From: an uncultured Pelagibacteraceae bacterium
Lineage (GTDB): Bacteria > Pseudomonadota > Alphaproteobacteria > Pelagibacterales > Pelagibacteraceae
Length of the DNA stretch: 64,000 bases
Direction of reading: 5' to 3'
NCBI GenBank assembly: GCA_902519375.1
Contig: CABYJS010000001.1
Location: 34,240 to 98,239 of the forward strand
Shown piece after piece: positions 1 through 64,000 of the stretch (positions are counted from its first letter, which is position 1; each line of letters starts with the position of its first letter). The notes under the pieces are model-generated. The model was not told where the DNA came from, did not search any database, and was given only the letters and a program-made list of their open reading frames with translations. Position numbers and translations under genes: made by a program.

Positions 1-758
1 CAATGCCAAAAATGTATTTTAATAAGAATATAAAAAATTTCAGAATATCAAGTCAAAAACAAAAAATTGATCTTTTATACAATTTAAATGTAGATTTTGT
101 TATCACAAAAAAATTTGATAAAGAATTTTCTAAAACAAAATCAATTAATTTTATTGAAAATATTTTAAAGACAAAACTTAAGGCAAAATTTATTTTTGTA
201 AGTAATAATTTTAGATTTGGTAATAAAAGAGAAGGTGATGTTAAACAATTAATAAAATATGAAGATGCTTGTGATTATAAAATAATCAAACCAAAACCAT
301 TATTGATAAAAAAAAAAATAGTCTCCTCTTCCTTGATCAGAAATCTTTTAGAAATAGGTAAATTGAAGGAAGCAAATAAACTTTTAAATAGGAATTGGTC
401 TATTGAGGGCAAAGTACAAAAAGGAAAACAATTAGGAAAAAAAATTGGTTTTCCAACTGCCAATATTGATATTAAGAATTATGTATTAGCCTGTCCTGGA
501 GTTTATGCAATAAGAGTTAAAATGATTAGCAGCTCAAAAACAATTAAAGGAATAGCAAACTTAGGATACAGACCTACATTCAATGGGAAAAAAATATTAT
601 TAGAGGCTCATTTATTTAATTTTTCTAGAAATATATATAATAAAGATTTAATTGTTGAATTTTTAATGTTTATTAGAAAAGAAAAAAAATTCAAAAACAT
701 GAACCAACTTAAAAAACAAATTAAGACTGACTTATTAATTGCAAAGAAAATGAAATGA
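1..758 (+). CDS. ribF: Bifunctional riboflavin kinase/FAD synthetase, 5' truncated by window edge
   Basis: C-terminal flavokinase motifs (GKVQKGKQLGKKIGFPTANI, PGVYAIRV, GIANLGYRPTF); the N-terminal nucleotidyltransferase start is outside the window. Confidence 0.9.
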   Translation, partial: MPKMYFNKNIKNFRISSQKQKIDLLYNLNVDFVITKKFDKEFSKTKSINFIENILKTKLKAKFIFVSNNFRFGNKREGDVKQLIKYEDACDYKIIKPKPLLIKKKIVSSSLIRNLLEIGKLKEANKLLNRNWSIEGKVQKGKQLGKKIGFPTANIDIKNYVLACPGVYAIRVKMISSSKTIKGIANLGYRPTFNGKKILLEAHLFNFSRNIYNKDLIVEFLMFIRKEKKFKNMNQLKKQIKTDLLIAKKMK

Positions 759-3478
759 ATAAAGATCAAATAAATCTACCCAAAACAGCTTTTTCTATGA
801 AAGCCAATCTACCAATTAGAGAACCTGAAATTTTAAAATTATGGGAGAAAATTGATCTTTATAAAGAATTAAGAGATTCTAGAAATGGTAAGGAAAAATT
901 TGTACTTCATGATGGGCCCCCATATGCAAATGGAAATATTCACATGGGAACTGCTCTCAATAAAATTCTTAAAGATATAATTGTAAAATTTCATCAAATG
1001 GATGGAAAAGACTCTGTCTATGTTCCAGGTTGGGATTGCCATGGATTGCCAATTGAGTGGAAAATAGAAGAGCAATATAAAAAGAATAAAAAAAATAAAA
1101 GCGAAGTCCCAATTGTTGAATTTAGAAAAGAGTGCAGATCTTTTGCTGAAAAATGGATAGAGGTTCATAAAGATCAATTTAAAAGGTTGGGAGTTATTGG
1201 GGATTGGGAAAATTATTATTCTACAATGAGCTATGAAGCAGAAGCTCAAATTGTAAGAGAACTTGCTAAATTCCTCAAAGAAGGAAGTTTGTACAGAGGA
1301 TTCAAACCTGTTTTATGGTCTACTGTAGAAAAAACTGCACTAGCAGATGCTGAAGTAGAATATCAAGATCATAAATCAGATACTATATACGCATGTTTTC
1401 CAGTAAAGTTTTCAAATATTAAAGAGATTGAAAACAGTAGCGTGGTCATTTGGACTACTACTCCTTGGACAATACCCGCAAATAGAGCTTTAGCTTATAA
1501 CGAAAGCTTAGATTACATATTAGTTCAAATAAATGATGATGGCGAATTTAAAAATAGAAAAATTATTATAGCTGAAGCTTTGTTAGAATCAGTAGTCGAT
1601 GAATGTGAAATAAAAGATTATAAAAATTTAAGAAAATTCAAAGGCAAAGATTTTAAAAATACTATTTGTAGTCATCCTTTTTTAGATTTGGGTTATGATT
1701 ACGACATACCAATGCTCGAGGCTCGTTTCGTTACAATCGAACAGGGCACAGGTATAGTCCATTGCGCACCAAGTCATGGACCAGATGATTTTAATCTTTG
1801 TCTTAATAATGGAATAAAAGCGATAGAAACAGTTGACGGAGACGGAAAATATACTAAAAATGTTTCCTTGTTTGAAGGTATACATATCTTTAAAGCTAAT
1901 CCTATTGTTATTGAAAAATTAAAAGAGCAAAAACAACTTTTAATAAACGGGCAACTTACTCACTCATACCCACATTCATGGAGATCTAAGGCTCCGCTTG
2001 TTCATAGAGCTACACCCCAATGGTTTATTTCAATGGAAAGTCATAAGCTTAGAGATAAAGCTTTAAAAGCTATTGATGAAACAACTTTCTACCCAAGCAA
2101 AGGTAAAGAAAGATTAAAATCAATGATTAAAACTAGACCTGATTGGTGTGTTTCAAGACAAAGAGTTTGGGGAGTTCCATTACCGATTTTTATAAATAAA
2201 AATAGTAAAGAAATTCTTATAGATGATGAAGTATTTGAGACAATTGCAAAAATTTACGAAAAAGAAGGCTCTGACTGTTGGTTTTCTGATGATCCCCAAA
2301 AATTTTTAGGTAAAAAATATAAATCAAGTGATTTTGAGAAGCTTAGTGATATTGTAGAAGTATGGTTTGACAGTGGTTCAACGCACTCATTTGTTTTAGA
2401 GAAAAGAAAAGATTTGAAATGGCCTGCATCTATGTATCTTGAAGGTTCTGACCAGCATCGAGGTTGGTTTCATTCATCATTATTAGAGTCATGTGGCACA
2501 AGAGGGAAAGCACCATTTGAGGCAATTCTTTCTCATGGTTTTGTTGTTGATGGTAAAGGTTTAAAAATGTCTAAATCCCTAGGTAATGTGATTGCTCCAG
2601 AAGATATTCTTAAAAAATATGGAGCTGATATCCTTAGAATTTGGGTTGCATCATCAAATTATGCGGAGGATTTAAGAATTGACTATTCAATTCTAGATCA
2701 ACATTCAGAGTCTTACCGAAAGATAAGAAATACTTTTAGATATTTACTTGGAAACCTGAATGATAATTTCGAAGAAATGAATTATGAAAACATCAAGATA
2801 GATCAGTTTCCAGAGTTAGAGCAATTTATGTTACATAAAATTTATTCCTTAAATCTTAAGTTTAGAAAATCTTTTCAAGATTACGACTTTCATAATCTTT
2901 ACAAAGAACTATTAAATTTCTGCACTGTAGATCTGTCAGCCTTCTATTTTGATATAAGAAAAGATGTTTTGTACTGTGATCCTAAGGACTCCAAAAAAAG
3001 AAAATCAACTTTAGTCTTATTAAATATTATTCTTAATTCTCTATTGAAATGGTTCGCACCCATTTTGTCATTTACAACAGAAGAAATTTATCAACTAATT
3101 TCTAAAAGAAATAAAAGTATTCATTTAGAAAAGTTTATTAATTTCCCAAAAAAGTTTGAAAATAACGAGCTAAACAATAAATGGAGTCAAATAGTTAAAA
3201 TTAGAGATATTTGCAATTTAAGTATTGAGGAAAAAAGGGCAAGTAAAGAAATAGGTTCAAGTCTTGAAGCTGATTTAGAAATTAATTTAAATGATAAACT
3301 TTATGCACTAACACAAAATATAGATTTTGCCGAGCTTTGTATAACTTCAAAATCTTCAGTAAAAAAAAATACTAAAGATGAGATATTAGTTGAAACAAAA
3401 AAAGCAAATGGAAATAAATGCCCAATTTGTTGGAAGATTACAACTGAAAAATGTAAAAGACCTTTATGCTCAATTTAA
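755..3478 (+). CDS. ileS: Isoleucyl-tRNA synthetase
   Basis: HDGPPYANGNIHMGTALNKILKD, KMSKSLGN, WFDSGSTHSFVLE, C-terminal Zn-type Cys motif. Confidence 0.98.
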   Translation: MNKDQINLPKTAFSMKANLPIREPEILKLWEKIDLYKELRDSRNGKEKFVLHDGPPYANGNIHMGTALNKILKDIIVKFHQMDGKDSVYVPGWDCHGLPIEWKIEEQYKKNKKNKSEVPIVEFRKECRSFAEKWIEVHKDQFKRLGVIGDWENYYSTMSYEAEAQIVRELAKFLKEGSLYRGFKPVLWSTVEKTALADAEVEYQDHKSDTIYACFPVKFSNIKEIENSSVVIWTTTPWTIPANRALAYNESLDYILVQINDDGEFKNRKIIIAEALLESVVDECEIKDYKNLRKFKGKDFKNTICSHPFLDLGYDYDIPMLEARFVTIEQGTGIVHCAPSHGPDDFNLCLNNGIKAIETVDGDGKYTKNVSLFEGIHIFKANPIVIEKLKEQKQLLINGQLTHSYPHSWRSKAPLVHRATPQWFISMESHKLRDKALKAIDETTFYPSKGKERLKSMIKTRPDWCVSRQRVWGVPLPIFINKNSKEILIDDEVFETIAKIYEKEGSDCWFSDDPQKFLGKKYKSSDFEKLSDIVEVWFDSGSTHSFVLEKRKDLKWPASMYLEGSDQHRGWFHSSLLESCGTRGKAPFEAILSHGFVVDGKGLKMSKSLGNVIAPEDILKKYGADILRIWVASSNYAEDLRIDYSILDQHSESYRKIRNTFRYLLGNLNDNFEEMNYENIKIDQFPELEQFMLHKIYSLNLKFRKSFQDYDFHNLYKELLNFCTVDLSAFYFDIRKDVLYCDPKDSKKRKSTLVLLNIILNSLLKWFAPILSFTTEEIYQLISKRNKSIHLEKFINFPKKFENNELNNKWSQIVKIRDICNLSIEEKRASKEIGSSLEADLEINLNDKLYALTQNIDFAELCITSKSSVKKNTKDEILVETKKANGNKCPICWKITTEKCKRPLCSI

Positions 3479-3957
3479 ACTTTACAAAAAATATTTTTTT
3501 TATTACCTCTTTTTTTGTCACTTTAATATTTTTAATTGATAGGATTTCAAAAATTCTAATAATAAAAAAATCAAGAGAAATTGGAAGTAATGAAATTTTT
3601 TCTTCTAGATTTATAAATTTTGAATTAATTTGGAACAAGGGTATCGCATTTGGTTTATTTTCATTAGATGAGGGTTCAGCTTATCAAATGATATCATTGA
3701 TTATTTTTTTGATAATAATTATTCTTGTTTATCTAATAATTAAATCTAATGGATATGAGAAACTTGGATATATTTTGATATTAGGCGGGGCTTTAGGCAA
3801 CCTTTTTGATAGAATATTCTATAATGCTGTGCCAGACTTTATTGACTTGCATGTAAATAATTTTCATTGGTTTATTTTTAATATAGCAGATATATTTATC
3901 AGTATAGGCGTTTTATGTCTTATTTTAGTCGAAATTTTTTATAAAAAAGAAGTATGA
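3466..3957 (+). CDS. lspA: Lipoprotein signal peptidase (signal peptidase II)
   Basis: NKGIAFGLF, GGALGNLFDRI, VPDFIDLHV, FNIADIFISIG motifs. Confidence 0.95.
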   Translation: MLNLNFTKNIFFITSFFVTLIFLIDRISKILIIKKSREIGSNEIFSSRFINFELIWNKGIAFGLFSLDEGSAYQMISLIIFLIIIILVYLIIKSNGYEKLGYILILGGALGNLFDRIFYNAVPDFIDLHVNNFHWFIFNIADIFISIGVLCLILVEIFYKKEV

Positions 3958-4268
3958 AATATTTTTTAAATTTTTTTTTATTTCTCACAATTTCACTTAT
4001 TTTAGGAGCATGCTCTGGTTTAAAAGAAAATCTTTCACTTAAAAAAAAACAAGGAGTCGATGAATTTTTGATAGAAAGAAAAGAACCTCTGACAGTTCCA
4101 CCTGACTTCACAAGCCTTCCAAAACCCAGAAATTCATCAAGTGATGAAATAGATGATGAACAAAGTATAGATTTAAAAAAAGTTTTGAATAAAAGTAAAG
4201 AAACAAATCAAATTAGCTCATCTGATGACCTGGAAAAGTCAATTTCTGATATCTTAAATAAAAGATGA
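3954..4268 (+). CDS. Small lipoprotein, DUF3035-like
   Basis: Lipobox ILGACSG; 'PLTVPPDFTSLPKP' resembles the alphaproteobacterial DUF3035 family; directly follows lspA. Confidence 0.6.
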   Translation: MKYFLNFFLFLTISLILGACSGLKENLSLKKKQGVDEFLIERKEPLTVPPDFTSLPKPRNSSSDEIDDEQSIDLKKVLNKSKETNQISSSDDLEKSISDILNKR

Positions 4269-5431
4269 AAATAACCAATAATATTTTTTTTAAGAATTTT
4301 AAAGATAAATTCTCGTCAAAAAGAAATAATAGGATTAAATTAATTTTGAGAAAAATTGATAATGAAATCATAAATTCACTTAAACCTGGTTATAAGTATT
4401 CCTACTCAAAAAAAATAATAAATAGATATAAAAAAAAATTTTTAACTTTGAGATTAATTGGGATGGGAGGTTCAATTCTTGGCGCTAAAGCTATTTTTAG
4501 TTTTTTAAAAAAAAAGGTAAGAAAGAAAATAACTTTTTTTGACAATTTATCTCCATTTTTTAGTATTGATAAAAAAAAAGATGTATTAAATATAATAATT
4601 TCTAAATCTGGAAATACATTAGAGACAATTTCTAATGTGAATAATATTATTCAAAAAAAACAAAAAAGTATCTTTATTATTGAAAAAAATAAAAGTTATC
4701 TGAGGTTACTAGCAGAAAAGATGAAGTCTGAAGTCATAGATCATAATAATTTTATAGGTGGAAGATATTCAGTTTTATCAGAGGTAGGAATGTTACCAGC
4801 TAGTTTAGTAGGGCTTAATGAAAAAAAATTTAAACAATATAATTATCTGATCAAAAAAAAAAATTTTATAAGTTCTCTTATTCAAAATGTGAATAATATT
4901 TTATTTTTTATTAAACATAGAAGATACAATTCAATCATTATAAATTATGATGAGCGTGCAGATGATTTATTTAAATGGTATCAACAACTTGTTGGTGAAA
5001 GTTTAGGAAAAAAGCAGAAAGGTATTTTTCCCTCAATTTCTACAATGCCAAAAGATAACCATAGTCTTATGCAACTTTATTTAGATGGACCAAAAAAAAA
5101 TTTTTTCACTTTTTTTAGTGTCAAAGAAAAAAAATCAAATAAAATTTTCAATCACTCTATTTTTAAATCTCATGAATATATTAAAAATAAAAAATTTAGT
5201 GAAATATTGAATGCTCAAAAGAATGCTACTGAAAAAGTTTTTTATAAAAACAAAATTCCATTTAGAAGTTTTGAGATCTTAAATAGAAATGAAGAAGTTT
5301 TAGGTGAATTATTTACATTCTTTATTTTAGAAACAATTTTGATAGGAAAATTTTTGAATATAAATCCCTATGATCAGCCAGCAGTAGAAATGATCAAAAA
5401 AGATACTAAAAAGATTTTAAAAAATTCTTAG
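4265..5431 (+). CDS. pgi: Glucose-6-phosphate isomerase (short form)
   Basis: GMGGSILGAKAIF, SKSGNTLETISN, DNHSLMQLYLDGP, NPYDQPAVEMIK motifs. Confidence 0.85.
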   Translation: MKITNNIFFKNFKDKFSSKRNNRIKLILRKIDNEIINSLKPGYKYSYSKKIINRYKKKFLTLRLIGMGGSILGAKAIFSFLKKKVRKKITFFDNLSPFFSIDKKKDVLNIIISKSGNTLETISNVNNIIQKKQKSIFIIEKNKSYLRLLAEKMKSEVIDHNNFIGGRYSVLSEVGMLPASLVGLNEKKFKQYNYLIKKKNFISSLIQNVNNILFFIKHRRYNSIIINYDERADDLFKWYQQLVGESLGKKQKGIFPSISTMPKDNHSLMQLYLDGPKKNFFTFFSVKEKKSNKIFNHSIFKSHEYIKNKKFSEILNAQKNATEKVFYKNKIPFRSFEILNRNEEVLGELFTFFILETILIGKFLNINPYDQPAVEMIKKDTKKILKNS

Positions 5432-5988
5432 CGTCCTATAATTATTTTTGAAATCCCATATACACGAGTATCCAAAATTTTTAATTTATTTGAGATAACT
5501 AAATCATCTTTTTTGTGCCTATGAATAATTATTACACCTTTATTATTCAAAATTTTTTTGTCTAATATTTTTTCTACTAATAAGTTTACCCTTTTCTCTT
5601 TGTAAGGGGGGTCAATAAAAATTATATTAATTTTTTCATTTAAAGTTTTTTCATATTGAAAAAAATTAAAACAATCTTGCTGAAATAAATTACATTTTTC
5701 CTCAAGTTTTAAATCTAAAATATTTCTTTTTAAAATTTTCACTGTTTGAGAATAATTTTCAAAAAAGTAAACTTTTTTTGCACCTCTTGAAATACATTCT
5801 AATCCAAACGAACCCGAGCCAGAAAAAAAATCAAGAATGATCGATTGGCTAATCTTAAGGTCAAATTTATTAGAATTTTCTAGAAGATTAAATATAGACT
5901 CTTTGACCATGTCTCTTAATGGTCTGGTATTTTTATCAGATGGAAATAAAATTTTTTTACCTCTTAAATCTCCAGCTATTATTCTCAT
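5428..5988 (-). CDS. rsmD: 16S rRNA (guanine966-N2)-methyltransferase
   Basis: MRIIAGDLRGKKI, RPLRDMVKESIFNLL, LDFFSGSGSFGLEC, IDPPY. Confidence 0.95.
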   Translation of the reverse strand: MRIIAGDLRGKKILFPSDKNTRPLRDMVKESIFNLLENSNKFDLKISQSIILDFFSGSGSFGLECISRGAKKVYFFENYSQTVKILKRNILDLKLEEKCNLFQQDCFNFFQYEKTLNEKINIIFIDPPYKEKRVNLLVEKILDKKILNNKGVIIIHRHKKDDLVISNKLKILDTRVYGISKIIIGR

Positions 5989-7250
5989 TAATCTATAACT
6001 TTGTACCCTATATCTTTTCTAAAAAAACCACCTTCCCAATTTAGCTGGTTAATCAGTTTAAATATCCCATTTCGACCTTCTTGGAATTCATCAGACCTGA
6101 TAACGAAATTTAAAACTCTACCTCCATTGGAATAAATTTTATTATCTATAGTTTTCGTGCCAGCATGAAAAATGAATTCATTTTTTTTTAGACTTATCTT
6201 TTTTAAGTTTCTTATTTCAATTTCTTTTTCAAATTTATCTGGGTATCCTTTTGAACACATAACTATACAAATTGATTTATCATCAAACCATTCTATATTT
6301 ATTTTATTTAAAGTTTTATTTATACATGCATCAATTATTTCATAAAAATCTGTTTTAAGTTTTGGAAGAATAGTCTGACACTCTGGATCACCCATTCTTA
6401 CATTATACTCAATTAGAAATGGTTCCCCTTCGACTATCATTAAACCAACATACAAAAAACCTTTAAACTCTGTGTTTAATTCTTCTAAACCTTTTAGTGT
6501 TGGTATTACAATTTTATTTAAAATTTTTTTATTAAGATCCTTGCTTTCTAATCTAGATGGACTGTAGGCACCCATCCCCCCAGTATTTTTTCCTTTGTCA
6601 CCCTCAAAAACCCTTTTATGATCTTGAGCTGTACCAAATTGTTTAAACATTTTCCCGTCTGAGATGATAAAAAAACTCATTTCTTCACCTTCTAAAAATT
6701 CTTCAATTAAGACTTCATTTGTTTTACCAAACTTTCCATCCAATATTTCATCAACAGCCAATGAAGCTTTAATTTTATTTTCGCATATATACACTCCTTT
6801 ACCAGAGGCCAACCCATCTGCTTTAACAACAATCGGATACTTACAACTATCAAAAAACTTGTTTGCTTCTAATTTATTATTAAAAATTCCAAATTTAGCA
6901 GTTGGAATATTGTATTTCTCACAAATTTTTTTTGTAAAAATCTTAGAACCCTCTAACTTTGAGGCAATTTTATTTGGACCAAATACCTTAATATTTTCTT
7001 TTTCTAAGAAATCAGTAATTCCATCAACCAAAGGTTTTTCAGGGCCGATGATAACTTGATCAATATTCTTTTCTTTAATAAAAACCTCTAATTTTCTAAA
7101 ATCACTTGGATCAATATCGACGTTTTCTGCAATATCATTTGTGCCTGCATTTCCTGGTATACAGTAAATTTTACTAACTTTCGGTGAATTTAATAGTGCG
7201 CAGCATAGAGCATGTTCTCTTCCTCCACTTCCTATTACAACAACTTTCAT
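5988..7250 (-). CDS. purD: Phosphoribosylamine-glycine ligase
   Basis: MKVVVIGSGGREHAL, GPEKPLVDG, KADGLASGKGV, QDHKRVFEGDKGKNTGGMGAYSP. Confidence 0.98.
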   Translation of the reverse strand: MKVVVIGSGGREHALCCALLNSPKVSKIYCIPGNAGTNDIAENVDIDPSDFRKLEVFIKEKNIDQVIIGPEKPLVDGITDFLEKENIKVFGPNKIASKLEGSKIFTKKICEKYNIPTAKFGIFNNKLEANKFFDSCKYPIVVKADGLASGKGVYICENKIKASLAVDEILDGKFGKTNEVLIEEFLEGEEMSFFIISDGKMFKQFGTAQDHKRVFEGDKGKNTGGMGAYSPSRLESKDLNKKILNKIVIPTLKGLEELNTEFKGFLYVGLMIVEGEPFLIEYNVRMGDPECQTILPKLKTDFYEIIDACINKTLNKINIEWFDDKSICIVMCSKGYPDKFEKEIEIRNLKKISLKKNEFIFHAGTKTIDNKIYSNGGRVLNFVIRSDEFQEGRNGIFKLINQLNWEGGFFRKDIGYKVID

Positions 7251-7271
7251 ATATTAATATATAAACTAAAA

Positions 7272-7460
7272 ATGTTTAAAAAATTAGCAAAAATAAAATA
7301 TTTACCGAACAATTTTGAAGTTATTCAAGATGGTGATTATGTTATATGTGCAGTATCAGGTAAAAAAATTTCATTAAAAAATTTGAATTATTGGAATGTA
7401 GAGTTACAAGAAGCTTATTTTTCATATGTAGAAGCTTCATTAAAAAGAGATAAAGTTTAA
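7272..7460 (+). CDS. DUF2093-family protein
   Basis: Small basic protein 'KYLPNNFEVIQDGDYVICAVSGKKISLKNLNYWNVELQEAYFS'; ATG at 7272 chosen because the longer ORF overlaps the purD start. Confidence 0.7.
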   Translation: MFKKLAKIKYLPNNFEVIQDGDYVICAVSGKKISLKNLNYWNVELQEAYFSYVEASLKRDKV

Positions 7461-7461
7461 A

Positions 7462-8325
7462 TTATTTCCATCTATTATGTGACCATATCCATTGATCTGG
7501 ATTTTTTTTAATCATGTCCTCAAGAAGCTCATTTAATTTTGTAGTTATTAATTGAATGTTTGCCTCTTTAGAAAACTCCAGAGGCTGGTGAAAAGTAATT
7601 CTAAAACCTTCTACGTCTTTTCTTTCGATGTAAACTGGAATTATTTTTGTGTCAAATTTTTTAATAAACTGGGCAGGTATAGTTGTGGTTAAAGCTTTTT
7701 CACCGAATAAATTAGATCTAATACCTTGAGAAACTCTTTGATCAATCATTAAGGCAACCGAAGTCCCTTTTTTAAAATTTATTAATAATTCTTTTGTTCC
7801 GGAAATACCTTTTTTTATTTGCTTTCTACAAATATATTTTTTTCTAATATTCTCCATTAGCGGGTTAAGAAATTTGTTATTTAGAGGCCGATATAATGCA
7901 GCTAAATCTATACCAGATTTTTCTATTTGCATTGCCAATAATTCAAAATTATTAAAATGACCTGATATAAATATGACTGGTTTAGAATCTTTCTTTACCT
8001 TTTCTAGAATATTTTGATTTTCAATCACTATATTTTTTTTTCCAATTTGATTTAGTCTAAAATCTTTAATAAACATATACTCAGAAAAAATCTGTCCATA
8101 ATTGAACCACATCTTTTTTAAAATTTTTTTTCTCTCTTTTTCATCTAAATTAGGGAAAGCTTTTGACAAATTTGAAAATATAATTCTTTTAGACCTAAAC
8201 ATTGGACCAAATAAAGTCATAATGTTTCCAGATAAAAATCTTGAGAATTTAAGTCCTATAATTTTAAAAATTCCAAATAAAAAGATAATACAAATAAATT
8301 GTAAAAAATATTTAATGTTTTTCAT
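7462..8325 (-). CDS. lpxL: Lipid A biosynthesis acyltransferase (LpxL/HtrB family)
   Basis: SGHFNNFELLAM, ALYRPLNN, ALMIDQRVSQGI, NPDQWIWSHNRWK. Confidence 0.85.
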   Translation of the reverse strand: MKNIKYFLQFICIIFLFGIFKIIGLKFSRFLSGNIMTLFGPMFRSKRIIFSNLSKAFPNLDEKERKKILKKMWFNYGQIFSEYMFIKDFRLNQIGKKNIVIENQNILEKVKKDSKPVIFISGHFNNFELLAMQIEKSGIDLAALYRPLNNKFLNPLMENIRKKYICRKQIKKGISGTKELLINFKKGTSVALMIDQRVSQGIRSNLFGEKALTTTIPAQFIKKFDTKIIPVYIERKDVEGFRITFHQPLEFSKEANIQLITTKLNELLEDMIKKNPDQWIWSHNRWK

Positions 8326-9268
8326 CTACTTTTGATTTAATAAAATTAATTAATTTTTCTTCATCTTCAATAATTAAATCTATTTCTAAAAAATCTATAC
8401 CTGTGCGATTTTTTTCAGATAATTTAACATAGTCTTTTTCAGTAGTAATTATTTTAGCATTTAGGCTCTTTGCATCCTCTTTAATTTTTTCTATATCCCT
8501 ATCCTCGTAAGAATTGTGATCAGGAAAGACTATTTCTTCAATAATATTCATTCTATTTGCAGTCAAAGTCTCTCTAAAACCCCTTGGATTACCTATCCCA
8601 GAAAAAATTATAAATTTATCCTCAATATTAAATTTATTTAAATTAATTGGTTTATAATAAGTTTGAAAAATTTTGATTTCGGGATTCTGATTTTTTATTA
8701 AATTAATGATTTGATTCATAGATGAATCGTAATTGTTGCTTTTTAAAAAAACAATATCATATTTTTTCAAGCTATCTAATTTTTCCCTTAACGGTCCTGA
8801 TGGTAAAATACATCCGTTTCCAATCCAATCTTTTTTATCAAAACATACTATTTGAAGATCATAATTTATTTTTTTATCCTGCAAACCATCATCAAATATT
8901 ATCAATCTATTATTTTGGTTTATAGCTTTTTTAATAATTTTTGTTCTATCTCTTTCACAAATTAAATTTGTTTTGTTCTTTAATAAAATTTGTTCATCGA
9001 TCTGAGACGAATAATATTTTTTTCCAATACAAACATTTGAGTAAATATTTTTACAGATATTGAATAATTTTATTGTAGCTGGAGTTTTACCAGTTCCTCC
9101 TAAATATATGTTGCCAATACAAATTGATTTAATTTTACTGTTTTTTTTTGAAGACTTTAAGTTAAGTAGTATATTATTGATTTTTACAGGAATAGTAAAA
9201 GGCATTAGAATATAAGAGAGAAAGTTAGGCTTTTTTAGGTCCCAAAATTTAGGTTTTTTAAATCTCAT
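8312..9268 (-). CDS. lpxK: Tetraacyldisaccharide 4'-kinase
   Basis: P-loop-like IYLGGTGKTPATI, IFDDGLQDKKI, LPSGPLREKL, FSGIGNPRGF, FPDHNSY. Confidence 0.93.
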   Translation of the reverse strand: MRFKKPKFWDLKKPNFLSYILMPFTIPVKINNILLNLKSSKKNSKIKSICIGNIYLGGTGKTPATIKLFNICKNIYSNVCIGKKYYSSQIDEQILLKNKTNLICERDRTKIIKKAINQNNRLIIFDDGLQDKKINYDLQIVCFDKKDWIGNGCILPSGPLREKLDSLKKYDIVFLKSNNYDSSMNQIINLIKNQNPEIKIFQTYYKPINLNKFNIEDKFIIFSGIGNPRGFRETLTANRMNIIEEIVFPDHNSYEDRDIEKIKEDAKSLNAKIITTEKDYVKLSEKNRTGIDFLEIDLIIEDEEKLINFIKSKVDEKH

Positions 9269-10511
9269 TTTTAATTAATAAATCGATATCATTATGTGTT
9301 TTTTTCAAAACGTCTTGACCAATTAAAAATAATTTTCTTTGTATCTTTTTTGATCTATTATTTTTAGAAAAAAGTTTTTTTAATACCCGCAACATTTCTG
9401 ATTGATTAGATATCCTATAAGAGACTTTGTTTTTTTTTAGAAAACTATAGACTTCTTTAAAGTTTGAAACATGTGGACCGTGAATAACGTTGCAACCATA
9501 TCGAGTTGCTTCTAATGGGTTTTGTCCTCCATGATTTATTATGGAACCTCCTAAAAAAATATTTTTAGAAATATTAAAAAATGACTTAGTTAATCCATAC
9601 ACGTCTACAAGGTAAATATCAATTTCTTTATCAATTTTTTTATTTGATTTATGAGTGTGAACTTTTAAGTTGATATTTTCTAACTCATCTTTGACGCTAT
9701 TGGCTCTGTCTATATGCCTTGGAATAATTATTGTTAATAAATCTTTATATTTTTTTTTAAGCTCTTTATGAATTAATCCACATAATTTCTCTTCAGTCTC
9801 ATGGGTACTCGACGCACACCAAACTTTTCGAGCTTTGATTAATTTTTGTACACCTTTTTTAAGAAAGATACTTTCATTCTCTGATTGAGAAAATTTAAGG
9901 TTTCCATAAAATTTTGGTCTTTTAATTCCGAGTTTTTTACAAAAACTTTGAGACTCTGTGCTTGCAGATAAACATAAATTAAATTTAGCAAAAATTTTTT
10001 TTGAAAAGCTAGGAAATAACTTCCATCTTTTAAATGTTTTTTTCGTGATTCTTGCATTAATCAGATTTATACTAACTTTTTTTCTGATGAGATTATTTAT
10101 CATATTTGGCCAAATTTCTGAGTCTATAAAAAATACTAAAGAGGGTTTCCAATATTCAATAAATTTTTTCGAATGAAAATTTGTGTCTATAGGAAAAAAT
10201 TGGTGAATTACTTTCTTTAACTTGAAATTTTTAACAATTTTTGATGAACTTAAAGTGTTTGAAGTAACTAAGATTTGTTTGATTATTTTATTTTTTTCTA
10301 ATCTTTCAAGAAGTGGAACAATACTTTGTAACTCTCCAACACTCGCTCCATGAAACCAAATAACTTTTCCATCAGTTCTTTTTTCAGAAAAAAAACAAAA
10401 TTTCTCTAAAAATCTTTTTGGGTCTTCTTTCTTTCTTATTAATCTAAGCAGAACAATTAATGGGGAAATGATGAATATTATATTTAGTAAGAATCTATAA
10501 ATATAAATCAT
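9258..10511 (-). CDS. waaA: 3-deoxy-D-manno-octulosonic acid transferase
   Basis: WFHGASVGELQSIVPLLE, SEIWPNMINNL, FLGGSIINHGGQNPLEA. Confidence 0.93.
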   Translation of the reverse strand: MIYIYRFLLNIIFIISPLIVLLRLIRKKEDPKRFLEKFCFFSEKRTDGKVIWFHGASVGELQSIVPLLERLEKNKIIKQILVTSNTLSSSKIVKNFKLKKVIHQFFPIDTNFHSKKFIEYWKPSLVFFIDSEIWPNMINNLIRKKVSINLINARITKKTFKRWKLFPSFSKKIFAKFNLCLSASTESQSFCKKLGIKRPKFYGNLKFSQSENESIFLKKGVQKLIKARKVWCASSTHETEEKLCGLIHKELKKKYKDLLTIIIPRHIDRANSVKDELENINLKVHTHKSNKKIDKEIDIYLVDVYGLTKSFFNISKNIFLGGSIINHGGQNPLEATRYGCNVIHGPHVSNFKEVYSFLKKNKVSYRISNQSEMLRVLKKLFSKNNRSKKIQRKLFLIGQDVLKKTHNDIDLLIKNEI

Positions 10512-12256
10512 TATTCTTTATTAAGCTGTTTTTGATAAAAATTTTTATATGTTTTAGAGTTATCTAATAAGGTTTCGTGATTACCTTTGTCTACTACTTT
10601 TCCATTTTCAATAACATAAATAAGATTTGAATTTAAAATAGTTGATAACCTATGAGCAATTATAACTGTTGTTTTATTTTTAGTTAAACGTTGAATTGCA
10701 TTTTGGATCTTTCCTTCTGTTTCAGAGTCTAGAGCAGAAGTGGCCTCATCTAACAAAATAATTGAGCTATTTTTTAGCATCGCTCTTGCTATAGAGATTC
10801 TTTGTTTTTGTCCTCCAGACAGTCTTAGACCATTTTCTCCTATTATTGTTTCAAATTTATCAGGTAATTCTTTGATAAACTCAATTGAAAAAGAGTCTTG
10901 TGCAGCTTTTTCTAATTCTTCTGTGCTAGCATCAGGCTTAGCATATAATAGATTATTTCTAATTGTATCATCAAATAAAGTTGTTTCTTGACTAACAAGC
11001 GAAATATGTTTTCTCAACGATGCTAAGTTTACATTTTTAATGATCTGATTATCGATTTTAATCGTACCATTTTGAGGATCATAGAATCTTGGTATCAAAC
11101 TAAGAATAGTAGATTTACCAGAACCACTTGGACCAACTAATGCTGTAGTTTTTCCTCCAGGTATCTCTAAATTAATTTTTGTAAGCGCTGATTTATCAGT
11201 TTTTATATTATAATTAAAGTCGATGTTCGAAAAATTTATTTCCCCATTTTTGAAATCTAAACTTGGATAATTATGATTACCATCTATCTCGTTTTTGATA
11301 TCAACAATTGGCAAAACTCTTCTTGCAGCTGTCAATCCCTGATTTATTGAAATATTTAATCCTGCTAAGGCCCTCACTGGTTGATAGGCTAACATCATAG
11401 CAGCTAAAAAGGAGAAAAAATTGTTAATTCCAAGTTCATTATTGCTTATAAGGGTCCCCGAATAAATCAGTAGTATTGCAATCATGATGCCAGTAAGCGT
11501 TTCCATAACTGGAGTATTTCTCATAAATACCACCTGGGTTTTGATCATCTTACTTTTTAAATCATCTAGACTTTTTCCTGATCTTGAATTTTCAACTTTT
11601 TCTGCTTGAAATATCTTGATTAATTTATGATTTTTAAAAATTTCAATTAATTTTTTTGTAAAAATTTCTGCTGTTTGTAATTCTTGTAAGGAGGCTTTGG
11701 ATATTCTTTTTCCTAGAATTTTTGCTGTAAAACCTGCAAGTGGTATCATTATAATTGCAATTAAAGAAAGTTTCCAATTTTGAAAAAACATGACACTTAA
11801 TAAACCAATCAAAGTAAAAGAGTCTTTAAACAAATTTAATAAAGCAACGCTTATTAAGTTTTGTAACATAAAAACATCAGAGTTAAGTCTAGATATGAAA
11901 TTTCCTGAGTGAGATTTATCTATATAGTTGGTATCAGATGAGATTAATGCTTTTAGCATATCTTTTTGGACGTCAGCTTTAAGCTCTTGACCCACATTTA
12001 TCATAATTACTTTTGATATATATAAAGAAATACCTTTGACCGAAAATGCGATCACAATTGCCAAAGGTATTAAATAAATCAAAGTTTTATCTTTTTCTAA
12101 AAAAATTTTTTCGATAGCTGGATCAAGTAAATATGCAATTGCTGAAGTACTTCCAGCGACAAATATTGAAAATAAAATAGCTAAAATTATTTTACTTATG
12201 TATTTGTTTGTATAATCCTTATACAATCTCTTTATGATATTAATACTATCTTTCAT
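10511..12256 (-). CDS. msbA: ABC transporter, MsbA-type lipid flippase (TMD-NBD fusion)
   Basis: Walker A GPSGSGKST, signature LSGGQKQRISIARA, Walker B ILLDEATSALD; next to LPS genes. Confidence 0.85.
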   Translation of the reverse strand: MKDSINIIKRLYKDYTNKYISKIILAILFSIFVAGSTSAIAYLLDPAIEKIFLEKDKTLIYLIPLAIVIAFSVKGISLYISKVIMINVGQELKADVQKDMLKALISSDTNYIDKSHSGNFISRLNSDVFMLQNLISVALLNLFKDSFTLIGLLSVMFFQNWKLSLIAIIMIPLAGFTAKILGKRISKASLQELQTAEIFTKKLIEIFKNHKLIKIFQAEKVENSRSGKSLDDLKSKMIKTQVVFMRNTPVMETLTGIMIAILLIYSGTLISNNELGINNFFSFLAAMMLAYQPVRALAGLNISINQGLTAARRVLPIVDIKNEIDGNHNYPSLDFKNGEINFSNIDFNYNIKTDKSALTKINLEIPGGKTTALVGPSGSGKSTILSLIPRFYDPQNGTIKIDNQIIKNVNLASLRKHISLVSQETTLFDDTIRNNLLYAKPDASTEELEKAAQDSFSIEFIKELPDKFETIIGENGLRLSGGQKQRISIARAMLKNSSIILLDEATSALDSETEGKIQNAIQRLTKNKTTVIIAHRLSTILNSNLIYVIENGKVVDKGNHETLLDNSKTYKNFYQKQLNKE

Positions 12257-13122
12257 TAATAAACTTTTCCAATAAATAAATTTAGAAGAACTAAAAAACC
12301 TAAAAAATTATTACTTTTAAAAATTTCTAGACTTCTGTTTTTATCTTCAATTTCAAAGTTAAAAATTTGACGATAAAATAACTGTAAAGATATTACTAAA
12401 ATTAATAAGTGACTATATAAATTGAAATTCATTATTTGATTTATTGATAAAAGAGAAATTAAAAATATAATGTAACAAAACAATAAAAATTTTTTTGGAT
12501 TATTCTTAAATTTAATTGATGTTGATTTTACTCCTATGATTTCATCATCTTTAATATCTTGATATCCATATATTGTGTCGTAACCAAGTGTCCAAAATAT
12601 GGCTCCAAAATAAAGAATTATTGGAAAAAAACTTATTTCATTCTGAATAGAGGTCCATCCTAATATTAACCCATAATTAAAAGTAATGCCTAAAAACAAT
12701 TGAGGCCAATAAGTGAATCTTTTCATTAAAGGATAAGTAAAAGCAAAGGGCATAGAGCAAAGTGCCAAAATAATCGAAAGTTTATTAAAGTTAAGTAAAA
12801 CTAGTAGAGCAATAAAACACAAAATTGACGAGTAAATTAATCCAAGAGTTACAGAAACTTTACCAGATGCAATAGGTCTATTTCTTGTTCTTGAAACTTT
12901 TTTATCAAATTCTTTATCTATTATATCGTTTATTATGCAACCTGCAGACCTCATTAATACTGAGCCTAAAAAAAAAAGTATCAAGTAAAAAAAATATAAC
13001 TTTAAATTAGTTGAAAAATCGTAAGCTATTGTTAATCCCCACGTACAAGGCCAGAATAAAAGCATATAGCCAATAGGCCTCTTAAGTCTTGTGAGTTCAA
13101 AAAAAAGATTTAGTTGGTTCAT
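12256..13122 (-). CDS. ubiA: 4-hydroxybenzoate octaprenyltransferase
   Basis: RPIGYMLLFWPCTWGL, NDIIDKEFDKKVSRTRNRPIASGKVS, DTIYGYQDIKDD. Confidence 0.95.
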   Translation of the reverse strand: MNQLNLFFELTRLKRPIGYMLLFWPCTWGLTIAYDFSTNLKLYFFYLILFFLGSVLMRSAGCIINDIIDKEFDKKVSRTRNRPIASGKVSVTLGLIYSSILCFIALLVLLNFNKLSIILALCSMPFAFTYPLMKRFTYWPQLFLGITFNYGLILGWTSIQNEISFFPIILYFGAIFWTLGYDTIYGYQDIKDDEIIGVKSTSIKFKNNPKKFLLFCYIIFLISLLSINQIMNFNLYSHLLILVISLQLFYRQIFNFEIEDKNRSLEIFKSNNFLGFLVLLNLFIGKVY

Positions 13123-13153
13123 AAAATTTTACTTGTAAATAACAAACGCAAGA

Positions 13154-13579
13154 TTGATAATCAAACTGATTCGTATGAATATAGATTATACCGTCACAGC
13201 TTTAATGTTTCCTGCTATTCCATTGATAATGGGTGTTTACAGTAACAGGTTTCATTCTTTAAGTGCTCTAATTAGAGAATTACATGATGAACATGTTTAT
13301 GAAAAACATGTTCCTCCTGAATGGAAAAAACAGTTTATTAATTTAAGTGGAAGAATTACTTTATTAAGGTGGTCAATATTGTTTGGAGCATTTGGTTTTT
13401 TATTCAATATGCTTACAGTACTAGGGCTTTATTTAAATGAAGTTTTTATAGCAAGACTAATTTTTGGATCTTGTTGTTTATCAATGATGATTTCAATACT
13501 TTTTTTTATTAGAGAAATTCATATTTCTACTAATGCTCTAAGATTACATATGTCAGATATGGATGTTAGGGTAGACTAA
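13154..13579 (+). CDS. DUF2721-like membrane protein
   Basis: Multi-TM protein 'TALMFPAIPLIMGVYSNRFHSLSALIRELHDE...' ; start may be further downstream (MNIDYTV). Confidence 0.6.
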   Translation: MIIKLIRMNIDYTVTALMFPAIPLIMGVYSNRFHSLSALIRELHDEHVYEKHVPPEWKKQFINLSGRITLLRWSILFGAFGFLFNMLTVLGLYLNEVFIARLIFGSCCLSMMISILFFIREIHISTNALRLHMSDMDVRVD

Positions 13580-14547
13580 GGTATAATAACTGCTGGACCA
13601 GTTAATAATCTAGCTTCTAAATCTTTGTGGGCTTGAGCAGCATCTTCAAGAGAATATTTTTTTGAAATTTCAACAGTAAATTTTTTTGTTAAAATAGCAT
13701 CAAAAACTTTTTTTGCTGACTCAACCAACTCTTCTCTTTTAACTGTATAATGTGCAATTGATGGTCTTGTGAAAAATAAACCTTTTGCGTTTATATCTTT
13801 TTTAATATCAAGTGTATCTACATAGCCCGATGCATTTCCAAAGGCCACCATCATTCCCCTTATCTTTAATGTTTCAATTGAGCCTTTAAATGTTTTAATA
13901 CCCACACCATCATAAACAACATCAATACCATTTTTTCCAACAATTTTTTCTACTTCTTTCACAAAATCGTTTTCAGAATAATTAATTACATGATGACATC
14001 CATTTTTTTTTGCAATTTTCTCTTTTGCTTTTGATCCAACAGTTCCAATAACTTCAGCACCCAAAGCATTAGCCCATGGACATAAAATTTGACCCAAAGC
14101 ACCTGCTGCAGCGTGGTATAAAACTTTATCACCTTTTTTTAAAGGGTAGGCCCTATGTAATAAATATTCTGCAGTAATTCCTTTTAAAGTAATACACGAT
14201 GCTACTTCATCTGAAATACCATCCGGAACTGAAACTAATTTTTCTTCAGGCATAACTTGTTTTTCTGAGTAAGCACCAATAGGCATTGATGCATGTGTAA
14301 CTCTATCACCAACCTGAAATAAACTTACTTGAGAGCCAATTTCTTCAATTATTCCACAAGCTTCTAAACCGATACCACTAGGTAGTGGAATAGGGTAAAG
14401 ACCTGTTCTGTGATAAACGTCTATAAAGTTTAAACCAATAGATTTATTTTTAATTAAAACCTCTTTTGGTCCAGGTTTTGCAAATTCAATTTCTTTTATT
14501 TCAAGAACCTCGGGTCCACCAAATTTATCTATTTGAATTGATTTCAT
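13576..14547 (-). CDS. NADPH:quinone oxidoreductase (zinc-less MDR family)
   Basis: GLNFIDVYHRTGLYP, HAAAGALGQILCPWANALGAEVIGTV, DVVYDGVG. Confidence 0.9.
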   Translation of the reverse strand: MKSIQIDKFGGPEVLEIKEIEFAKPGPKEVLIKNKSIGLNFIDVYHRTGLYPIPLPSGIGLEACGIIEEIGSQVSLFQVGDRVTHASMPIGAYSEKQVMPEEKLVSVPDGISDEVASCITLKGITAEYLLHRAYPLKKGDKVLYHAAAGALGQILCPWANALGAEVIGTVGSKAKEKIAKKNGCHHVINYSENDFVKEVEKIVGKNGIDVVYDGVGIKTFKGSIETLKIRGMMVAFGNASGYVDTLDIKKDINAKGLFFTRPSIAHYTVKREELVESAKKVFDAILTKKFTVEISKKYSLEDAAQAHKDLEARLLTGPAVIIP

Positions 14548-14550
14548 TAT

Positions 14551-15387
14551 TTATTTTACAAATGTATCATTGTGATAATCTTGAACAGCTTGCAAGATTT
14601 CAGCCTTAGTATTCATTACAAATGGCCCACCTCTAGCAATTTTTTCATTAATAGGTTTTCCTGAAATTACTAAAAATTTAGATTTTGATTTAGCTTTCAT
14701 TTTCAACTCCTCACCTTTTGACAACAATATTAGAGTACTATCTTTCACATTGTCATGTTTTTTTTCACCAATTTTTATTTCTCCATTAATTAAATAAATA
14801 AATGAATTGTGAGTAGAAGGTAATTTTAAATTAAATTCTTTATCCCTATTTAGCTCAACATCAAAATAAACCGGTTCAACATTATGTCCTTTTATAGGAC
14901 CTTCAGCTTTTTCAAATTTACCAGCAATTACTTTAATAATTTTATCATTATCTTTATGAACACTCATTTTATCTGCATCAATATAAATATACTCAGGCTT
15001 GCTCATTTTTAATTTGGCAGGCATGTTGATCCATAATTGAAAACCATGAAGTTTTCCCTCTTTCATAGCAGGCATTTCTGAATGAATTATACCACTTCCT
15101 GTTTTCATCCACTGAACATCTCCCGCAGTCATTCTTCCTTCACCACCTGTACTATCTTTGTGTTCAAAGTCCCCTGCAAGCATATAAGTAACTGTTTCAA
15201 TTCCTCTATGAGGATGTGGTGGAAACCCAGCAATATAATCTTTACTATTTTCTGATCCAAATTCATCTAACATTAAAAAAGGATCAAAGTAATTTGGCTC
15301 AACACCAATACTTCTTTTTAATTTAACTCCAGCACCATCTGATGCTGAAATTGGATCAATAATTTTACTTACTTCTATATTTGACAT
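14551..15387 (-). CDS. Pirin family protein
   Basis: FDPFLMLDEFG, FPPHPHRGIETVTYMLAGDFEHKDSTGGEG, GSGIIHSEMP, HGFQLWINMP. Confidence 0.93.
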   Translation of the reverse strand: MSNIEVSKIIDPISASDGAGVKLKRSIGVEPNYFDPFLMLDEFGSENSKDYIAGFPPHPHRGIETVTYMLAGDFEHKDSTGGEGRMTAGDVQWMKTGSGIIHSEMPAMKEGKLHGFQLWINMPAKLKMSKPEYIYIDADKMSVHKDNDKIIKVIAGKFEKAEGPIKGHNVEPVYFDVELNRDKEFNLKLPSTHNSFIYLINGEIKIGEKKHDNVKDSTLILLSKGEELKMKAKSKSKFLVISGKPINEKIARGGPFVMNTKAEILQAVQDYHNDTFVK

Positions 15388-15390
15388 CTT

Positions 15391-15627
15391 TTACTTATTG
15401 TGTGAACCATCACAAAACGGTTGATTGCGTGTTTGCTTACAAGCACAAAAAAACATTTTTTTTGTTTCCTCAGCCTTATATGCAAATGGAGTAAACTCAG
15501 TGCCTTTGTGTGATCCATCACAAAAAGGTTGTTTTGAACTTTTACCACAACTACACCAGTAATATGATTTACCTTGTTCTACATCTACTGCAATTGCACT
15601 TTTGCCTGCTTTTTGTTCTTTAGTCAT
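15391..15627 (-). CDS. Tandem CDGSH iron-sulfur domain protein
   Basis: Two CDGSH motifs: YYWCSCGKSSKQPFCDGSH and FFCACKQTRNQPFCDGSH. Confidence 0.93.
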   Translation of the reverse strand: MTKEQKAGKSAIAVDVEQGKSYYWCSCGKSSKQPFCDGSHKGTEFTPFAYKAEETKKMFFCACKQTRNQPFCDGSHNK

Positions 15628-15634
15628 GTTCCCC

Positions 15635-16297
15635 TTAAATTAATTTCGTTAATTCACTTAAACTTTTTATTTCGTATTGAGATTTATAATCTAAATTGTC
15701 AAAAATACTATTATTTCTATTTATCCAAATCGAATTAAAACCATAATTTCCCCCACCTGAAACATCCCATGTATTTGCACTTAAGAAAGCAACTTCATTT
15801 TTTTCAATTTTATATTTTTTAATAGGCAGGTCGTAGACTTTTGAGTCTGGTTTATAAATTCCCACCTCCTCAATAGAAAACAAATCATCAAATAAATTAT
15901 CTAAATTATTACTCTTAACCAACCCACCTAAAAGAGATGGAGTCCCATTTGAAAGTATCGCTAATTTAAAATTCTTTTTTTTTAATATTTTTAGAGTTTC
16001 TGGAACCTCCTTAAAAGGTGAGAGTACTTTGTATAAATTCAATAATTCATTTTTCATTGAAGGATCTATGTTATAAGCTTTCATAGATTTATTTAAACTA
16101 TCTTCTGTAACTTGCCAAAAATCTTTGTGCCTTCTCATTAAACTTCTAAGCCAGGTATATTCTAGTTGTGTAGTTCTCCAAAAGTTTGCAAAACCTTCCC
16201 ATTTATCTCCGATTTTATCTTTACATTTTTCGGCAGCTGAATTGACATCAAACAAAGTGCCGTAAGCATCAAAAATTATTGCTTTAATATTTTTCAT
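15635..16297 (-). CDS. HAD-family hydrolase, haloacid dehalogenase type II-like
   Basis: IIFDAYGTLFDVNSAAE, LAILSNGTPSLL, KPDSKVYDL, FLSANTWDVSGGGNYGF. Confidence 0.88.
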   Translation of the reverse strand: MKNIKAIIFDAYGTLFDVNSAAEKCKDKIGDKWEGFANFWRTTQLEYTWLRSLMRRHKDFWQVTEDSLNKSMKAYNIDPSMKNELLNLYKVLSPFKEVPETLKILKKKNFKLAILSNGTPSLLGGLVKSNNLDNLFDDLFSIEEVGIYKPDSKVYDLPIKKYKIEKNEVAFLSANTWDVSGGGNYGFNSIWINRNNSIFDNLDYKSQYEIKSLSELTKLI

Positions 16298-16314
16298 AAA
16301 CTAACTTAACATAA

Positions 16315-17019
16315 ATGAGTAATATTAGATTATTTTTTTCAGCGGCATTATCGACTGACAGGACTTATAAATTAGATAAGTCACAATCACACTATTTAAA
16401 TAAAGTAATGAGAGTAAAAGAAAATGAAGTTTTTTCTTTATTTAATAGCAATGGTGAATGGGAAGCGAAAGTTTTGAGTATATCAAAAAGCATTATTGAA
16501 TTTAAAATAACTAAACAACTAAGACAAAAAGCAAACATTAAAAAAGAATTATGGTTAGCTTTTTCTCCTATTAAATCAAACTATCAAAACTTCATGATTC
16601 AAAAGGCAACAGAGTTAGGTGTTACAAAATTTTTACCTATTATCTTTGACCGGACTATAGTTAGAAAAATAAATAGAGATCGATTGGAAAAAATTGTTAT
16701 TGAAGCATCCGAACAATCGAACCGTATCAATGTGCCAATAATTGAAGTGTCTCAAAACTTAAATAACTTTTTGAAAACTAATTCAATAGATTTAATCTTC
16801 ACAGATATTAATTCCGAAAATAATAAAATTGATAAATCAAAACTTACAGATAAGCCAATTTGTATTATTATAGGTCCTGAGGGTGATTTTTCAGAAGCTG
16901 AAAGGGAAAAGATTCTTACTTTTAAGGGTGTGCAGCCAATAAAAATTAATGAGAATATTTTGAGATCGGAAACTGCTGTGATATCAGCGATTTCAATCAT
17001 AAATTATGTTATTAATTGA
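16315..17019 (+). CDS. rsmE: 16S rRNA (uracil1498-N3)-methyltransferase
   Basis: SHYLNKVMRVKENE, QKATELGVTKFLPI, EASEQSNRINVP, IIGPEGDFSEAE, LGxxILRSETA-like 'INENILRSETAVI'. Confidence 0.95.
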   Translation: MSNIRLFFSAALSTDRTYKLDKSQSHYLNKVMRVKENEVFSLFNSNGEWEAKVLSISKSIIEFKITKQLRQKANIKKELWLAFSPIKSNYQNFMIQKATELGVTKFLPIIFDRTIVRKINRDRLEKIVIEASEQSNRINVPIIEVSQNLNNFLKTNSIDLIFTDINSENNKIDKSKLTDKPICIIIGPEGDFSEAEREKILTFKGVQPIKINENILRSETAVISAISIINYVIN

Positions 17020-17078
17020 TAAATTGTCGCGAAAACTAAAGTATAATTTTTATAAAAGAGCTTTATATAGCTAAGTAA

Positions 17079-19528
<2,450 letters not shown>

Positions 19529-19548
19529 ATATAAAGCTAAAAACACTA

Positions 19549-20460
19549 ATGAATAGTATAAAGACTAAGAAAAGAAGTTTAAGTCAGGAGGATTTATTCA
19601 ATTTTTCCGAATTATTTAAACTAATGAAGCCAAGAGTAATGTCATTGGTAATTTTTACTTGTGCAGTAGGTTTATTAACATCACCGAACCTTATTTCAAA
19701 TAAAGATGCTATAATCGGTATTCTATTAGTATCTTTAGGAGCAGGCGCAGCGGGAGCATTGAATATGTGGTATGAGTCAGATCTAGATGCTTTGATGTCA
19801 AGAACATGTTTAAGACCAATCCCAACTGGCAAAGTAAATAGAAATCAAGCACTTATATTAGGTGTTACTTTATCAGTAATTTCTGTTGTAGCACTGGATT
19901 ATTTTACAAACAGAATTTCAGCAGCAATATTACTTTTGACAATTTTATTCTATGTTTTTGTTTATACAATTTGGTTAAAAAGAAGAACACCACAAAATAT
20001 TGTGATAGGAGGAGCGGCTGGAGCTTTTCCGCCTGTTATTGGATGGACAATTGCAACTGGCTCTTTATCAATTGAGCCATTAACTTTTTTTTTGATTATA
20101 TTTTTTTGGACTCCTTCTCATTTTTGGGCCTTAAGTTTATACAAATCTGATGATTATAGAAAAGCTAACATACCGATGCTTCCATTAACTAATGGTGTAG
20201 AAAGCACGAAGATTAATATTTTTGTATATTCTTTATTAATGCTTCCAGTAATTGTTTTTCCTTATTTAATAGGATTTGTGGGATTAGCATTCTTAATACC
20301 GTCAATATTATTAACTCTTTATTATAATTTTTTATGTTATGAGCTTTATAATTTTAAAAAAAACAAGTTTAATCCTAAAAAAGCAAAAGCAATATTTGGG
20401 TATTCTATTTTATATTTGTTTTTGGTATTTGTTCTTTTTCTGATAGATAAGATAATATGA
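19549..20460 (+). CDS. ctaB: Protoheme IX farnesyltransferase (heme O synthase)
   Basis: LMKPRVMSLVIFT, WYESDLDALMSRTCLRPIPTGKV, WTPSHFWALSLYKSDDYRKANIPMLP. Confidence 0.97.
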   Translation: MNSIKTKKRSLSQEDLFNFSELFKLMKPRVMSLVIFTCAVGLLTSPNLISNKDAIIGILLVSLGAGAAGALNMWYESDLDALMSRTCLRPIPTGKVNRNQALILGVTLSVISVVALDYFTNRISAAILLLTILFYVFVYTIWLKRRTPQNIVIGGAAGAFPPVIGWTIATGSLSIEPLTFFLIIFFWTPSHFWALSLYKSDDYRKANIPMLPLTNGVESTKINIFVYSLLMLPVIVFPYLIGFVGLAFLIPSILLTLYYNFLCYELYNFKKNKFNPKKAKAIFGYSILYLFLVFVLFLIDKII

Positions 20461-20582
20461 TAATTCCAGACAAAAAAACTAAAAGAAAAAACATCTTAAC
20501 GGCTATAGCAATTATTGGCTTTATGGTTTTTCTTTTCTTTTTTACACTATATAACACAGGAGTATTTGACAGATCGATATGA
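20457..20582 (+). CDS. 41-aa single-TM protein in the cox operon (CoxF-like by position), absent from the supplied ORF track
   Basis: ATG at 20457 overlaps ctaB stop, TGA 20580-20582 overlaps ctaG ATG; translation MIIPDKKTKRKNILTAIAIIGFMVFLFFFTLYNTGVFDRSI. Confidence 0.7.
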   Translation: MIIPDKKTKRKNILTAIAIIGFMVFLFFFTLYNTGVFDRSI

Positions 20583-21112
20583 TACAAAAAAAAAACTTAA
20601 CACCTCTAATATTAGCAGGAATTTTTGTTTTAATGTTAGGATTGTCTTATGCTGCAGTCCCATTATACAATTTATTTTGCAGAGTGACAGGATTTGGGGG
20701 AACTACCCAAGTATCTAATAATGCACCTAAAATTGTATTAAATAAAATTGTAAGTGTAAGATTTGATACTAATGTTAATAATTTACCTTGGGATTTTAAG
20801 GCTAAGTCGAATGTTATTGATGTAAAAGTTGGTCAGGTCAATAAAATAGAATTTGAAGTAGAAAATTATGGTAATGAGCCTACAGCTGGAGTAGCAACCT
20901 TTAATGTTTCACCGTCTAGTTTTGGAAAGTATTATAGTAAATTGGGCTGTTTTTGTTTTGAGAAACAAGAATTAAAAGCTGGAGAAAAAGCAACATACAT
21001 AATGACTTTTTATTTAGACCCTGAAATGGTAAACGATCCAACAACAAAAAATTTACAAGACGTAACTATGTCGTATACTTTTTTCTCGACAGATTACTAT
21101 AAACAATCATAA
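20579..21112 (+). CDS. ctaG: Cytochrome c oxidase assembly protein (Cox11/CtaG, CuB insertion)
   Basis: YAAVPLYNLFCRVTGFGGTTQ, KLGCFCFEKQELKAGE, MTFYLDPE. Confidence 0.97.
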   Translation: MIQKKNLTPLILAGIFVLMLGLSYAAVPLYNLFCRVTGFGGTTQVSNNAPKIVLNKIVSVRFDTNVNNLPWDFKAKSNVIDVKVGQVNKIEFEVENYGNEPTAGVATFNVSPSSFGKYYSKLGCFCFEKQELKAGEKATYIMTFYLDPEMVNDPTTKNLQDVTMSYTFFSTDYYKQS

Positions 21113-21120
21113 TTCAAAAA

Positions 21121-21909
21121 ATGTCAGCTGAAAAAAAACATGATTATCACTTAGTAGACCCAAGTCCTTGGCCTATTTACGTTTCATTTTCATGCTTAGT
21201 GCTGGCATTAGGATCTGTTTATTATCTTCATACAGATGTTTCATGGGGAATGTATCTTGGGTTTGCTCTTTTGATTTATGGAGCTTATATGTGGTTTAGA
21301 GACGTAGTCATTGAAGCCGAACATCAAGGACATCACACACCTGTAGTACAAATTCATCACAGATATGGAATGACACTTTTTATTGCCTCTGAAGTAATGT
21401 TCTTTGTTGCATGGTTTTGGGCATATTTTGACGTAAGTTTATTTCCAAATGAATTTGTTGGAAATGTTTGGCCACCAAAAGATATTGAAACTTTTGATCC
21501 TTGGGATATTCCATTAATTAATACATTAGTTTTATTATTATCGGGAACGACAGTTACCTGGTCTCATCATGCGCTTCTGGAAGATGATAGAAAAGGTTTT
21601 ATCCAAGGCTTATGGCTGACTGTTATACTTGGGTTCTGTTTTACTCTTCTTCAAATTTATGAATATCAGCATGCATCATTTTCTTTTTCAGATCATATTT
21701 ATGGATCAGTATTTTATATGGCAACTGGATTCCATGGTTTCCATGTGCTTGTCGGAACCATATTTTTAGCTGTGTGTTTGTTAAGAGGTAAAAGAGGACA
21801 TTTTAACAAAGATCATCATTTTGGTTTTGAGGCAGCAGCTTGGTATTGGCACTTTGTTGATGTTGTTTGGTTATTTTTATTTGCTGCAATTTATATTTGG
21901 GGAAGTTAA
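21121..21909 (+). CDS. ctaE: Cytochrome c oxidase subunit III
   Basis: HDYHLVDPSPWPIYVS, SEVMFFVAWFWAYF, FYMATGFHGFHVLVGT, WYWHFVDVVWLFLF. Confidence 0.98.
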   Translation: MSAEKKHDYHLVDPSPWPIYVSFSCLVLALGSVYYLHTDVSWGMYLGFALLIYGAYMWFRDVVIEAEHQGHHTPVVQIHHRYGMTLFIASEVMFFVAWFWAYFDVSLFPNEFVGNVWPPKDIETFDPWDIPLINTLVLLLSGTTVTWSHHALLEDDRKGFIQGLWLTVILGFCFTLLQIYEYQHASFSFSDHIYGSVFYMATGFHGFHVLVGTIFLAVCLLRGKRGHFNKDHHFGFEAAAWYWHFVDVVWLFLFAAIYIWGS

Positions 21910-21919
21910 TTTTTGACTC

Positions 21920-22573
21920 TTGAAACATAAGTTTTTATTTTCAGTTTTTGTAATTTTCTTTATATTGGTATTTATATCATTAGGTTCATGGCAAATAATT
22001 CGCTTAAATTGGAAAAATAATCTAATTTCAGAGATCGAAAATTCTTTAAAAAATCCACCTGTAAAATTAACCAATTCTAATTCAGAAAATTATTTAAAGA
22101 TCAAAACATCAGGTTCAATAGACTTAGAGAAACAAATTTATTTATATGGTCTAAACGATTCAGGAACCCCAGGTTTTGAAGTCATAAATCCAATTTTAAT
22201 TAATGATATTAATTTTCTAATCAATAGGGGTTGGATATCATTTGAAAAAAAAAATTCTAAGGAAGTTAATATATTTGATGAAAACAACATTATCGGAACT
22301 TTAAAACTACAAGGAAGAAAGAATGTGTTTAAACCAGAAAATGATTTAGAGGAAAATTATTGGTTTAGTTTAAATAGAGAAGATATATTAAAATTTACAG
22401 GAAAGGAATTTTCTAAATATATAATTTATTTAGATGGAAATTATCAAGTTCCTAAACCAAAAAAAATTACTGCTAATATTTCTAATAATCATCTAAAATA
22501 TGCCCTTACTTGGTTTTCATTAGCGCTTTCAATTCTTTTGTTATATTTATATTTTAGAAAAAAGAATTATTAA
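21920..22573 (+). CDS. SURF1 family cytochrome oxidase biogenesis protein
   Basis: LGSWQIIRLNWK, LINRGWI, YFRKKNY C-terminal TM; operon context; start codon likely TTG/alternative. Confidence 0.85.
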   Translation: MKHKFLFSVFVIFFILVFISLGSWQIIRLNWKNNLISEIENSLKNPPVKLTNSNSENYLKIKTSGSIDLEKQIYLYGLNDSGTPGFEVINPILINDINFLINRGWISFEKKNSKEVNIFDENNIIGTLKLQGRKNVFKPENDLEENYWFSLNREDILKFTGKEFSKYIIYLDGNYQVPKPKKITANISNNHLKYALTWFSLALSILLLYLYFRKKNY

Positions 22574-23947
22574 ATGAATTATATTAGTACAAGAAATAAT
22601 CAGAAAAACTTCTCTTTTAAAGATGTTTTTCTAAAAGGTTTGGCTGATGATGGGGGTCTTTTTGTTCCTAAATCAATTAAACAATTTAAAAAAGAGGAAC
22701 TAGAAAATCTAAAAAGCCTAAGTTATAATGATCTAGCTGCTGAAATTATTTATCCGTTTATAGGAGATTTTATGTCTAAAAAGGACCTAATCTCTATAAT
22801 TTCAAAATCGTACTCAAATTTCAGATCTAATGATGTTGTAGAAATCTATGATCTAGGAAATCTAAAAGTTTTAGAACTATTTCATGGTCCAACACTTGCT
22901 TTTAAAGATATTGCTATGCAATTAATAGGTAATTTTTATCAATATCATTTAGGACGTGATCAAAAAAAAATTAATATAATAGTAGCAACTTCAGGGGACA
23001 CTGGAGCGGCTGCGATAGATGCTTTAAAAGGAAAAAGTAATTTAAATGTTTTTGTATTGCACCCAAATAATAAAATTTCACCAGTACAAAGAAGACTAAT
23101 GACAATACATGAAGAGAGTAACGTATTTAATATTGCAGTTGAAGGTAATTTTGATGATTGTCAAAATTTAGTAAAAGCAATGTTCAACGACGAAAAATTC
23201 TCTAAAGCAATTAATATGTCAGGTGTAAATTCAATTAATTGGGCAAGAATTATTGCTCAATCGGTGTATTATTTTTACGCTTATTTCAAAGTTGGAAATG
23301 GTCAACCCTTATCTTTTTCTGTTCCAACAGGTAACTTTGGTGATATTTATGCTGGTTACTTAGCAAAAAAACTAGGTCTTCCAATTGATAAACTAATTGT
23401 GGCTACAAATAAAAATGACATACTTCACAGAGCAATATCAGGTGGCGACTATACTCAAAAAAAAGTGGAGGAAACAAATACTCCAAGCATGGATATACAA
23501 ATAGCAAGTAATTTCGAAAGGCTTCTATACGACATAAAAGATAGTGACTCCGAAGTTACAAAAGATGTAATGGCTGAAATAAGAAATAATACTTATAAAA
23601 TTGATAAAAGTGATTTAGATAAAATTAAAAAGAATTTTATATCTGAGATGCTTGATGAAAATGAGACTGTAGAAATGATAAAGACAATTAATTATGAGCA
23701 TCAGATGATAGTTGATCCACATACTGCTGTGGGTATTGGTGCTGTGAGAAAATTAGGATTAGAAAAAAATTGTATTGTATTATCAACTGCACACCCCTGC
23801 AAATTTCCAAAAGCAATAGAGGATGCAATCTCAAAAACTGAAAATTTACCAGATAGTCTTAAATATGTTAATGACAGAAAAGAAAAATTTGAACTTCTTT
23901 CAAATGATATTGAAAAAATTAAAAAATATGTAATGAATTCAATATGA
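22574..23947 (+). CDS. thrC: Threonine synthase
   Basis: MNYISTRN, FHGPTLAFKDIAMQ, VATSGDTGAAAIDAL, SFSVPTGNFGDIYAGYLA. Confidence 0.97.
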   Translation: MNYISTRNNQKNFSFKDVFLKGLADDGGLFVPKSIKQFKKEELENLKSLSYNDLAAEIIYPFIGDFMSKKDLISIISKSYSNFRSNDVVEIYDLGNLKVLELFHGPTLAFKDIAMQLIGNFYQYHLGRDQKKINIIVATSGDTGAAAIDALKGKSNLNVFVLHPNNKISPVQRRLMTIHEESNVFNIAVEGNFDDCQNLVKAMFNDEKFSKAINMSGVNSINWARIIAQSVYYFYAYFKVGNGQPLSFSVPTGNFGDIYAGYLAKKLGLPIDKLIVATNKNDILHRAISGGDYTQKKVEETNTPSMDIQIASNFERLLYDIKDSDSEVTKDVMAEIRNNTYKIDKSDLDKIKKNFISEMLDENETVEMIKTINYEHQMIVDPHTAVGIGAVRKLGLEKNCIVLSTAHPCKFPKAIEDAISKTENLPDSLKYVNDRKEKFELLSNDIEKIKKYVMNSI

Positions 23948-24432
23948 AACTTAAAATAAAAGATCAAATACCAGATACAGATATTTTTCAGCTTGTTGAT
24001 GGAGAACCGCAAAAAAGTAAATTAAGAGAAATCATAGGTAATGGAAAAATTATTTTGTTTGGTTTACCTGGGGCATTTACATCAACTTGTTCAAAACTTC
24101 ACCTACCAGGTTTTGTGGCAAATGCAGATAAAATTAAAGCAAAAGGGATAGAGAATATATTTTGTTTATCAGTAAATGACCCTTATGTAATGAATGGTTG
24201 GGGAGAGATTAATAATATCAGAAATAGCATTAAAATGTTATCCGATCCGTATTTGTTGTTCACGAAAGCAATTGGTGCAGAAGTTGATCGAAATGCAAAA
24301 GGAATGGGAATTAGATCAAATCGTTATTTAATGGTTATTGAAAACTTCACAATTATTAATATTCATGTTGAAAAAGAAACTAAGGAATGTGGCTTAACTT
24401 CAGCAGAGAATTTATTAAATAATTTAATATAG
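23944..24432 (+). CDS. Peroxiredoxin (Prx5-like/AhpC-TSA)
   Basis: LFGLPGAFTSTCSKLHLPGFV, CLSVNDPYVMNGWG. Confidence 0.92.
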   Translation: MKLKIKDQIPDTDIFQLVDGEPQKSKLREIIGNGKIILFGLPGAFTSTCSKLHLPGFVANADKIKAKGIENIFCLSVNDPYVMNGWGEINNIRNSIKMLSDPYLLFTKAIGAEVDRNAKGMGIRSNRYLMVIENFTIINIHVEKETKECGLTSAENLLNNLI

Positions 24433-24462
24433 GTAGAGCAGTTCTGTTGTCAGGTGCCACAA

Positions 24463-24885
24463 TTATGAGTTTGCGGCATTTCTAGCAAGTAAATCTACTT
24501 CATTGTTTAATTTGTCAGTTGAATGTGCTTTTACCCAATTCCAACTTACTTCAAATTCCTTATTTAGTAGATCTAATTCTGTCCAAAGTTCTTTATTGCT
24601 TACCTCTTTTTTGTTTGCAGTTCTCCATCCATTTTTTTTCCAATTATGTATCCATTCCGTTATTCCAGACTTCACATATTTAGAGTCTGTAAAAATTTCA
24701 ACTTTGCTACCTTTTGGAATTTCTTTAAGAGCTTTAATAGGTGCTAATAATTCCATCTGATTATTTGTAGTATCTTTTTCACTTCCTTTTATTTTTATTT
24801 TTTTTCCATTATTTAATATAATTGCTGCCCAACCACCTTTACCTGGATTTCCAATACATGAACCGTCAGTGTATATCTTAATCAT
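24463..24885 (-). CDS. rnhA: Ribonuclease HI
   Basis: IYTDGSCIGNPGKGGWAAI, TNNQMELLAPIKAL, TDSKYVKSGITEWIHNWKKNGW. Confidence 0.97.
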   Translation of the reverse strand: MIKIYTDGSCIGNPGKGGWAAIILNNGKKIKIKGSEKDTTNNQMELLAPIKALKEIPKGSKVEIFTDSKYVKSGITEWIHNWKKNGWRTANKKEVSNKELWTELDLLNKEFEVSWNWVKAHSTDKLNNEVDLLARNAANS

Positions 24886-25850
24886 TACTTTAAATAATCT
24901 TTATAAGTCTTTAAATTATTGTGTATTAAGAGTTTTTGATAATATTCTCTTGGATCTTTTATTTTAATGAGTGCTGTTTTAGGTGTATTTGAATAGTCAA
25001 AAAGTCTAGTTAGGAAATATCTCATTGCTGCACCACGACATAAAATATTTAATGATTTTTTTTCTTTAATTGAAACTTTTTTTACACTTTCATACCCTTT
25101 AATCAAATTTTTTACCTTTTTTTTGTTTAATAAAAATATTGATTTTTTTTTATCAAAACATAAAGCATTAACACAAATAGCAATCTCATACATAAAGAAA
25201 TCATTTGCTGCAAAGTAAAAATCAATTATTCCTGATAATTTATTTTTATTAAAAAAAATATTGTCTATAAATAAATCTCCATGAATTATCCCAGAAGGTA
25301 ATTTTTTTGGCCATTTTATTTTTATATCTTTAAAATTTATCTTTAGAAATTTTTCTATATTAGTAAATTTTTTTGATTTAAATTTAATACTTTTTAGTAA
25401 TGGTTTTAAATATTTAACACTCATAGAGTTTTCTCTATAGAGATTAATTTTTTTCGTACATAGGTGCATCTCAGCAATCATTTTACCTATGTCATGGCAG
25501 TTTCTTAAATTAAGTGATTTCTTATCTTTTCCCTTTAAAAAGGATACAATACATGCTGTTTTATTCTTTATTTTTATAAGATAACTTCCATTTTTATTTT
25601 TTTGAGGCCTTGGACAATTTATTTTTAAATTATTTAATTGATCCATTAATTTCATGAAAAATGGTATTTCTTTTTGAGAAACCCTTTTTTCAAAAATTGT
25701 TAGTATGAACTTTTTATTTTTTGATTTTAATAAATAGTTGGTATTTTCAATTCCTTGCTTAATACCTTTAAAGTTTATGATTTTTTCTATCTCAAATTTT
25801 TTATTGATATAAGAAATATCTTTTTTATTAATTTTAGTATATACAGCCAT
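24885..25850 (-). CDS. thrB: Homoserine kinase (ThrB, aminoglycoside-phosphotransferase fold)
   Basis: MAVYTKI, GIENTNYLLKS, GIIHGDLFIDNIFF, GIIDFYFAAND, RGAAMRYFLTRLFD. Confidence 0.92.
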   Translation of the reverse strand: MAVYTKINKKDISYINKKFEIEKIINFKGIKQGIENTNYLLKSKNKKFILTIFEKRVSQKEIPFFMKLMDQLNNLKINCPRPQKNKNGSYLIKIKNKTACIVSFLKGKDKKSLNLRNCHDIGKMIAEMHLCTKKINLYRENSMSVKYLKPLLKSIKFKSKKFTNIEKFLKINFKDIKIKWPKKLPSGIIHGDLFIDNIFFNKNKLSGIIDFYFAANDFFMYEIAICVNALCFDKKKSIFLLNKKKVKNLIKGYESVKKVSIKEKKSLNILCRGAAMRYFLTRLFDYSNTPKTALIKIKDPREYYQKLLIHNNLKTYKDYLK

Positions 25851-25851
25851 T

Positions 25852-26805
25852 TTAATTTAATTTTTTTGGAGCTTTAAAGACAACATTTTCTTTAATGATT
25901 TCAATTTCATCAATGCTAACTGTAAATCTATTTTTTAACTCTTTAATAAAATTATCAACCAAAATTTCAGGAGCTGAGGCTCCTGAAGAAATACCAATCG
26001 TATTTGAGTTTTCAATTAAATCAAACGGGATTTTACTTTGTGAATGAATTAATATTGAGTTATGACAACCAGATTTTTTGGCAACTTCGACTAATCTAAC
26101 TGAATTTGATGAATTTCTACTACCTATCACAAAAAATAAATCGCATTTCTTTGCAATATTTTTAACTGCCATTTGCCTATTTGTTGTGGCATAACAAATA
26201 TCCTCTTTCAAAGGCTCCTTGATATCAGGAAATCTATCTTTCAAGATCTGAATTATATCTTTTGTATCATCAACAGATAACGTTGTTTGTGTAACATAAG
26301 AAATTTTTTTATCATTTTGGCGCTTATATTCTTTAGCCTCATCTTCGTTTTGAATAAGATCAATTGATCCTTTTGGTAATTGGCCCATAGTACCGATAAC
26401 CTCAGGGTGATTTTGATGTCCTATCAAAATTAAATGATATCCTGCTTTATTTAAATTTTCAGCCTCTCTATGTACTTTTGATACTAATGGACATGTAGCA
26501 TCAACATAAGTCATATTATAATTTTTAGCATCCTCTGGTATTTTTTTTGGTACCCCATGAGCTGAAAAAATAACTGGTCTAGTTTTATCTTTTATTTCTT
26601 CAAGTTCTTCCACAAAAATAGCTCCCTTATCTTTTAAATCATCAACTACATATTTATTGTGTACTATTTCGTGACGAACATAAACAGGAGCTCCATATTT
26701 CTGAATTGATTTTTCAACAATTTCTATAGCTCTTTCAACCCCAGCACAAAAACCTCTGGGAGCTGATAGCAATATTTTTAATTCTTTATTTTTCATTTTT
26801 TTCAA
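25852..26805 (-). CDS. ispH: 4-hydroxy-3-methylbut-2-enyl diphosphate reductase
   Basis: APRGFCAGVERAIEIVE, YVRHEIVHNKYVVDDL, FSAHGVP, DATCPLVSKVH, TQTTLSVDDT. Confidence 0.98.
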   Translation of the reverse strand: MKKMKNKELKILLSAPRGFCAGVERAIEIVEKSIQKYGAPVYVRHEIVHNKYVVDDLKDKGAIFVEELEEIKDKTRPVIFSAHGVPKKIPEDAKNYNMTYVDATCPLVSKVHREAENLNKAGYHLILIGHQNHPEVIGTMGQLPKGSIDLIQNEDEAKEYKRQNDKKISYVTQTTLSVDDTKDIIQILKDRFPDIKEPLKEDICYATTNRQMAVKNIAKKCDLFFVIGSRNSSNSVRLVEVAKKSGCHNSILIHSQSKIPFDLIENSNTIGISSGASAPEILVDNFIKELKNRFTVSIDEIEIIKENVVFKAPKKLN

Positions 26806-27754
26806 TTAAATATTCGAGCAATATATGTGGAAAGGTTAAAGACGCCAAACCTATAAATATAACTTTAAATATGGCCTCATTTAGCTGGTTTAGATTAAGC
26901 AAAAAATATAAAGCACAGATGAATATAATAGCTGTAATTAAAGAAAGTGGTAATGCTTTATTCAAAAATACATTTAAACCTTTTTTAATACTTTTATTAT
27001 TTAGCTCTGAGCTAAGCGAAATAATATGTCTTATGGAATGTAAAAAACAAAAATATATAGTAAAAGCAAAAAATGGTGTAAAAAAATAATTCATTGCTAA
27101 TATTGATGGAACTTCAAAATAGAAAGAAGCAGACCTTCTTCCAGAAATTAGATAAGAGGATAAAAGAACTAAGCTAAGCATAAATTTAGAAAAATAAAAT
27201 TTTTCTAAATTAAAGATATAATCTACGAAAAGATTATTAGAAATTATTTTAAAAATTTCAATCGTTTCATCAGTATGAAAAGCCAAAGGAGCAAAAATAA
27301 TAATAGATCCTCTAGAAAAATAATAAAAGAATCTTAAATCAGATTGTCTCGTTTCTTTTAAACTATCCTCTTTACCAAAGTGATACGCTGCAATAATTAA
27401 AAAAATTAATAAAGTTAGAGCTGGAAAAATTTTCCATAGAACAATGACAAAGAAAGCAACAAAAATATAACTTAAATAAAAAATTATCGAATTTTTTAAA
27501 GAGTAAAATTTTAAAAGTTTCTTTCCCTTATAATTATCTAGAGATCCATGAGATACCCCAATTGTTGCAATCAAAAAAAAACATATTAAATTTGTTGTAC
27601 TGCTAGTTAGGATAGGATTATCTTTAATTATTTTCCAATCAAAACTCTCAAATTCCTGATTGGGAAATACAAAAATACTCAGTAGAATAACTACTAATAC
27701 AGCAAACCAAATACTGTGGTAAAATTCAAAATCGTCTAATTCTAGCTTATCCAT
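26786..27754 (-). CDS. blh: Brp/Blh-type beta-carotene 15,15'-dioxygenase (retinal-producing)
   Basis: Multi-TM; GVSHGSLDNYKG, AAYHFGKED, FCFLHSIRHI, FPHILLEYLIE; next to crtY/crtB/crtI. Confidence 0.9.
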   Translation of the reverse strand: MDKLELDDFEFYHSIWFAVLVVILLSIFVFPNQEFESFDWKIIKDNPILTSSTTNLICFFLIATIGVSHGSLDNYKGKKLLKFYSLKNSIIFYLSYIFVAFFVIVLWKIFPALTLLIFLIIAAYHFGKEDSLKETRQSDLRFFYYFSRGSIIIFAPLAFHTDETIEIFKIISNNLFVDYIFNLEKFYFSKFMLSLVLLSSYLISGRRSASFYFEVPSILAMNYFFTPFFAFTIYFCFLHSIRHIISLSSELNNKSIKKGLNVFLNKALPLSLITAIIFICALYFLLNLNQLNEAIFKVIFIGLASLTFPHILLEYLIEKNEK

Positions 27755-28821
27755 TAGTAAAACAATGCCTTAATAAAAGTTATTTTTGGCATTTTAAAAA
27801 TAATAGATAAATCCTCAAAAAAATTACTTTTATTAGATAAAAATTTTATAACAGTCTTTGGAGAAGCCTTAAACATTTTAAAGAATATATCAGGCATTTT
27901 TTCTGGATGTTTTTCAAGAACTCTAAGAAATATCTCATCTAAAAATTGATATTTACTACTTATTTTATATTTCTTAGTTTTAGAAATATTTTCAATATTT
28001 TCACATATATATTTACTGTGTTCTTGAATATTTAAAAAAGTGTAACCAGTACTTAACCTTGTCATACCGCCTGCAGTTCCAATATTAATTTTATTTTTTG
28101 TTTCTTCATATGTTGGGTAGAATAGAGGTATTGCACCTTCTTCTTTATAAGTTATTTTATAATTTTTTAAGTTTAAATGATTTTCAATATAATCTTTTAT
28201 TTGATTGTCATAATCTTTTTTAGAATTGTCATTCATTTTCGACAACCAAGTAGTTTCAATTAAAGCTGTAGTCTTTGAATAGGGTAGAGTATAAAAAAAA
28301 TGTACACTTTCCCTTTGGTCACAATCAAAATCCATAAGATTAAAAATTTCGTCATCAAAAAAATCGCTTTGAGTTTCAACTTCTACACCACAAAAATGTT
28401 GCCAAAGGTTTCTATGATCTTTTTTTATCGATGGAACACTATTGAAAACAAAAGAATTTTTTGAGTTAATTTCGCTTATATCTTTAAATAAATAAATATT
28501 ATCGTTTTCTTTTAATTTATTGTTAATTTTTTCATAGAACAACCCACTATCAATACTTTGGTATGGATAGATATTACATTCTAAATGATTCGTTTTTTTT
28601 GGCATATTAACAGAAAAATTTTCCCAATTTTTCTTAACACAATCATCAAAGTTATGAGATGCTACTTTCCAAAAAGACCAAGTTTTATCTTTTTTATATT
28701 CAGTTCTTGGTTCAATAATAGCTAAAGTTTTATTTTTTAATTTTTCATTAATCTCAAGTTCATATGCAAGCGATAATCCTGCACAACCGCCACCAACAAT
28801 AATGTAATCAAATTCTTTCAT
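27754..28821 (-). CDS. crtY: Lycopene beta-cyclase (CrtY type)
   Basis: DYIIVGGGCAGLSLAYEL, DKTWSFWK, YTLPYSKTTALIETTWLS, GTAGGMTRLSTGYTF. Confidence 0.93.
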   Translation of the reverse strand: MKEFDYIIVGGGCAGLSLAYELEINEKLKNKTLAIIEPRTEYKKDKTWSFWKVASHNFDDCVKKNWENFSVNMPKKTNHLECNIYPYQSIDSGLFYEKINNKLKENDNIYLFKDISEINSKNSFVFNSVPSIKKDHRNLWQHFCGVEVETQSDFFDDEIFNLMDFDCDQRESVHFFYTLPYSKTTALIETTWLSKMNDNSKKDYDNQIKDYIENHLNLKNYKITYKEEGAIPLFYPTYEETKNKINIGTAGGMTRLSTGYTFLNIQEHSKYICENIENISKTKKYKISSKYQFLDEIFLRVLEKHPEKMPDIFFKMFKASPKTVIKFLSNKSNFFEDLSIIFKMPKITFIKALFY

Positions 28822-29659
28822 CTAAATTTATTTCCTCACTAATCAAATTATGGTCGTGTTGGATCTGATTATCATTTTTAAAAGTGAATGATAGTATAAG
28901 TAAGTCGAAAATTGAAAGAAAAGTCTCTAATATTTTTTCTATATTTGAAACATATATCTTTCCTGAATTTTGATAATTTTCTAAATTTTTTTTATTTAGA
29001 ATCTTATATCCTATTTTTCTATAAACCCTTCTAGCAACCAAAATAGAAAAACGTAAACTTATTGGTATATCTTTAATTGAATAGAATGAATTTTCGTAAA
29101 AAGAATCAGCCAGATTTATAGTTGAAGAAATTTCGTCAAAACTCTCATTGATATAAAATCGATTATTTTTTGAATCTTCAATTACATCTCTAGATATATT
29201 AGTAAGTTGCATTGCAATCCCAAGATCGATTGCTGACTTTAATGAACTCTTTTTATTTACTCTTAAAATTTTTGCCATCATCAAACCAACTGTTCCAGCT
29301 ACTCTGTATGAGTAAATCAAGAGATCTTTTTCTGAATTTAATTTAACTCTGTCTTTTATATCTGATTTGATTCCAGTTAATAAATCTTGAACAACTTTTA
29401 AAGATATGTTGAACTCCTCAATAAGGCCCCACATATTTTTTATAATAGGGTTATCAAAGTTTTTTTGGTTAAAATCATTCTCAAAATGATTAAATTTTTT
29501 TTCTTTATTTTCTATTTTTTCATCATCATCAGCAATGTTATCTGCAATTCTACAAAAATCGTATAAAGCAGAGCATTTTCTAAATGTTTCTTTAGGCAAA
29601 AAAAAACCTGCCCAATTGAATGACTTAGCATAAACTGACAAGTAACTTTTATTAGACAT
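28808..29659 (-). CDS. crtB: Phytoene synthase
   Basis: SFNWAGFFLPKETFRKCSALYDFCRIADNIADD, YRVAGTVGLMMAKIL, AMQLTNISRDVIEDSKNNRFY. Confidence 0.95.
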   Translation of the reverse strand: MSNKSYLSVYAKSFNWAGFFLPKETFRKCSALYDFCRIADNIADDDEKIENKEKKFNHFENDFNQKNFDNPIIKNMWGLIEEFNISLKVVQDLLTGIKSDIKDRVKLNSEKDLLIYSYRVAGTVGLMMAKILRVNKKSSLKSAIDLGIAMQLTNISRDVIEDSKNNRFYINESFDEISSTINLADSFYENSFYSIKDIPISLRFSILVARRVYRKIGYKILNKKNLENYQNSGKIYVSNIEKILETFLSIFDLLILSFTFKNDNQIQHDHNLISEEINLDERI

Positions 29660-31119
29660 TACAAAATTTTATCTAATACTTTTGCGGATGAAAGTACACC
29701 TGGCACTCCAGCTCCTGGATGCGTGCCTGCTCCCACAAAATAAAGTCCATTATATATTTCTGACTTATTATGAAATCTAAAATAAGCTGATTGAGAAAAT
29801 TTCGGTTGAATTGAAAAGCCAGAGCCATATTTTGTATTTAAGTCTTTTTCAAAATAATCAGGTGTTAAATAAAAATCTGCAACAATATTTTCTCTGAGAT
29901 TTGGCATTAAATCTTTTTGCATTTTATTGATTACTAAATCTCTCATTTTTTCTCCTTCAGTAGACCAATCAATTTTAGACTGATTGTTGGGCACTGGAAC
30001 AAGAACGTAAAAACAATCTTGTCCTTCTGGAGCCATAGATTTGTCTGTAGCTGAAGGCCTATGAAGATAATAACTAATATCATTATTTAATTTTTTATTA
30101 TTGAATATGTCATCAAGATGTTCTTTGTATTTATTTCCAAACTTAATAGTATGGTGTTCTATATTTTCATATTTTTTTTTCGTACCAAAGTAATAAACAA
30201 ATAATCCCATAGAATATTCCATTCTATTCTTTTTCCATCTAAACATCATGGAACTATTTGAATTTCCATTTAGCATTTTTTCGTAGACAGCAGGCGGATC
30301 GGCATTACAAATAACATTGTTAGTTTCAATATTATTTTGATTATCTAATTGAACACCAGTTATCTTATCACCGTCAAAAATAATTTTTTTAACTTCATGA
30401 CCTTTAATTATTTCAATACCAACTTCACTCATCAACTTTTCAAAACCCTTTATAATATTTCCTGTTCCACCCATCGAATAATGTATTCCCCATTTTTTTT
30501 CTAAATATAAAATAAGTCCGTAAATAGAAGTTGTAGTAAAAGGATTGCCTCCGACGAGAAGAGGGTGCATGCTCAGCATCCTTCTTAACTTTTCATTTTT
30601 TATATAAGATGAAACCAGTGAATAAACTGATTTATAGCTTTTGAGTTTTAACAATGCAGGTAATTGTTGCATCATTACAAAAGGTCTATCAAATGGCACA
30701 TCAGCAAGTTCCGTAAATCCTTTATCAAAAATCTTTTTAGTAAAATTTACTAACTTTTCATAACCTTTAACGTCATCCTTATTAATTTCCTCAATTTGCT
30801 TTTTCATTTCGCTTTCATTACCTGAGTAATTAAATTTAGAATTATCCTCAAAAACAAATTGGTACCAAACTTTCAAAGGAGAAAGTTTGATATAATTATC
30901 CGGATTTTTATTAAATAACTCAAACAACTCATTAATTAAATAAGGTGCTGTAATTACAGTTGGACCACCATCATAAGTAAATCCACCTTTTTTAAATACT
31001 CTTGCTCTTCCTCCAAGATCTGGATGTTTTTCAATTAAAGTAACATTATGGCCTTTAGCTTTTAAGCGAAGCGCAGCTGCAATACCACCAAATCCGGAAC
31101 CTATTACGACAGAATTCAT
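29659..31119 (-). CDS. crtI: Phytoene desaturase
   Basis: VVIGSGFGGIAAALRLKAKGHNVTLIEKHPDLGGRARVF, DGGPTVITAPYLINELF, YFVGAGTHPGAGVPGVLSSAKV. Confidence 0.97.
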   Translation of the reverse strand: MNSVVIGSGFGGIAAALRLKAKGHNVTLIEKHPDLGGRARVFKKGGFTYDGGPTVITAPYLINELFELFNKNPDNYIKLSPLKVWYQFVFEDNSKFNYSGNESEMKKQIEEINKDDVKGYEKLVNFTKKIFDKGFTELADVPFDRPFVMMQQLPALLKLKSYKSVYSLVSSYIKNEKLRRMLSMHPLLVGGNPFTTTSIYGLILYLEKKWGIHYSMGGTGNIIKGFEKLMSEVGIEIIKGHEVKKIIFDGDKITGVQLDNQNNIETNNVICNADPPAVYEKMLNGNSNSSMMFRWKKNRMEYSMGLFVYYFGTKKKYENIEHHTIKFGNKYKEHLDDIFNNKKLNNDISYYLHRPSATDKSMAPEGQDCFYVLVPVPNNQSKIDWSTEGEKMRDLVINKMQKDLMPNLRENIVADFYLTPDYFEKDLNTKYGSGFSIQPKFSQSAYFRFHNKSEIYNGLYFVGAGTHPGAGVPGVLSSAKVLDKIL

Positions 31120-31158
31120 TTCGATAATTTATAGTTTTTTAGAAAAATTGTAAGAATA

Positions 31159-31671
31159 TTATGAATTTATTTTTTTTAATTCTTCGTTAGTTTCATCTAA
31201 ATTTTTTTGAAACAAGGTGTCAAGTTTGGATTTATCAACAGATGTAGTAATAATTTTTTTCACAGAGTCCACTGCTATTTTTATTGATGCGTCTTTAATT
31301 TCTTTAATGGCCGCTTCTTTCATTTGACCTATTTTGGTTTCTGCTAAGTTTTTCTTAATTTCAGAGTTTTTATGAAATTTATCGTTAAGTTCAATTACAA
31401 GTTTATCACTATCTTTTTTAGCTTCTTCTAAGATTTCATTACTTACTGACTGAGCTGTATCCAATTTTTTTTGTGCTTCTTCCAGTAATAATTTCGCTTC
31501 TGTTCTTAATTTTTCACTTTCATCTATCTCTTTTTTTATGTCTGATATTAATTTTTCCAAAATGACATTAATTTTTTGAGGTACTTTTAGGTATACAAGC
31601 CCTCCAAAAAAAATAATGAAAGAAATAGCTACCCAAAAAGTTGAATCAATTACCATGATATTTATTTCCAT
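31159..31671 (-). CDS. atpF: ATP synthase F0 subunit b
   Basis: N-terminal TM plus long charged helix; between b' and crtI in an F0 operon. Confidence 0.88.
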   Translation of the reverse strand: MEINIMVIDSTFWVAISFIIFFGGLVYLKVPQKINVILEKLISDIKKEIDESEKLRTEAKLLLEEAQKKLDTAQSVSNEILEEAKKDSDKLVIELNDKFHKNSEIKKNLAETKIGQMKEAAIKEIKDASIKIAVDSVKKIITTSVDKSKLDTLFQKNLDETNEELKKINS

Positions 31672-32236
31672 TTTTTTTTGTTAAATCATTAACAATGGCA
31701 GAAATGCTGCTGTTATTTATTTCAGCTCCAATTAGTTTCCTAACTAGTTGTGCAGATGTCTCGATTGCAATTTTACTGATTTTTTCTGGGGCATTTTTTC
31801 TTAGAACCTCAATTTCTTGCTCAGCTTTTTTTATCTCCCCATCGATCTGTTTATCTAAAAATTCTTTTTTAGAATTAATATCTTTAATTACTTTCTCTCC
31901 AGCATCTCTAAAAATATTCTTTGCTTCTAACTTACTTTTTCGAATAATGTCATCGTACTCTTTTAGTTTAGCATCGCTGCTTTCTCTTTGTTTTTCTGCG
32001 GCCTCAATGTTCTCTTGTATTTGAGATTTCCTAAGTTCTAAGTTCGCACTTATTTTTGGAAGTATTAATCTAGATAAAACTACATATAAAATTCCAAAAG
32101 TAAGCACTAACCAGAATATCTGCGAAATCCAAAACTCAGGATTTAACTGAGGCATACCTCCACTTTCAGCCGCAAAAACTTCTCTTATCAAAAAAAAGTT
32201 AAAAAATATAAACTGAAAAAATATTTTCTTTACCAT
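31646..32236 (-). CDS. atpG: ATP synthase F0 subunit b'
   Basis: GGMPQLNPEFWISQIFWLVLTFGILYVVLSRLILPKI; operon context. Confidence 0.9.
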   Translation of the reverse strand: MVKKIFFQFIFFNFFLIREVFAAESGGMPQLNPEFWISQIFWLVLTFGILYVVLSRLILPKISANLELRKSQIQENIEAAEKQRESSDAKLKEYDDIIRKSKLEAKNIFRDAGEKVIKDINSKKEFLDKQIDGEIKKAEQEIEVLRKNAPEKISKIAIETSAQLVRKLIGAEINNSSISAIVNDLTKKNGNKYHGN

Positions 32237-32241
32237 TTGAT

Positions 32242-32469
32242 CTAAAATGCAAAAAGAATAATTAATGCTACTACTAATCCAAATAATCCAGTTGCCTCTG
32301 CTAGCGCAAAGCCCAAAAGTAAATTAGGAAATTGTTTTTGTGCAGCAGATGGATTTCTCATTGCTCCTGACAAATAATTTCCAAAAATTATTCCAATCCC
32401 GACACCAGCCCCAGCTAAAGCTATTGCTGCTAAACCTGCTCCGATCATTTTTGCTGCTTCTAATTCCAT
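32242..32469 (-). CDS. atpE: ATP synthase F0 subunit c
   Basis: AAKMIGAGLAAIALAGAGVGIGIIFGNYLSGAMRNPSAA, FALAEATGLFGLVVALIILF. Confidence 0.98.
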   Translation of the reverse strand: MELEAAKMIGAGLAAIALAGAGVGIGIIFGNYLSGAMRNPSAAQKQFPNLLLGFALAEATGLFGLVVALIILFAF

Positions 32470-32487
32470 TATATCCTCCTATGTTAA

Positions 32488-33222
32488 TTAATGGTGTAAA
32501 TTTAATGCATCATTTAAATAGATGCATGTTAAGATTGCAAAAACATATGCCTGAAGAAAAGCAACTAAGATCTCCAGACCAGTTAAAGCAACCGAAAAAC
32601 TCAGTGGAAGCCATCCACCGACTATTCCGAGACTTACTACAAAGCCCCCGAAAACTTTCATCATAGTGTGACCAGCCATCATGTTTGCAAAAAGCCTAAC
32701 TGACAAACTTATTGGTCGACTTAAATATGATATTATTTCAATAACTACTATCAATGGCAAAAGTACCGCTGGTACCCCACTTGGAACAAATAATTTTAAA
32801 TATCCAAAACCATGTTTAATAAATCCAACAATTGTTACTCCTATAAATATAAAAGCTGCAAGCACAAAAGTTACAATTATATGACTTGTTACAGTAAATG
32901 TGTAAGGGATCATGCCAAACATATTGCAAAAAAGCACAAACATAAATAATGAAAAAATAAATGAAAAATAAGGCTTAGCTTTTGAACCAGCGGTATCGCT
33001 AATCATTTTTGACACAAAAGAGAAACTTAGCTCAGCTAAAAGTTGGAGTTTATTAGGTAATATTGAATTTTTTTTCGAACCTAAATTAAAAATAATTAAA
33101 ATAGCTAAGGAACTAATAACCATAAACAAACTTGCGTTTGTAAATGAAATATCAAAAGCTCCTATTTTTATTTCTGGACCAATTCTATAAACTTCGAATT
33201 GTGTCATAGGGTTTGCTGCCAT
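32488..33222 (-). CDS. atpB: ATP synthase F0 subunit a
   Basis: NMFGMIPYTFTVTSHI, SLSVRLFANMMAGHTMMKV, GLEILVAFLQAYVFAILTCIYLNDA. Confidence 0.98.
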   Translation of the reverse strand: MAANPMTQFEVYRIGPEIKIGAFDISFTNASLFMVISSLAILIIFNLGSKKNSILPNKLQLLAELSFSFVSKMISDTAGSKAKPYFSFIFSLFMFVLFCNMFGMIPYTFTVTSHIIVTFVLAAFIFIGVTIVGFIKHGFGYLKLFVPSGVPAVLLPLIVVIEIISYLSRPISLSVRLFANMMAGHTMMKVFGGFVVSLGIVGGWLPLSFSVALTGLEILVAFLQAYVFAILTCIYLNDALNLHH

Positions 33223-33232
33223 AATAAGTTAT

Positions 33233-33508
33233 CTACTTTTGCATTTTTTTTGCAGATTTAATCACATTAGTTATTCCAGCAATTACCCCTACAAAAAAAA
33301 ATATTAAAATTAACCATGGTTTAGTACCAAAGGTCTTGTCTAAAATAAACCCAATAATTGTCCCTACCACTACTGCTGAGACCAGTTCGGTGCTGAGCTT
33401 AAAAGCGCTGCCAATTGGTGATGGATTTTGTTTTTTGCTATTGAGATCTCTTTTTGAGACTTTTTTTTTTGCAATCTCTAAGCGAGTTTTAAATTGATCT
33501 TTGGACAT
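33233..33508 (-). CDS. atpI: ATP synthase protein I
   Basis: Two-TM AtpI-like protein, FKLSTELVSAVVVGTIIGFILDKTFGTKPWLILIFFFVGVIAGI; upstream of atpB. Confidence 0.9.
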   Translation of the reverse strand: MSKDQFKTRLEIAKKKVSKRDLNSKKQNPSPIGSAFKLSTELVSAVVVGTIIGFILDKTFGTKPWLILIFFFVGVIAGITNVIKSAKKMQK

Positions 33509-33522
33509 TTTACTTTAAGTTT

Positions 33523-35919
33523 TTAGGCAACCATACCTTCTGCTTTTTGTAAATCAACAGCAACTAATTGACTAATCCCTTTTTCAGGCATCGAAACGCC
33601 GTAAAGTCTATTCATTTTAGACATGGTTAAAGCATGATGTGTTACAATTATAAATTTAGTATTTGTAATTTTTGTGAGCTCTTCTAACAAATTACAAAAC
33701 CTTGTAACGTTTGCATCATCTAAGGGTGCATCTACCTCATCAAGAACACATATTGGAGATGGGTTAGTTAAAAAAACAGCAAAAATTAGAGAGAGTGCCG
33801 TCAATGCTTGCTCACCACCAGATAGTAAAGTTATAGATTGAAGTCTTTTACCTGGAGGACTAACCAACATTTCTAAACCTGCTTCTAGAGGATCATCAGA
33901 GTCCACTAATTCAAGTTTAGCATTTCCACCATTAAATAGCTTTGTATACACTTCATTAAATTTTCTATTTACTCTATCAAAAGCCTCAATCAATCTTTCT
34001 CTACCTTTTTGATTCAACTCGTTGATACTATCTTTTAATTTTATTATCGCAGTAACTAAGTCTGAACGATCTTGTTCCATCTTTTTAATCTCAGTCTCAT
34101 ATTTACTCGTTTCTTCATCCGCTTTTAAATTAACTGATCCTAATTTTTCTCTTTCTTGTTTTTTTTTATCTAATAAGTCTTCTTGATTTACTGGATCTGG
34201 AAGTTCGTCTTTTCCAAACAAATTTGAATTTTCTAAAATATTATCTTCCTTTAAATCTAACTCAGAATTGATTCTGTCAACTAAATCGTTCTTACGTTTC
34301 TTGAGCCCCTCAATCGTTGCACTAGAGCTTGCTTTTCTTTCCCTGATTTGAATTGATTGTTCTTGGATTTGATTAAGTTGCATTCTAAGATTTTCTATTT
34401 TTTCATCTGTTGAATTAATAATAAATTCATTTTCCACTTTTTCTTGTTCAGAAATTCTCAAGCCTTCTGAAATTTGACCTTTTTTTTCAGCTTGTAATTT
34501 TGGCCGATTATCTAAATTTTCCAATTGCAAATTTAATTTATTTTTTCTTCCACTGAGTTCATTAACCATTTTTTCAGAATTCGATAATAGATTTTTCCAG
34601 CTCTCTATTTCTTTGTCTATAATATTTATTCTTTCTCTTCTTTTTATAGATTCTTCTTTGATATTCTGATTTTTACTATAACTGTCAGCATATTTTTCAA
34701 TAATTATTTTACAATTATCCAAAACAATTATTGCTTCCTGATTTTTTTGTAAATTTATCAATTCTTTTACTTTATCTATTTCAATTCTTAATTTATTTTT
34801 CGCATTATCCAAATCTTCATTTGAATGTTTTTCAGTCTCATAATATTTTGAATCGATTTCAATAAGTTGATTTTTTTCCTCTTTTAATCTTTTTTCATTA
34901 GAATTTGCATCAATTACTATCCCTTTTTCTCTTTCAATATCATCATCAAATGTTTTCAGAGACTTTTTTATACTTTCTATTTCATCTTGAATTCTTGTAT
35001 TTTCTTCGTCAAGACTTTGAATTTCTAAGTTTAATCTTTGTATTTTAGATAGATTTTCAATATTTTTTTCTCTTAGGGGAGTAACTTTATCTATTTCAAC
35101 TTTAATTAAATTTTCAAGCTCAGAAATTTTATTATTAAATCCACTTACCTCTCCTTCAGCTTCGGAATTAATTTCATTTTCAATTGTGATTTCTTTATCA
35201 ATTTCTAATAACTTTAAGTAATACAAACCTGCTTCAATTTTTTTTATTTCATCAGATATATTTTTATATTTCGTCGCTTCTTCAGCTTGTTTTTGAAGGT
35301 TCAATAATTGTTTTTCCTGTTGTCTCCGCAGCTCATCAGCTCTTTTAAGATTATTCTCTGCAGCACTTAGTCTTAATTCAGCCTCATGCCTCCTAACATG
35401 TAAGCCAGAAATTCCTGCAGCTTCTTCTAAAATTGCTCTTCTATCAGTTGGTTTTGCTGTAACAAGATTACCGATACGACCTTGACTAATCATTGACGGA
35501 GAGTGAGCTCCTGTAGAAAGATCAGCAAAAAACATTTGAGCATCTTTTGCTCTAACCTCTTTATCGTTAATATAAAATTTAGATCCTTTGTCCTTTTCTA
35601 TTTTTCTTCTAACATTCACTTCATTAAGGTCTCTAAATTGAATAGGACCCGCACGATTGTTATTGGAAATAGAAACAGATACTTCAGCGATATTTTTTGA
35701 AGCTTTATTAGAAGTTCCTGAAAATATTACATCTTCCATTCCAGAACCCCTCATACTTTTTGCAGACGTTTCTCCCATTACCCATCTAAGAGACTCTACA
35801 ATGTTAGATTTTCCACATCCATTTGGTCCTACAATACCTGTTAAGCCATCTTCAATTAAGAAATTAGTTTTATCAGCAAAAGATTTAAATCCGTTAAGTT
35901 GGATTTTTTTAAACTCCAT
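33523..35919 (-). CDS. smc: Chromosome segregation SMC-family ATPase, unusually short (798 aa), no visible hinge
   Basis: IQLNGFKSFADKT, GPNGCGKSNIVESLRWVMGE, signature LLSGGEQALTALSLIFAVF, Walker B PICVLDEVDAPLDDANV. Confidence 0.93.
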   Translation of the reverse strand: MEFKKIQLNGFKSFADKTNFLIEDGLTGIVGPNGCGKSNIVESLRWVMGETSAKSMRGSGMEDVIFSGTSNKASKNIAEVSVSISNNNRAGPIQFRDLNEVNVRRKIEKDKGSKFYINDKEVRAKDAQMFFADLSTGAHSPSMISQGRIGNLVTAKPTDRRAILEEAAGISGLHVRRHEAELRLSAAENNLKRADELRRQQEKQLLNLQKQAEEATKYKNISDEIKKIEAGLYYLKLLEIDKEITIENEINSEAEGEVSGFNNKISELENLIKVEIDKVTPLREKNIENLSKIQRLNLEIQSLDEENTRIQDEIESIKKSLKTFDDDIEREKGIVIDANSNEKRLKEEKNQLIEIDSKYYETEKHSNEDLDNAKNKLRIEIDKVKELINLQKNQEAIIVLDNCKIIIEKYADSYSKNQNIKEESIKRRERINIIDKEIESWKNLLSNSEKMVNELSGRKNKLNLQLENLDNRPKLQAEKKGQISEGLRISEQEKVENEFIINSTDEKIENLRMQLNQIQEQSIQIRERKASSSATIEGLKKRKNDLVDRINSELDLKEDNILENSNLFGKDELPDPVNQEDLLDKKKQEREKLGSVNLKADEETSKYETEIKKMEQDRSDLVTAIIKLKDSINELNQKGRERLIEAFDRVNRKFNEVYTKLFNGGNAKLELVDSDDPLEAGLEMLVSPPGKRLQSITLLSGGEQALTALSLIFAVFLTNPSPICVLDEVDAPLDDANVTRFCNLLEELTKITNTKFIIVTHHALTMSKMNRLYGVSMPEKGISQLVAVDLQKAEGMVA

Positions 35920-35927
35920 GAATTAAC

Positions 35928-36503
35928 TTATATCAGTTTTTCTAGTGATTTTTTTAAATTTTTGTAATTTAAAGATTTTTCAAACTTTTTTCCATTAATT
36001 ATAATCGTAGGAGTAGCATTTACTTTGAAATTTTTTGTTCCCTCGATTCGATCATTTAAAACAAAATCTTCAATTTCTTTATCATTAATGCATTTTTTAA
36101 AATCTATTTTGAAGCCTTCTTTCTCAATAAATTTTTTTAAATTATCATTTATTTCCTCTATAGTTTTTCCTTTTACCCAATCTTGTTGATTTGCATATAG
36201 ACTTTCAAGTATCTCTAAACTTTGATTGTTTTTACACTGAGCGATTTTTGAAGCGTTAAAAGCTGCAAGATCAAGAGGAAAGTGTCTAAATTCTATTTTT
36301 GCTAAACTTGTATCAATGTACTCTTTCTTAAGTAATGGATAAATATCTTTATGAAAACTTGCACAATGACTGCAAGTAAGAGATTCATAAACAATAATTG
36401 TAATTTTTGCATTTTCATTTCCTGAAACTATTCTTTCAATATCTGCATTAATATTAGTTATTGATCCAAAAAGAACAATTAAGATTATAAAAATTTTTTT
36501 CAT
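35928..36503 (-). CDS. DsbA-family thiol:disulfide oxidoreductase
   Basis: Signal peptide; ESLTCSHCASFHKDIYP (CxxC); C-terminal VNATPTIIINGKKF. Confidence 0.9.
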   Translation of the reverse strand: MKKIFIILIVLFGSITNINADIERIVSGNENAKITIIVYESLTCSHCASFHKDIYPLLKKEYIDTSLAKIEFRHFPLDLAAFNASKIAQCKNNQSLEILESLYANQQDWVKGKTIEEINDNLKKFIEKEGFKIDFKKCINDKEIEDFVLNDRIEGTKNFKVNATPTIIINGKKFEKSLNYKNLKKSLEKLI

Positions 36504-36988
36504 TTTTCTTTAAATACTTTAGTCAATTCTAGTAGCGATTTTTTAATCTTTTCATTTTTAACATCATCAATTTTTTTTTGATATTTTCTTATTGTCACAT
36601 TTTTTTGTTGAACTCTATCTTTAGAAGTAATTTCTTTTTCATCATTAAAACTAGTGAACTTAAGTTTTTCAACCACAGAATATCCAAAAAAACTATTCAT
36701 TTTATCCATTATCTCTTTTTTTGAATATTCCATATCTACTTCATTTCCTCTTTTTACCATTATCAACAAAGTACTTACCCCAAACTTATTCGAGTTTTTA
36801 AATGATTTTGGGTAACAAATTTTAAATAAGTTTTCGCCTACGATATATTTCCAATTAGTAAGAGTTTCAGAATAAATATGACCTTTTTTATTAATGACCT
36901 TTTTAATATTTTTTGGCAAAGTGTCTTTAAAAGATCTTAAGCCTTGAATGCTACCTTTTCTCTGCTTAGTATATTTTTTAAACAACAT
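36500..36988 (-). CDS. DUF721/DciA-like protein
   Basis: KKGHIYSETLTNWKYIVGENLFKICYPKSFK pattern of alphaproteobacterial DUF721; ATG at 36988. Confidence 0.7.
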   Translation of the reverse strand: MLFKKYTKQRKGSIQGLRSFKDTLPKNIKKVINKKGHIYSETLTNWKYIVGENLFKICYPKSFKNSNKFGVSTLLIMVKRGNEVDMEYSKKEIMDKMNSFFGYSVVEKLKFTSFNDEKEITSKDRVQQKNVTIRKYQKKIDDVKNEKIKKSLLELTKVFKEK

Positions 36989-37969
36989 ATGAAAGAACAA
37001 TTAGTAACAAAAAAAATTCTTAAATGGTACGATTTTAATAAAAGATCACTACCATGGCGAAAAATTGTTTCCTCCCAGAAAAGACAGTATTATACGTTAG
37101 TAAGTGAATTTATGTTGCAACAAACTCAGGTTAATACAGTAATTCCTTATTTTAAAAGGTTTATAAAAGATATTCCAGACATAAGATCTCTTTCAAAAGT
37201 ACAAGATAAAAAATTAATAAAACTTTGGGAAGGTCTCGGATATTATTCTAGAGCAAGAAATTTAAAAAAAACTGCGCAAATTGTTATTAAAAATTTTAGA
37301 GGTAAGCTACCCGACAATTTTGAAAATTTAATTTCATTACCTGGTATAGGAAATTATACTGCAAGCGCTATTTTAGCTATCGCTTTTAACAAGCCATACA
37401 TTCCATTAGACGGAAATATAGAAAGAGTCTTGAAAAGGTATCTTTATTTGAAAAAGGACAAAGAGATTAAAAAAGATAACTTAATAAAAAAAAAAATTAT
37501 ATTTGGAGTATCTTCAAGATCTAATGATTATGCACAAGCATTAATGGAGTTAGGAGCTTTAATTTGTAAACCAATCAGTCCCTTATGTTATCAATGTCCT
37601 ATATCAAATAAGTGCGAATCATTTAAAAAAAAAGATTTTAATTTAACAAAAAATATCAAAAAAAATATTGATAAGTTTTTTCTTTTAAAAGTTTACAAAA
37701 AAAAACAAAGGTATCAATTAATTAAAAATACCAAATTTAATTTTTTAAAGAATCTAATAATATTTCCTATGGAGGAAATCTCTGATCAAAAAAACTTTAA
37801 TCAAAACTTAAACTTTAAAATGTCAAACATGAATATGAATATAAAAATTCAATACTTAAAAAATAGTGGAAAATTTAATTCCTCTTTTTGGGTTGATGAA
37901 AAAAAATTAGATAAATATATTTTACCATCATTTACAAAAAAAATTGTTAAATATTTGGAAAGAAATTGA
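36989..37969 (+). CDS. mutY: A/G-specific adenine glycosylase
   Basis: WYDFNKRSLPWRK, EFMLQQTQVNTVIPYFKRF, LPGIGNYTASAILAIAF, intact Fe-S Cys motif CKPISPLCYQCPISNKC. Confidence 0.95.
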   Translation: MKEQLVTKKILKWYDFNKRSLPWRKIVSSQKRQYYTLVSEFMLQQTQVNTVIPYFKRFIKDIPDIRSLSKVQDKKLIKLWEGLGYYSRARNLKKTAQIVIKNFRGKLPDNFENLISLPGIGNYTASAILAIAFNKPYIPLDGNIERVLKRYLYLKKDKEIKKDNLIKKKIIFGVSSRSNDYAQALMELGALICKPISPLCYQCPISNKCESFKKKDFNLTKNIKKNIDKFFLLKVYKKKQRYQLIKNTKFNFLKNLIIFPMEEISDQKNFNQNLNFKMSNMNMNIKIQYLKNSGKFNSSFWVDEKKLDKYILPSFTKKIVKYLERN

Positions 37970-39114
37970 TGAAGAAAATAGCTATCATAGGAGCCGGGAT
38001 TTCTGGATTGTTTATTGCTAACTTATTTAAAAGAAATCCAAATTATCAAGTCACAATATATGAAAAAAACACCTCCATTACTTTAGAAAAGGGCTATGGT
38101 ATTCAAATATCAGCAAACTGTATTAAGTTTTTAAATGAAATTGGATTTGAAAAATTAAATAATGAAGAGAAATTTACTCCCAAAAAAATTAATTTTTACT
38201 CAAAAATAAATACTAATAAAATTTGTGAATTAAATATTTCAGACTTTAATTCAGATAAATGTAAGTACACTACTTTAAGAAGATCTACTCTTGTCAACTT
38301 TTTGAAAAGAGATTTGGAAGATGCGATAAAAACTGGTTATGATATTTCAAAAATAGATAAAGATGATAAACAAATTAGATTATTATTTGAAAACAATGAA
38401 ATTAAACAATGTGATCATTTAATTATTTCAGATGGAGTTTTTTCAAAAAGCAAAAGTCTGATTTTGAATAAAAAAATAAAACCTAAATACAATGATACTT
38501 TAGCAATTAGAGGTATTTTAAACAAAGCACCTAACAATATTGATAATCAAAATATTTCTTTATTTTTAGGTTCAGATTTTCATCATGTAATTTATCCAGT
38601 AAATCCAAGTGGAGATTTAAATTTTATAGCCATCATGAAATATAAACTTTCTATTGAGGAACAAAAAAATTACTCACAACTAAATGATAATTCTTTTATT
38701 CAGGATGTTTTAGAAAAAGTTCCACTAGAATATAAAGAATTATTAGAAAGTCTTAAAGAATTAAAAATATTCCCAGTATTTGTCAGTAATAATTTTTATA
38801 AAATAAAAACTAAAAATATTCATTTAATTGGAGACGCATTTTTTGCTCTTCCTCCATCATTTGCCCAAGGTGCATCTCAATCAATAGAGGGCGCTTATGA
38901 ATTATTTAGAAATATTGTCAATAATACAGAAAGTAATTTTTTTAAGAATAGAGTAAACAAAATAAAGATGGTTAATGTAAGATCAAAATTAAATCAGTTT
39001 GCTTTCCATTTATCTAGTCGATTAACAACTTTTATTAGAAATATCTTTTTGAAAAAATTAGTAAAAAATAGAAAATTTTTAGAGGCCTACTTAGGAAAAA
39101 TCTATAAAAATTAG
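37966..39114 (+). CDS. FAD-dependent monooxygenase (UbiH/salicylate-hydroxylase-like)
   Basis: KIAIIGAGISGLFIANLFKRN, DHLIISDGVFSKSK, HLIGDAFFALPPSFAQGASQSIEGAYEL. Confidence 0.88.
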   Translation: MMKKIAIIGAGISGLFIANLFKRNPNYQVTIYEKNTSITLEKGYGIQISANCIKFLNEIGFEKLNNEEKFTPKKINFYSKINTNKICELNISDFNSDKCKYTTLRRSTLVNFLKRDLEDAIKTGYDISKIDKDDKQIRLLFENNEIKQCDHLIISDGVFSKSKSLILNKKIKPKYNDTLAIRGILNKAPNNIDNQNISLFLGSDFHHVIYPVNPSGDLNFIAIMKYKLSIEEQKNYSQLNDNSFIQDVLEKVPLEYKELLESLKELKIFPVFVSNNFYKIKTKNIHLIGDAFFALPPSFAQGASQSIEGAYELFRNIVNNTESNFFKNRVNKIKMVNVRSKLNQFAFHLSSRLTTFIRNIFLKKLVKNRKFLEAYLGKIYKN

Positions 39115-40181
39115 GTATTATTAAACAATCTTTGTCTTAAGTGATCAATTGGAACTACTGAACCATTTAAATTGTAATGCCAATATGTCCATCCATTACA
39201 ACTATCAGTGCCTAAAATTGCAGCAGCCACTTTATGTATTGAACCCTCCGTTTGATCGTGCTTGATACTGCCATCAACCATAATTTTTGCACTAATTTTT
39301 TTCTTATTATCAAAAATAATAGTACCAGGCTTGATTATTCCTAATTCAACTAATGAACCAAAAGGTATTCTCGGTCTAGACCTATTATTTTTAAGAGCAT
39401 CTAAACAATCATCCTCAATAACTTTTGTATTTTTAAGTCTTTGCTCAGCAGCTTTAAAATAATTTTTTTCTTTTTCTATGCCATAATAATTTCTACCTAA
39501 TTTTTTAGCGACCGTTGCAGTTGTTCCAGAACCTAAAAAAGGATCTAAAATAAAATCATTTTTATTTGAAGTTGCTAATAAAATTCTATGAAGTAAAGCT
39601 TCGGGCTTTTGAGTAGAATGAACTTTTTTTCCATTCTTTTTTAATCTTTCAGTGCCATTGCAAATTGGTAAATCCCAATTAGATCTCATTTGAAGATCGT
39701 CATTTAAACATTTTAAGGATTGATAGTTAAAAGTATATTTGGATTTTTCCGATTTTGAGGCCCATATTAAAGTTTCATGAGCATTAGTAAATCTTGTTCC
39801 TCTGAAATTTGGCATTGGATTTTTTTTATTCCAAATAACATCATTCAAAATCCAAAAGTCTAAATTTTGAATTAATGTACCAACTCTAAAAATATTGTGA
39901 TAGCTGCCTATAACCCAGATTGCTCCATCTTTTTTTAAAATTCTTCTGCATTCACTCAACCAAGAATATGTAAAATCATCATATTTTTTAAAACTTTCAA
40001 ACTGATCCCATTTTTCGTTTACTGCACTAACTTTAGTTCTGTCTGGTCTAATTAATTCATTTTTTAATTGTAGGTTGTATGGCGGATCTGCAAAAATTAA
40101 ATCAAAGGATTCATTAGGAATTTTTCTTAATACCTCTAAACAGTCTGCGTTGATTAATTTGTTTTTTAGATCAAAGGTCAT
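39111..40181 (-). CDS. ccrM: Cell-cycle-regulated DNA adenine methyltransferase (GANTC-type, CcrM)
   Basis: LIFADPPYNLQL, HSTQKPEALLHRILLATSNKNDFILDPFLGSGTTATVAKKLGRNYYGIE; CcrM-type C-terminal domain with GSIHKVAAAILGTDSCNGWTYWHY. Confidence 0.95.
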   Translation of the reverse strand: MTFDLKNKLINADCLEVLRKIPNESFDLIFADPPYNLQLKNELIRPDRTKVSAVNEKWDQFESFKKYDDFTYSWLSECRRILKKDGAIWVIGSYHNIFRVGTLIQNLDFWILNDVIWNKKNPMPNFRGTRFTNAHETLIWASKSEKSKYTFNYQSLKCLNDDLQMRSNWDLPICNGTERLKKNGKKVHSTQKPEALLHRILLATSNKNDFILDPFLGSGTTATVAKKLGRNYYGIEKEKNYFKAAEQRLKNTKVIEDDCLDALKNNRSRPRIPFGSLVELGIIKPGTIIFDNKKKISAKIMVDGSIKHDQTEGSIHKVAAAILGTDSCNGWTYWHYNLNGSVVPIDHLRQRLFNNT

Positions 40182-40198
40182 TTATAAAAAAATAATTA

Positions 40199-40247
40199 GA
40201 CTCCAAAAAGATTCTAGGGTCAACCTAGGATTGAATTATTTGGATTC
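40199..40247. promoter_or_regulatory. Cluster of three GANTC sites in the ccrM leader
   Basis: GACTC 40199-40203, GATTC 40210-40214, GATTC 40243-40247, immediately upstream of ccrM start (40181). Confidence 0.55.
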
Positions 40248-40285
40248 AAATTGTGTGAAGATTTTAATGAATAACTAGATCTTGT

Positions 40286-40300
40286 GTTTCTACGTGAAAC
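40286..40300. promoter_or_regulatory. parS-like inverted repeat GTTTC-TACGT-GAAAC
   Basis: Perfect 5-bp arms flanking 5 nt; one inserted T relative to GTTTCACGTGAAAC. Confidence 0.35.
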
Positions 40301-40861
40301 CTATTTTAATTTATTAATTGGTGAAAAAGTCTTTCTATGTTGACTAGTGATACCTAAATTTTTTATAGCATTTAAATGTTGTTTAGTCCCATAACCATAA
40401 TTTTGATGCCAATTATATCCTTTAAATTTATTTCCGAGATTAGTTATCATTTTATCTCTAGCAACTTTAGCAATAATTGATGCCGCTGAGATTGATGGAA
40501 TTTTTTTATCTCCTTTGATTATTGATTTTAGATTATAATTTTTGATTTCCGGTACTGTGTTTCCATCAATTAAAACAAGAGCAGGTTTTTTTTTTAATTT
40601 TTTAATAGCTCGTTTCATAGCTAATAAACTTGCTTGAAGAATATTAATTTTTTCGATTTCTTTAATAGACGCTTTACCTATAGACCATTCTGAATTTTTT
40701 TTGATATATTTTGACAACTTCTCCCTTTTTGATTTTGTAAGACTTTTTGAGTCTTTTAATAATTTTTTATTTATAGATTTACTCAAAATTACTGCAGCAG
40801 CATAAACTGGTCCAATTAAACTTCCCCTGCCTACCTCATCAACTCCTGCAATAATCTTCAT
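40301..40861 (-). CDS. rnhB: Ribonuclease HII
   Basis: IAGVDEVGRGSLIGPVYAAAVIL, LKDSKSLTKSKRE, IKGDKKIPSISAASIIAKVARD, YGYGTKQHLNAI. Confidence 0.97.
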   Translation of the reverse strand: MKIIAGVDEVGRGSLIGPVYAAAVILSKSINKKLLKDSKSLTKSKREKLSKYIKKNSEWSIGKASIKEIEKINILQASLLAMKRAIKKLKKKPALVLIDGNTVPEIKNYNLKSIIKGDKKIPSISAASIIAKVARDKMITNLGNKFKGYNWHQNYGYGTKQHLNAIKNLGITSQHRKTFSPINKLK

Positions 40862-41580
40862 TATATCTTAATTTCCAAATCTTTAATTTTTTGTTTAATT
40901 TTCTTTAGATCCTCCCAGGAATATTTTTTATTTTCGGGAAACCTTATTAAATAAGAGGGACTTAGAGTAATCATTATAGGATAAGTTTTATTTTTTAAAA
41001 TGATCTCATTCCATATTCCTCTTTCTGTAGAAATTTTACCATTCAAATTTGTAACAGCTTCCATTGCAGTACTTCCCATTAGAACAATTATTTTTGGATT
41101 AATAATTGATATATGTTCTTTTAAAAATATCGAATAACGTTTTATTTCTCGAGAAGTTGGTTTTCTATCTTCAGGTGGTCTAAAATTAATTGAATAAGAA
41201 GCATAAACTTTATCTTTTTTTATATTAATAGCTAACAACATCCTTTCAAGAAGTGAGCCAATTTCCCCTTGAAATGAATTGCCAGTATTATCCTCTAACT
41301 CTCCTGGGGCTTCTCCGATTAACATTAAAGGACTATTGAGGTCGCCATCTCCCAAAATAAGTTTTTTTGAGTTGTCTTTTAAACTACAATTTTCAATTGA
41401 ACTAATTTTTTCACGTAGCTTATCTAACTGGTCTGATTTATTTCCATTTATCTTATCGATATTGCCTTTTGTACTTTGAAATCTATTTATAGCGTCATTA
41501 CTAAAAATAAAATTTGGCTCTATAATATCAATCAATTCTTGAACATATTTGCCATTTTGATTTAAAGTCTTTTTAGTCAT
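40861..41580 (-). CDS. Uracil-DNA glycosylase superfamily (family 4-like), Fe-S ligands not conserved
   Basis: LMLIGEAPGELEDNTGNSFQGEIGSLLERML, YSINFRPPEDRKPTSREI, TLSPSYLIRFPENKKYSWEDL. Confidence 0.85.
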   Translation of the reverse strand: MTKKTLNQNGKYVQELIDIIEPNFIFSNDAINRFQSTKGNIDKINGNKSDQLDKLREKISSIENCSLKDNSKKLILGDGDLNSPLMLIGEAPGELEDNTGNSFQGEIGSLLERMLLAINIKKDKVYASYSINFRPPEDRKPTSREIKRYSIFLKEHISIINPKIIVLMGSTAMEAVTNLNGKISTERGIWNEIILKNKTYPIMITLSPSYLIRFPENKKYSWEDLKKIKQKIKDLEIKI

Positions 41581-41590
41581 AAGATATAAA

Positions 41591-43279
41591 ATGTTTCTAA
41601 AAAAAATAAGATTTATTTTAATTATAACACTATTTTATCAAACTCCACTATTTTCTAAAAGTGCTAGTTTAAATGATTTCAATGCACAGAATTTATCTGA
41701 ATATTTCTCAGGTATCGTAGCCTTTGAAAATAAAGATAATGCAGAAGCGTTGGAATTTTTTAATTCCTCAAGAATTTTAATTGAAAATCATGATCCTTAC
41801 TTAAAAAGATATCTATATTCTTTAGTTTTAGAAAATAAGATTAATAAGGCGATAAATTTAGTAAAAAGCAATAAAGAAAGAGAAAACACAAATTTTTTTG
41901 ATGCACATTTATTATTAGTTTTGGATAACTTAAAAAAGGGAGATTTCAAAAAGGCTTATGATCAATTAAATGAATTGACTGATATTGTTAATGATAAAGA
42001 CAGATTTAATTTAGCTATTTTGGAAAGTTTAAGGCAGTATATCTACGTATTTAAAGAAAAAGTTATATTAAATGATAAAAAAAGTTTTGGTAAACTATCG
42101 ATTATCTCAGAGACACTTCAAAGGTGTTATTTAGGAGATTTTGCTACTGACGCATTCTTTTCAGAATTAATAAATGATAAAGAGGGTAATTTTATAAGAT
42201 ACATTTTTTTTTATCTCGTTTACCTTACTGAAAATAACAGGATAAATGATGTTAAAAATTTTACAAATAATTTAGATTATCTTAATACTACACTTCTAAT
42301 ATCACAGGCAAAAAGTTGGGTTGAAAACGGTAATTATAAAAAATTAACTAAATTTTTTTCATGTAAAAATCCTAATGATATTATTGGTGAATTTTTATTT
42401 TTAGTTTCAAATCTTTATTCCTCTCAGGATAACTTTGAAAAATCAAATTTTTATTTAAATCTCTCAAATTTTTTTAATCAAAAGTTTATATTCAATTTAT
42501 CTCTTGTTGCTGAAAACCAATATCTTAATAAAGAGTATAATAAAGCTAAGAGAACATTAAAAAATTTTAGAAAAGATAATGATTTCTATTATTGGTATCG
42601 TATTAAAAAAGAAACTCAAATAATAGAAAAAGAAAAAAATAAAGAAGAGTCCTTAAACTACATTATTTCACAGTTTGATAAGATTAATAAACCAAATAAT
42701 AAAATTTTATTTGATATTGCAAACTTTTATAAAAATTCAAAAAAATATGAGGAAGCAATTGAATATTATACAAAATTAATTAATTCTTTAGATGATAATT
42801 CAGTAATGAAATCCGATCTTCTTTATAGAAGAGGGGGTAGTTATGAAAGGAGTGGAGACTATGAAAAAGCTGATAGAGATTTACTTGATGCATTAAATAT
42901 AAATTCAGATGATGCTTATATTTTAAATTACTTGGCTTATTCGTGGCTAGAGAGGGATTATAAAATTGATGAAGCAATTGATATGCTTGAAAAAGCTTAT
43001 AAGCTTGAGAACAACGATCCTTATATTATCGACTCAATAGGGTGGGCTTATTATTTAGTGAATGATTATTTAAAAGCGGAAAAATTTATAAAAAGGGCAG
43101 TTGAGTTAATGCCTGAGGATCCGATCGTTAATGATCATTACGGAGATATATTGTGGATGTTGGATAGAAAAATACAAGCTAGATACTTTTGGAGCAATGT
43201 ATTAAAGATGGAAAGCACAGAGACTGAGATGATAGAAAATATTAATAAAAAAATGATCGACGGTCTTCAAAATTCTTAA
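41591..43279 (+). CDS. Exported TPR-repeat protein
   Basis: N-terminal hydrophobic signal; multiple TPRs (KKYEEAIEYYTKLINS, SGDYEKADRDLLDALNINSDDAYILNYLAYSWLE, DYLKAEKFIKRAVELMPEDPIVNDHYGDILW). Confidence 0.88.
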   Translation: MFLKKIRFILIITLFYQTPLFSKSASLNDFNAQNLSEYFSGIVAFENKDNAEALEFFNSSRILIENHDPYLKRYLYSLVLENKINKAINLVKSNKERENTNFFDAHLLLVLDNLKKGDFKKAYDQLNELTDIVNDKDRFNLAILESLRQYIYVFKEKVILNDKKSFGKLSIISETLQRCYLGDFATDAFFSELINDKEGNFIRYIFFYLVYLTENNRINDVKNFTNNLDYLNTTLLISQAKSWVENGNYKKLTKFFSCKNPNDIIGEFLFLVSNLYSSQDNFEKSNFYLNLSNFFNQKFIFNLSLVAENQYLNKEYNKAKRTLKNFRKDNDFYYWYRIKKETQIIEKEKNKEESLNYIISQFDKINKPNNKILFDIANFYKNSKKYEEAIEYYTKLINSLDDNSVMKSDLLYRRGGSYERSGDYEKADRDLLDALNINSDDAYILNYLAYSWLERDYKIDEAIDMLEKAYKLENNDPYIIDSIGWAYYLVNDYLKAEKFIKRAVELMPEDPIVNDHYGDILWMLDRKIQARYFWSNVLKMESTETEMIENINKKMIDGLQNS

Positions 43280-44124
43280 TGGAAGCAGATAAGATAAAAT
43301 CGCACGCCAAATTGAATTTAGCATTAAATATTACTGGAAAAAATTCTTCTTTACATGAAATTGAGACCGTAATTGTCTTTGTCTATCTACATGATGAAAT
43401 TTTTATAGAAAAAATAAATTCTAATAAGCACAAGATTTCCTTTACAGGTAAATTTTCTAAAAATATAGGTAAGAACAATACAGTTTCTAAGTTACTTAAT
43501 ATTTTGGATGAAAAAAAATTACTGAATAACAAAAAGTTCAAAGTTAGAATAAAAAAAAAGATTCCTTCAAAAGCAGGGTTGGGTGGTGGTTCTATGAATG
43601 CATCAAATATTTTGAATTATTTTTTAAAAAAAAATATTATTAAAATTAGCAAAAAAGAAGTAATCAAAATTTCAAAGTTAGTTGGCTCAGATGTATTATT
43701 AGGTCTTAACCCAACTAGCTCTGTTTTGATGTCAAATAATAAAATAAAAAGATTTTATAATTGTAAAAAATTTTACTCATTAATTGTAAAACCTAATTTT
43801 GGTTGCTCTACTAGAGAAATATACTCTAAAGTAAAAAAGTTTAATAAACCAAAGTTTAATAATCCTAGTTTAAATATGTTTAATTTTGATTATTTAAAAA
43901 AAATGGATAATTCACTGGAGCCAATTGCACTTTCTAAATACAGTAAATTAAGAGAAATCAAATCATTTTTAGAAAACTTATCTAAGCCATCCCTCGTAAG
44001 AATGACAGGATCGGGTTCTGCTTTAGTTGCATATTTTCAATCAAAATATAGATGTGAAATTGCTAAAAAAATGTTTCATAAAAAATATAAAAATTACTGG
44101 TGTATATTATCAAAAACTATATAA
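43279..44124 (+). CDS. ispE: 4-diphosphocytidyl-2-C-methyl-D-erythritol kinase
   Basis: AKLNLALNITGK, KKIPSKAGLGGGSMNASNIL, GSDVLLGL, MTGSGSALVAYF. Confidence 0.93.
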   Translation: MEADKIKSHAKLNLALNITGKNSSLHEIETVIVFVYLHDEIFIEKINSNKHKISFTGKFSKNIGKNNTVSKLLNILDEKKLLNNKKFKVRIKKKIPSKAGLGGGSMNASNILNYFLKKNIIKISKKEVIKISKLVGSDVLLGLNPTSSVLMSNNKIKRFYNCKKFYSLIVKPNFGCSTREIYSKVKKFNKPKFNNPSLNMFNFDYLKKMDNSLEPIALSKYSKLREIKSFLENLSKPSLVRMTGSGSALVAYFQSKYRCEIAKKMFHKKYKNYWCILSKTI

Positions 44125-44157
44125 ATTTTATTTTTTTGTGTTATATCAATTTTATAT

Positions 44158-44231
44158 TGGGGCGTAGCCAAGCGGTAAGGCACGGGTTTTTGGTACCTGC
44201 ATCCTAGGTTCGAATCCTAGCGCCCCAGCCA
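44158..44231 (+). tRNA. tRNA-Gln (anticodon TTG), CCA encoded
   Basis: Acceptor TGGGGCG/CGCCCCA, anticodon stem CGGGT/ACCTG with loop TTTTGGT, T-arm CTAGG TTCGAAT CCTAG, discriminator G then CCA. Confidence 0.95.
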
Positions 44232-44234
44232 ATT

Positions 44235-45509
44235 ATGAGAAGCTTTTTAGATAAAATTTTTTCAAGATCTAATAATTTAGATCACATTAGTCTAAATGTT
44301 CAAGATCTTACGAAAAAAACACCTTCATATAAAATTTTTAGAGCAATAAATTCTTATTCATCTGAAAGTGAAATAAGATATGTAGGTGGATGCATAAGAA
44401 AAATAATTAATAAAGAAAAAGTTGATGATATAGATTTAGCAACTAATTTAGAACCAAAACAAGTCTGCGAAGCACTAAAAAAAAATAATATAAAATATTT
44501 TGAAAGTGGCACCGAACATGGCACAATTACTGCGATTGAAGACAATTATATTTTTGAAATAACAACCTTAAGAAAAGATGTATCTACAGACGGAAGACAT
44601 GCAAAAGTTGAATTTTCAAAAGATTGGAAAGAAGATGCCTCAAGAAGAGATTTTACAATTAATTCAATTTATTCAGATAAAGACGGGAATCTATTTGATC
44701 CATTTAATGGAAAACAGGATTTAGAGAATGGCATTGTAAATTTTATTGGGGAAGCAGATAAAAGAATAAAAGAAGATTATTTAAGGATATTAAGATATTT
44801 AAGATTTTTCCTTAATTATTCGAAACAACAACATAATTCAGAGAATATTAAAAAATTAAAAATAAATATTAGTGGAATTCTAAAACTATCAAAAGAACGA
44901 TTACTAGATGAACTAAAAAAAATTGCAAAACTTGAAACATTGGAAAAATTATTAAAAGATAAAATCAGCTTAGAGCTAATTCTAATGATTTTTCCAGAAT
45001 TTAGAAATATAAAGATTTTTTCAAAACTTAATTCAATTCAAAAAGATCTTTTGAAAGAAAAAGACTTTATTTTTTTATTATCTCTAATGATTATTGATGA
45101 AACTGATAATGCAGATTATTTTTTATATAAATTCAACATTTCTAATAAAGATAAAAAAAGGATTAAAAGTATTGACAATTTTTTTAAAGAAAAAATTAAC
45201 TCTAAGACATTTACAAAAAACAATATGGACAAAATTTTTTATTATAAAGGAAAAGAAGTTATTCTAGATATTTTATGTCATAAAATAATAAAGTCTAAGA
45301 AAGTAGATAATTCCTTTAAAGAATTAATCGAACATTATGAAAAAAAAATAACCCCTATAATGCCAGTTAATGGTGATTTCTTAATGAAAAAATATAAAAT
45401 TCCAGAGGGAAAACAACTAGGTGATAAATTAAGAATTATAGAAGATCACTGGGTAAAAAATAATTTCAAAATATCTGATAAGGATGTAGATAATATAGTC
45501 AACAGTTAG
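44235..45509 (+). CDS. cca: CCA tRNA nucleotidyltransferase / poly(A) polymerase family
   Basis: RYVGGCIRKIINKEKVDDIDLATNLEPKQV, RKDVSTDGRHAKVEFSKDWKEDASRRDFTINSIYSD, RIKEDYLRILRYLRF. Confidence 0.93.
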   Translation: MRSFLDKIFSRSNNLDHISLNVQDLTKKTPSYKIFRAINSYSSESEIRYVGGCIRKIINKEKVDDIDLATNLEPKQVCEALKKNNIKYFESGTEHGTITAIEDNYIFEITTLRKDVSTDGRHAKVEFSKDWKEDASRRDFTINSIYSDKDGNLFDPFNGKQDLENGIVNFIGEADKRIKEDYLRILRYLRFFLNYSKQQHNSENIKKLKINISGILKLSKERLLDELKKIAKLETLEKLLKDKISLELILMIFPEFRNIKIFSKLNSIQKDLLKEKDFIFLLSLMIIDETDNADYFLYKFNISNKDKKRIKSIDNFFKEKINSKTFTKNNMDKIFYYKGKEVILDILCHKIIKSKKVDNSFKELIEHYEKKITPIMPVNGDFLMKKYKIPEGKQLGDKLRIIEDHWVKNNFKISDKDVDNIVNS

Positions 45510-45982
45510 ATATATTTAACGTCTTTTATTTCAAAATTTTTTGCCCCTGCTGGAGTATTTATTTCAACTAAATCACTCTTCTTTTTCCCAATCAGGCCTT
45601 TACTAATTGGTGACTGAAAATAAATTAATTTTTTTTTAAGATCTGCTTCATCCTTACCAACAATCTTGTAACTGATTTTTTCCCCATTATCTAAATTTTC
45701 AAGAAATACAGTTGAACCAAAAATTACTTTACCATCATTATTAAGCTTTGTTACATCAATCACATTAGCTCTAGCAATAATATCATTTATCTCATTAATG
45801 CGCCCTTCATTATGCGATTGTTCCTCCTTAGCCGCATGGTATTCAGCGTTTTCTTTTAAATCTCCATGCGATCTTGCCTCAGCAATGGCAGCTACAATTT
45901 CAGGCCTTTTTTTTTCTTTTAAAAAAATTAGTTCTTCTTTTATTTTGTTTAATCCATTTAAAGTAATTGGTTCTTTATCCAT
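45506..45982 (-). CDS. greA: Transcription elongation factor GreA
   Basis: LTLNGLNKIKEEL-like N-terminus, RPEIVAAIAEARSHGDLKENAEYHAAKEEQ, SPISKGLIGKKKSDLVEINTPAG. Confidence 0.97.
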   Translation of the reverse strand: MDKEPITLNGLNKIKEELIFLKEKKRPEIVAAIAEARSHGDLKENAEYHAAKEEQSHNEGRINEINDIIARANVIDVTKLNNDGKVIFGSTVFLENLDNGEKISYKIVGKDEADLKKKLIYFQSPISKGLIGKKKSDLVEINTPAGAKNFEIKDVKYI

Positions 45983-45983
45983 A

Positions 45984-46811
45984 TTATTTCCATTTAGCTG
46001 TTGGGGGCAGTGACATTAGTATTCCTTCAGTGTTACCACCTGTTTGTAATCCAAATTTGGTTCCTCTGTCATACAACAGGTTAAACTCAGTATATCTACC
46101 ACGTTTTATGTATTGTATTTCTTTATCTTTACTAGTCCATTTTTTTTTAATTTTTTTTTCAATAATTTTATTAAAGATTAACTGAAAAGTTACACCAACG
46201 TCTCTTACAAATTTAAAATCTTTCTCAAAATTATTTTCTTTATAATCAAAAAAAATACCTCCGATGCCTCTGGGTTCTTTTCTATGAGGTAAATAAAAAT
46301 ATTCATCACACCATTTTTTATATTTTTTATAATAATTTCTATTATGTCTATTACACATATTTCTTAAGATTTTATGGAATTCCTTTTTTTCAGTTTGATC
46401 GATATTTGATGGAGTCACATCCATTCCACCACCAAACCAATCACGTGATGTGCAAATATATCTGGTGTTAAAATGCATAGCAGGTATCAAAGGATTTTTC
46501 ATATGCATAACTACAGAGATACCAGATGCCCAAAATCTTGGATCTTTTTGAGCTCCAAGAATATTTTTTTGGAATTTTTTAGGAAACTTTCCATAAACTT
46601 TTGAAAAGTTTACACCCACTTTATCAAAAACTTTTCCATTCTGTAGTATTCTGTATTCGCCTCCACCTTCATCTTTTTGATTGTTTCTTTTCCAGCTTGT
46701 AGATTTAAATTTAACTCTATTACCTTCAAGTTTAGAGATATCATTACAAAAAACGTTTTGAAGTGTTTTAAACCAGTTACTAGCTAAATTTTTCTTTATA
46801 TTTTGATCCAT
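45984..46811 (-). CDS. hemF: Oxygen-dependent coproporphyrinogen III oxidase
   Basis: ASGISVVMHMKNPLIPAMHFNTRYI, WFGGGMDVTP, HRKEPRGIGGIFFD, RYTEFNLLYDRGTKFGLQTGGNTEGILMSLPP. Confidence 0.98.
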   Translation of the reverse strand: MDQNIKKNLASNWFKTLQNVFCNDISKLEGNRVKFKSTSWKRNNQKDEGGGEYRILQNGKVFDKVGVNFSKVYGKFPKKFQKNILGAQKDPRFWASGISVVMHMKNPLIPAMHFNTRYICTSRDWFGGGMDVTPSNIDQTEKKEFHKILRNMCNRHNRNYYKKYKKWCDEYFYLPHRKEPRGIGGIFFDYKENNFEKDFKFVRDVGVTFQLIFNKIIEKKIKKKWTSKDKEIQYIKRGRYTEFNLLYDRGTKFGLQTGGNTEGILMSLPPTAKWK

Positions 46812-46812
46812 A

Positions 46813-47286
46813 TTAAATCAAATTAATTTGTTTTAAACTTTCTGCTAAAATAATAGATACTGAGGAAGCAATATTAAGTGACCGTTTATTATTTTTCATT
46901 GGTATCTTCAGCCTATTTTTAATCAACTTATGAATTTTATCTGGAACTCCAGCACTTTCTCTTCCAAATAAAATTGTATCATTTTTATCAAATTTGAAAG
47001 AAGTATAAGATACAGATGCTTTTGTAGTCATCAATATAATTCTACAACTCTTTTTTGACTCAAAAAAATGATCTGAGCTTTGATAAAATTTTATCTCCTT
47101 TTCATCCATATAATCCATTACAACTCTTTTAAATCTTTTATCACTTAGTAAAAAACCACATGGCTCAATAATTTCTAATTTTGCACCGAGGCAAGCACAA
47201 ATTCTAATTATAGCTGCGGTATTTTGAGGAATATCTGGTTCATAAAGAGCTATTCTAATACCTATGTCCTGTTTTTCGTTTTTCAT
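46813..47286 (-). CDS. trmL: tRNA (cytidine/uridine-2'-O-)-methyltransferase (SPOUT)
   Basis: IALYEPDIPQNTAAIIRICACLGAKLEIIEPCGF, LFGRESAGVPDKIH, RSLNIASSVSIILAE. Confidence 0.93.
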   Translation of the reverse strand: MKNEKQDIGIRIALYEPDIPQNTAAIIRICACLGAKLEIIEPCGFLLSDKRFKRVVMDYMDEKEIKFYQSSDHFFESKKSCRIILMTTKASVSYTSFKFDKNDTILFGRESAGVPDKIHKLIKNRLKIPMKNNKRSLNIASSVSIILAESLKQINLI

Positions 47287-47307
47287 GAGAATAATATAAA
47301 TATAAAT

Positions 47308-47337
47308 TTGACTGTGGTAAAATAATTATAATAAAAT
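47308..47337 (+). promoter_or_regulatory. Candidate sigma70-type promoter upstream of the TPR/barrel gene
   Basis: TTGACT (47308-47313), 18-nt spacer, TAAAAT (47332-47337); start codon at 47352. Confidence 0.3.
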
Positions 47338-47351
47338 AGTTAGCAGTTTAA

Positions 47352-49382
47352 ATGACTAAGACACAAAAAAAAAATCGAAATTTATATGCAATTTTAGTAT
47401 TAATCTTTGTCTTAATAGCTTTAATATCATTTTCATTTAAGAATATAAAAGTTGGATCAAAAAACTATTCAAAAGATTCAATTAAATTTTCAAAATTATT
47501 TTACGAGGATGAATATTCAAGGTTATTATTTAATTTTAATCAAGTTAATCAAAAAGTAAAAGTTGAAGACAAAAAATTTGATGGTTTTAAAAAAGACCTA
47601 AGCAAAAGAGAAAGCTTACTTTTAAAAATGGTAGACTCATTTTTTACTATCAAAAAAAAAGTTAAAAAAGAGGAAAGAAAAATTAAAAGTGATGAAGCAA
47701 CAACTAAGAAACAAATTTTACAAAATCCTAAAGATATTAAATTAGTTTATAAATATGTGAGAGAACAATTTAAATCGGGTAATATAGATGAAGGTATATT
47801 TGCAATTAAAAGTTTAAGTGAAATTTATCCAAATAATATTAAAATAAAGTTAGATTTACTTGCAATTTACAATCAAGCAAAATTAAATGAAGAAGCCTTA
47901 GGTTTGATTGAAGATATTAAAAAAAATTCAAATTCTACAGAAGAGAATATTAAATTTGTCTCTAAAATTGAGCAGTCAATAAATGATAATTTGAATAATA
48001 AAAATTTACTGTCTCATATGACAAATCTTTTTACTCATCAGACAAAATCTAAACCAACTCTTCTTTCAAATATGCAAGAAATTAGCAAGCTCTCAGAGGA
48101 CATACTTAAAAAAAAAAGTATTAAAAATGAATATGTTGCAAAAAAAAATGTTACTTGGAGTCAAATTCTTCAAAATCCCAAAGATCTCAAACTGAATTAT
48201 CAATTTGCTAGACAACAGTTTAAAGCCGGACATATCAATGAAGGTATATCTTCAATTAAAAGGATGAGTAAAGTTTATCCTGATAATGTTAAAATTAAAT
48301 TAGATTTACTTAACCTTTATAAAAATGCTGGAATGAGAGATGAAGCATTAGTTTTAATTGATGAAATTAAGCAAAATAAAAATACAACAGATGAACAATT
48401 ATCATATGTAAATCAAATCGAATCTTCATTTAATTTTATTCATAATGAACCAAAAGCAGAACCAAAAAAGTGGATGGTGTCTGCCTCATTGTCTTATGGA
48501 TATAATCAAGACAACAATGTCAGTGGAGTTACAAAAAAAAATTTACAAGTAAGCAGCAATGAAATAGTTGCTTTTGCAGATCCAAGATTTGATAATACTA
48601 CTACAAAAAGTGTAGGTCTAACTGCCTTTAAGTTTTTTGGTGAAAAGTCATCTATTATGATGAATGTAAACTCAGGACAGTCTGATCAAGACCAAGGAAC
48701 AGGGGATTATGATAATTATGGAGCTGTTTTTTCTTTAGATACTTATTTGGGTGGATTAAATCTGTCTCCATATTTGATGTTAAGTAAGTATGAAAATAAA
48801 TCTAGTGCTGAAATGTTGTCATATCTTGTTGGTGTAAATGGTTCTTTTACTAAGGGAGATCGTCATAAATTTAGTTATGGATATTCTTTAGGTGATACTA
48901 AATATGATCAAAATACCAGTTACACCTCAAAAGGAGATTATAATTCTACAACAGATAGTTTTTCTTTAGGATATGATTTTTATAAAAGTGATAAAGTTTC
49001 ATTCACTGCAGGTCTATCTTACTCTGATTCTGACGTAGTAGTAGATGCAGGAAATGATTACGAGTCTTATGCCACTGATCTGAGAGTAAATTTTTCTCAT
49101 CCATGGGCTTATTTTTCTTTTGGTGATAGTATAACATTCACAGATTACAAAGACGCTGACACTTCTTTCAGCGCCAGCCAAAGATCTGACGCCGTAAATA
49201 CTTTTGATTTTTCAATTAGTAAAGCTTTGGGAGATCTTGTTGCTTTTCTTGATCCCAATAAAAATTTGGTGATTAATTTTGCTTTTGAAAAAACATTTTC
49301 AGAGTCAAATATAATTAATTATGATTATATCTCTGACGCATTTTCATTCAGCATTTCAAAGTCCATAAATTTGAGGAATTAA
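47352..49382 (+). CDS. TPR plus C-terminal beta-barrel-like envelope protein (Slam/DUF560-like architecture)
   Basis: N-terminal TM; two homologous TPR-like modules beginning ILQNPKD; C-terminal ~300 aa of alternating amphipathic strands (SASLSYGYNQDNNVSG... DAFSFSISKSINLRN). Confidence 0.65.
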   Translation: MTKTQKKNRNLYAILVLIFVLIALISFSFKNIKVGSKNYSKDSIKFSKLFYEDEYSRLLFNFNQVNQKVKVEDKKFDGFKKDLSKRESLLLKMVDSFFTIKKKVKKEERKIKSDEATTKKQILQNPKDIKLVYKYVREQFKSGNIDEGIFAIKSLSEIYPNNIKIKLDLLAIYNQAKLNEEALGLIEDIKKNSNSTEENIKFVSKIEQSINDNLNNKNLLSHMTNLFTHQTKSKPTLLSNMQEISKLSEDILKKKSIKNEYVAKKNVTWSQILQNPKDLKLNYQFARQQFKAGHINEGISSIKRMSKVYPDNVKIKLDLLNLYKNAGMRDEALVLIDEIKQNKNTTDEQLSYVNQIESSFNFIHNEPKAEPKKWMVSASLSYGYNQDNNVSGVTKKNLQVSSNEIVAFADPRFDNTTTKSVGLTAFKFFGEKSSIMMNVNSGQSDQDQGTGDYDNYGAVFSLDTYLGGLNLSPYLMLSKYENKSSAEMLSYLVGVNGSFTKGDRHKFSYGYSLGDTKYDQNTSYTSKGDYNSTTDSFSLGYDFYKSDKVSFTAGLSYSDSDVVVDAGNDYESYATDLRVNFSHPWAYFSFGDSITFTDYKDADTSFSASQRSDAVNTFDFSISKALGDLVAFLDPNKNLVINFAFEKTFSESNIINYDYISDAFSFSISKSINLRN

Positions 49383-49487
49383 ATCATTAAAAACTTTTTT
49401 CTATTCCTAGTTGAAAAATTAGGAAAATAAAAAAATCCCACTTTGAGCATATATTTTTTTTTCAAAATATGCATAGTTTAAAAAATT

Positions 49488-51719
49488 ATGAAATATTTTA
49501 CTTCTCTTATTTTTAGTTTATTTTTTTTAATAGGCACAAGTGTCAAAGCTTTCGAAATGCCAAATCTTCATGGAGATGTGGGGGTAGGTGCTGATGCAAG
49601 TACAAGCTCTTCTACTCAAGTAGGTGATCAAACAATGACTTCAGAAGCATCGGCTTCTACAAGTGCAGAAGCTTCAGTAGGAGCTGAAGTTACAGACACA
49701 AGTGTTTCAGCAGAAGCAGGAGCATCAGTTGGCGCTGAAGCAGGAGCAAGTACAACTGTTGGAGGAGTAACTGCCGAAGCAGGAGCATCAGTTGGCGCTG
49801 AAGCAGGAGCATCAGCAGGAGCTGAAGTTACAAACACAGCAGTGACAGCAGAAGGAAGTGTTGGAGCATCAGTTAGTGCAGAAGCATCAGCGGGAGTTTC
49901 AGGAAGTTTAGATAGCAATACAGATGCGAGTGCAACTGGAGGAGTTTCCGCAACAGCAGGCGCAGGAGCAGAAACGTCAGGTTTTGTAGGTTTAGATGAT
50001 GGTAGAGCGGGTGCTGAAGGAGGAGCAGAGGCATACGCAGGAGCAGCAGTTGAAGCAACAGGTGAAGCAGGAGTTGACGGAAAATATGGTGGAGCTACTG
50101 TTGGTAGTGGTGCTTCAATAGGAACTTCAGTTGGAGGAGAAATTGGCGGGGGAGCTTCAGTTGGAACAGATGGTGTCGTATCAGCAGAAGTAGACATTGG
50201 TGCAAGACTGGGTATTGGTGCAGAGGTTTCCCTTGCAGTTGAAGTAGATACTTTTGCAATCGCTCAAGATGTTTATAAAGCAAAACCAATTGAAGGCACT
50301 CTTCAAGCTGCAGGACAAGTTACAACATCTAAAGAAGCTAAGTTAGTTAGAAGTGCAATAGATGATCAAGCAAAAAAATTAGGAGTAAAAAAGGAAATAG
50401 ATGCTGTTGGTAATGTTGTTAACGCAGCAGCCAAAGGAAAAATTCAAGAAAAATTAAAAGTTAGAGAAACCAAAAAGAAAGCAGCTAAAGCTGTAACCAA
50501 AGGTTTTAACCAAGGTAAAAAAACAGGAAAGAAAGCTGTTAAAGAAACTAAAAAAACGATTAAAGCATTAAAAAAAGGGAAGATACAAAAAAAAGCAATT
50601 TCCCAAGCAACTAATGTAGCTAGTCAAACAGTAAGATTAGCAAGTTTGAATGTCCCAGCATCTGCAATTAGTAATAAAGTTAATGCTCAAGCAGCCGCAG
50701 ACGCTGCAAAAAAAGCTGCAGGAGCAGTTCAAAAGAAAGCAGAACAAACAGCAGCAGCTGCAAAAAAAGCTGCAGAAGAAACTTCAAAGAGAGCAACAGA
50801 AGCTGCTAAACAAGTTGCTGTAGAAGCAAAAATAAAAGCAAAGAAAGCAGCACAGAAAGCAGCTAGACAAGCAAAAAAGAAAGCAGAACAAGCAGCCGCA
50901 GCAGCAAAACAAAAAGCAGAACAACAAGCTTTAGCAGCTAAGAAGAAAGCAGAAGCCGCAGCAGCTGCTTCAAAGAAAGCAGCTGAAGAACAAGCACGTA
51001 AAGCAAAAAAAGCTGCTCAAGCAGCTAAAAGAAAAGCGGAGGCAGCAGCAAAAAGAGCATCAGAGGAAGCACGTAAGAAAGCTGAAGCAGCAGCAGCCGC
51101 AGCTAAAAAGAAAGCAGAACAAGCAGCCGCAGCAGCTAAAAAGAAAGCAGAGCAAGCAGCAGCAGAAGCTAAGAAGAAAGCAGAGCAAGCAGCCTTAGCA
51201 GCTAAAAAGAAAGCTGAAGCAGCAGCAGCCGCAGCTAAAAAGAAAGCAGAGCAAGCAGCAGCTGAAGCAAGAAGAAGAGCAGAGGAAGCAGCAGCAGAAC
51301 AAAGAAGAAAAGCTGAGCAAGCGGCAGCTGAAGCAAGAAGAAGAGCAGAACAACAAGCAGCTGAAGCAAGAAGAAGAGCAGAGGCAGCAGCAGCTGAATC
51401 AAGAAGAAGAGCAGAACAAGCAGCAGCTGAAGCAAGAAGAAGAGCACAGCAAGCTGCAAATGATGCAGCTAGGAAAGCAAAAAAAACTGGAAAGAAAGTC
51501 AAAAAATTCTTTTCTGATATAAGATTAAAAACAAATATAGAGAATGTTGGTAAATCAGCCTCAGGTATAAATATTTATAAATTTAATTATATTGGAAGCT
51601 CAGTTGGTTATGTTGGTGTAATGGCTCAGGAGGTTCTTTGGGCTACAGAAATGCACTCAAGTGGATATTTAATGGTTGATTATAGTAAACTTGATGTTGA
51701 TTTTAAAAGATTTAACTAA
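49488..51719 (+). CDS. Secreted Ala-rich fibre-like protein with hendecad helical repeats and C-terminal S74-type intramolecular chaperone domain
   Basis: Signal peptide MKYFTSLIFSLFFLIGTSVKAF; AEAGASVGAEAGAS repeats; (K/R)(K/R)(K/R)AEQAAAEA repeats; C-terminus FSDIRLKTNIENVG...IYKFNYI...YVGVMAQEV resembles S74 domains of tail fibres/endosialidases. Confidence 0.75.
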   Translation: MKYFTSLIFSLFFLIGTSVKAFEMPNLHGDVGVGADASTSSSTQVGDQTMTSEASASTSAEASVGAEVTDTSVSAEAGASVGAEAGASTTVGGVTAEAGASVGAEAGASAGAEVTNTAVTAEGSVGASVSAEASAGVSGSLDSNTDASATGGVSATAGAGAETSGFVGLDDGRAGAEGGAEAYAGAAVEATGEAGVDGKYGGATVGSGASIGTSVGGEIGGGASVGTDGVVSAEVDIGARLGIGAEVSLAVEVDTFAIAQDVYKAKPIEGTLQAAGQVTTSKEAKLVRSAIDDQAKKLGVKKEIDAVGNVVNAAAKGKIQEKLKVRETKKKAAKAVTKGFNQGKKTGKKAVKETKKTIKALKKGKIQKKAISQATNVASQTVRLASLNVPASAISNKVNAQAAADAAKKAAGAVQKKAEQTAAAAKKAAEETSKRATEAAKQVAVEAKIKAKKAAQKAARQAKKKAEQAAAAAKQKAEQQALAAKKKAEAAAAASKKAAEEQARKAKKAAQAAKRKAEAAAKRASEEARKKAEAAAAAAKKKAEQAAAAAKKKAEQAAAEAKKKAEQAALAAKKKAEAAAAAAKKKAEQAAAEARRRAEEAAAEQRRKAEQAAAEARRRAEQQAAEARRRAEAAAAESRRRAEQAAAEARRRAQQAANDAARKAKKTGKKVKKFFSDIRLKTNIENVGKSASGINIYKFNYIGSSVGYVGVMAQEVLWATEMHSSGYLMVDYSKLDVDFKRFN
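49713..49811. repeat. Exact 36-bp direct repeat, period 63 bp, inside the Ala-rich gene
   Basis: gaagcaggagcatcagttggcgctgaagcaggagca at 49713-49748 and 49776-49811. Confidence 0.9.
51072..51467. repeat. 12 imperfect tandem 33-bp units encoding 11-residue (hendecad) repeats
   Basis: RKKAEAAAAAA|KKKAEQAAAAA|KKKAEQAAAEA|KKKAEQAALAA|KKKAEAAAAAA|KKKAEQAAAEA|RRRAEEAAAEQ|RRKAEQAAAEA|RRRAEQQAAEA|RRRAEAAAAES|RRRAEQAAAEA|RRRAQQAANDA. Confidence 0.9.
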
Positions 51720-51739
51720 CTCAAATTTATTTTAGATAG

Positions 51740-52981
51740 GTGAAAAAAACATTATTTTTTTTAGTTTTTTTATCGACTTTTATATTTTCAAAATCTTTCG
51801 CAATAGAAGTCTCAATGTTAGAGGCAGAAAAAAGAATTATCTTCCATCAATTATTTTCAAAACAAACCTGTGGTAAAATTTATGAACAAATTGAATTTGG
51901 AGCCAAAAAAAAATTAAAAGAAGAAGTTCTTCTTAAAGCTTATCATAATATAAAAAGAATAAATATTGATGAGGAAAAAGCAATATTATCAATTGCAATT
52001 GATCAAAGAACTTTTTCTTACAAGGAACCTGGTCTAGAAAGAGTAATATTTAAAGTTTTAGCTGAACAAGATTTTTCTGAGGAGTTAGCGGTCATTAATG
52101 AGACAGTTGCAATATCAAAATCTAAAAAAATTGTAGTTTGTGAATATGATTTAAATTCTGGATTAGAAGATGGAAAATTTTTTAATTTTTTCATGAGTTA
52201 TGATAATCATTTAAAAGTTCAGAGTAATGCAGAACCGCAAGTACTTATTTATTACGATGGCACGGTAGAATATGCCTATTACGATGAACAAGTAGAATAT
52301 GCTATTCCAGAATTTAATTATAGAATGTACCCTTTTGATAATCATGAGTTGAGATTTAATATTTCATCAGAAATTTATGATAAATTATTTATTGAAAGAT
52401 CTGATCAGTTTAAAGTCCTTCTAAATGAAACTAAAGATAATGATTATAATAATATTTCTTTTCCAGGTTGGAAAATTGCAAGATACATATCATTTCCAAT
52501 GTCAGAACCTTTAGTCGATGTTTATTCAGATTATTCTAAACACTCAATAGTTTCAGAATTTTACTTTCAACGAAATTGGGCTTCATATTTATTTAAGTTA
52601 ATTATGCCAATTATTGGTATTACCTTTTTGACATATGCGGCTGTATTTATGCGATTAATGGATGGTAGAATTGTAACATTGTGTTCTCTATTATTTACCT
52701 TCGTTGCATTCGACTTTGTATCTTTGGGTCAAACTCCTGAGCTTCAATATATTACTTTGTTAGATTGGCTGATATTTTTAGGTTATACGTTTAATATAAT
52801 TACAATATTATTTTCAATATCAGAGTCATATTTTTTACGTCAAAGAACAAGTGCAAAAGCATCCGATCTTGGGGATGTTGACAGAGTCTATTTAAATAGA
52901 ATAAGGTTTTATTATAAAACAGTAATGCCAGTGACTTATGTTGTCACATTTTTTATGGGTTATTACTTTATGCTGATTTAG
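51740..52981 (+). CDS. Pentameric ligand-gated ion channel (Cys-loop superfamily, prokaryotic) homologue; GTG start
   Basis: Signal peptide; extracellular 'EPQVLIYYDGTVEYAYYDEQVEYAIPEFNYRMYPFDNHELRF' matches the Pro-loop region of pLGICs (GLIC ...SPDGTVQYLERFSARVLSPLDFRRYPFDSQTL); four TM helices with M1-M3 pattern RNWASYLFKLIMPIIGITFLTYAAVF / GRIVTLCSLLFTFVAFDFVSLGQTPELQYITLLDWLIFLGYTFN. Confidence 0.82.
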   Translation: MKKTLFFLVFLSTFIFSKSFAIEVSMLEAEKRIIFHQLFSKQTCGKIYEQIEFGAKKKLKEEVLLKAYHNIKRINIDEEKAILSIAIDQRTFSYKEPGLERVIFKVLAEQDFSEELAVINETVAISKSKKIVVCEYDLNSGLEDGKFFNFFMSYDNHLKVQSNAEPQVLIYYDGTVEYAYYDEQVEYAIPEFNYRMYPFDNHELRFNISSEIYDKLFIERSDQFKVLLNETKDNDYNNISFPGWKIARYISFPMSEPLVDVYSDYSKHSIVSEFYFQRNWASYLFKLIMPIIGITFLTYAAVFMRLMDGRIVTLCSLLFTFVAFDFVSLGQTPELQYITLLDWLIFLGYTFNIITILFSISESYFLRQRTSAKASDLGDVDRVYLNRIRFYYKTVMPVTYVVTFFMGYYFMLI

Positions 52982-53189
52982 TCTTATCAATTATTGCAAT
53001 CAAGCCAAATAATATCAAGATTCGCATGAAAGCTTTATTATTAAAGATTACTCATTTTAGTGTGCTGAAGTCGCTTAAAACCTTACTATGTAAGTTAAAT
53101 ATCCTTATTATGTGTCATTCTTACAGTAGAAATTATTCTTTTTTATACTATATGAATTCGTATATTAGGAACCAAATACTATATTTTTG

Positions 53190-53699
53190 ATGTCAGAAAA
53201 AAAAACTAAAAGAAGAGATTTTCTATTTACTGCCACTTATGCAGTCGGAGCTGTGGGTGTAGGAGCTACCGTTTGGCCAATGATTGACCAAATGAACCCA
53301 GATGCTTCAGTCAAAGCTTTAGCTAGCACAGAAGTAGATGTCAGCTCATTAACTCCAGGAAAAACAATTACAGTTCTTTGGAGAGGTAAACCAGTTTTTA
53401 TTAGAAGAAGAACTCAAGAGGAAATCTCAGATGCTAAATCAGTTAAAATGGAGGATTTAAAACATCCTGAAAAAGATGAAGATCGAGCAAAGAATCCAGA
53501 ATGGTTAGTGATGCTCGGTGTTTGTACTCATCTAGGGTGTGTCCCTCTTAATGATAAAGGAGATTATAATGGCTGGTTCTGCCCATGTCATGGCTCACAT
53601 TATGACACTTCAGGAAGAATTAGAAAAGGTCCAGCCCCAACTAATATGGAAGTTCCGAAATACGAATTTGTTAATGCTAATACAATTAAAATTGGATAA
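53190..53699 (+). CDS. petA: Ubiquinol-cytochrome c reductase Rieske iron-sulfur subunit
   Basis: TAT-like [54 protein letters not shown] at 53190 preferred over TTG 53187. Confidence 0.98.
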
Positions 53700-53707
53700 T
53701 AGATATA

Positions 53708-54970
53708 ATGAGTGAGCACGAATACACACCTAAATCAAAATTTGGAAAATGGTTTAACGATAGACTTCCATTACTTTCTTTAGCAAGTCACCTTACAGAT
53801 TACCCTACGCCGAAAAATTTAAACTATTGGTGGACTTTTGGTGGAATACTTACTTTCTGTTTGATAACTCAAATTGTAACAGGACTTACACTTGCTATGC
53901 ATTACATTGCACATGCTGATATGGCTTTTGAAAGTGTTGAGCACATCATGAGAGATGTAAACTATGGATGGTTGATAAGATACATTCATGCAAACGGAGC
54001 ATCAATGTTTTTTTTAGCGGTTTATATTCATATCTTCAGATCTTTGTTTTACGGATCTTATAAATCACCAAGAGAAATAATATGGATTATTGGTATTATC
54101 ATTTATCTATTGATGATGGCAGCAGCTTTCATGGGTTACGTTCTTCCATGGGGACAAATGAGTTTCTGGGGAGCAACAGTTATTACAAATTTATTTAGTG
54201 CAATTCCTTTAGTAGGTGAAGGAATAGTAACTTGGTTGTGGGGTGGTTATTCAGTAGACAACCCGACATTAACAAGATTTTTTACATTACATTACTTAAT
54301 TCCTTTTTTAATTTTAGGATTAGTTGTGCTTCATATTTGGGCACTTCATGTTCCAGGTAACAATAATCCAGTAGGGATAGATATTCAGAAACCGTCTAAA
54401 GATACCGTTCCATTTCATCCTTATATTGTAATTAAAGATGGCTTTGCTTTGTTAATGTTTATGATTGTGTTTGCCTTTTTTGTTTTTTATACCCCAAATA
54501 TATTGGGTCATGCTGATAATTATATAGAAGCTAATCCGTTAGTCACCCCAGCACATATTGTGCCAGAGTGGTACCTCTTACCATTTTATGCAATTTTAAG
54601 ATCAGTCCCAGATAAACTTTTAGGTGTAATTGCAATGTTATCGGCAATTTTGATTTTAGCAGCATTACCTTGGCTTGATACTTCAAAAATTAGATCTGCA
54701 GTATTTAGACCATTATATAAACAATTTTATTGGATCCTAGTAGCGGATGTTTTAATTTTAGGATACGTGGGCGCTATGCCAGCAGAAGGTTTGTACTTAC
54801 TAATTGCAAGAGTTGCTACAGCATATTACTTCTTACATTTTTTAGTAATCCTTCCAGTCTTAGGATACACAGAAAAAACTACTCCAGTTCCATTAAGTAT
54901 TACAGAACCTGTACTTGGTGGATCTCCAAATCTAGCGATGGCTAAAAATAAAGAAAGTTTAAAAGAGTAA
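53708..54970 (+). CDS. petB: Cytochrome b (bc1 complex)
   Basis: [55 protein letters not shown]. Confidence 0.98.
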
Positions 54971-55750
54971 GTGAAAAATTTTTTCAGGACACTATTTTTA
55001 ATAACATTGATTATTGGAATTTCTTTAAAGTCAAACGCAGCAGAAAAAGTTGAATATTTAAAAACTGATTGGAGTTTTAAGGGTCTTTTTGGAAAATTTG
55101 ATCGAGGAGCTCTACAAAGGGGTTATCAAGTTTACACAGAAGTTTGCTCGTCTTGTCACTCTATGAAATATTTGAGTTATAGAAACTTAGCTGAAAAAGG
55201 AGGGCCAGAATTTTCTGTAGAACAAGCAAAAGCAATTGCAGCATCATTTGAAGTTACTGATGGGCCAAATGCAGATGGTGAAATGTTCACTCGACCTGGT
55301 AAATTATCTGATAAATTTGTAATGCCATACGAGAACGTTAAAGCAGCTCAGGCTGCTAATGGTGGTGCTTATCCTCCAGATATGTCGGTTTTAGTTAAAG
55401 CAAGAGGAGGAGGTGTGGATTATATTTATTCTTTATTACAAGGTTATGAAGACCCTCCATCAGGGGTAATCTTGGATGACGGTGTTTATTATAACAAGTA
55501 TATGTACGGGAACAAAATTAAAATGTCCAATCAACTTTCTGATGGACTTATAGAATATGGTGATGGTACTGAGGCAACAGTTCAACAAATGTCCAAAGAT
55601 GTTACAACTTTTCTAATGTGGACTGCTGAACCACATCTTGAAACTAGGCACCAAATGGGCTTTAAAGCTATAATATATTTGATTATTTTAACAGTGCTAG
55701 TTTATTTTAGTATGAAAAGAATTTGGTCACGTGTTGAAACGGAAATTTAA
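54971..55750 (+). CDS. petC: Cytochrome c1 (bc1 complex), GTG start
   Basis: RGYQVYTEVCSSCHSMKYLSYRNL, GGAYPPDMSVLVKAR, VTTFLMWTAEPHLETRHQMG. Confidence 0.97.
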   Translation: MKNFFRTLFLITLIIGISLKSNAAEKVEYLKTDWSFKGLFGKFDRGALQRGYQVYTEVCSSCHSMKYLSYRNLAEKGGPEFSVEQAKAIAASFEVTDGPNADGEMFTRPGKLSDKFVMPYENVKAAQAANGGAYPPDMSVLVKARGGGVDYIYSLLQGYEDPPSGVILDDGVYYNKYMYGNKIKMSNQLSDGLIEYGDGTEATVQQMSKDVTTFLMWTAEPHLETRHQMGFKAIIYLIILTVLVYFSMKRIWSRVETEI

Positions 55751-56800
55751 AACATCACCATCTTTAACAATATAATCTTTTCCTTCCAACCTCATTTTGC
55801 CATTAGTTTTTGAATTTACCCAACCATCATTACTTATAAAATCGTCATAAGATACTGTTTCCGCTCTTATAAATCCTTTTTCAAAATCTGTGTGAATTTC
55901 ACTAGCTGCTTGAGGGGCTAAACAATTTTTTTGAATTGTCCAAGCCCTAGTTTCTTCAGGTCCCGATGTAAAATAAGTATCTAATTCAAGGATTTGATAA
56001 CTTTTTTTAATCAACATATTTAATCCTATCTCTTTTAAACCAATCATTTCCATATAGTTTTTCTTTTCCTTGGTGTCGAAGGAGTTTATTTGATTTTCAA
56101 TATCAGCTGAAACAATCAAGGTGTTCTCTTGTCCAAATTTATCTATAAATTTTTTTGTATAATCATTACCTGTATGAATACTTTGTTCATCTACATTACA
56201 AACAAATATCCTAGGTTTAATTGATAATAGACCACTTTGATTGAGTTGTTTTTTGCCAAAATCATTTCTTAAAATTAAGATATCATCGTCGTTATTGATA
56301 CATTCTAAGGCAATTTTTAAAATTTTTAACTGTTCTTCATCGATATTTTTTTTATTATTTTTTTCAAGTCTTTTTTGAATAGACTCAAGATCTGCTAGCT
56401 TCATTTCAGTTTCAATAATTTCGATATCTCTTATAGGATCAACATTCGGGTTCACATTTTGAATATCAGCTGAGTCAAAACATCTAATCATATGTATAAT
56501 TGCATCAACCTCTCTTATATGAGAAAGAAACTTATTTCCTAGACCCTCTCCCTTAGAGGCTCCTTTAACTAAACCTGCAATATCAACAAATGAAATAGTT
56601 GTATTAATAATCTTTTTTGATTTGGATATTTTAGCTAAATTCTCCAATCTATTGTCTGGCACTGGCACAACACCAACATTTGGATCGATTGTACAAAATG
56701 GAAAGTTCGCAGCTTGAGCTTTACTTGAGTTTGTTAACGCATTAAATAAAGTTGATTTACCAACATTTGGCAATCCTACTATTCCACATTTTAAGCTCAT
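55727..56800 (-). CDS. ychF: Ribosome-binding ATPase YchF (Obg family)
   Basis: MSLKCGIVGLPNVGKSTLFNALT, FVDIAGLVKGASKGEGLGNKFLSHIREVDAI, TSGPEETRAWTIQKNCLAPQAA. Confidence 0.98.
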   Translation of the reverse strand: MSLKCGIVGLPNVGKSTLFNALTNSSKAQAANFPFCTIDPNVGVVPVPDNRLENLAKISKSKKIINTTISFVDIAGLVKGASKGEGLGNKFLSHIREVDAIIHMIRCFDSADIQNVNPNVDPIRDIEIIETEMKLADLESIQKRLEKNNKKNIDEEQLKILKIALECINNDDDILILRNDFGKKQLNQSGLLSIKPRIFVCNVDEQSIHTGNDYTKKFIDKFGQENTLIVSADIENQINSFDTKEKKNYMEMIGLKEIGLNMLIKKSYQILELDTYFTSGPEETRAWTIQKNCLAPQAASEIHTDFEKGFIRAETVSYDDFISNDGWVNSKTNGKMRLEGKDYIVKDGDVLNFRFNT

Positions 56801-57360
56801 TATTTATTATTTATGGTACTAGAAAATAAATCCAATTTTTTTTCCACAAGAATAGAAACTGACTCAGTTATTTCTTTTGAAATTTTTTCTATTTCAACAG
56901 TTTCATCTTCATCGAAGTTCTGCAAAACATAGTCTGACACCTCCATACCATTTTTGGGTTTTCCGATTCCAACCCTTACTCTTGAGTAGTCTTTACCAAT
57001 AAATTTATCAATAGATGCAATACCGTTATGTCCTGCGTTTGATCCACCAAATTTAGCTTTTATTTTTCCTAATTCAACATCAAGATCATCGTGAAAAACA
57101 ATTACATCCTCAGCATCAATTTTAAAATATTCTATTAATTCTCTTATACATATTCCTGAATTATTCATAAAAGTAAGAGGTTTGATTGCATAAACTTTTT
57201 TACTACCAATATTCCCAGTGGTTAAAAGTCCCTTAAATTTAGGTTTTTGTTTTGATAAACCAAATTTTTTATTAATAGAGTCTATAATTTTAAACCCAAC
57301 ATTGTGTCTATTGTTTTCACTATCAGGGGTTGGATTTCCTAATCCTACAAATAAAAGCAT
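56800..57360 (-). CDS. pth: Peptidyl-tRNA hydrolase
   Basis: LFVGLGNPTPDSENNRHNVGFKIID, PLTFMNNSG, FHDDLDVELGKIKAKFGGSNAGHNGI. Confidence 0.97.
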   Translation of the reverse strand: MLLFVGLGNPTPDSENNRHNVGFKIIDSINKKFGLSKQKPKFKGLLTTGNIGSKKVYAIKPLTFMNNSGICIRELIEYFKIDAEDVIVFHDDLDVELGKIKAKFGGSNAGHNGIASIDKFIGKDYSRVRVGIGKPKNGMEVSDYVLQNFDEDETVEIEKISKEITESVSILVEKKLDLFSSTINNK

Positions 57361-57393
57361 AAATAATGGATTGAAACTTTCAAATTTAAGTAA

Positions 57394-58125
57394 TTACTTT
57401 TTTTCTTCAGCTTGTTTTTTTTCAGCAGGTTTTTTGTTTTCATTATCTTTTTTATCACCTTTTTCTCCGTCTGCAGTTGGCTTATCACCCTCGGCTGCTG
57501 CTTCAGCTCCCTCTGTACCTGCTTCACCCTCTGCAGTTTCTGCCTCTACTGGTTTTTCGGGTTCTTTCATAACTGTTGGCGCTGCTAGGGTAGCTATAAC
57601 AAAATCTCTCCCTTGAATTGTTGGAGAAACTTCAGCGTCCAGTTTTACAGATGAAATTTTAAAACTTTCACCGATGTCAACTCCATCAAGATCTATTGTT
57701 AAACTTTCAGGTATTTTTTCACTAGGACATTTTAATTCTACTTTTCTTCTAACTATATTTAAGACTCCACCTCTTTTTAGTCCTGGAGATTTTTCATGGT
57801 TTATAAAATTTACTGGAACCTCAATCTTTATATTTACACCAGGGAGAACTCTTAGGAAATCTACATGAGTAGGCTCATCACTCAAGATATGATATTTAAC
57901 TTCTCTGGGTAAAACATTTTGTGATTTTCCGTCGATATTTAAAGTAATAATATTCGACAGAAAATTTTCTTTTTCAATTAAAAATTTAAGTAATTTTTTT
58001 GAAATAGAAATTTTTTGATTTTTATCTTTTCCACCATATATAATAGCTGGAACATCACCACTATTTCTAATGGCATTCAATTGTCCTTTAGTGGAGTTAT
58101 CTCTAATGTTAGCTTCAAGTGAATA
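57394..58125 (-). CDS. rplY: 50S ribosomal protein L25/general stress protein Ctc
   Basis: SLEANIRDNSTKGQLNAIRNSGDVPAIIYGG, HVDFLRVLPG, charged C-terminal tail; start at MYSLEA (58125) preferred. Confidence 0.95.
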   Translation of the reverse strand, partial: YSLEANIRDNSTKGQLNAIRNSGDVPAIIYGGKDKNQKISISKKLLKFLIEKENFLSNIITLNIDGKSQNVLPREVKYHILSDEPTHVDFLRVLPGVNIKIEVPVNFINHEKSPGLKRGGVLNIVRRKVELKCPSEKIPESLTIDLDGVDIGESFKISSVKLDAEVSPTIQGRDFVIATLAAPTVMKEPEKPVEAETAEGEAGTEGAEAAAEGDKPTADGEKGDKKDNENKKPAEKKQAEEKK

Positions 58126-58172
58126 CATAAAACAGAGGTTTTTACCCCATGTTAACAAATAATCAAGGGTTA

Positions 58173-59105
58173 TTATTTGAATAAATCTGAAACTGATGTT
58201 GAATTTGATATTCTTTTTATTGCTTCACCCATTAGACCTGAAATTGGCAAAACTTCTATGTTTTTAACATTTTTTGTTTTAGAAATATTATCAATAGTAT
58301 CCGTGATAACTAAATTTTTAATTACAGAAGTTTTTATTTTTTTAACAGCATCTCCACTTAAAACACCATGGGTAATATAAACATAAACTTCTTTTGCTCC
58401 TCTTTCTTTTAAAGCTTTAGCAGCATTTACAATAGTTCCACCTGAGTCAATTATATCATCTACAATAATACAAGTTTGGTCTTTCACATCACCAATTACA
58501 TTCATTACTTGAGATTGACCAGGTTTTGGTCTTCTTTTATCAACAATAGCTAAACCAACATTCAAAAGTTTTCCTAGTGCTCTCGCTCTTTCTGTACCAC
58601 CCACATCTGGTGCAACACAAATAATTTTCTTACTTTTAATTTTTTTTCTTACATGCCTTGCAAATATTGGTGTTGCAAAAAGGTTATCTACTGGGATATC
58701 AAAAAAACCTTGAATTTGACCTGCGTGTAAATCAACTGTCACAACTCTATCAGCTCCTGCCTTAGTAATTAAATTAGAAACAAGTTTAGCTGAAATTGAA
58801 GTTCTAGGAACAACTTTTCTGTCTTGTCTTGCATAACCAAAATATGGAATAACAGCAGTTATGTTTTTTGCAGATGACCTTTTTAAAGCATCTATACAAA
58901 GCAACAGCTCCATTAAATTATCATTTGCAGGAGATGAAATTGACTGAATAATGAAAATACTATTTCCTCTTATATTTTCATTAATCTCTACATAGATCTC
59001 ACCGTCAGAAAATTTCTTAATACTAGAATTTACAAGTTTTGATTTTAAATATTTTGCAATATTTTTGCTTAGAACTTTGTTGCTGTTTCCAGTTAATAGT
59101 TTCAT
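58173..59105 (-). CDS. prs: Ribose-phosphate pyrophosphokinase
   Basis: FSDGEIYVEINENIRG, PYFGYARQDRKVVPRTSISAKLV, VTVDLHAGQIQGFFDIPVDNL, CIIVDDIIDSGGTI. Confidence 0.98.
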   Translation of the reverse strand: MKLLTGNSNKVLSKNIAKYLKSKLVNSSIKKFSDGEIYVEINENIRGNSIFIIQSISSPANDNLMELLLCIDALKRSSAKNITAVIPYFGYARQDRKVVPRTSISAKLVSNLITKAGADRVVTVDLHAGQIQGFFDIPVDNLFATPIFARHVRKKIKSKKIICVAPDVGGTERARALGKLLNVGLAIVDKRRPKPGQSQVMNVIGDVKDQTCIIVDDIIDSGGTIVNAAKALKERGAKEVYVYITHGVLSGDAVKKIKTSVIKNLVITDTIDNISKTKNVKNIEVLPISGLMGEAIKRISNSTSVSDLFK

Positions 59106-59113
59106 TGAAAAGT

Positions 59114-59884
59114 TTAATTAATCATAATTATTGAAATATTTCTACCATAATCATCATGTTTTAATCTTATAGATCGCCTTGCACTAAAAAAATTATTTTT
59201 TTTATCAAAAGTATCTATATTTATGTTATCAATTTTTGTGATTTTGTTTAATTTAAGTTGAGATTTTACAAAGTTAGGTAAATCAAAATAAATGACATTT
59301 TTTTTATTTTTAAAAAAAATTTTATTATTTCTATTTTTTTGGATAAATTTTTTCTTAAATTTCTCTTTTACATTGTAATTATCTTGTTTGATACAAGGAC
59401 CAATTGCAGCTGTAATACAATTTTTTTGACAACCCTTCATTATCATAAAATTTATCACTTTTCTTATTATACCCTTGTAAGCTCCTTTCCATCCAGCATG
59501 AATAGCAGCAATCATATTTTTTTTATTTTCATATAATAAAATTGGAACACAATCTGCAGTTAAAACACCAATAGGAAGCTTTTTCTTATTGGTGATTATT
59601 GCATCAGCTTTTTTTATATTTCTTTTCAGATCGAAGTTTTTATCTATATAAATTAATTTATTACTATGAATTTGATTCAGTAAAAAAATATTTTTCGATT
59701 TTTTGCTAATCTTTCTTCTTACGATATTTAAGTTCAATTTAACTTTATTTTTTTTATCATTAGAACCTAGCCCACAATTTAAACTTTTATAAATACCTTT
59801 TGATTTCCCTCCTTTTCGATTAAAAAAACCATGACTAATTTTTTTTTGTATCGATAATTTTTTAGATTTAAACAGCTTTAAAAT
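59114..59884 (-). CDS. pgeF: Peptidoglycan editing factor, polyphenol oxidase/laccase domain (YfiH family), non-canonical start
   Basis: TADCVPILLYENKKNMIAAIHAGWKGAYKGI, AAIGPCIKQDNYNV; upstream in-frame codons encode the conserved HGFFNRKGGKSKGIYKSLNCGLGSND, so the gene extends past the TTG at 59737. Confidence 0.85.
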   Translation of the reverse strand: MLKLFKSKKLSIQKKISHGFFNRKGGKSKGIYKSLNCGLGSNDKKNKVKLNLNIVRRKISKKSKNIFLLNQIHSNKLIYIDKNFDLKRNIKKADAIITNKKKLPIGVLTADCVPILLYENKKNMIAAIHAGWKGAYKGIIRKVINFMIMKGCQKNCITAAIGPCIKQDNYNVKEKFKKKFIQKNRNNKIFFKNKKNVIYFDLPNFVKSQLKLNKITKIDNINIDTFDKKNNFFSARRSIRLKHDDYGRNISIIMIN

Positions 59885-60924
59885 CCTAATTTGAATTTAT
59901 TTTTTTGATTTTTAATTAACATAACTTTAAATAAATTACCCATTTGTTTCTCATTTATGAGTCTTTCAAGTCGGTAGTAAATATCAGCTTTTTTGTAAAA
60001 ATTAAGATTTTTTGAAATTATTTCTGCTCTTTTCTTAATTTCCATATTAATTAAAAAATTCTTTTGCGTAGTTAAGTTAATTTTCAAACCACCCATCTTA
60101 TTTATGAATTTTTTAAAAAGATCAAAATTTATATTATGAGTTATATCTATACTACCTATATTATGTAAAATGTTGGCAATTTTATGATTTGATACAGCTT
60201 GCAACGTATCTTTCATTTTCTTTGAATTATATCCGTAGTCTATTATTAATATTCCTCCAGTATTTTTTTTAATTAATTTTGATATATTTCTTAAATAATC
60301 TAACCCAAGTTCTGAGTATTCTATGAAATTTTGATTTTTAGAGATATTAAAATTAATTTTTTTTTCAGCTTTTTTGATATTAAATTTTTTTTCAAAAAAA
60401 AAAACATTGTTTTTATCTTTAATATTAACAAACTTTTCAAACCAAAAATTTCCTCTTTTTTTGAATTGTTTTATTGCCATTGAGTCAAAAAATTCATTGG
60501 CTACAAAAATACTAGGAATTTTTTTTATTTTATTAATATTTGATACCCAAGCAATTTTTGAATTTATTAGTTTTTTTTTTTGCAATTTAATTAAGTATGG
60601 GCTCTTTTCATGAATAATAAAGTTACATGAATTTAGAAAAATTGGAAAATTCCTAAAGCTCTCAATTAACACCTTCATCATTTCTCCATTTCCTGCACCA
60701 AGTTCAATTAAGTTGAATTTTTTTGGAGACCCTAAGCTTTGCCAGAAACTTACAACCCAAATAGCAATCATTTCAGAAAAAAGCCTTGAAATATTTGGTG
60801 CTGTTATGAAGTCTCCTTGTTTACCAAAAGGATTTTTTTTCATGTAGTAACCAAATTTTTTATCATATAGAGATAAATTAATGAATTTATCTAATGGTAT
60901 ATTACTAATGTTTTTTAATTTCAT
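59878..60924 (-). CDS. SAM-dependent methyltransferase, MidA/NDUFAF7 family
   Basis: GYYMKKNPFGKQGDFITAPNISRLFSEMIAIW, LIELGAGNGEMMKVLIE, VANEFFDSMAIKQF, IIDYGYN. Confidence 0.92.
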   Translation of the reverse strand: MKLKNISNIPLDKFINLSLYDKKFGYYMKKNPFGKQGDFITAPNISRLFSEMIAIWVVSFWQSLGSPKKFNLIELGAGNGEMMKVLIESFRNFPIFLNSCNFIIHEKSPYLIKLQKKKLINSKIAWVSNINKIKKIPSIFVANEFFDSMAIKQFKKRGNFWFEKFVNIKDKNNVFFFEKKFNIKKAEKKINFNISKNQNFIEYSELGLDYLRNISKLIKKNTGGILIIDYGYNSKKMKDTLQAVSNHKIANILHNIGSIDITHNINFDLFKKFINKMGGLKINLTTQKNFLINMEIKKRAEIISKNLNFYKKADIYYRLERLINEKQMGNLFKVMLIKNQKNKFKLGF

Positions 60925-61684
60925 ATTTGCTAACTATTAAGTAAATTCCAATTAGAAGTAATATAGAGCTTAATATTTGACCCATAGTAAAATTAAATAA
61001 TAGATAACCCAATTGTTCATCTGGTACTCTAAAAAACTCAATTCCAAATCTAAATACTGAATAAAAAGATACAAATAAACCAGAAATAAATCCTGGAGTT
61101 TTGGCAAAACTTTTTCTTCTAAAATATATTAATATAAAAAATAAAATAACCCCCTCAAATAATGCTTCATATAGTTGTGAGGGGTGTCTATATAAATTGT
61201 CAATTTGAATAAATTTTACTGCCCAAGGTAGATTAGTTTCAGTTCCATATAATTCAGAGTTAATAAAGTTCGAGATTCTTCCAAAAAATATTCCTATCGG
61301 TGCAACTAAAGAAATAATGTCTAGATAATCGTAAGCACTTTGATTAAATTTTTTTGAATATAAAATACTTACAAATATAATTCCAACTAAACCCCCATGA
61401 AAAGACATTCCTCCTTGCCAAATTTTAAAAATTTCGATTAAATTTTCTGAGTAGTAATCAAGATTATAAAAAAGAATATAACCCAACCTTCCTCCAATTA
61501 TTATACCGATTATTATATAAGTAATGAAATCATCAAATTTATCTTTTATATTGGCCTCAGTTATAAAAATTTTTTTACTTAAAATCCAACCTATTAATAT
61601 TCCTGCAATATATGATAAGGAATACCATCTAATTTCAAATGAAAAAATATAGAATGCAACTGGGTCAAAATTATTAATGAACAT
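60905..61684 (-). CDS. lgt: Prolipoprotein diacylglyceryl transferase
   Basis: IRWYSLSYIAGIL, GGRLGYILFYN, WQGGMSFHGGLVG, GRISNFINSELYG, YRHPSQLYEALFEGV. Confidence 0.97.
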   Translation of the reverse strand: MFINNFDPVAFYIFSFEIRWYSLSYIAGILIGWILSKKIFITEANIKDKFDDFITYIIIGIIIGGRLGYILFYNLDYYSENLIEIFKIWQGGMSFHGGLVGIIFVSILYSKKFNQSAYDYLDIISLVAPIGIFFGRISNFINSELYGTETNLPWAVKFIQIDNLYRHPSQLYEALFEGVILFFILIYFRRKSFAKTPGFISGLFVSFYSVFRFGIEFFRVPDEQLGYLLFNFTMGQILSSILLLIGIYLIVSKYEIKKH

Positions 61685-61734
61685 TTTAAATTATAAATAT
61701 AAATTACAATTATTATAAGTTACTATACATATAT

Positions 61735-61983
61735 ATGAAAAACTCAAAATTTGTTATTGAAAAACTCGCAAAGTTATTTGAGCAGGGTCTAGTTTCATCT
61801 AAAGATTTGGGAAACGAATTAATTAATATTTTGAAATCAAAGAGAGATGAAATAGTTTTTAGAATGAAATTAACAAGCAAAGAGGAATTTGAAATACTCT
61901 CAAAAAGGGTCGAAAATCTTGAAAAAGAAATAAATAAAAAAAGTAAAACTAAAAGAAAACCTAGACGGGTAAAAAAATCTTAA
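61735..61983 (+). CDS. UbiK/BMFP-type accessory coiled-coil protein
   Basis: Short C-terminal coiled coil 'LTSKEEFEILSKRVENLEKEINKKSK' typical of YqiC/BMFP/UbiK. Confidence 0.75.
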   Translation: MKNSKFVIEKLAKLFEQGLVSSKDLGNELINILKSKRDEIVFRMKLTSKEEFEILSKRVENLEKEINKKSKTKRKPRRVKKS

Positions 61984-63280
61984 CTCCTAGACCTTTCATA
62001 TTGGACTTTTCTAACTTTATATTACCTCCATGAGATCTAATTATATCTGAAGCTATTGAAAGTCCCAGACCAACACTTGATTTTGAGTCTGCTCTTCCTT
62101 TATCAATTTTATAAAATGGTTTGAATACATTCTCATACTCTTTCTCCGGTATTCCAGGTCCATTGTCCTCAATTTTTATGAATAAGTTGTTATTATTTTT
62201 AGTAAGTTCAATATTAATTTTATCTGCATACTTTATAGCATTATCAATAAGATTATTCATACACCTTTGGATTAAATTTTTTTTTCCGTTAATATAGACT
62301 TTATCAGTAAGATTTTTGGAAATGTTCTCATTATCATATTTTTTAACGACTTTTACAATTAACTCAGTAAGATTAAATTGTTCACTTTTTTCAAGATAAG
62401 TTGAGCTTGTAAATTGGAGGTACTCATTCAACATCTTTTCCATTTCATTAATATCTTCACTAAGTTTATTTGCTAGATCTTTTTCTTTTATAAAGGCTAT
62501 TTGAAGTTTCATTCTTGTAAGGGGAGTTCTCAAATCATGGCTAATACCAGATAACATCTCTGATCTTTGGTTTAAATGTCTTACAATTCTTTTTCTCATT
62601 TTATCAAATTCAAACCCTGCTTGTCTTATTTCAGCAGCACCAGAAGGTTTGTATTCTTCAATTTCTTCTCCTTTACCAAATTTTTCTGCAACTCTGGCCA
62701 AGTTTGTGATTGGTCTAGTTTGATTTTTTAAAAAAATTAATGAGATAAAAATCATAATTAATGCTGGAACTGTAATCCATAGTGCAAATATCCTTGCGGA
62801 AGAACTTGTTACTCTATCCTTAGGAACTAAAAATCTTAAATATCCTGACTGATGCTTTATTTTTAAATCAATTAATTCTTTATAGCTTGTAGTATCAAAC
62901 CAAAAATTTGTTGACCCAAATTTAGACTTAAGTTCTCTTCTTAAAGTTCTATCAATCGGACTAAACCATCTTTCATCAAATTTATAATCAAAATTAACCT
63001 CATCAACATACTCAATATTCAGATCTTGATTAACTGAAAAAATATTGATTATTTCATTTTTGGCATAAATTTCATCGTCATAAACTACTATAAAAGTATT
63101 TATCTCATTTACTAAAGCTTTAGTCATTCCCTTGTTAGTTTTAATCCAGAGACTATCAAAAAAAACAAATGTTATAATTAACTGTAATACTATTACTGGA
63201 ACAGCTACAATTAGTAATGCTCTATAAAATAATCTTTTAGGCAAAAGATTTTTAAAAAACTTACTCAATCCATAGAACAT
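61961..63280 (-). CDS. Sensor histidine kinase, EnvZ-like
   Basis: HAMP and H-box GISHDLRTPLTRMKLQ; N box RCMNNLIDNAIKYA; G boxes DNGPGIPEKEYENVF, SSVGLGLSIASDIIRSHGG. Confidence 0.93.
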   Translation of the reverse strand: MFYGLSKFFKNLLPKRLFYRALLIVAVPVIVLQLIITFVFFDSLWIKTNKGMTKALVNEINTFIVVYDDEIYAKNEIINIFSVNQDLNIEYVDEVNFDYKFDERWFSPIDRTLRRELKSKFGSTNFWFDTTSYKELIDLKIKHQSGYLRFLVPKDRVTSSSARIFALWITVPALIMIFISLIFLKNQTRPITNLARVAEKFGKGEEIEEYKPSGAAEIRQAGFEFDKMRKRIVRHLNQRSEMLSGISHDLRTPLTRMKLQIAFIKEKDLANKLSEDINEMEKMLNEYLQFTSSTYLEKSEQFNLTELIVKVVKKYDNENISKNLTDKVYINGKKNLIQRCMNNLIDNAIKYADKINIELTKNNNNLFIKIEDNGPGIPEKEYENVFKPFYKIDKGRADSKSSVGLGLSIASDIIRSHGGNIKLEKSNMKGLGVKIFLPV

Positions 63281-63938
63281 ATCCAGCTCCCCTAATAGTT
63301 TGTAAAAATTTTGGTTTTTTTGGATCTATTTCAATTTTTTTTCTTAACCTTGTTATTATAACATCTATTGATCTTTCTTTGTCTATATCTATAAACAAGC
63401 CTATATCTTCTCTTGAAAAAGTTTTACCTGGGTTATTAATCATCTTCTTAAGTATTATTTTTTCAGTATTATTAATTTTATATTCAATCTCATGACTGAT
63501 AATTAGCTGCTTATTCAAATCAATCTTAATATTTTCAAATTCAATGATATTTTTTTGATTATCTTTTTGCGTTTTATTTATAATATTTTTAATTCTCAGT
63601 ACCAATTCTTTAGGATCAAAAGGTTTTGGAAGATAATCATCTGCTCCTATTTCTAATCCCTCAACTCTTTCACTAGGTTGACCTTTAGCCGTTAATAAAA
63701 TGATAGGAGTTTTGATATTTCTTTTATTTTCATTTATAAATTCTAAACCACTTTTTCCAGGCATCATTATATCAAGAACAATTAAATCAAATTCTATTAT
63801 CTTGATTTTGTCAGATGCATCCTCAGCACTTTCAGAAGTTGTGACTAAAAAATTGTTTTCATTCAAATATTTTTTCACCAATGTTCTTATCCCATCATCG
63901 TCATCCACAACTAAGATATGTGCTATAAAATTATCCAT
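63261..63938 (-). CDS. OmpR-family response regulator
   Basis: ILVVDDDDGIRTLVKKYL, LIVLDIMMPGKSGLEF, LLTAKGQPSERVEGLEIGADDYLPKPFDPKEL; winged-helix C-terminus. Confidence 0.95.
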   Translation of the reverse strand: MDNFIAHILVVDDDDGIRTLVKKYLNENNFLVTTSESAEDASDKIKIIEFDLIVLDIMMPGKSGLEFINENKRNIKTPIILLTAKGQPSERVEGLEIGADDYLPKPFDPKELVLRIKNIINKTQKDNQKNIIEFENIKIDLNKQLIISHEIEYKINNTEKIILKKMINNPGKTFSREDIGLFIDIDKERSIDVIITRLRKKIEIDPKKPKFLQTIRGAGYVLWIE

Positions 63939-64000
63939 TAATTATTTTTTTTAATACATTATCAAAGTTTATAACTTCCTCTGAATTAGAGTCTAATAAT
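63931..64000 (-). CDS. C-terminal fragment of a CDS running off the window, possibly a MarR-type regulator
   Basis: In-frame LLDSNSEEVINFDNVLKKIING* whose stop overlaps the response-regulator start (AATGGATAA); MarR call rests only on the MarR-OmpR-EnvZ order known in alphaproteobacteria. Confidence 0.4.
   Translation of the reverse strand, partial: LLDSNSEEVINFDNVLKKIING

Follow-up and report, generated by a model that had tools for sequence, protein, structure and literature searches.

A gene for a predicted exported stalk protein with a short S74 domain, related to phage proteins, in an accessory module of SAR11 bacteria

A three-gene insert at the trmL-petA site

SAR11 are among the most abundant bacteria in the ocean, and to our knowledge few surface appendages have been described in them. 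The window analysed here, 64,000 nucleotides from an uncultured Pelagibacteraceae bacterium, carries a 5.9-kb insert of three genes between trmL and petA (Table 1). They encode a TPR protein with a predicted barrel, a stalk protein that ends in an S74 domain, and a GLIC-like channel. None of the 29 sampled relatives carries an insert at this site: their trmL and petA are separated by tens of bases to about 100 bases and, wherever the contig is long enough, the gene order is hemF-trmL-petA-petB. The first-pass annotation treated the middle gene singly and overlooked that it belongs to a mobile module with an outer-membrane-type TPR-barrel protein. Its remark that no phage genes lie nearby holds for the flanks (hemF, trmL and petABC), but the closest relatives of the S74 domain outside SAR11 are phage proteins.

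Table 1. Features of the insert and its flanks (positions within the window; residues are those of the stalk-S74 protein)
Feature	Position	Strand	Basis or remark
trmL	46813-47286	-	flank of insert
Insert between trmL and petA	47287..53186	.	trmL and petA adjacent in 29/29 relatives and in AG-914-M14
TPR and predicted 14-strand beta-barrel protein (first module gene)	47352..49382	+	TPR_19; AlphaFold model; homologues
Stalk-S74 gene	49488..51719	+	743 aa, ATG start; ORF, S74 profile match, SAR11 homologues, dN/dS
Predicted signal peptide, residues 1-21 (cut between VKA and FE)	49488..49550	+	sequence; hydrophobic leaders in AG-892-C18 and AG-914-M14
Gly/Ala/Ser-rich N-terminal region, residues 22-270	49551..50297	+	jumbo-phage homology beyond composition; SAR11 homologues
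Lys-rich linker, residues 271-395	50298..50672	+	sequence, alignment
Ala-rich hendecad stalk, residues 396-672	50673..51503	+	period 11 / 3.667; consensus AKKKAEQAAAA
Short S74 chaperone-type domain, residues 676-743	51513..51716	+	PF13884, phrog_6121, 3gud, viral fold library
SDIRLK, predicted Ser676/Lys681 self-cleavage pair	51513..51530	+	S, D and K invariant in 28 short S74 domains
Pentameric ligand-gated channel-like protein (third module gene)	51740..52981	+	GLIC; same neighbour in L119 and L120
petA	53187-53699	+	flank of insert

The AlphaFold model of the TPR-barrel protein contains 14 strands at a moderate mean pLDDT of 71.6 and matches an OmpG-like barrel. In two other SAR11 genomes, AG-892-C18 and AG-914-M14, the stalk gene is preceded by a homologue. 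The barrel of Slam also has 14 strands and, as in T11SS/Slam and in BcsC/PgaA, the modelled arrangement is TPR followed by an outer-membrane barrel. The protein differs from these systems in matching none of their families: Slam/DUF560 was not matched in Pfam at E <= 1 or in NCBIfam at E <= 0.1, and no Pfam or NCBIfam family above cut-off identified it as BcsC or PgaA. The stalk protein is, in addition, unlike known T11SS cargo (PMC12282271). Related SAR11 pair homologues of the TPR-barrel protein with other secreted, very basic proteins, which consist of a FecR domain and a long Lys-rich tail and are encoded beside and after them in accessory regions with pilins. Such pairs may represent an unrecognised export or anchoring system. 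A recurrent SAR11 cluster (L026-L037) combines TPR-barrel, FecR/Lys-rich secreted and CHASE2-SpoIIE proteins, often beside type IV pilin genes.

The product of the third gene matches GLIC structures over residues 168-383 (E 4e-10), which correspond to the C-terminal half of the ligand domain and the membrane part; its match to LGIC_1 (E 4e-10) lies below the cut-off. The channel has a long N-terminal extension, and its gene is found beside the stalk gene in three SAR11 genomes, after the S74 domain in AG-914-M14 and AG-892-C18.

The stalk protein and its terminal domain

The reading frame, signal peptide, Ala-rich stalk and C-terminal S74 domain that had been described for the middle gene were all recovered, and its product is predicted to be a cellular, exported protein. 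Sec-type cleavage is predicted after MKYFTSLIFSLFFLIGTSVKA, before FE. The leaders of both SAR11 homologues differ wholly or partly in sequence and are equally hydrophobic, and the N-terminal region shares 86-94% amino acid identity with these homologues. The stalk comprises 277 residues with an exact 11-residue repeat (power 27-33 at period 3.667, or 11/3, and at most 2.5 at nearby periods), and a DNA period of 33 runs through positions 51066-51458 of its coding part. It has 78 Lys/Arg against 34 Glu/Asp, a net charge of about +44. Judged by its sequence, the stalk is a helix built on 11-residue repeats, whereas a beta-helix stands before S74 in the cases that have been studied best.

A Pfam search, proposed in the first-pass annotation, matched PF13884 (Peptidase_S74) above its curated cut-off of 22 bits, with 26.6 bits for the whole protein and 29.9 bits (E 6.8e-7) for the C-terminal 73 aa; the match covers residues 676-716 and model positions 1-49 of 58. 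The last 73 aa also match phrog_6121 (virion structural protein, E 1.7e-14) and phrog_4287 (DNA ejection protein, E 2.9e-9). The domain sequence alone matched nothing in the PDB and a profile of the short-domain family was required; it reached 3gud (E 0.0012), a solved S74 domain from a phage neck appendage, with a chain that starts at the aligned Ser. Comparison with a viral fold library gave TM values of 0.65-0.77 to predicted phage chaperone domains; Foldseek matches of the monomer model in the PDB included no S74 structures. The S-D-x-R-x-K and GVMAQEV hallmarks reported earlier are present, the former as S676-D-I-R-L-K681, with the Ser and Lys that autocleavage would require. The S, D and K of SDxxxK are invariant in an alignment of 28 short S74 domains.

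The domain shares the Pfam match and the Ser/Asp/Lys motif with canonical S74 intramolecular chaperones (endosialidase and the phi29-type neck appendage 3gud), but it is about half their size and is not carried on a beta-helix or an enzyme. Longer S74 domains typically carry C-terminal helices; the short domain ends without them, in contrast to L131 and L138. No second S74 domain was found in the source genome (873 kb, ~75% complete). At 68 aa the domain is short and easily expressed, which suits it to the testing of minimal self-cleavage.

Relatives in marine phages

The domain had been remarked on as short, at about 70 aa. This form is not peculiar: related short S74 domains are encoded at 48 loci in IMG/VR and make up a widespread cassette of marine phages. 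The placing of S74 at the C-termini of phage tail spikes was too narrow, since the short form also ends otherwise unrelated virion proteins of the DNA-ejection type, the baseplate hub/tail lysozyme and other structural proteins. The best full-length match to the domain (L041, 70% identity) is encoded after a portal gene that has 79% identity to its counterpart in Pelagibacter phage HTVC033P. In HMO-2011-type pelagiphages, the gene that follows the portal has an S74 end in L041 and none in HTVC033P or HTVC103P (L158, L159). Because genes in the same place occur with and without it, short S74 behaves as an exchangeable C-terminal cassette. The short-S74 virion proteins (phrog_6121, phrog_4287; L041 and relatives) resemble the SAR11 protein in this domain, with up to 70% identity over its full length including the FFSDIRLKTNIE junction, but they have other N-terminal halves, a virion role and no signal peptide that we could see. 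The tree places the three SAR11 domains together in a single clade (98/97), nested in a group of such phage domains that has loose support (80/67).

Three proteins on large phage contigs have the whole layout of Gly/Ala-rich region, Ala-rich coil, KKFFSD junction and S74; a terminase was found in the 244-kb and 116-kb contigs that carry such jumbo-phage proteins. The N-terminal similarity has z scores of 7-11 over three kinds of shuffle, by which chance resemblance from Ala/Gly composition was rejected for this region. The coil alone gave z 5-6 against shuffles, a weaker and partly compositional signal. The N-terminal region used as a query found no viral relative, and the relationship surfaced only via the jumbo-phage proteins. 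These proteins (L151-L154) have their parts in the same order as the SAR11 protein, but they lack a signal peptide, are encoded beside a class 3 lipase and carry an S74 domain from another branch of the tree. Given the missing signal peptide and the different S74 branch, the SAR11 protein looks like a mosaic. The term 'non-phage', applied to it earlier, is correct only for where it is encoded: its domain resembles those of phages, and the three parts together match a protein of jumbo phages.

From these comparisons, bacteria and their viruses appear to share stalk-S74 protein parts. Transfer from phage to cell is favoured by the breadth of the domain in phages, but not proven. With stalk parts that match jumbo phages and pelagiphages in a mobile module, the gene offers a concrete case of the sharing of structural parts between a bacterium and phages. 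A class 3 lipase-like gene precedes the full-length stalk-S74 gene in the jumbo-phage contigs examined. An incomplete alphaproteobacterial ORF (L122:1492-2418, minus strand), from a host or a prophage, also combines a jumbo-phage-like Gly/Ala region, a coil and a short S74 domain.

Distribution and possible role in SAR11

A genome scan with one degenerate pattern, in which the carriers found are a lower bound, added two Pelagibacteraceae assemblies with the domain, AG-914-M14 (93% identical) and AG-892-C18 (89%), both of the SAR11 single-cell type. The N-terminal part is absent from all other genomes among the 121 in the genus. The contigs of both assemblies break within the repetitive stalk, and the other halves lie on separate contigs of the same genomes, after the TPR-barrel gene. 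The module of AG-892-C18 occupies the same trmL-petA site; in AG-914-M14 this site is empty and the module lies elsewhere, before an alternative oxidase gene. An assembly artefact or a decaying prophage was rejected for the stalk-S74 gene, and mis-binning is unlikely because core genes stand on both sides and two independent assemblies carry the gene. Two family-level 'SAR11' matches (L003/L039 and L004/L040) were set aside, as they look like phage contigs in bins and not cellular genes.

Between the SAR11 carriers the stalk gene has a dS of 0.24-0.34. Core dS is saturated (1.3-1.7 for petA and petB to AG-892-C18; 1.5 for petB to AG-914-M14), and the module neighbours of the stalk gene in AG-914-M14 (dS 1.0-1.2) are also more diverged than the stalk gene itself. 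Since its dS lies far below that of both the core and its module neighbours, the stalk gene moves between SAR11 lineages by recombination, partly alone. As its dN/dS of 0.12-0.31 indicates, the gene is under constraint, namely purifying selection.

We read the gene as encoding an exported envelope or surface stalk that is shared with phages and has spread as part of an accessory, horizontally exchanged SAR11 module, and we put the probability of this reading at roughly one half. After Sec export, the C-terminal S74 domain would fold first and gather three chains; the helical stalk, its chains joined by S74, would then zip up from the C-terminus, and S74 may cut itself off before Ser676. The resulting rod, ~40 nm long if fully helical, could be fixed in the outer membrane, or threaded through it, with the help of the neighbouring TPR-barrel protein. 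A likely use would be to alter the cell surface, for attachment or for masking or competition against phage. A more specific version appears improbable to us: that SAR11 took a complete phage stalk protein, added a signal peptide, swapped in the S74 of its own pelagiphages, and displays a self-maturing trimeric rod via the TPR-barrel protein as a new secretion partner, a mobile surface device that lineages would trade as they contend with phages.

The leading alternative, which we consider possible but clearly less probable than a stalk of the kind above, is a periplasmic structural rod like TolA, with S74 as an oligomerisation cap only and nothing at the surface. Domain II of TolA is a long Ala/Lys/Glu helix that the stalk resembles in composition, and the signal peptide, the strong net positive charge and a stalk protein without a demonstrated surface anchor all accord with such a rod, as would the periplasmic placement of the TPR domains in the modelled neighbour. 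However, TolA is anchored in the membrane by its N-terminus and lacks S74, and a role in assembly or adhesion agrees better with the full-length jumbo-phage homologues and the known bacterial S74 fibres. Accessory-island genes that differ between closely related strains tend to have surface functions, and the stalk gene lies in such a variable island.

Phage homology admits two other accounts. That the closest full-length match to the domain comes from a pelagiphage relative, and that the gene is rare and mobile between lineages and sites, like defence genes, would suit a cell protein that uses a virion-type S74 cassette, close to that of pelagiphages, to interfere with the adsorption or assembly of phages by blocking, competition or poisoning. 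We hold this to be doubtful, because the signal peptide would separate the protein from intracellular phage assembly and, in libraries other than padloc, neither a known defence system nor a toxin was recognised beside the gene. A functionless remnant of phage DNA in the chromosome would also account for the homology of the domain and of the full length, but it is very improbable: the gene is intact in three genomes (its stalk split over contigs in two) under the constraint described above, the signal peptide has been kept, the same neighbours recur at two sites, and the insert has no other phage genes.

Secreted S74 proteins are not a new class as such, since cellular S74 fibres are known and, of 398 sampled genomes of the phylum, 57 have S74 domains, prophage ones included. 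What is new is that the short domain sits on a hendecad stalk, that the protein is homologous to phage proteins along its entire length and that the SAR11 module is mobile. The closest precedent, the S74 subgroup of the mosaic adhesive trimer (MAT) proteins of Bdellovibrio bacteriovorus, combines a signal peptide, a fibre and a C-terminal S74 domain with SDxxxK, whose self-cleavage was shown and is lost in S782A; MATs also have a conserved, beta-rich domain of ~130 aa after the signal peptide and beta-helical tips (PMC10769870). The SAR11 protein is alike in being cellular, with a signal peptide and a C-terminal S74 domain with SDxxxK, but, compared with the description of MATs, it differs in its Gly/Ala-rich region and hendecad helix, and its S74 domain is shorter.

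Other fusions of S74 were seen in alphaproteobacteria. Two ORFs of ~120-130 aa (L126:1387-1740 and L125:1360-1749, both on the plus strand) join a lasso-peptide-type leader (YVRP...) to a short S74 domain; in L126 the lasso_leader_L3 match falls just under the cut-off, and an asparagine-synthase/lasso-cyclase-like gene adjoins. In a third ORF (L131:424-1812, plus strand), a type IV prepilin N-terminus (N_methyl, GFxxxE type) is fused to S74.
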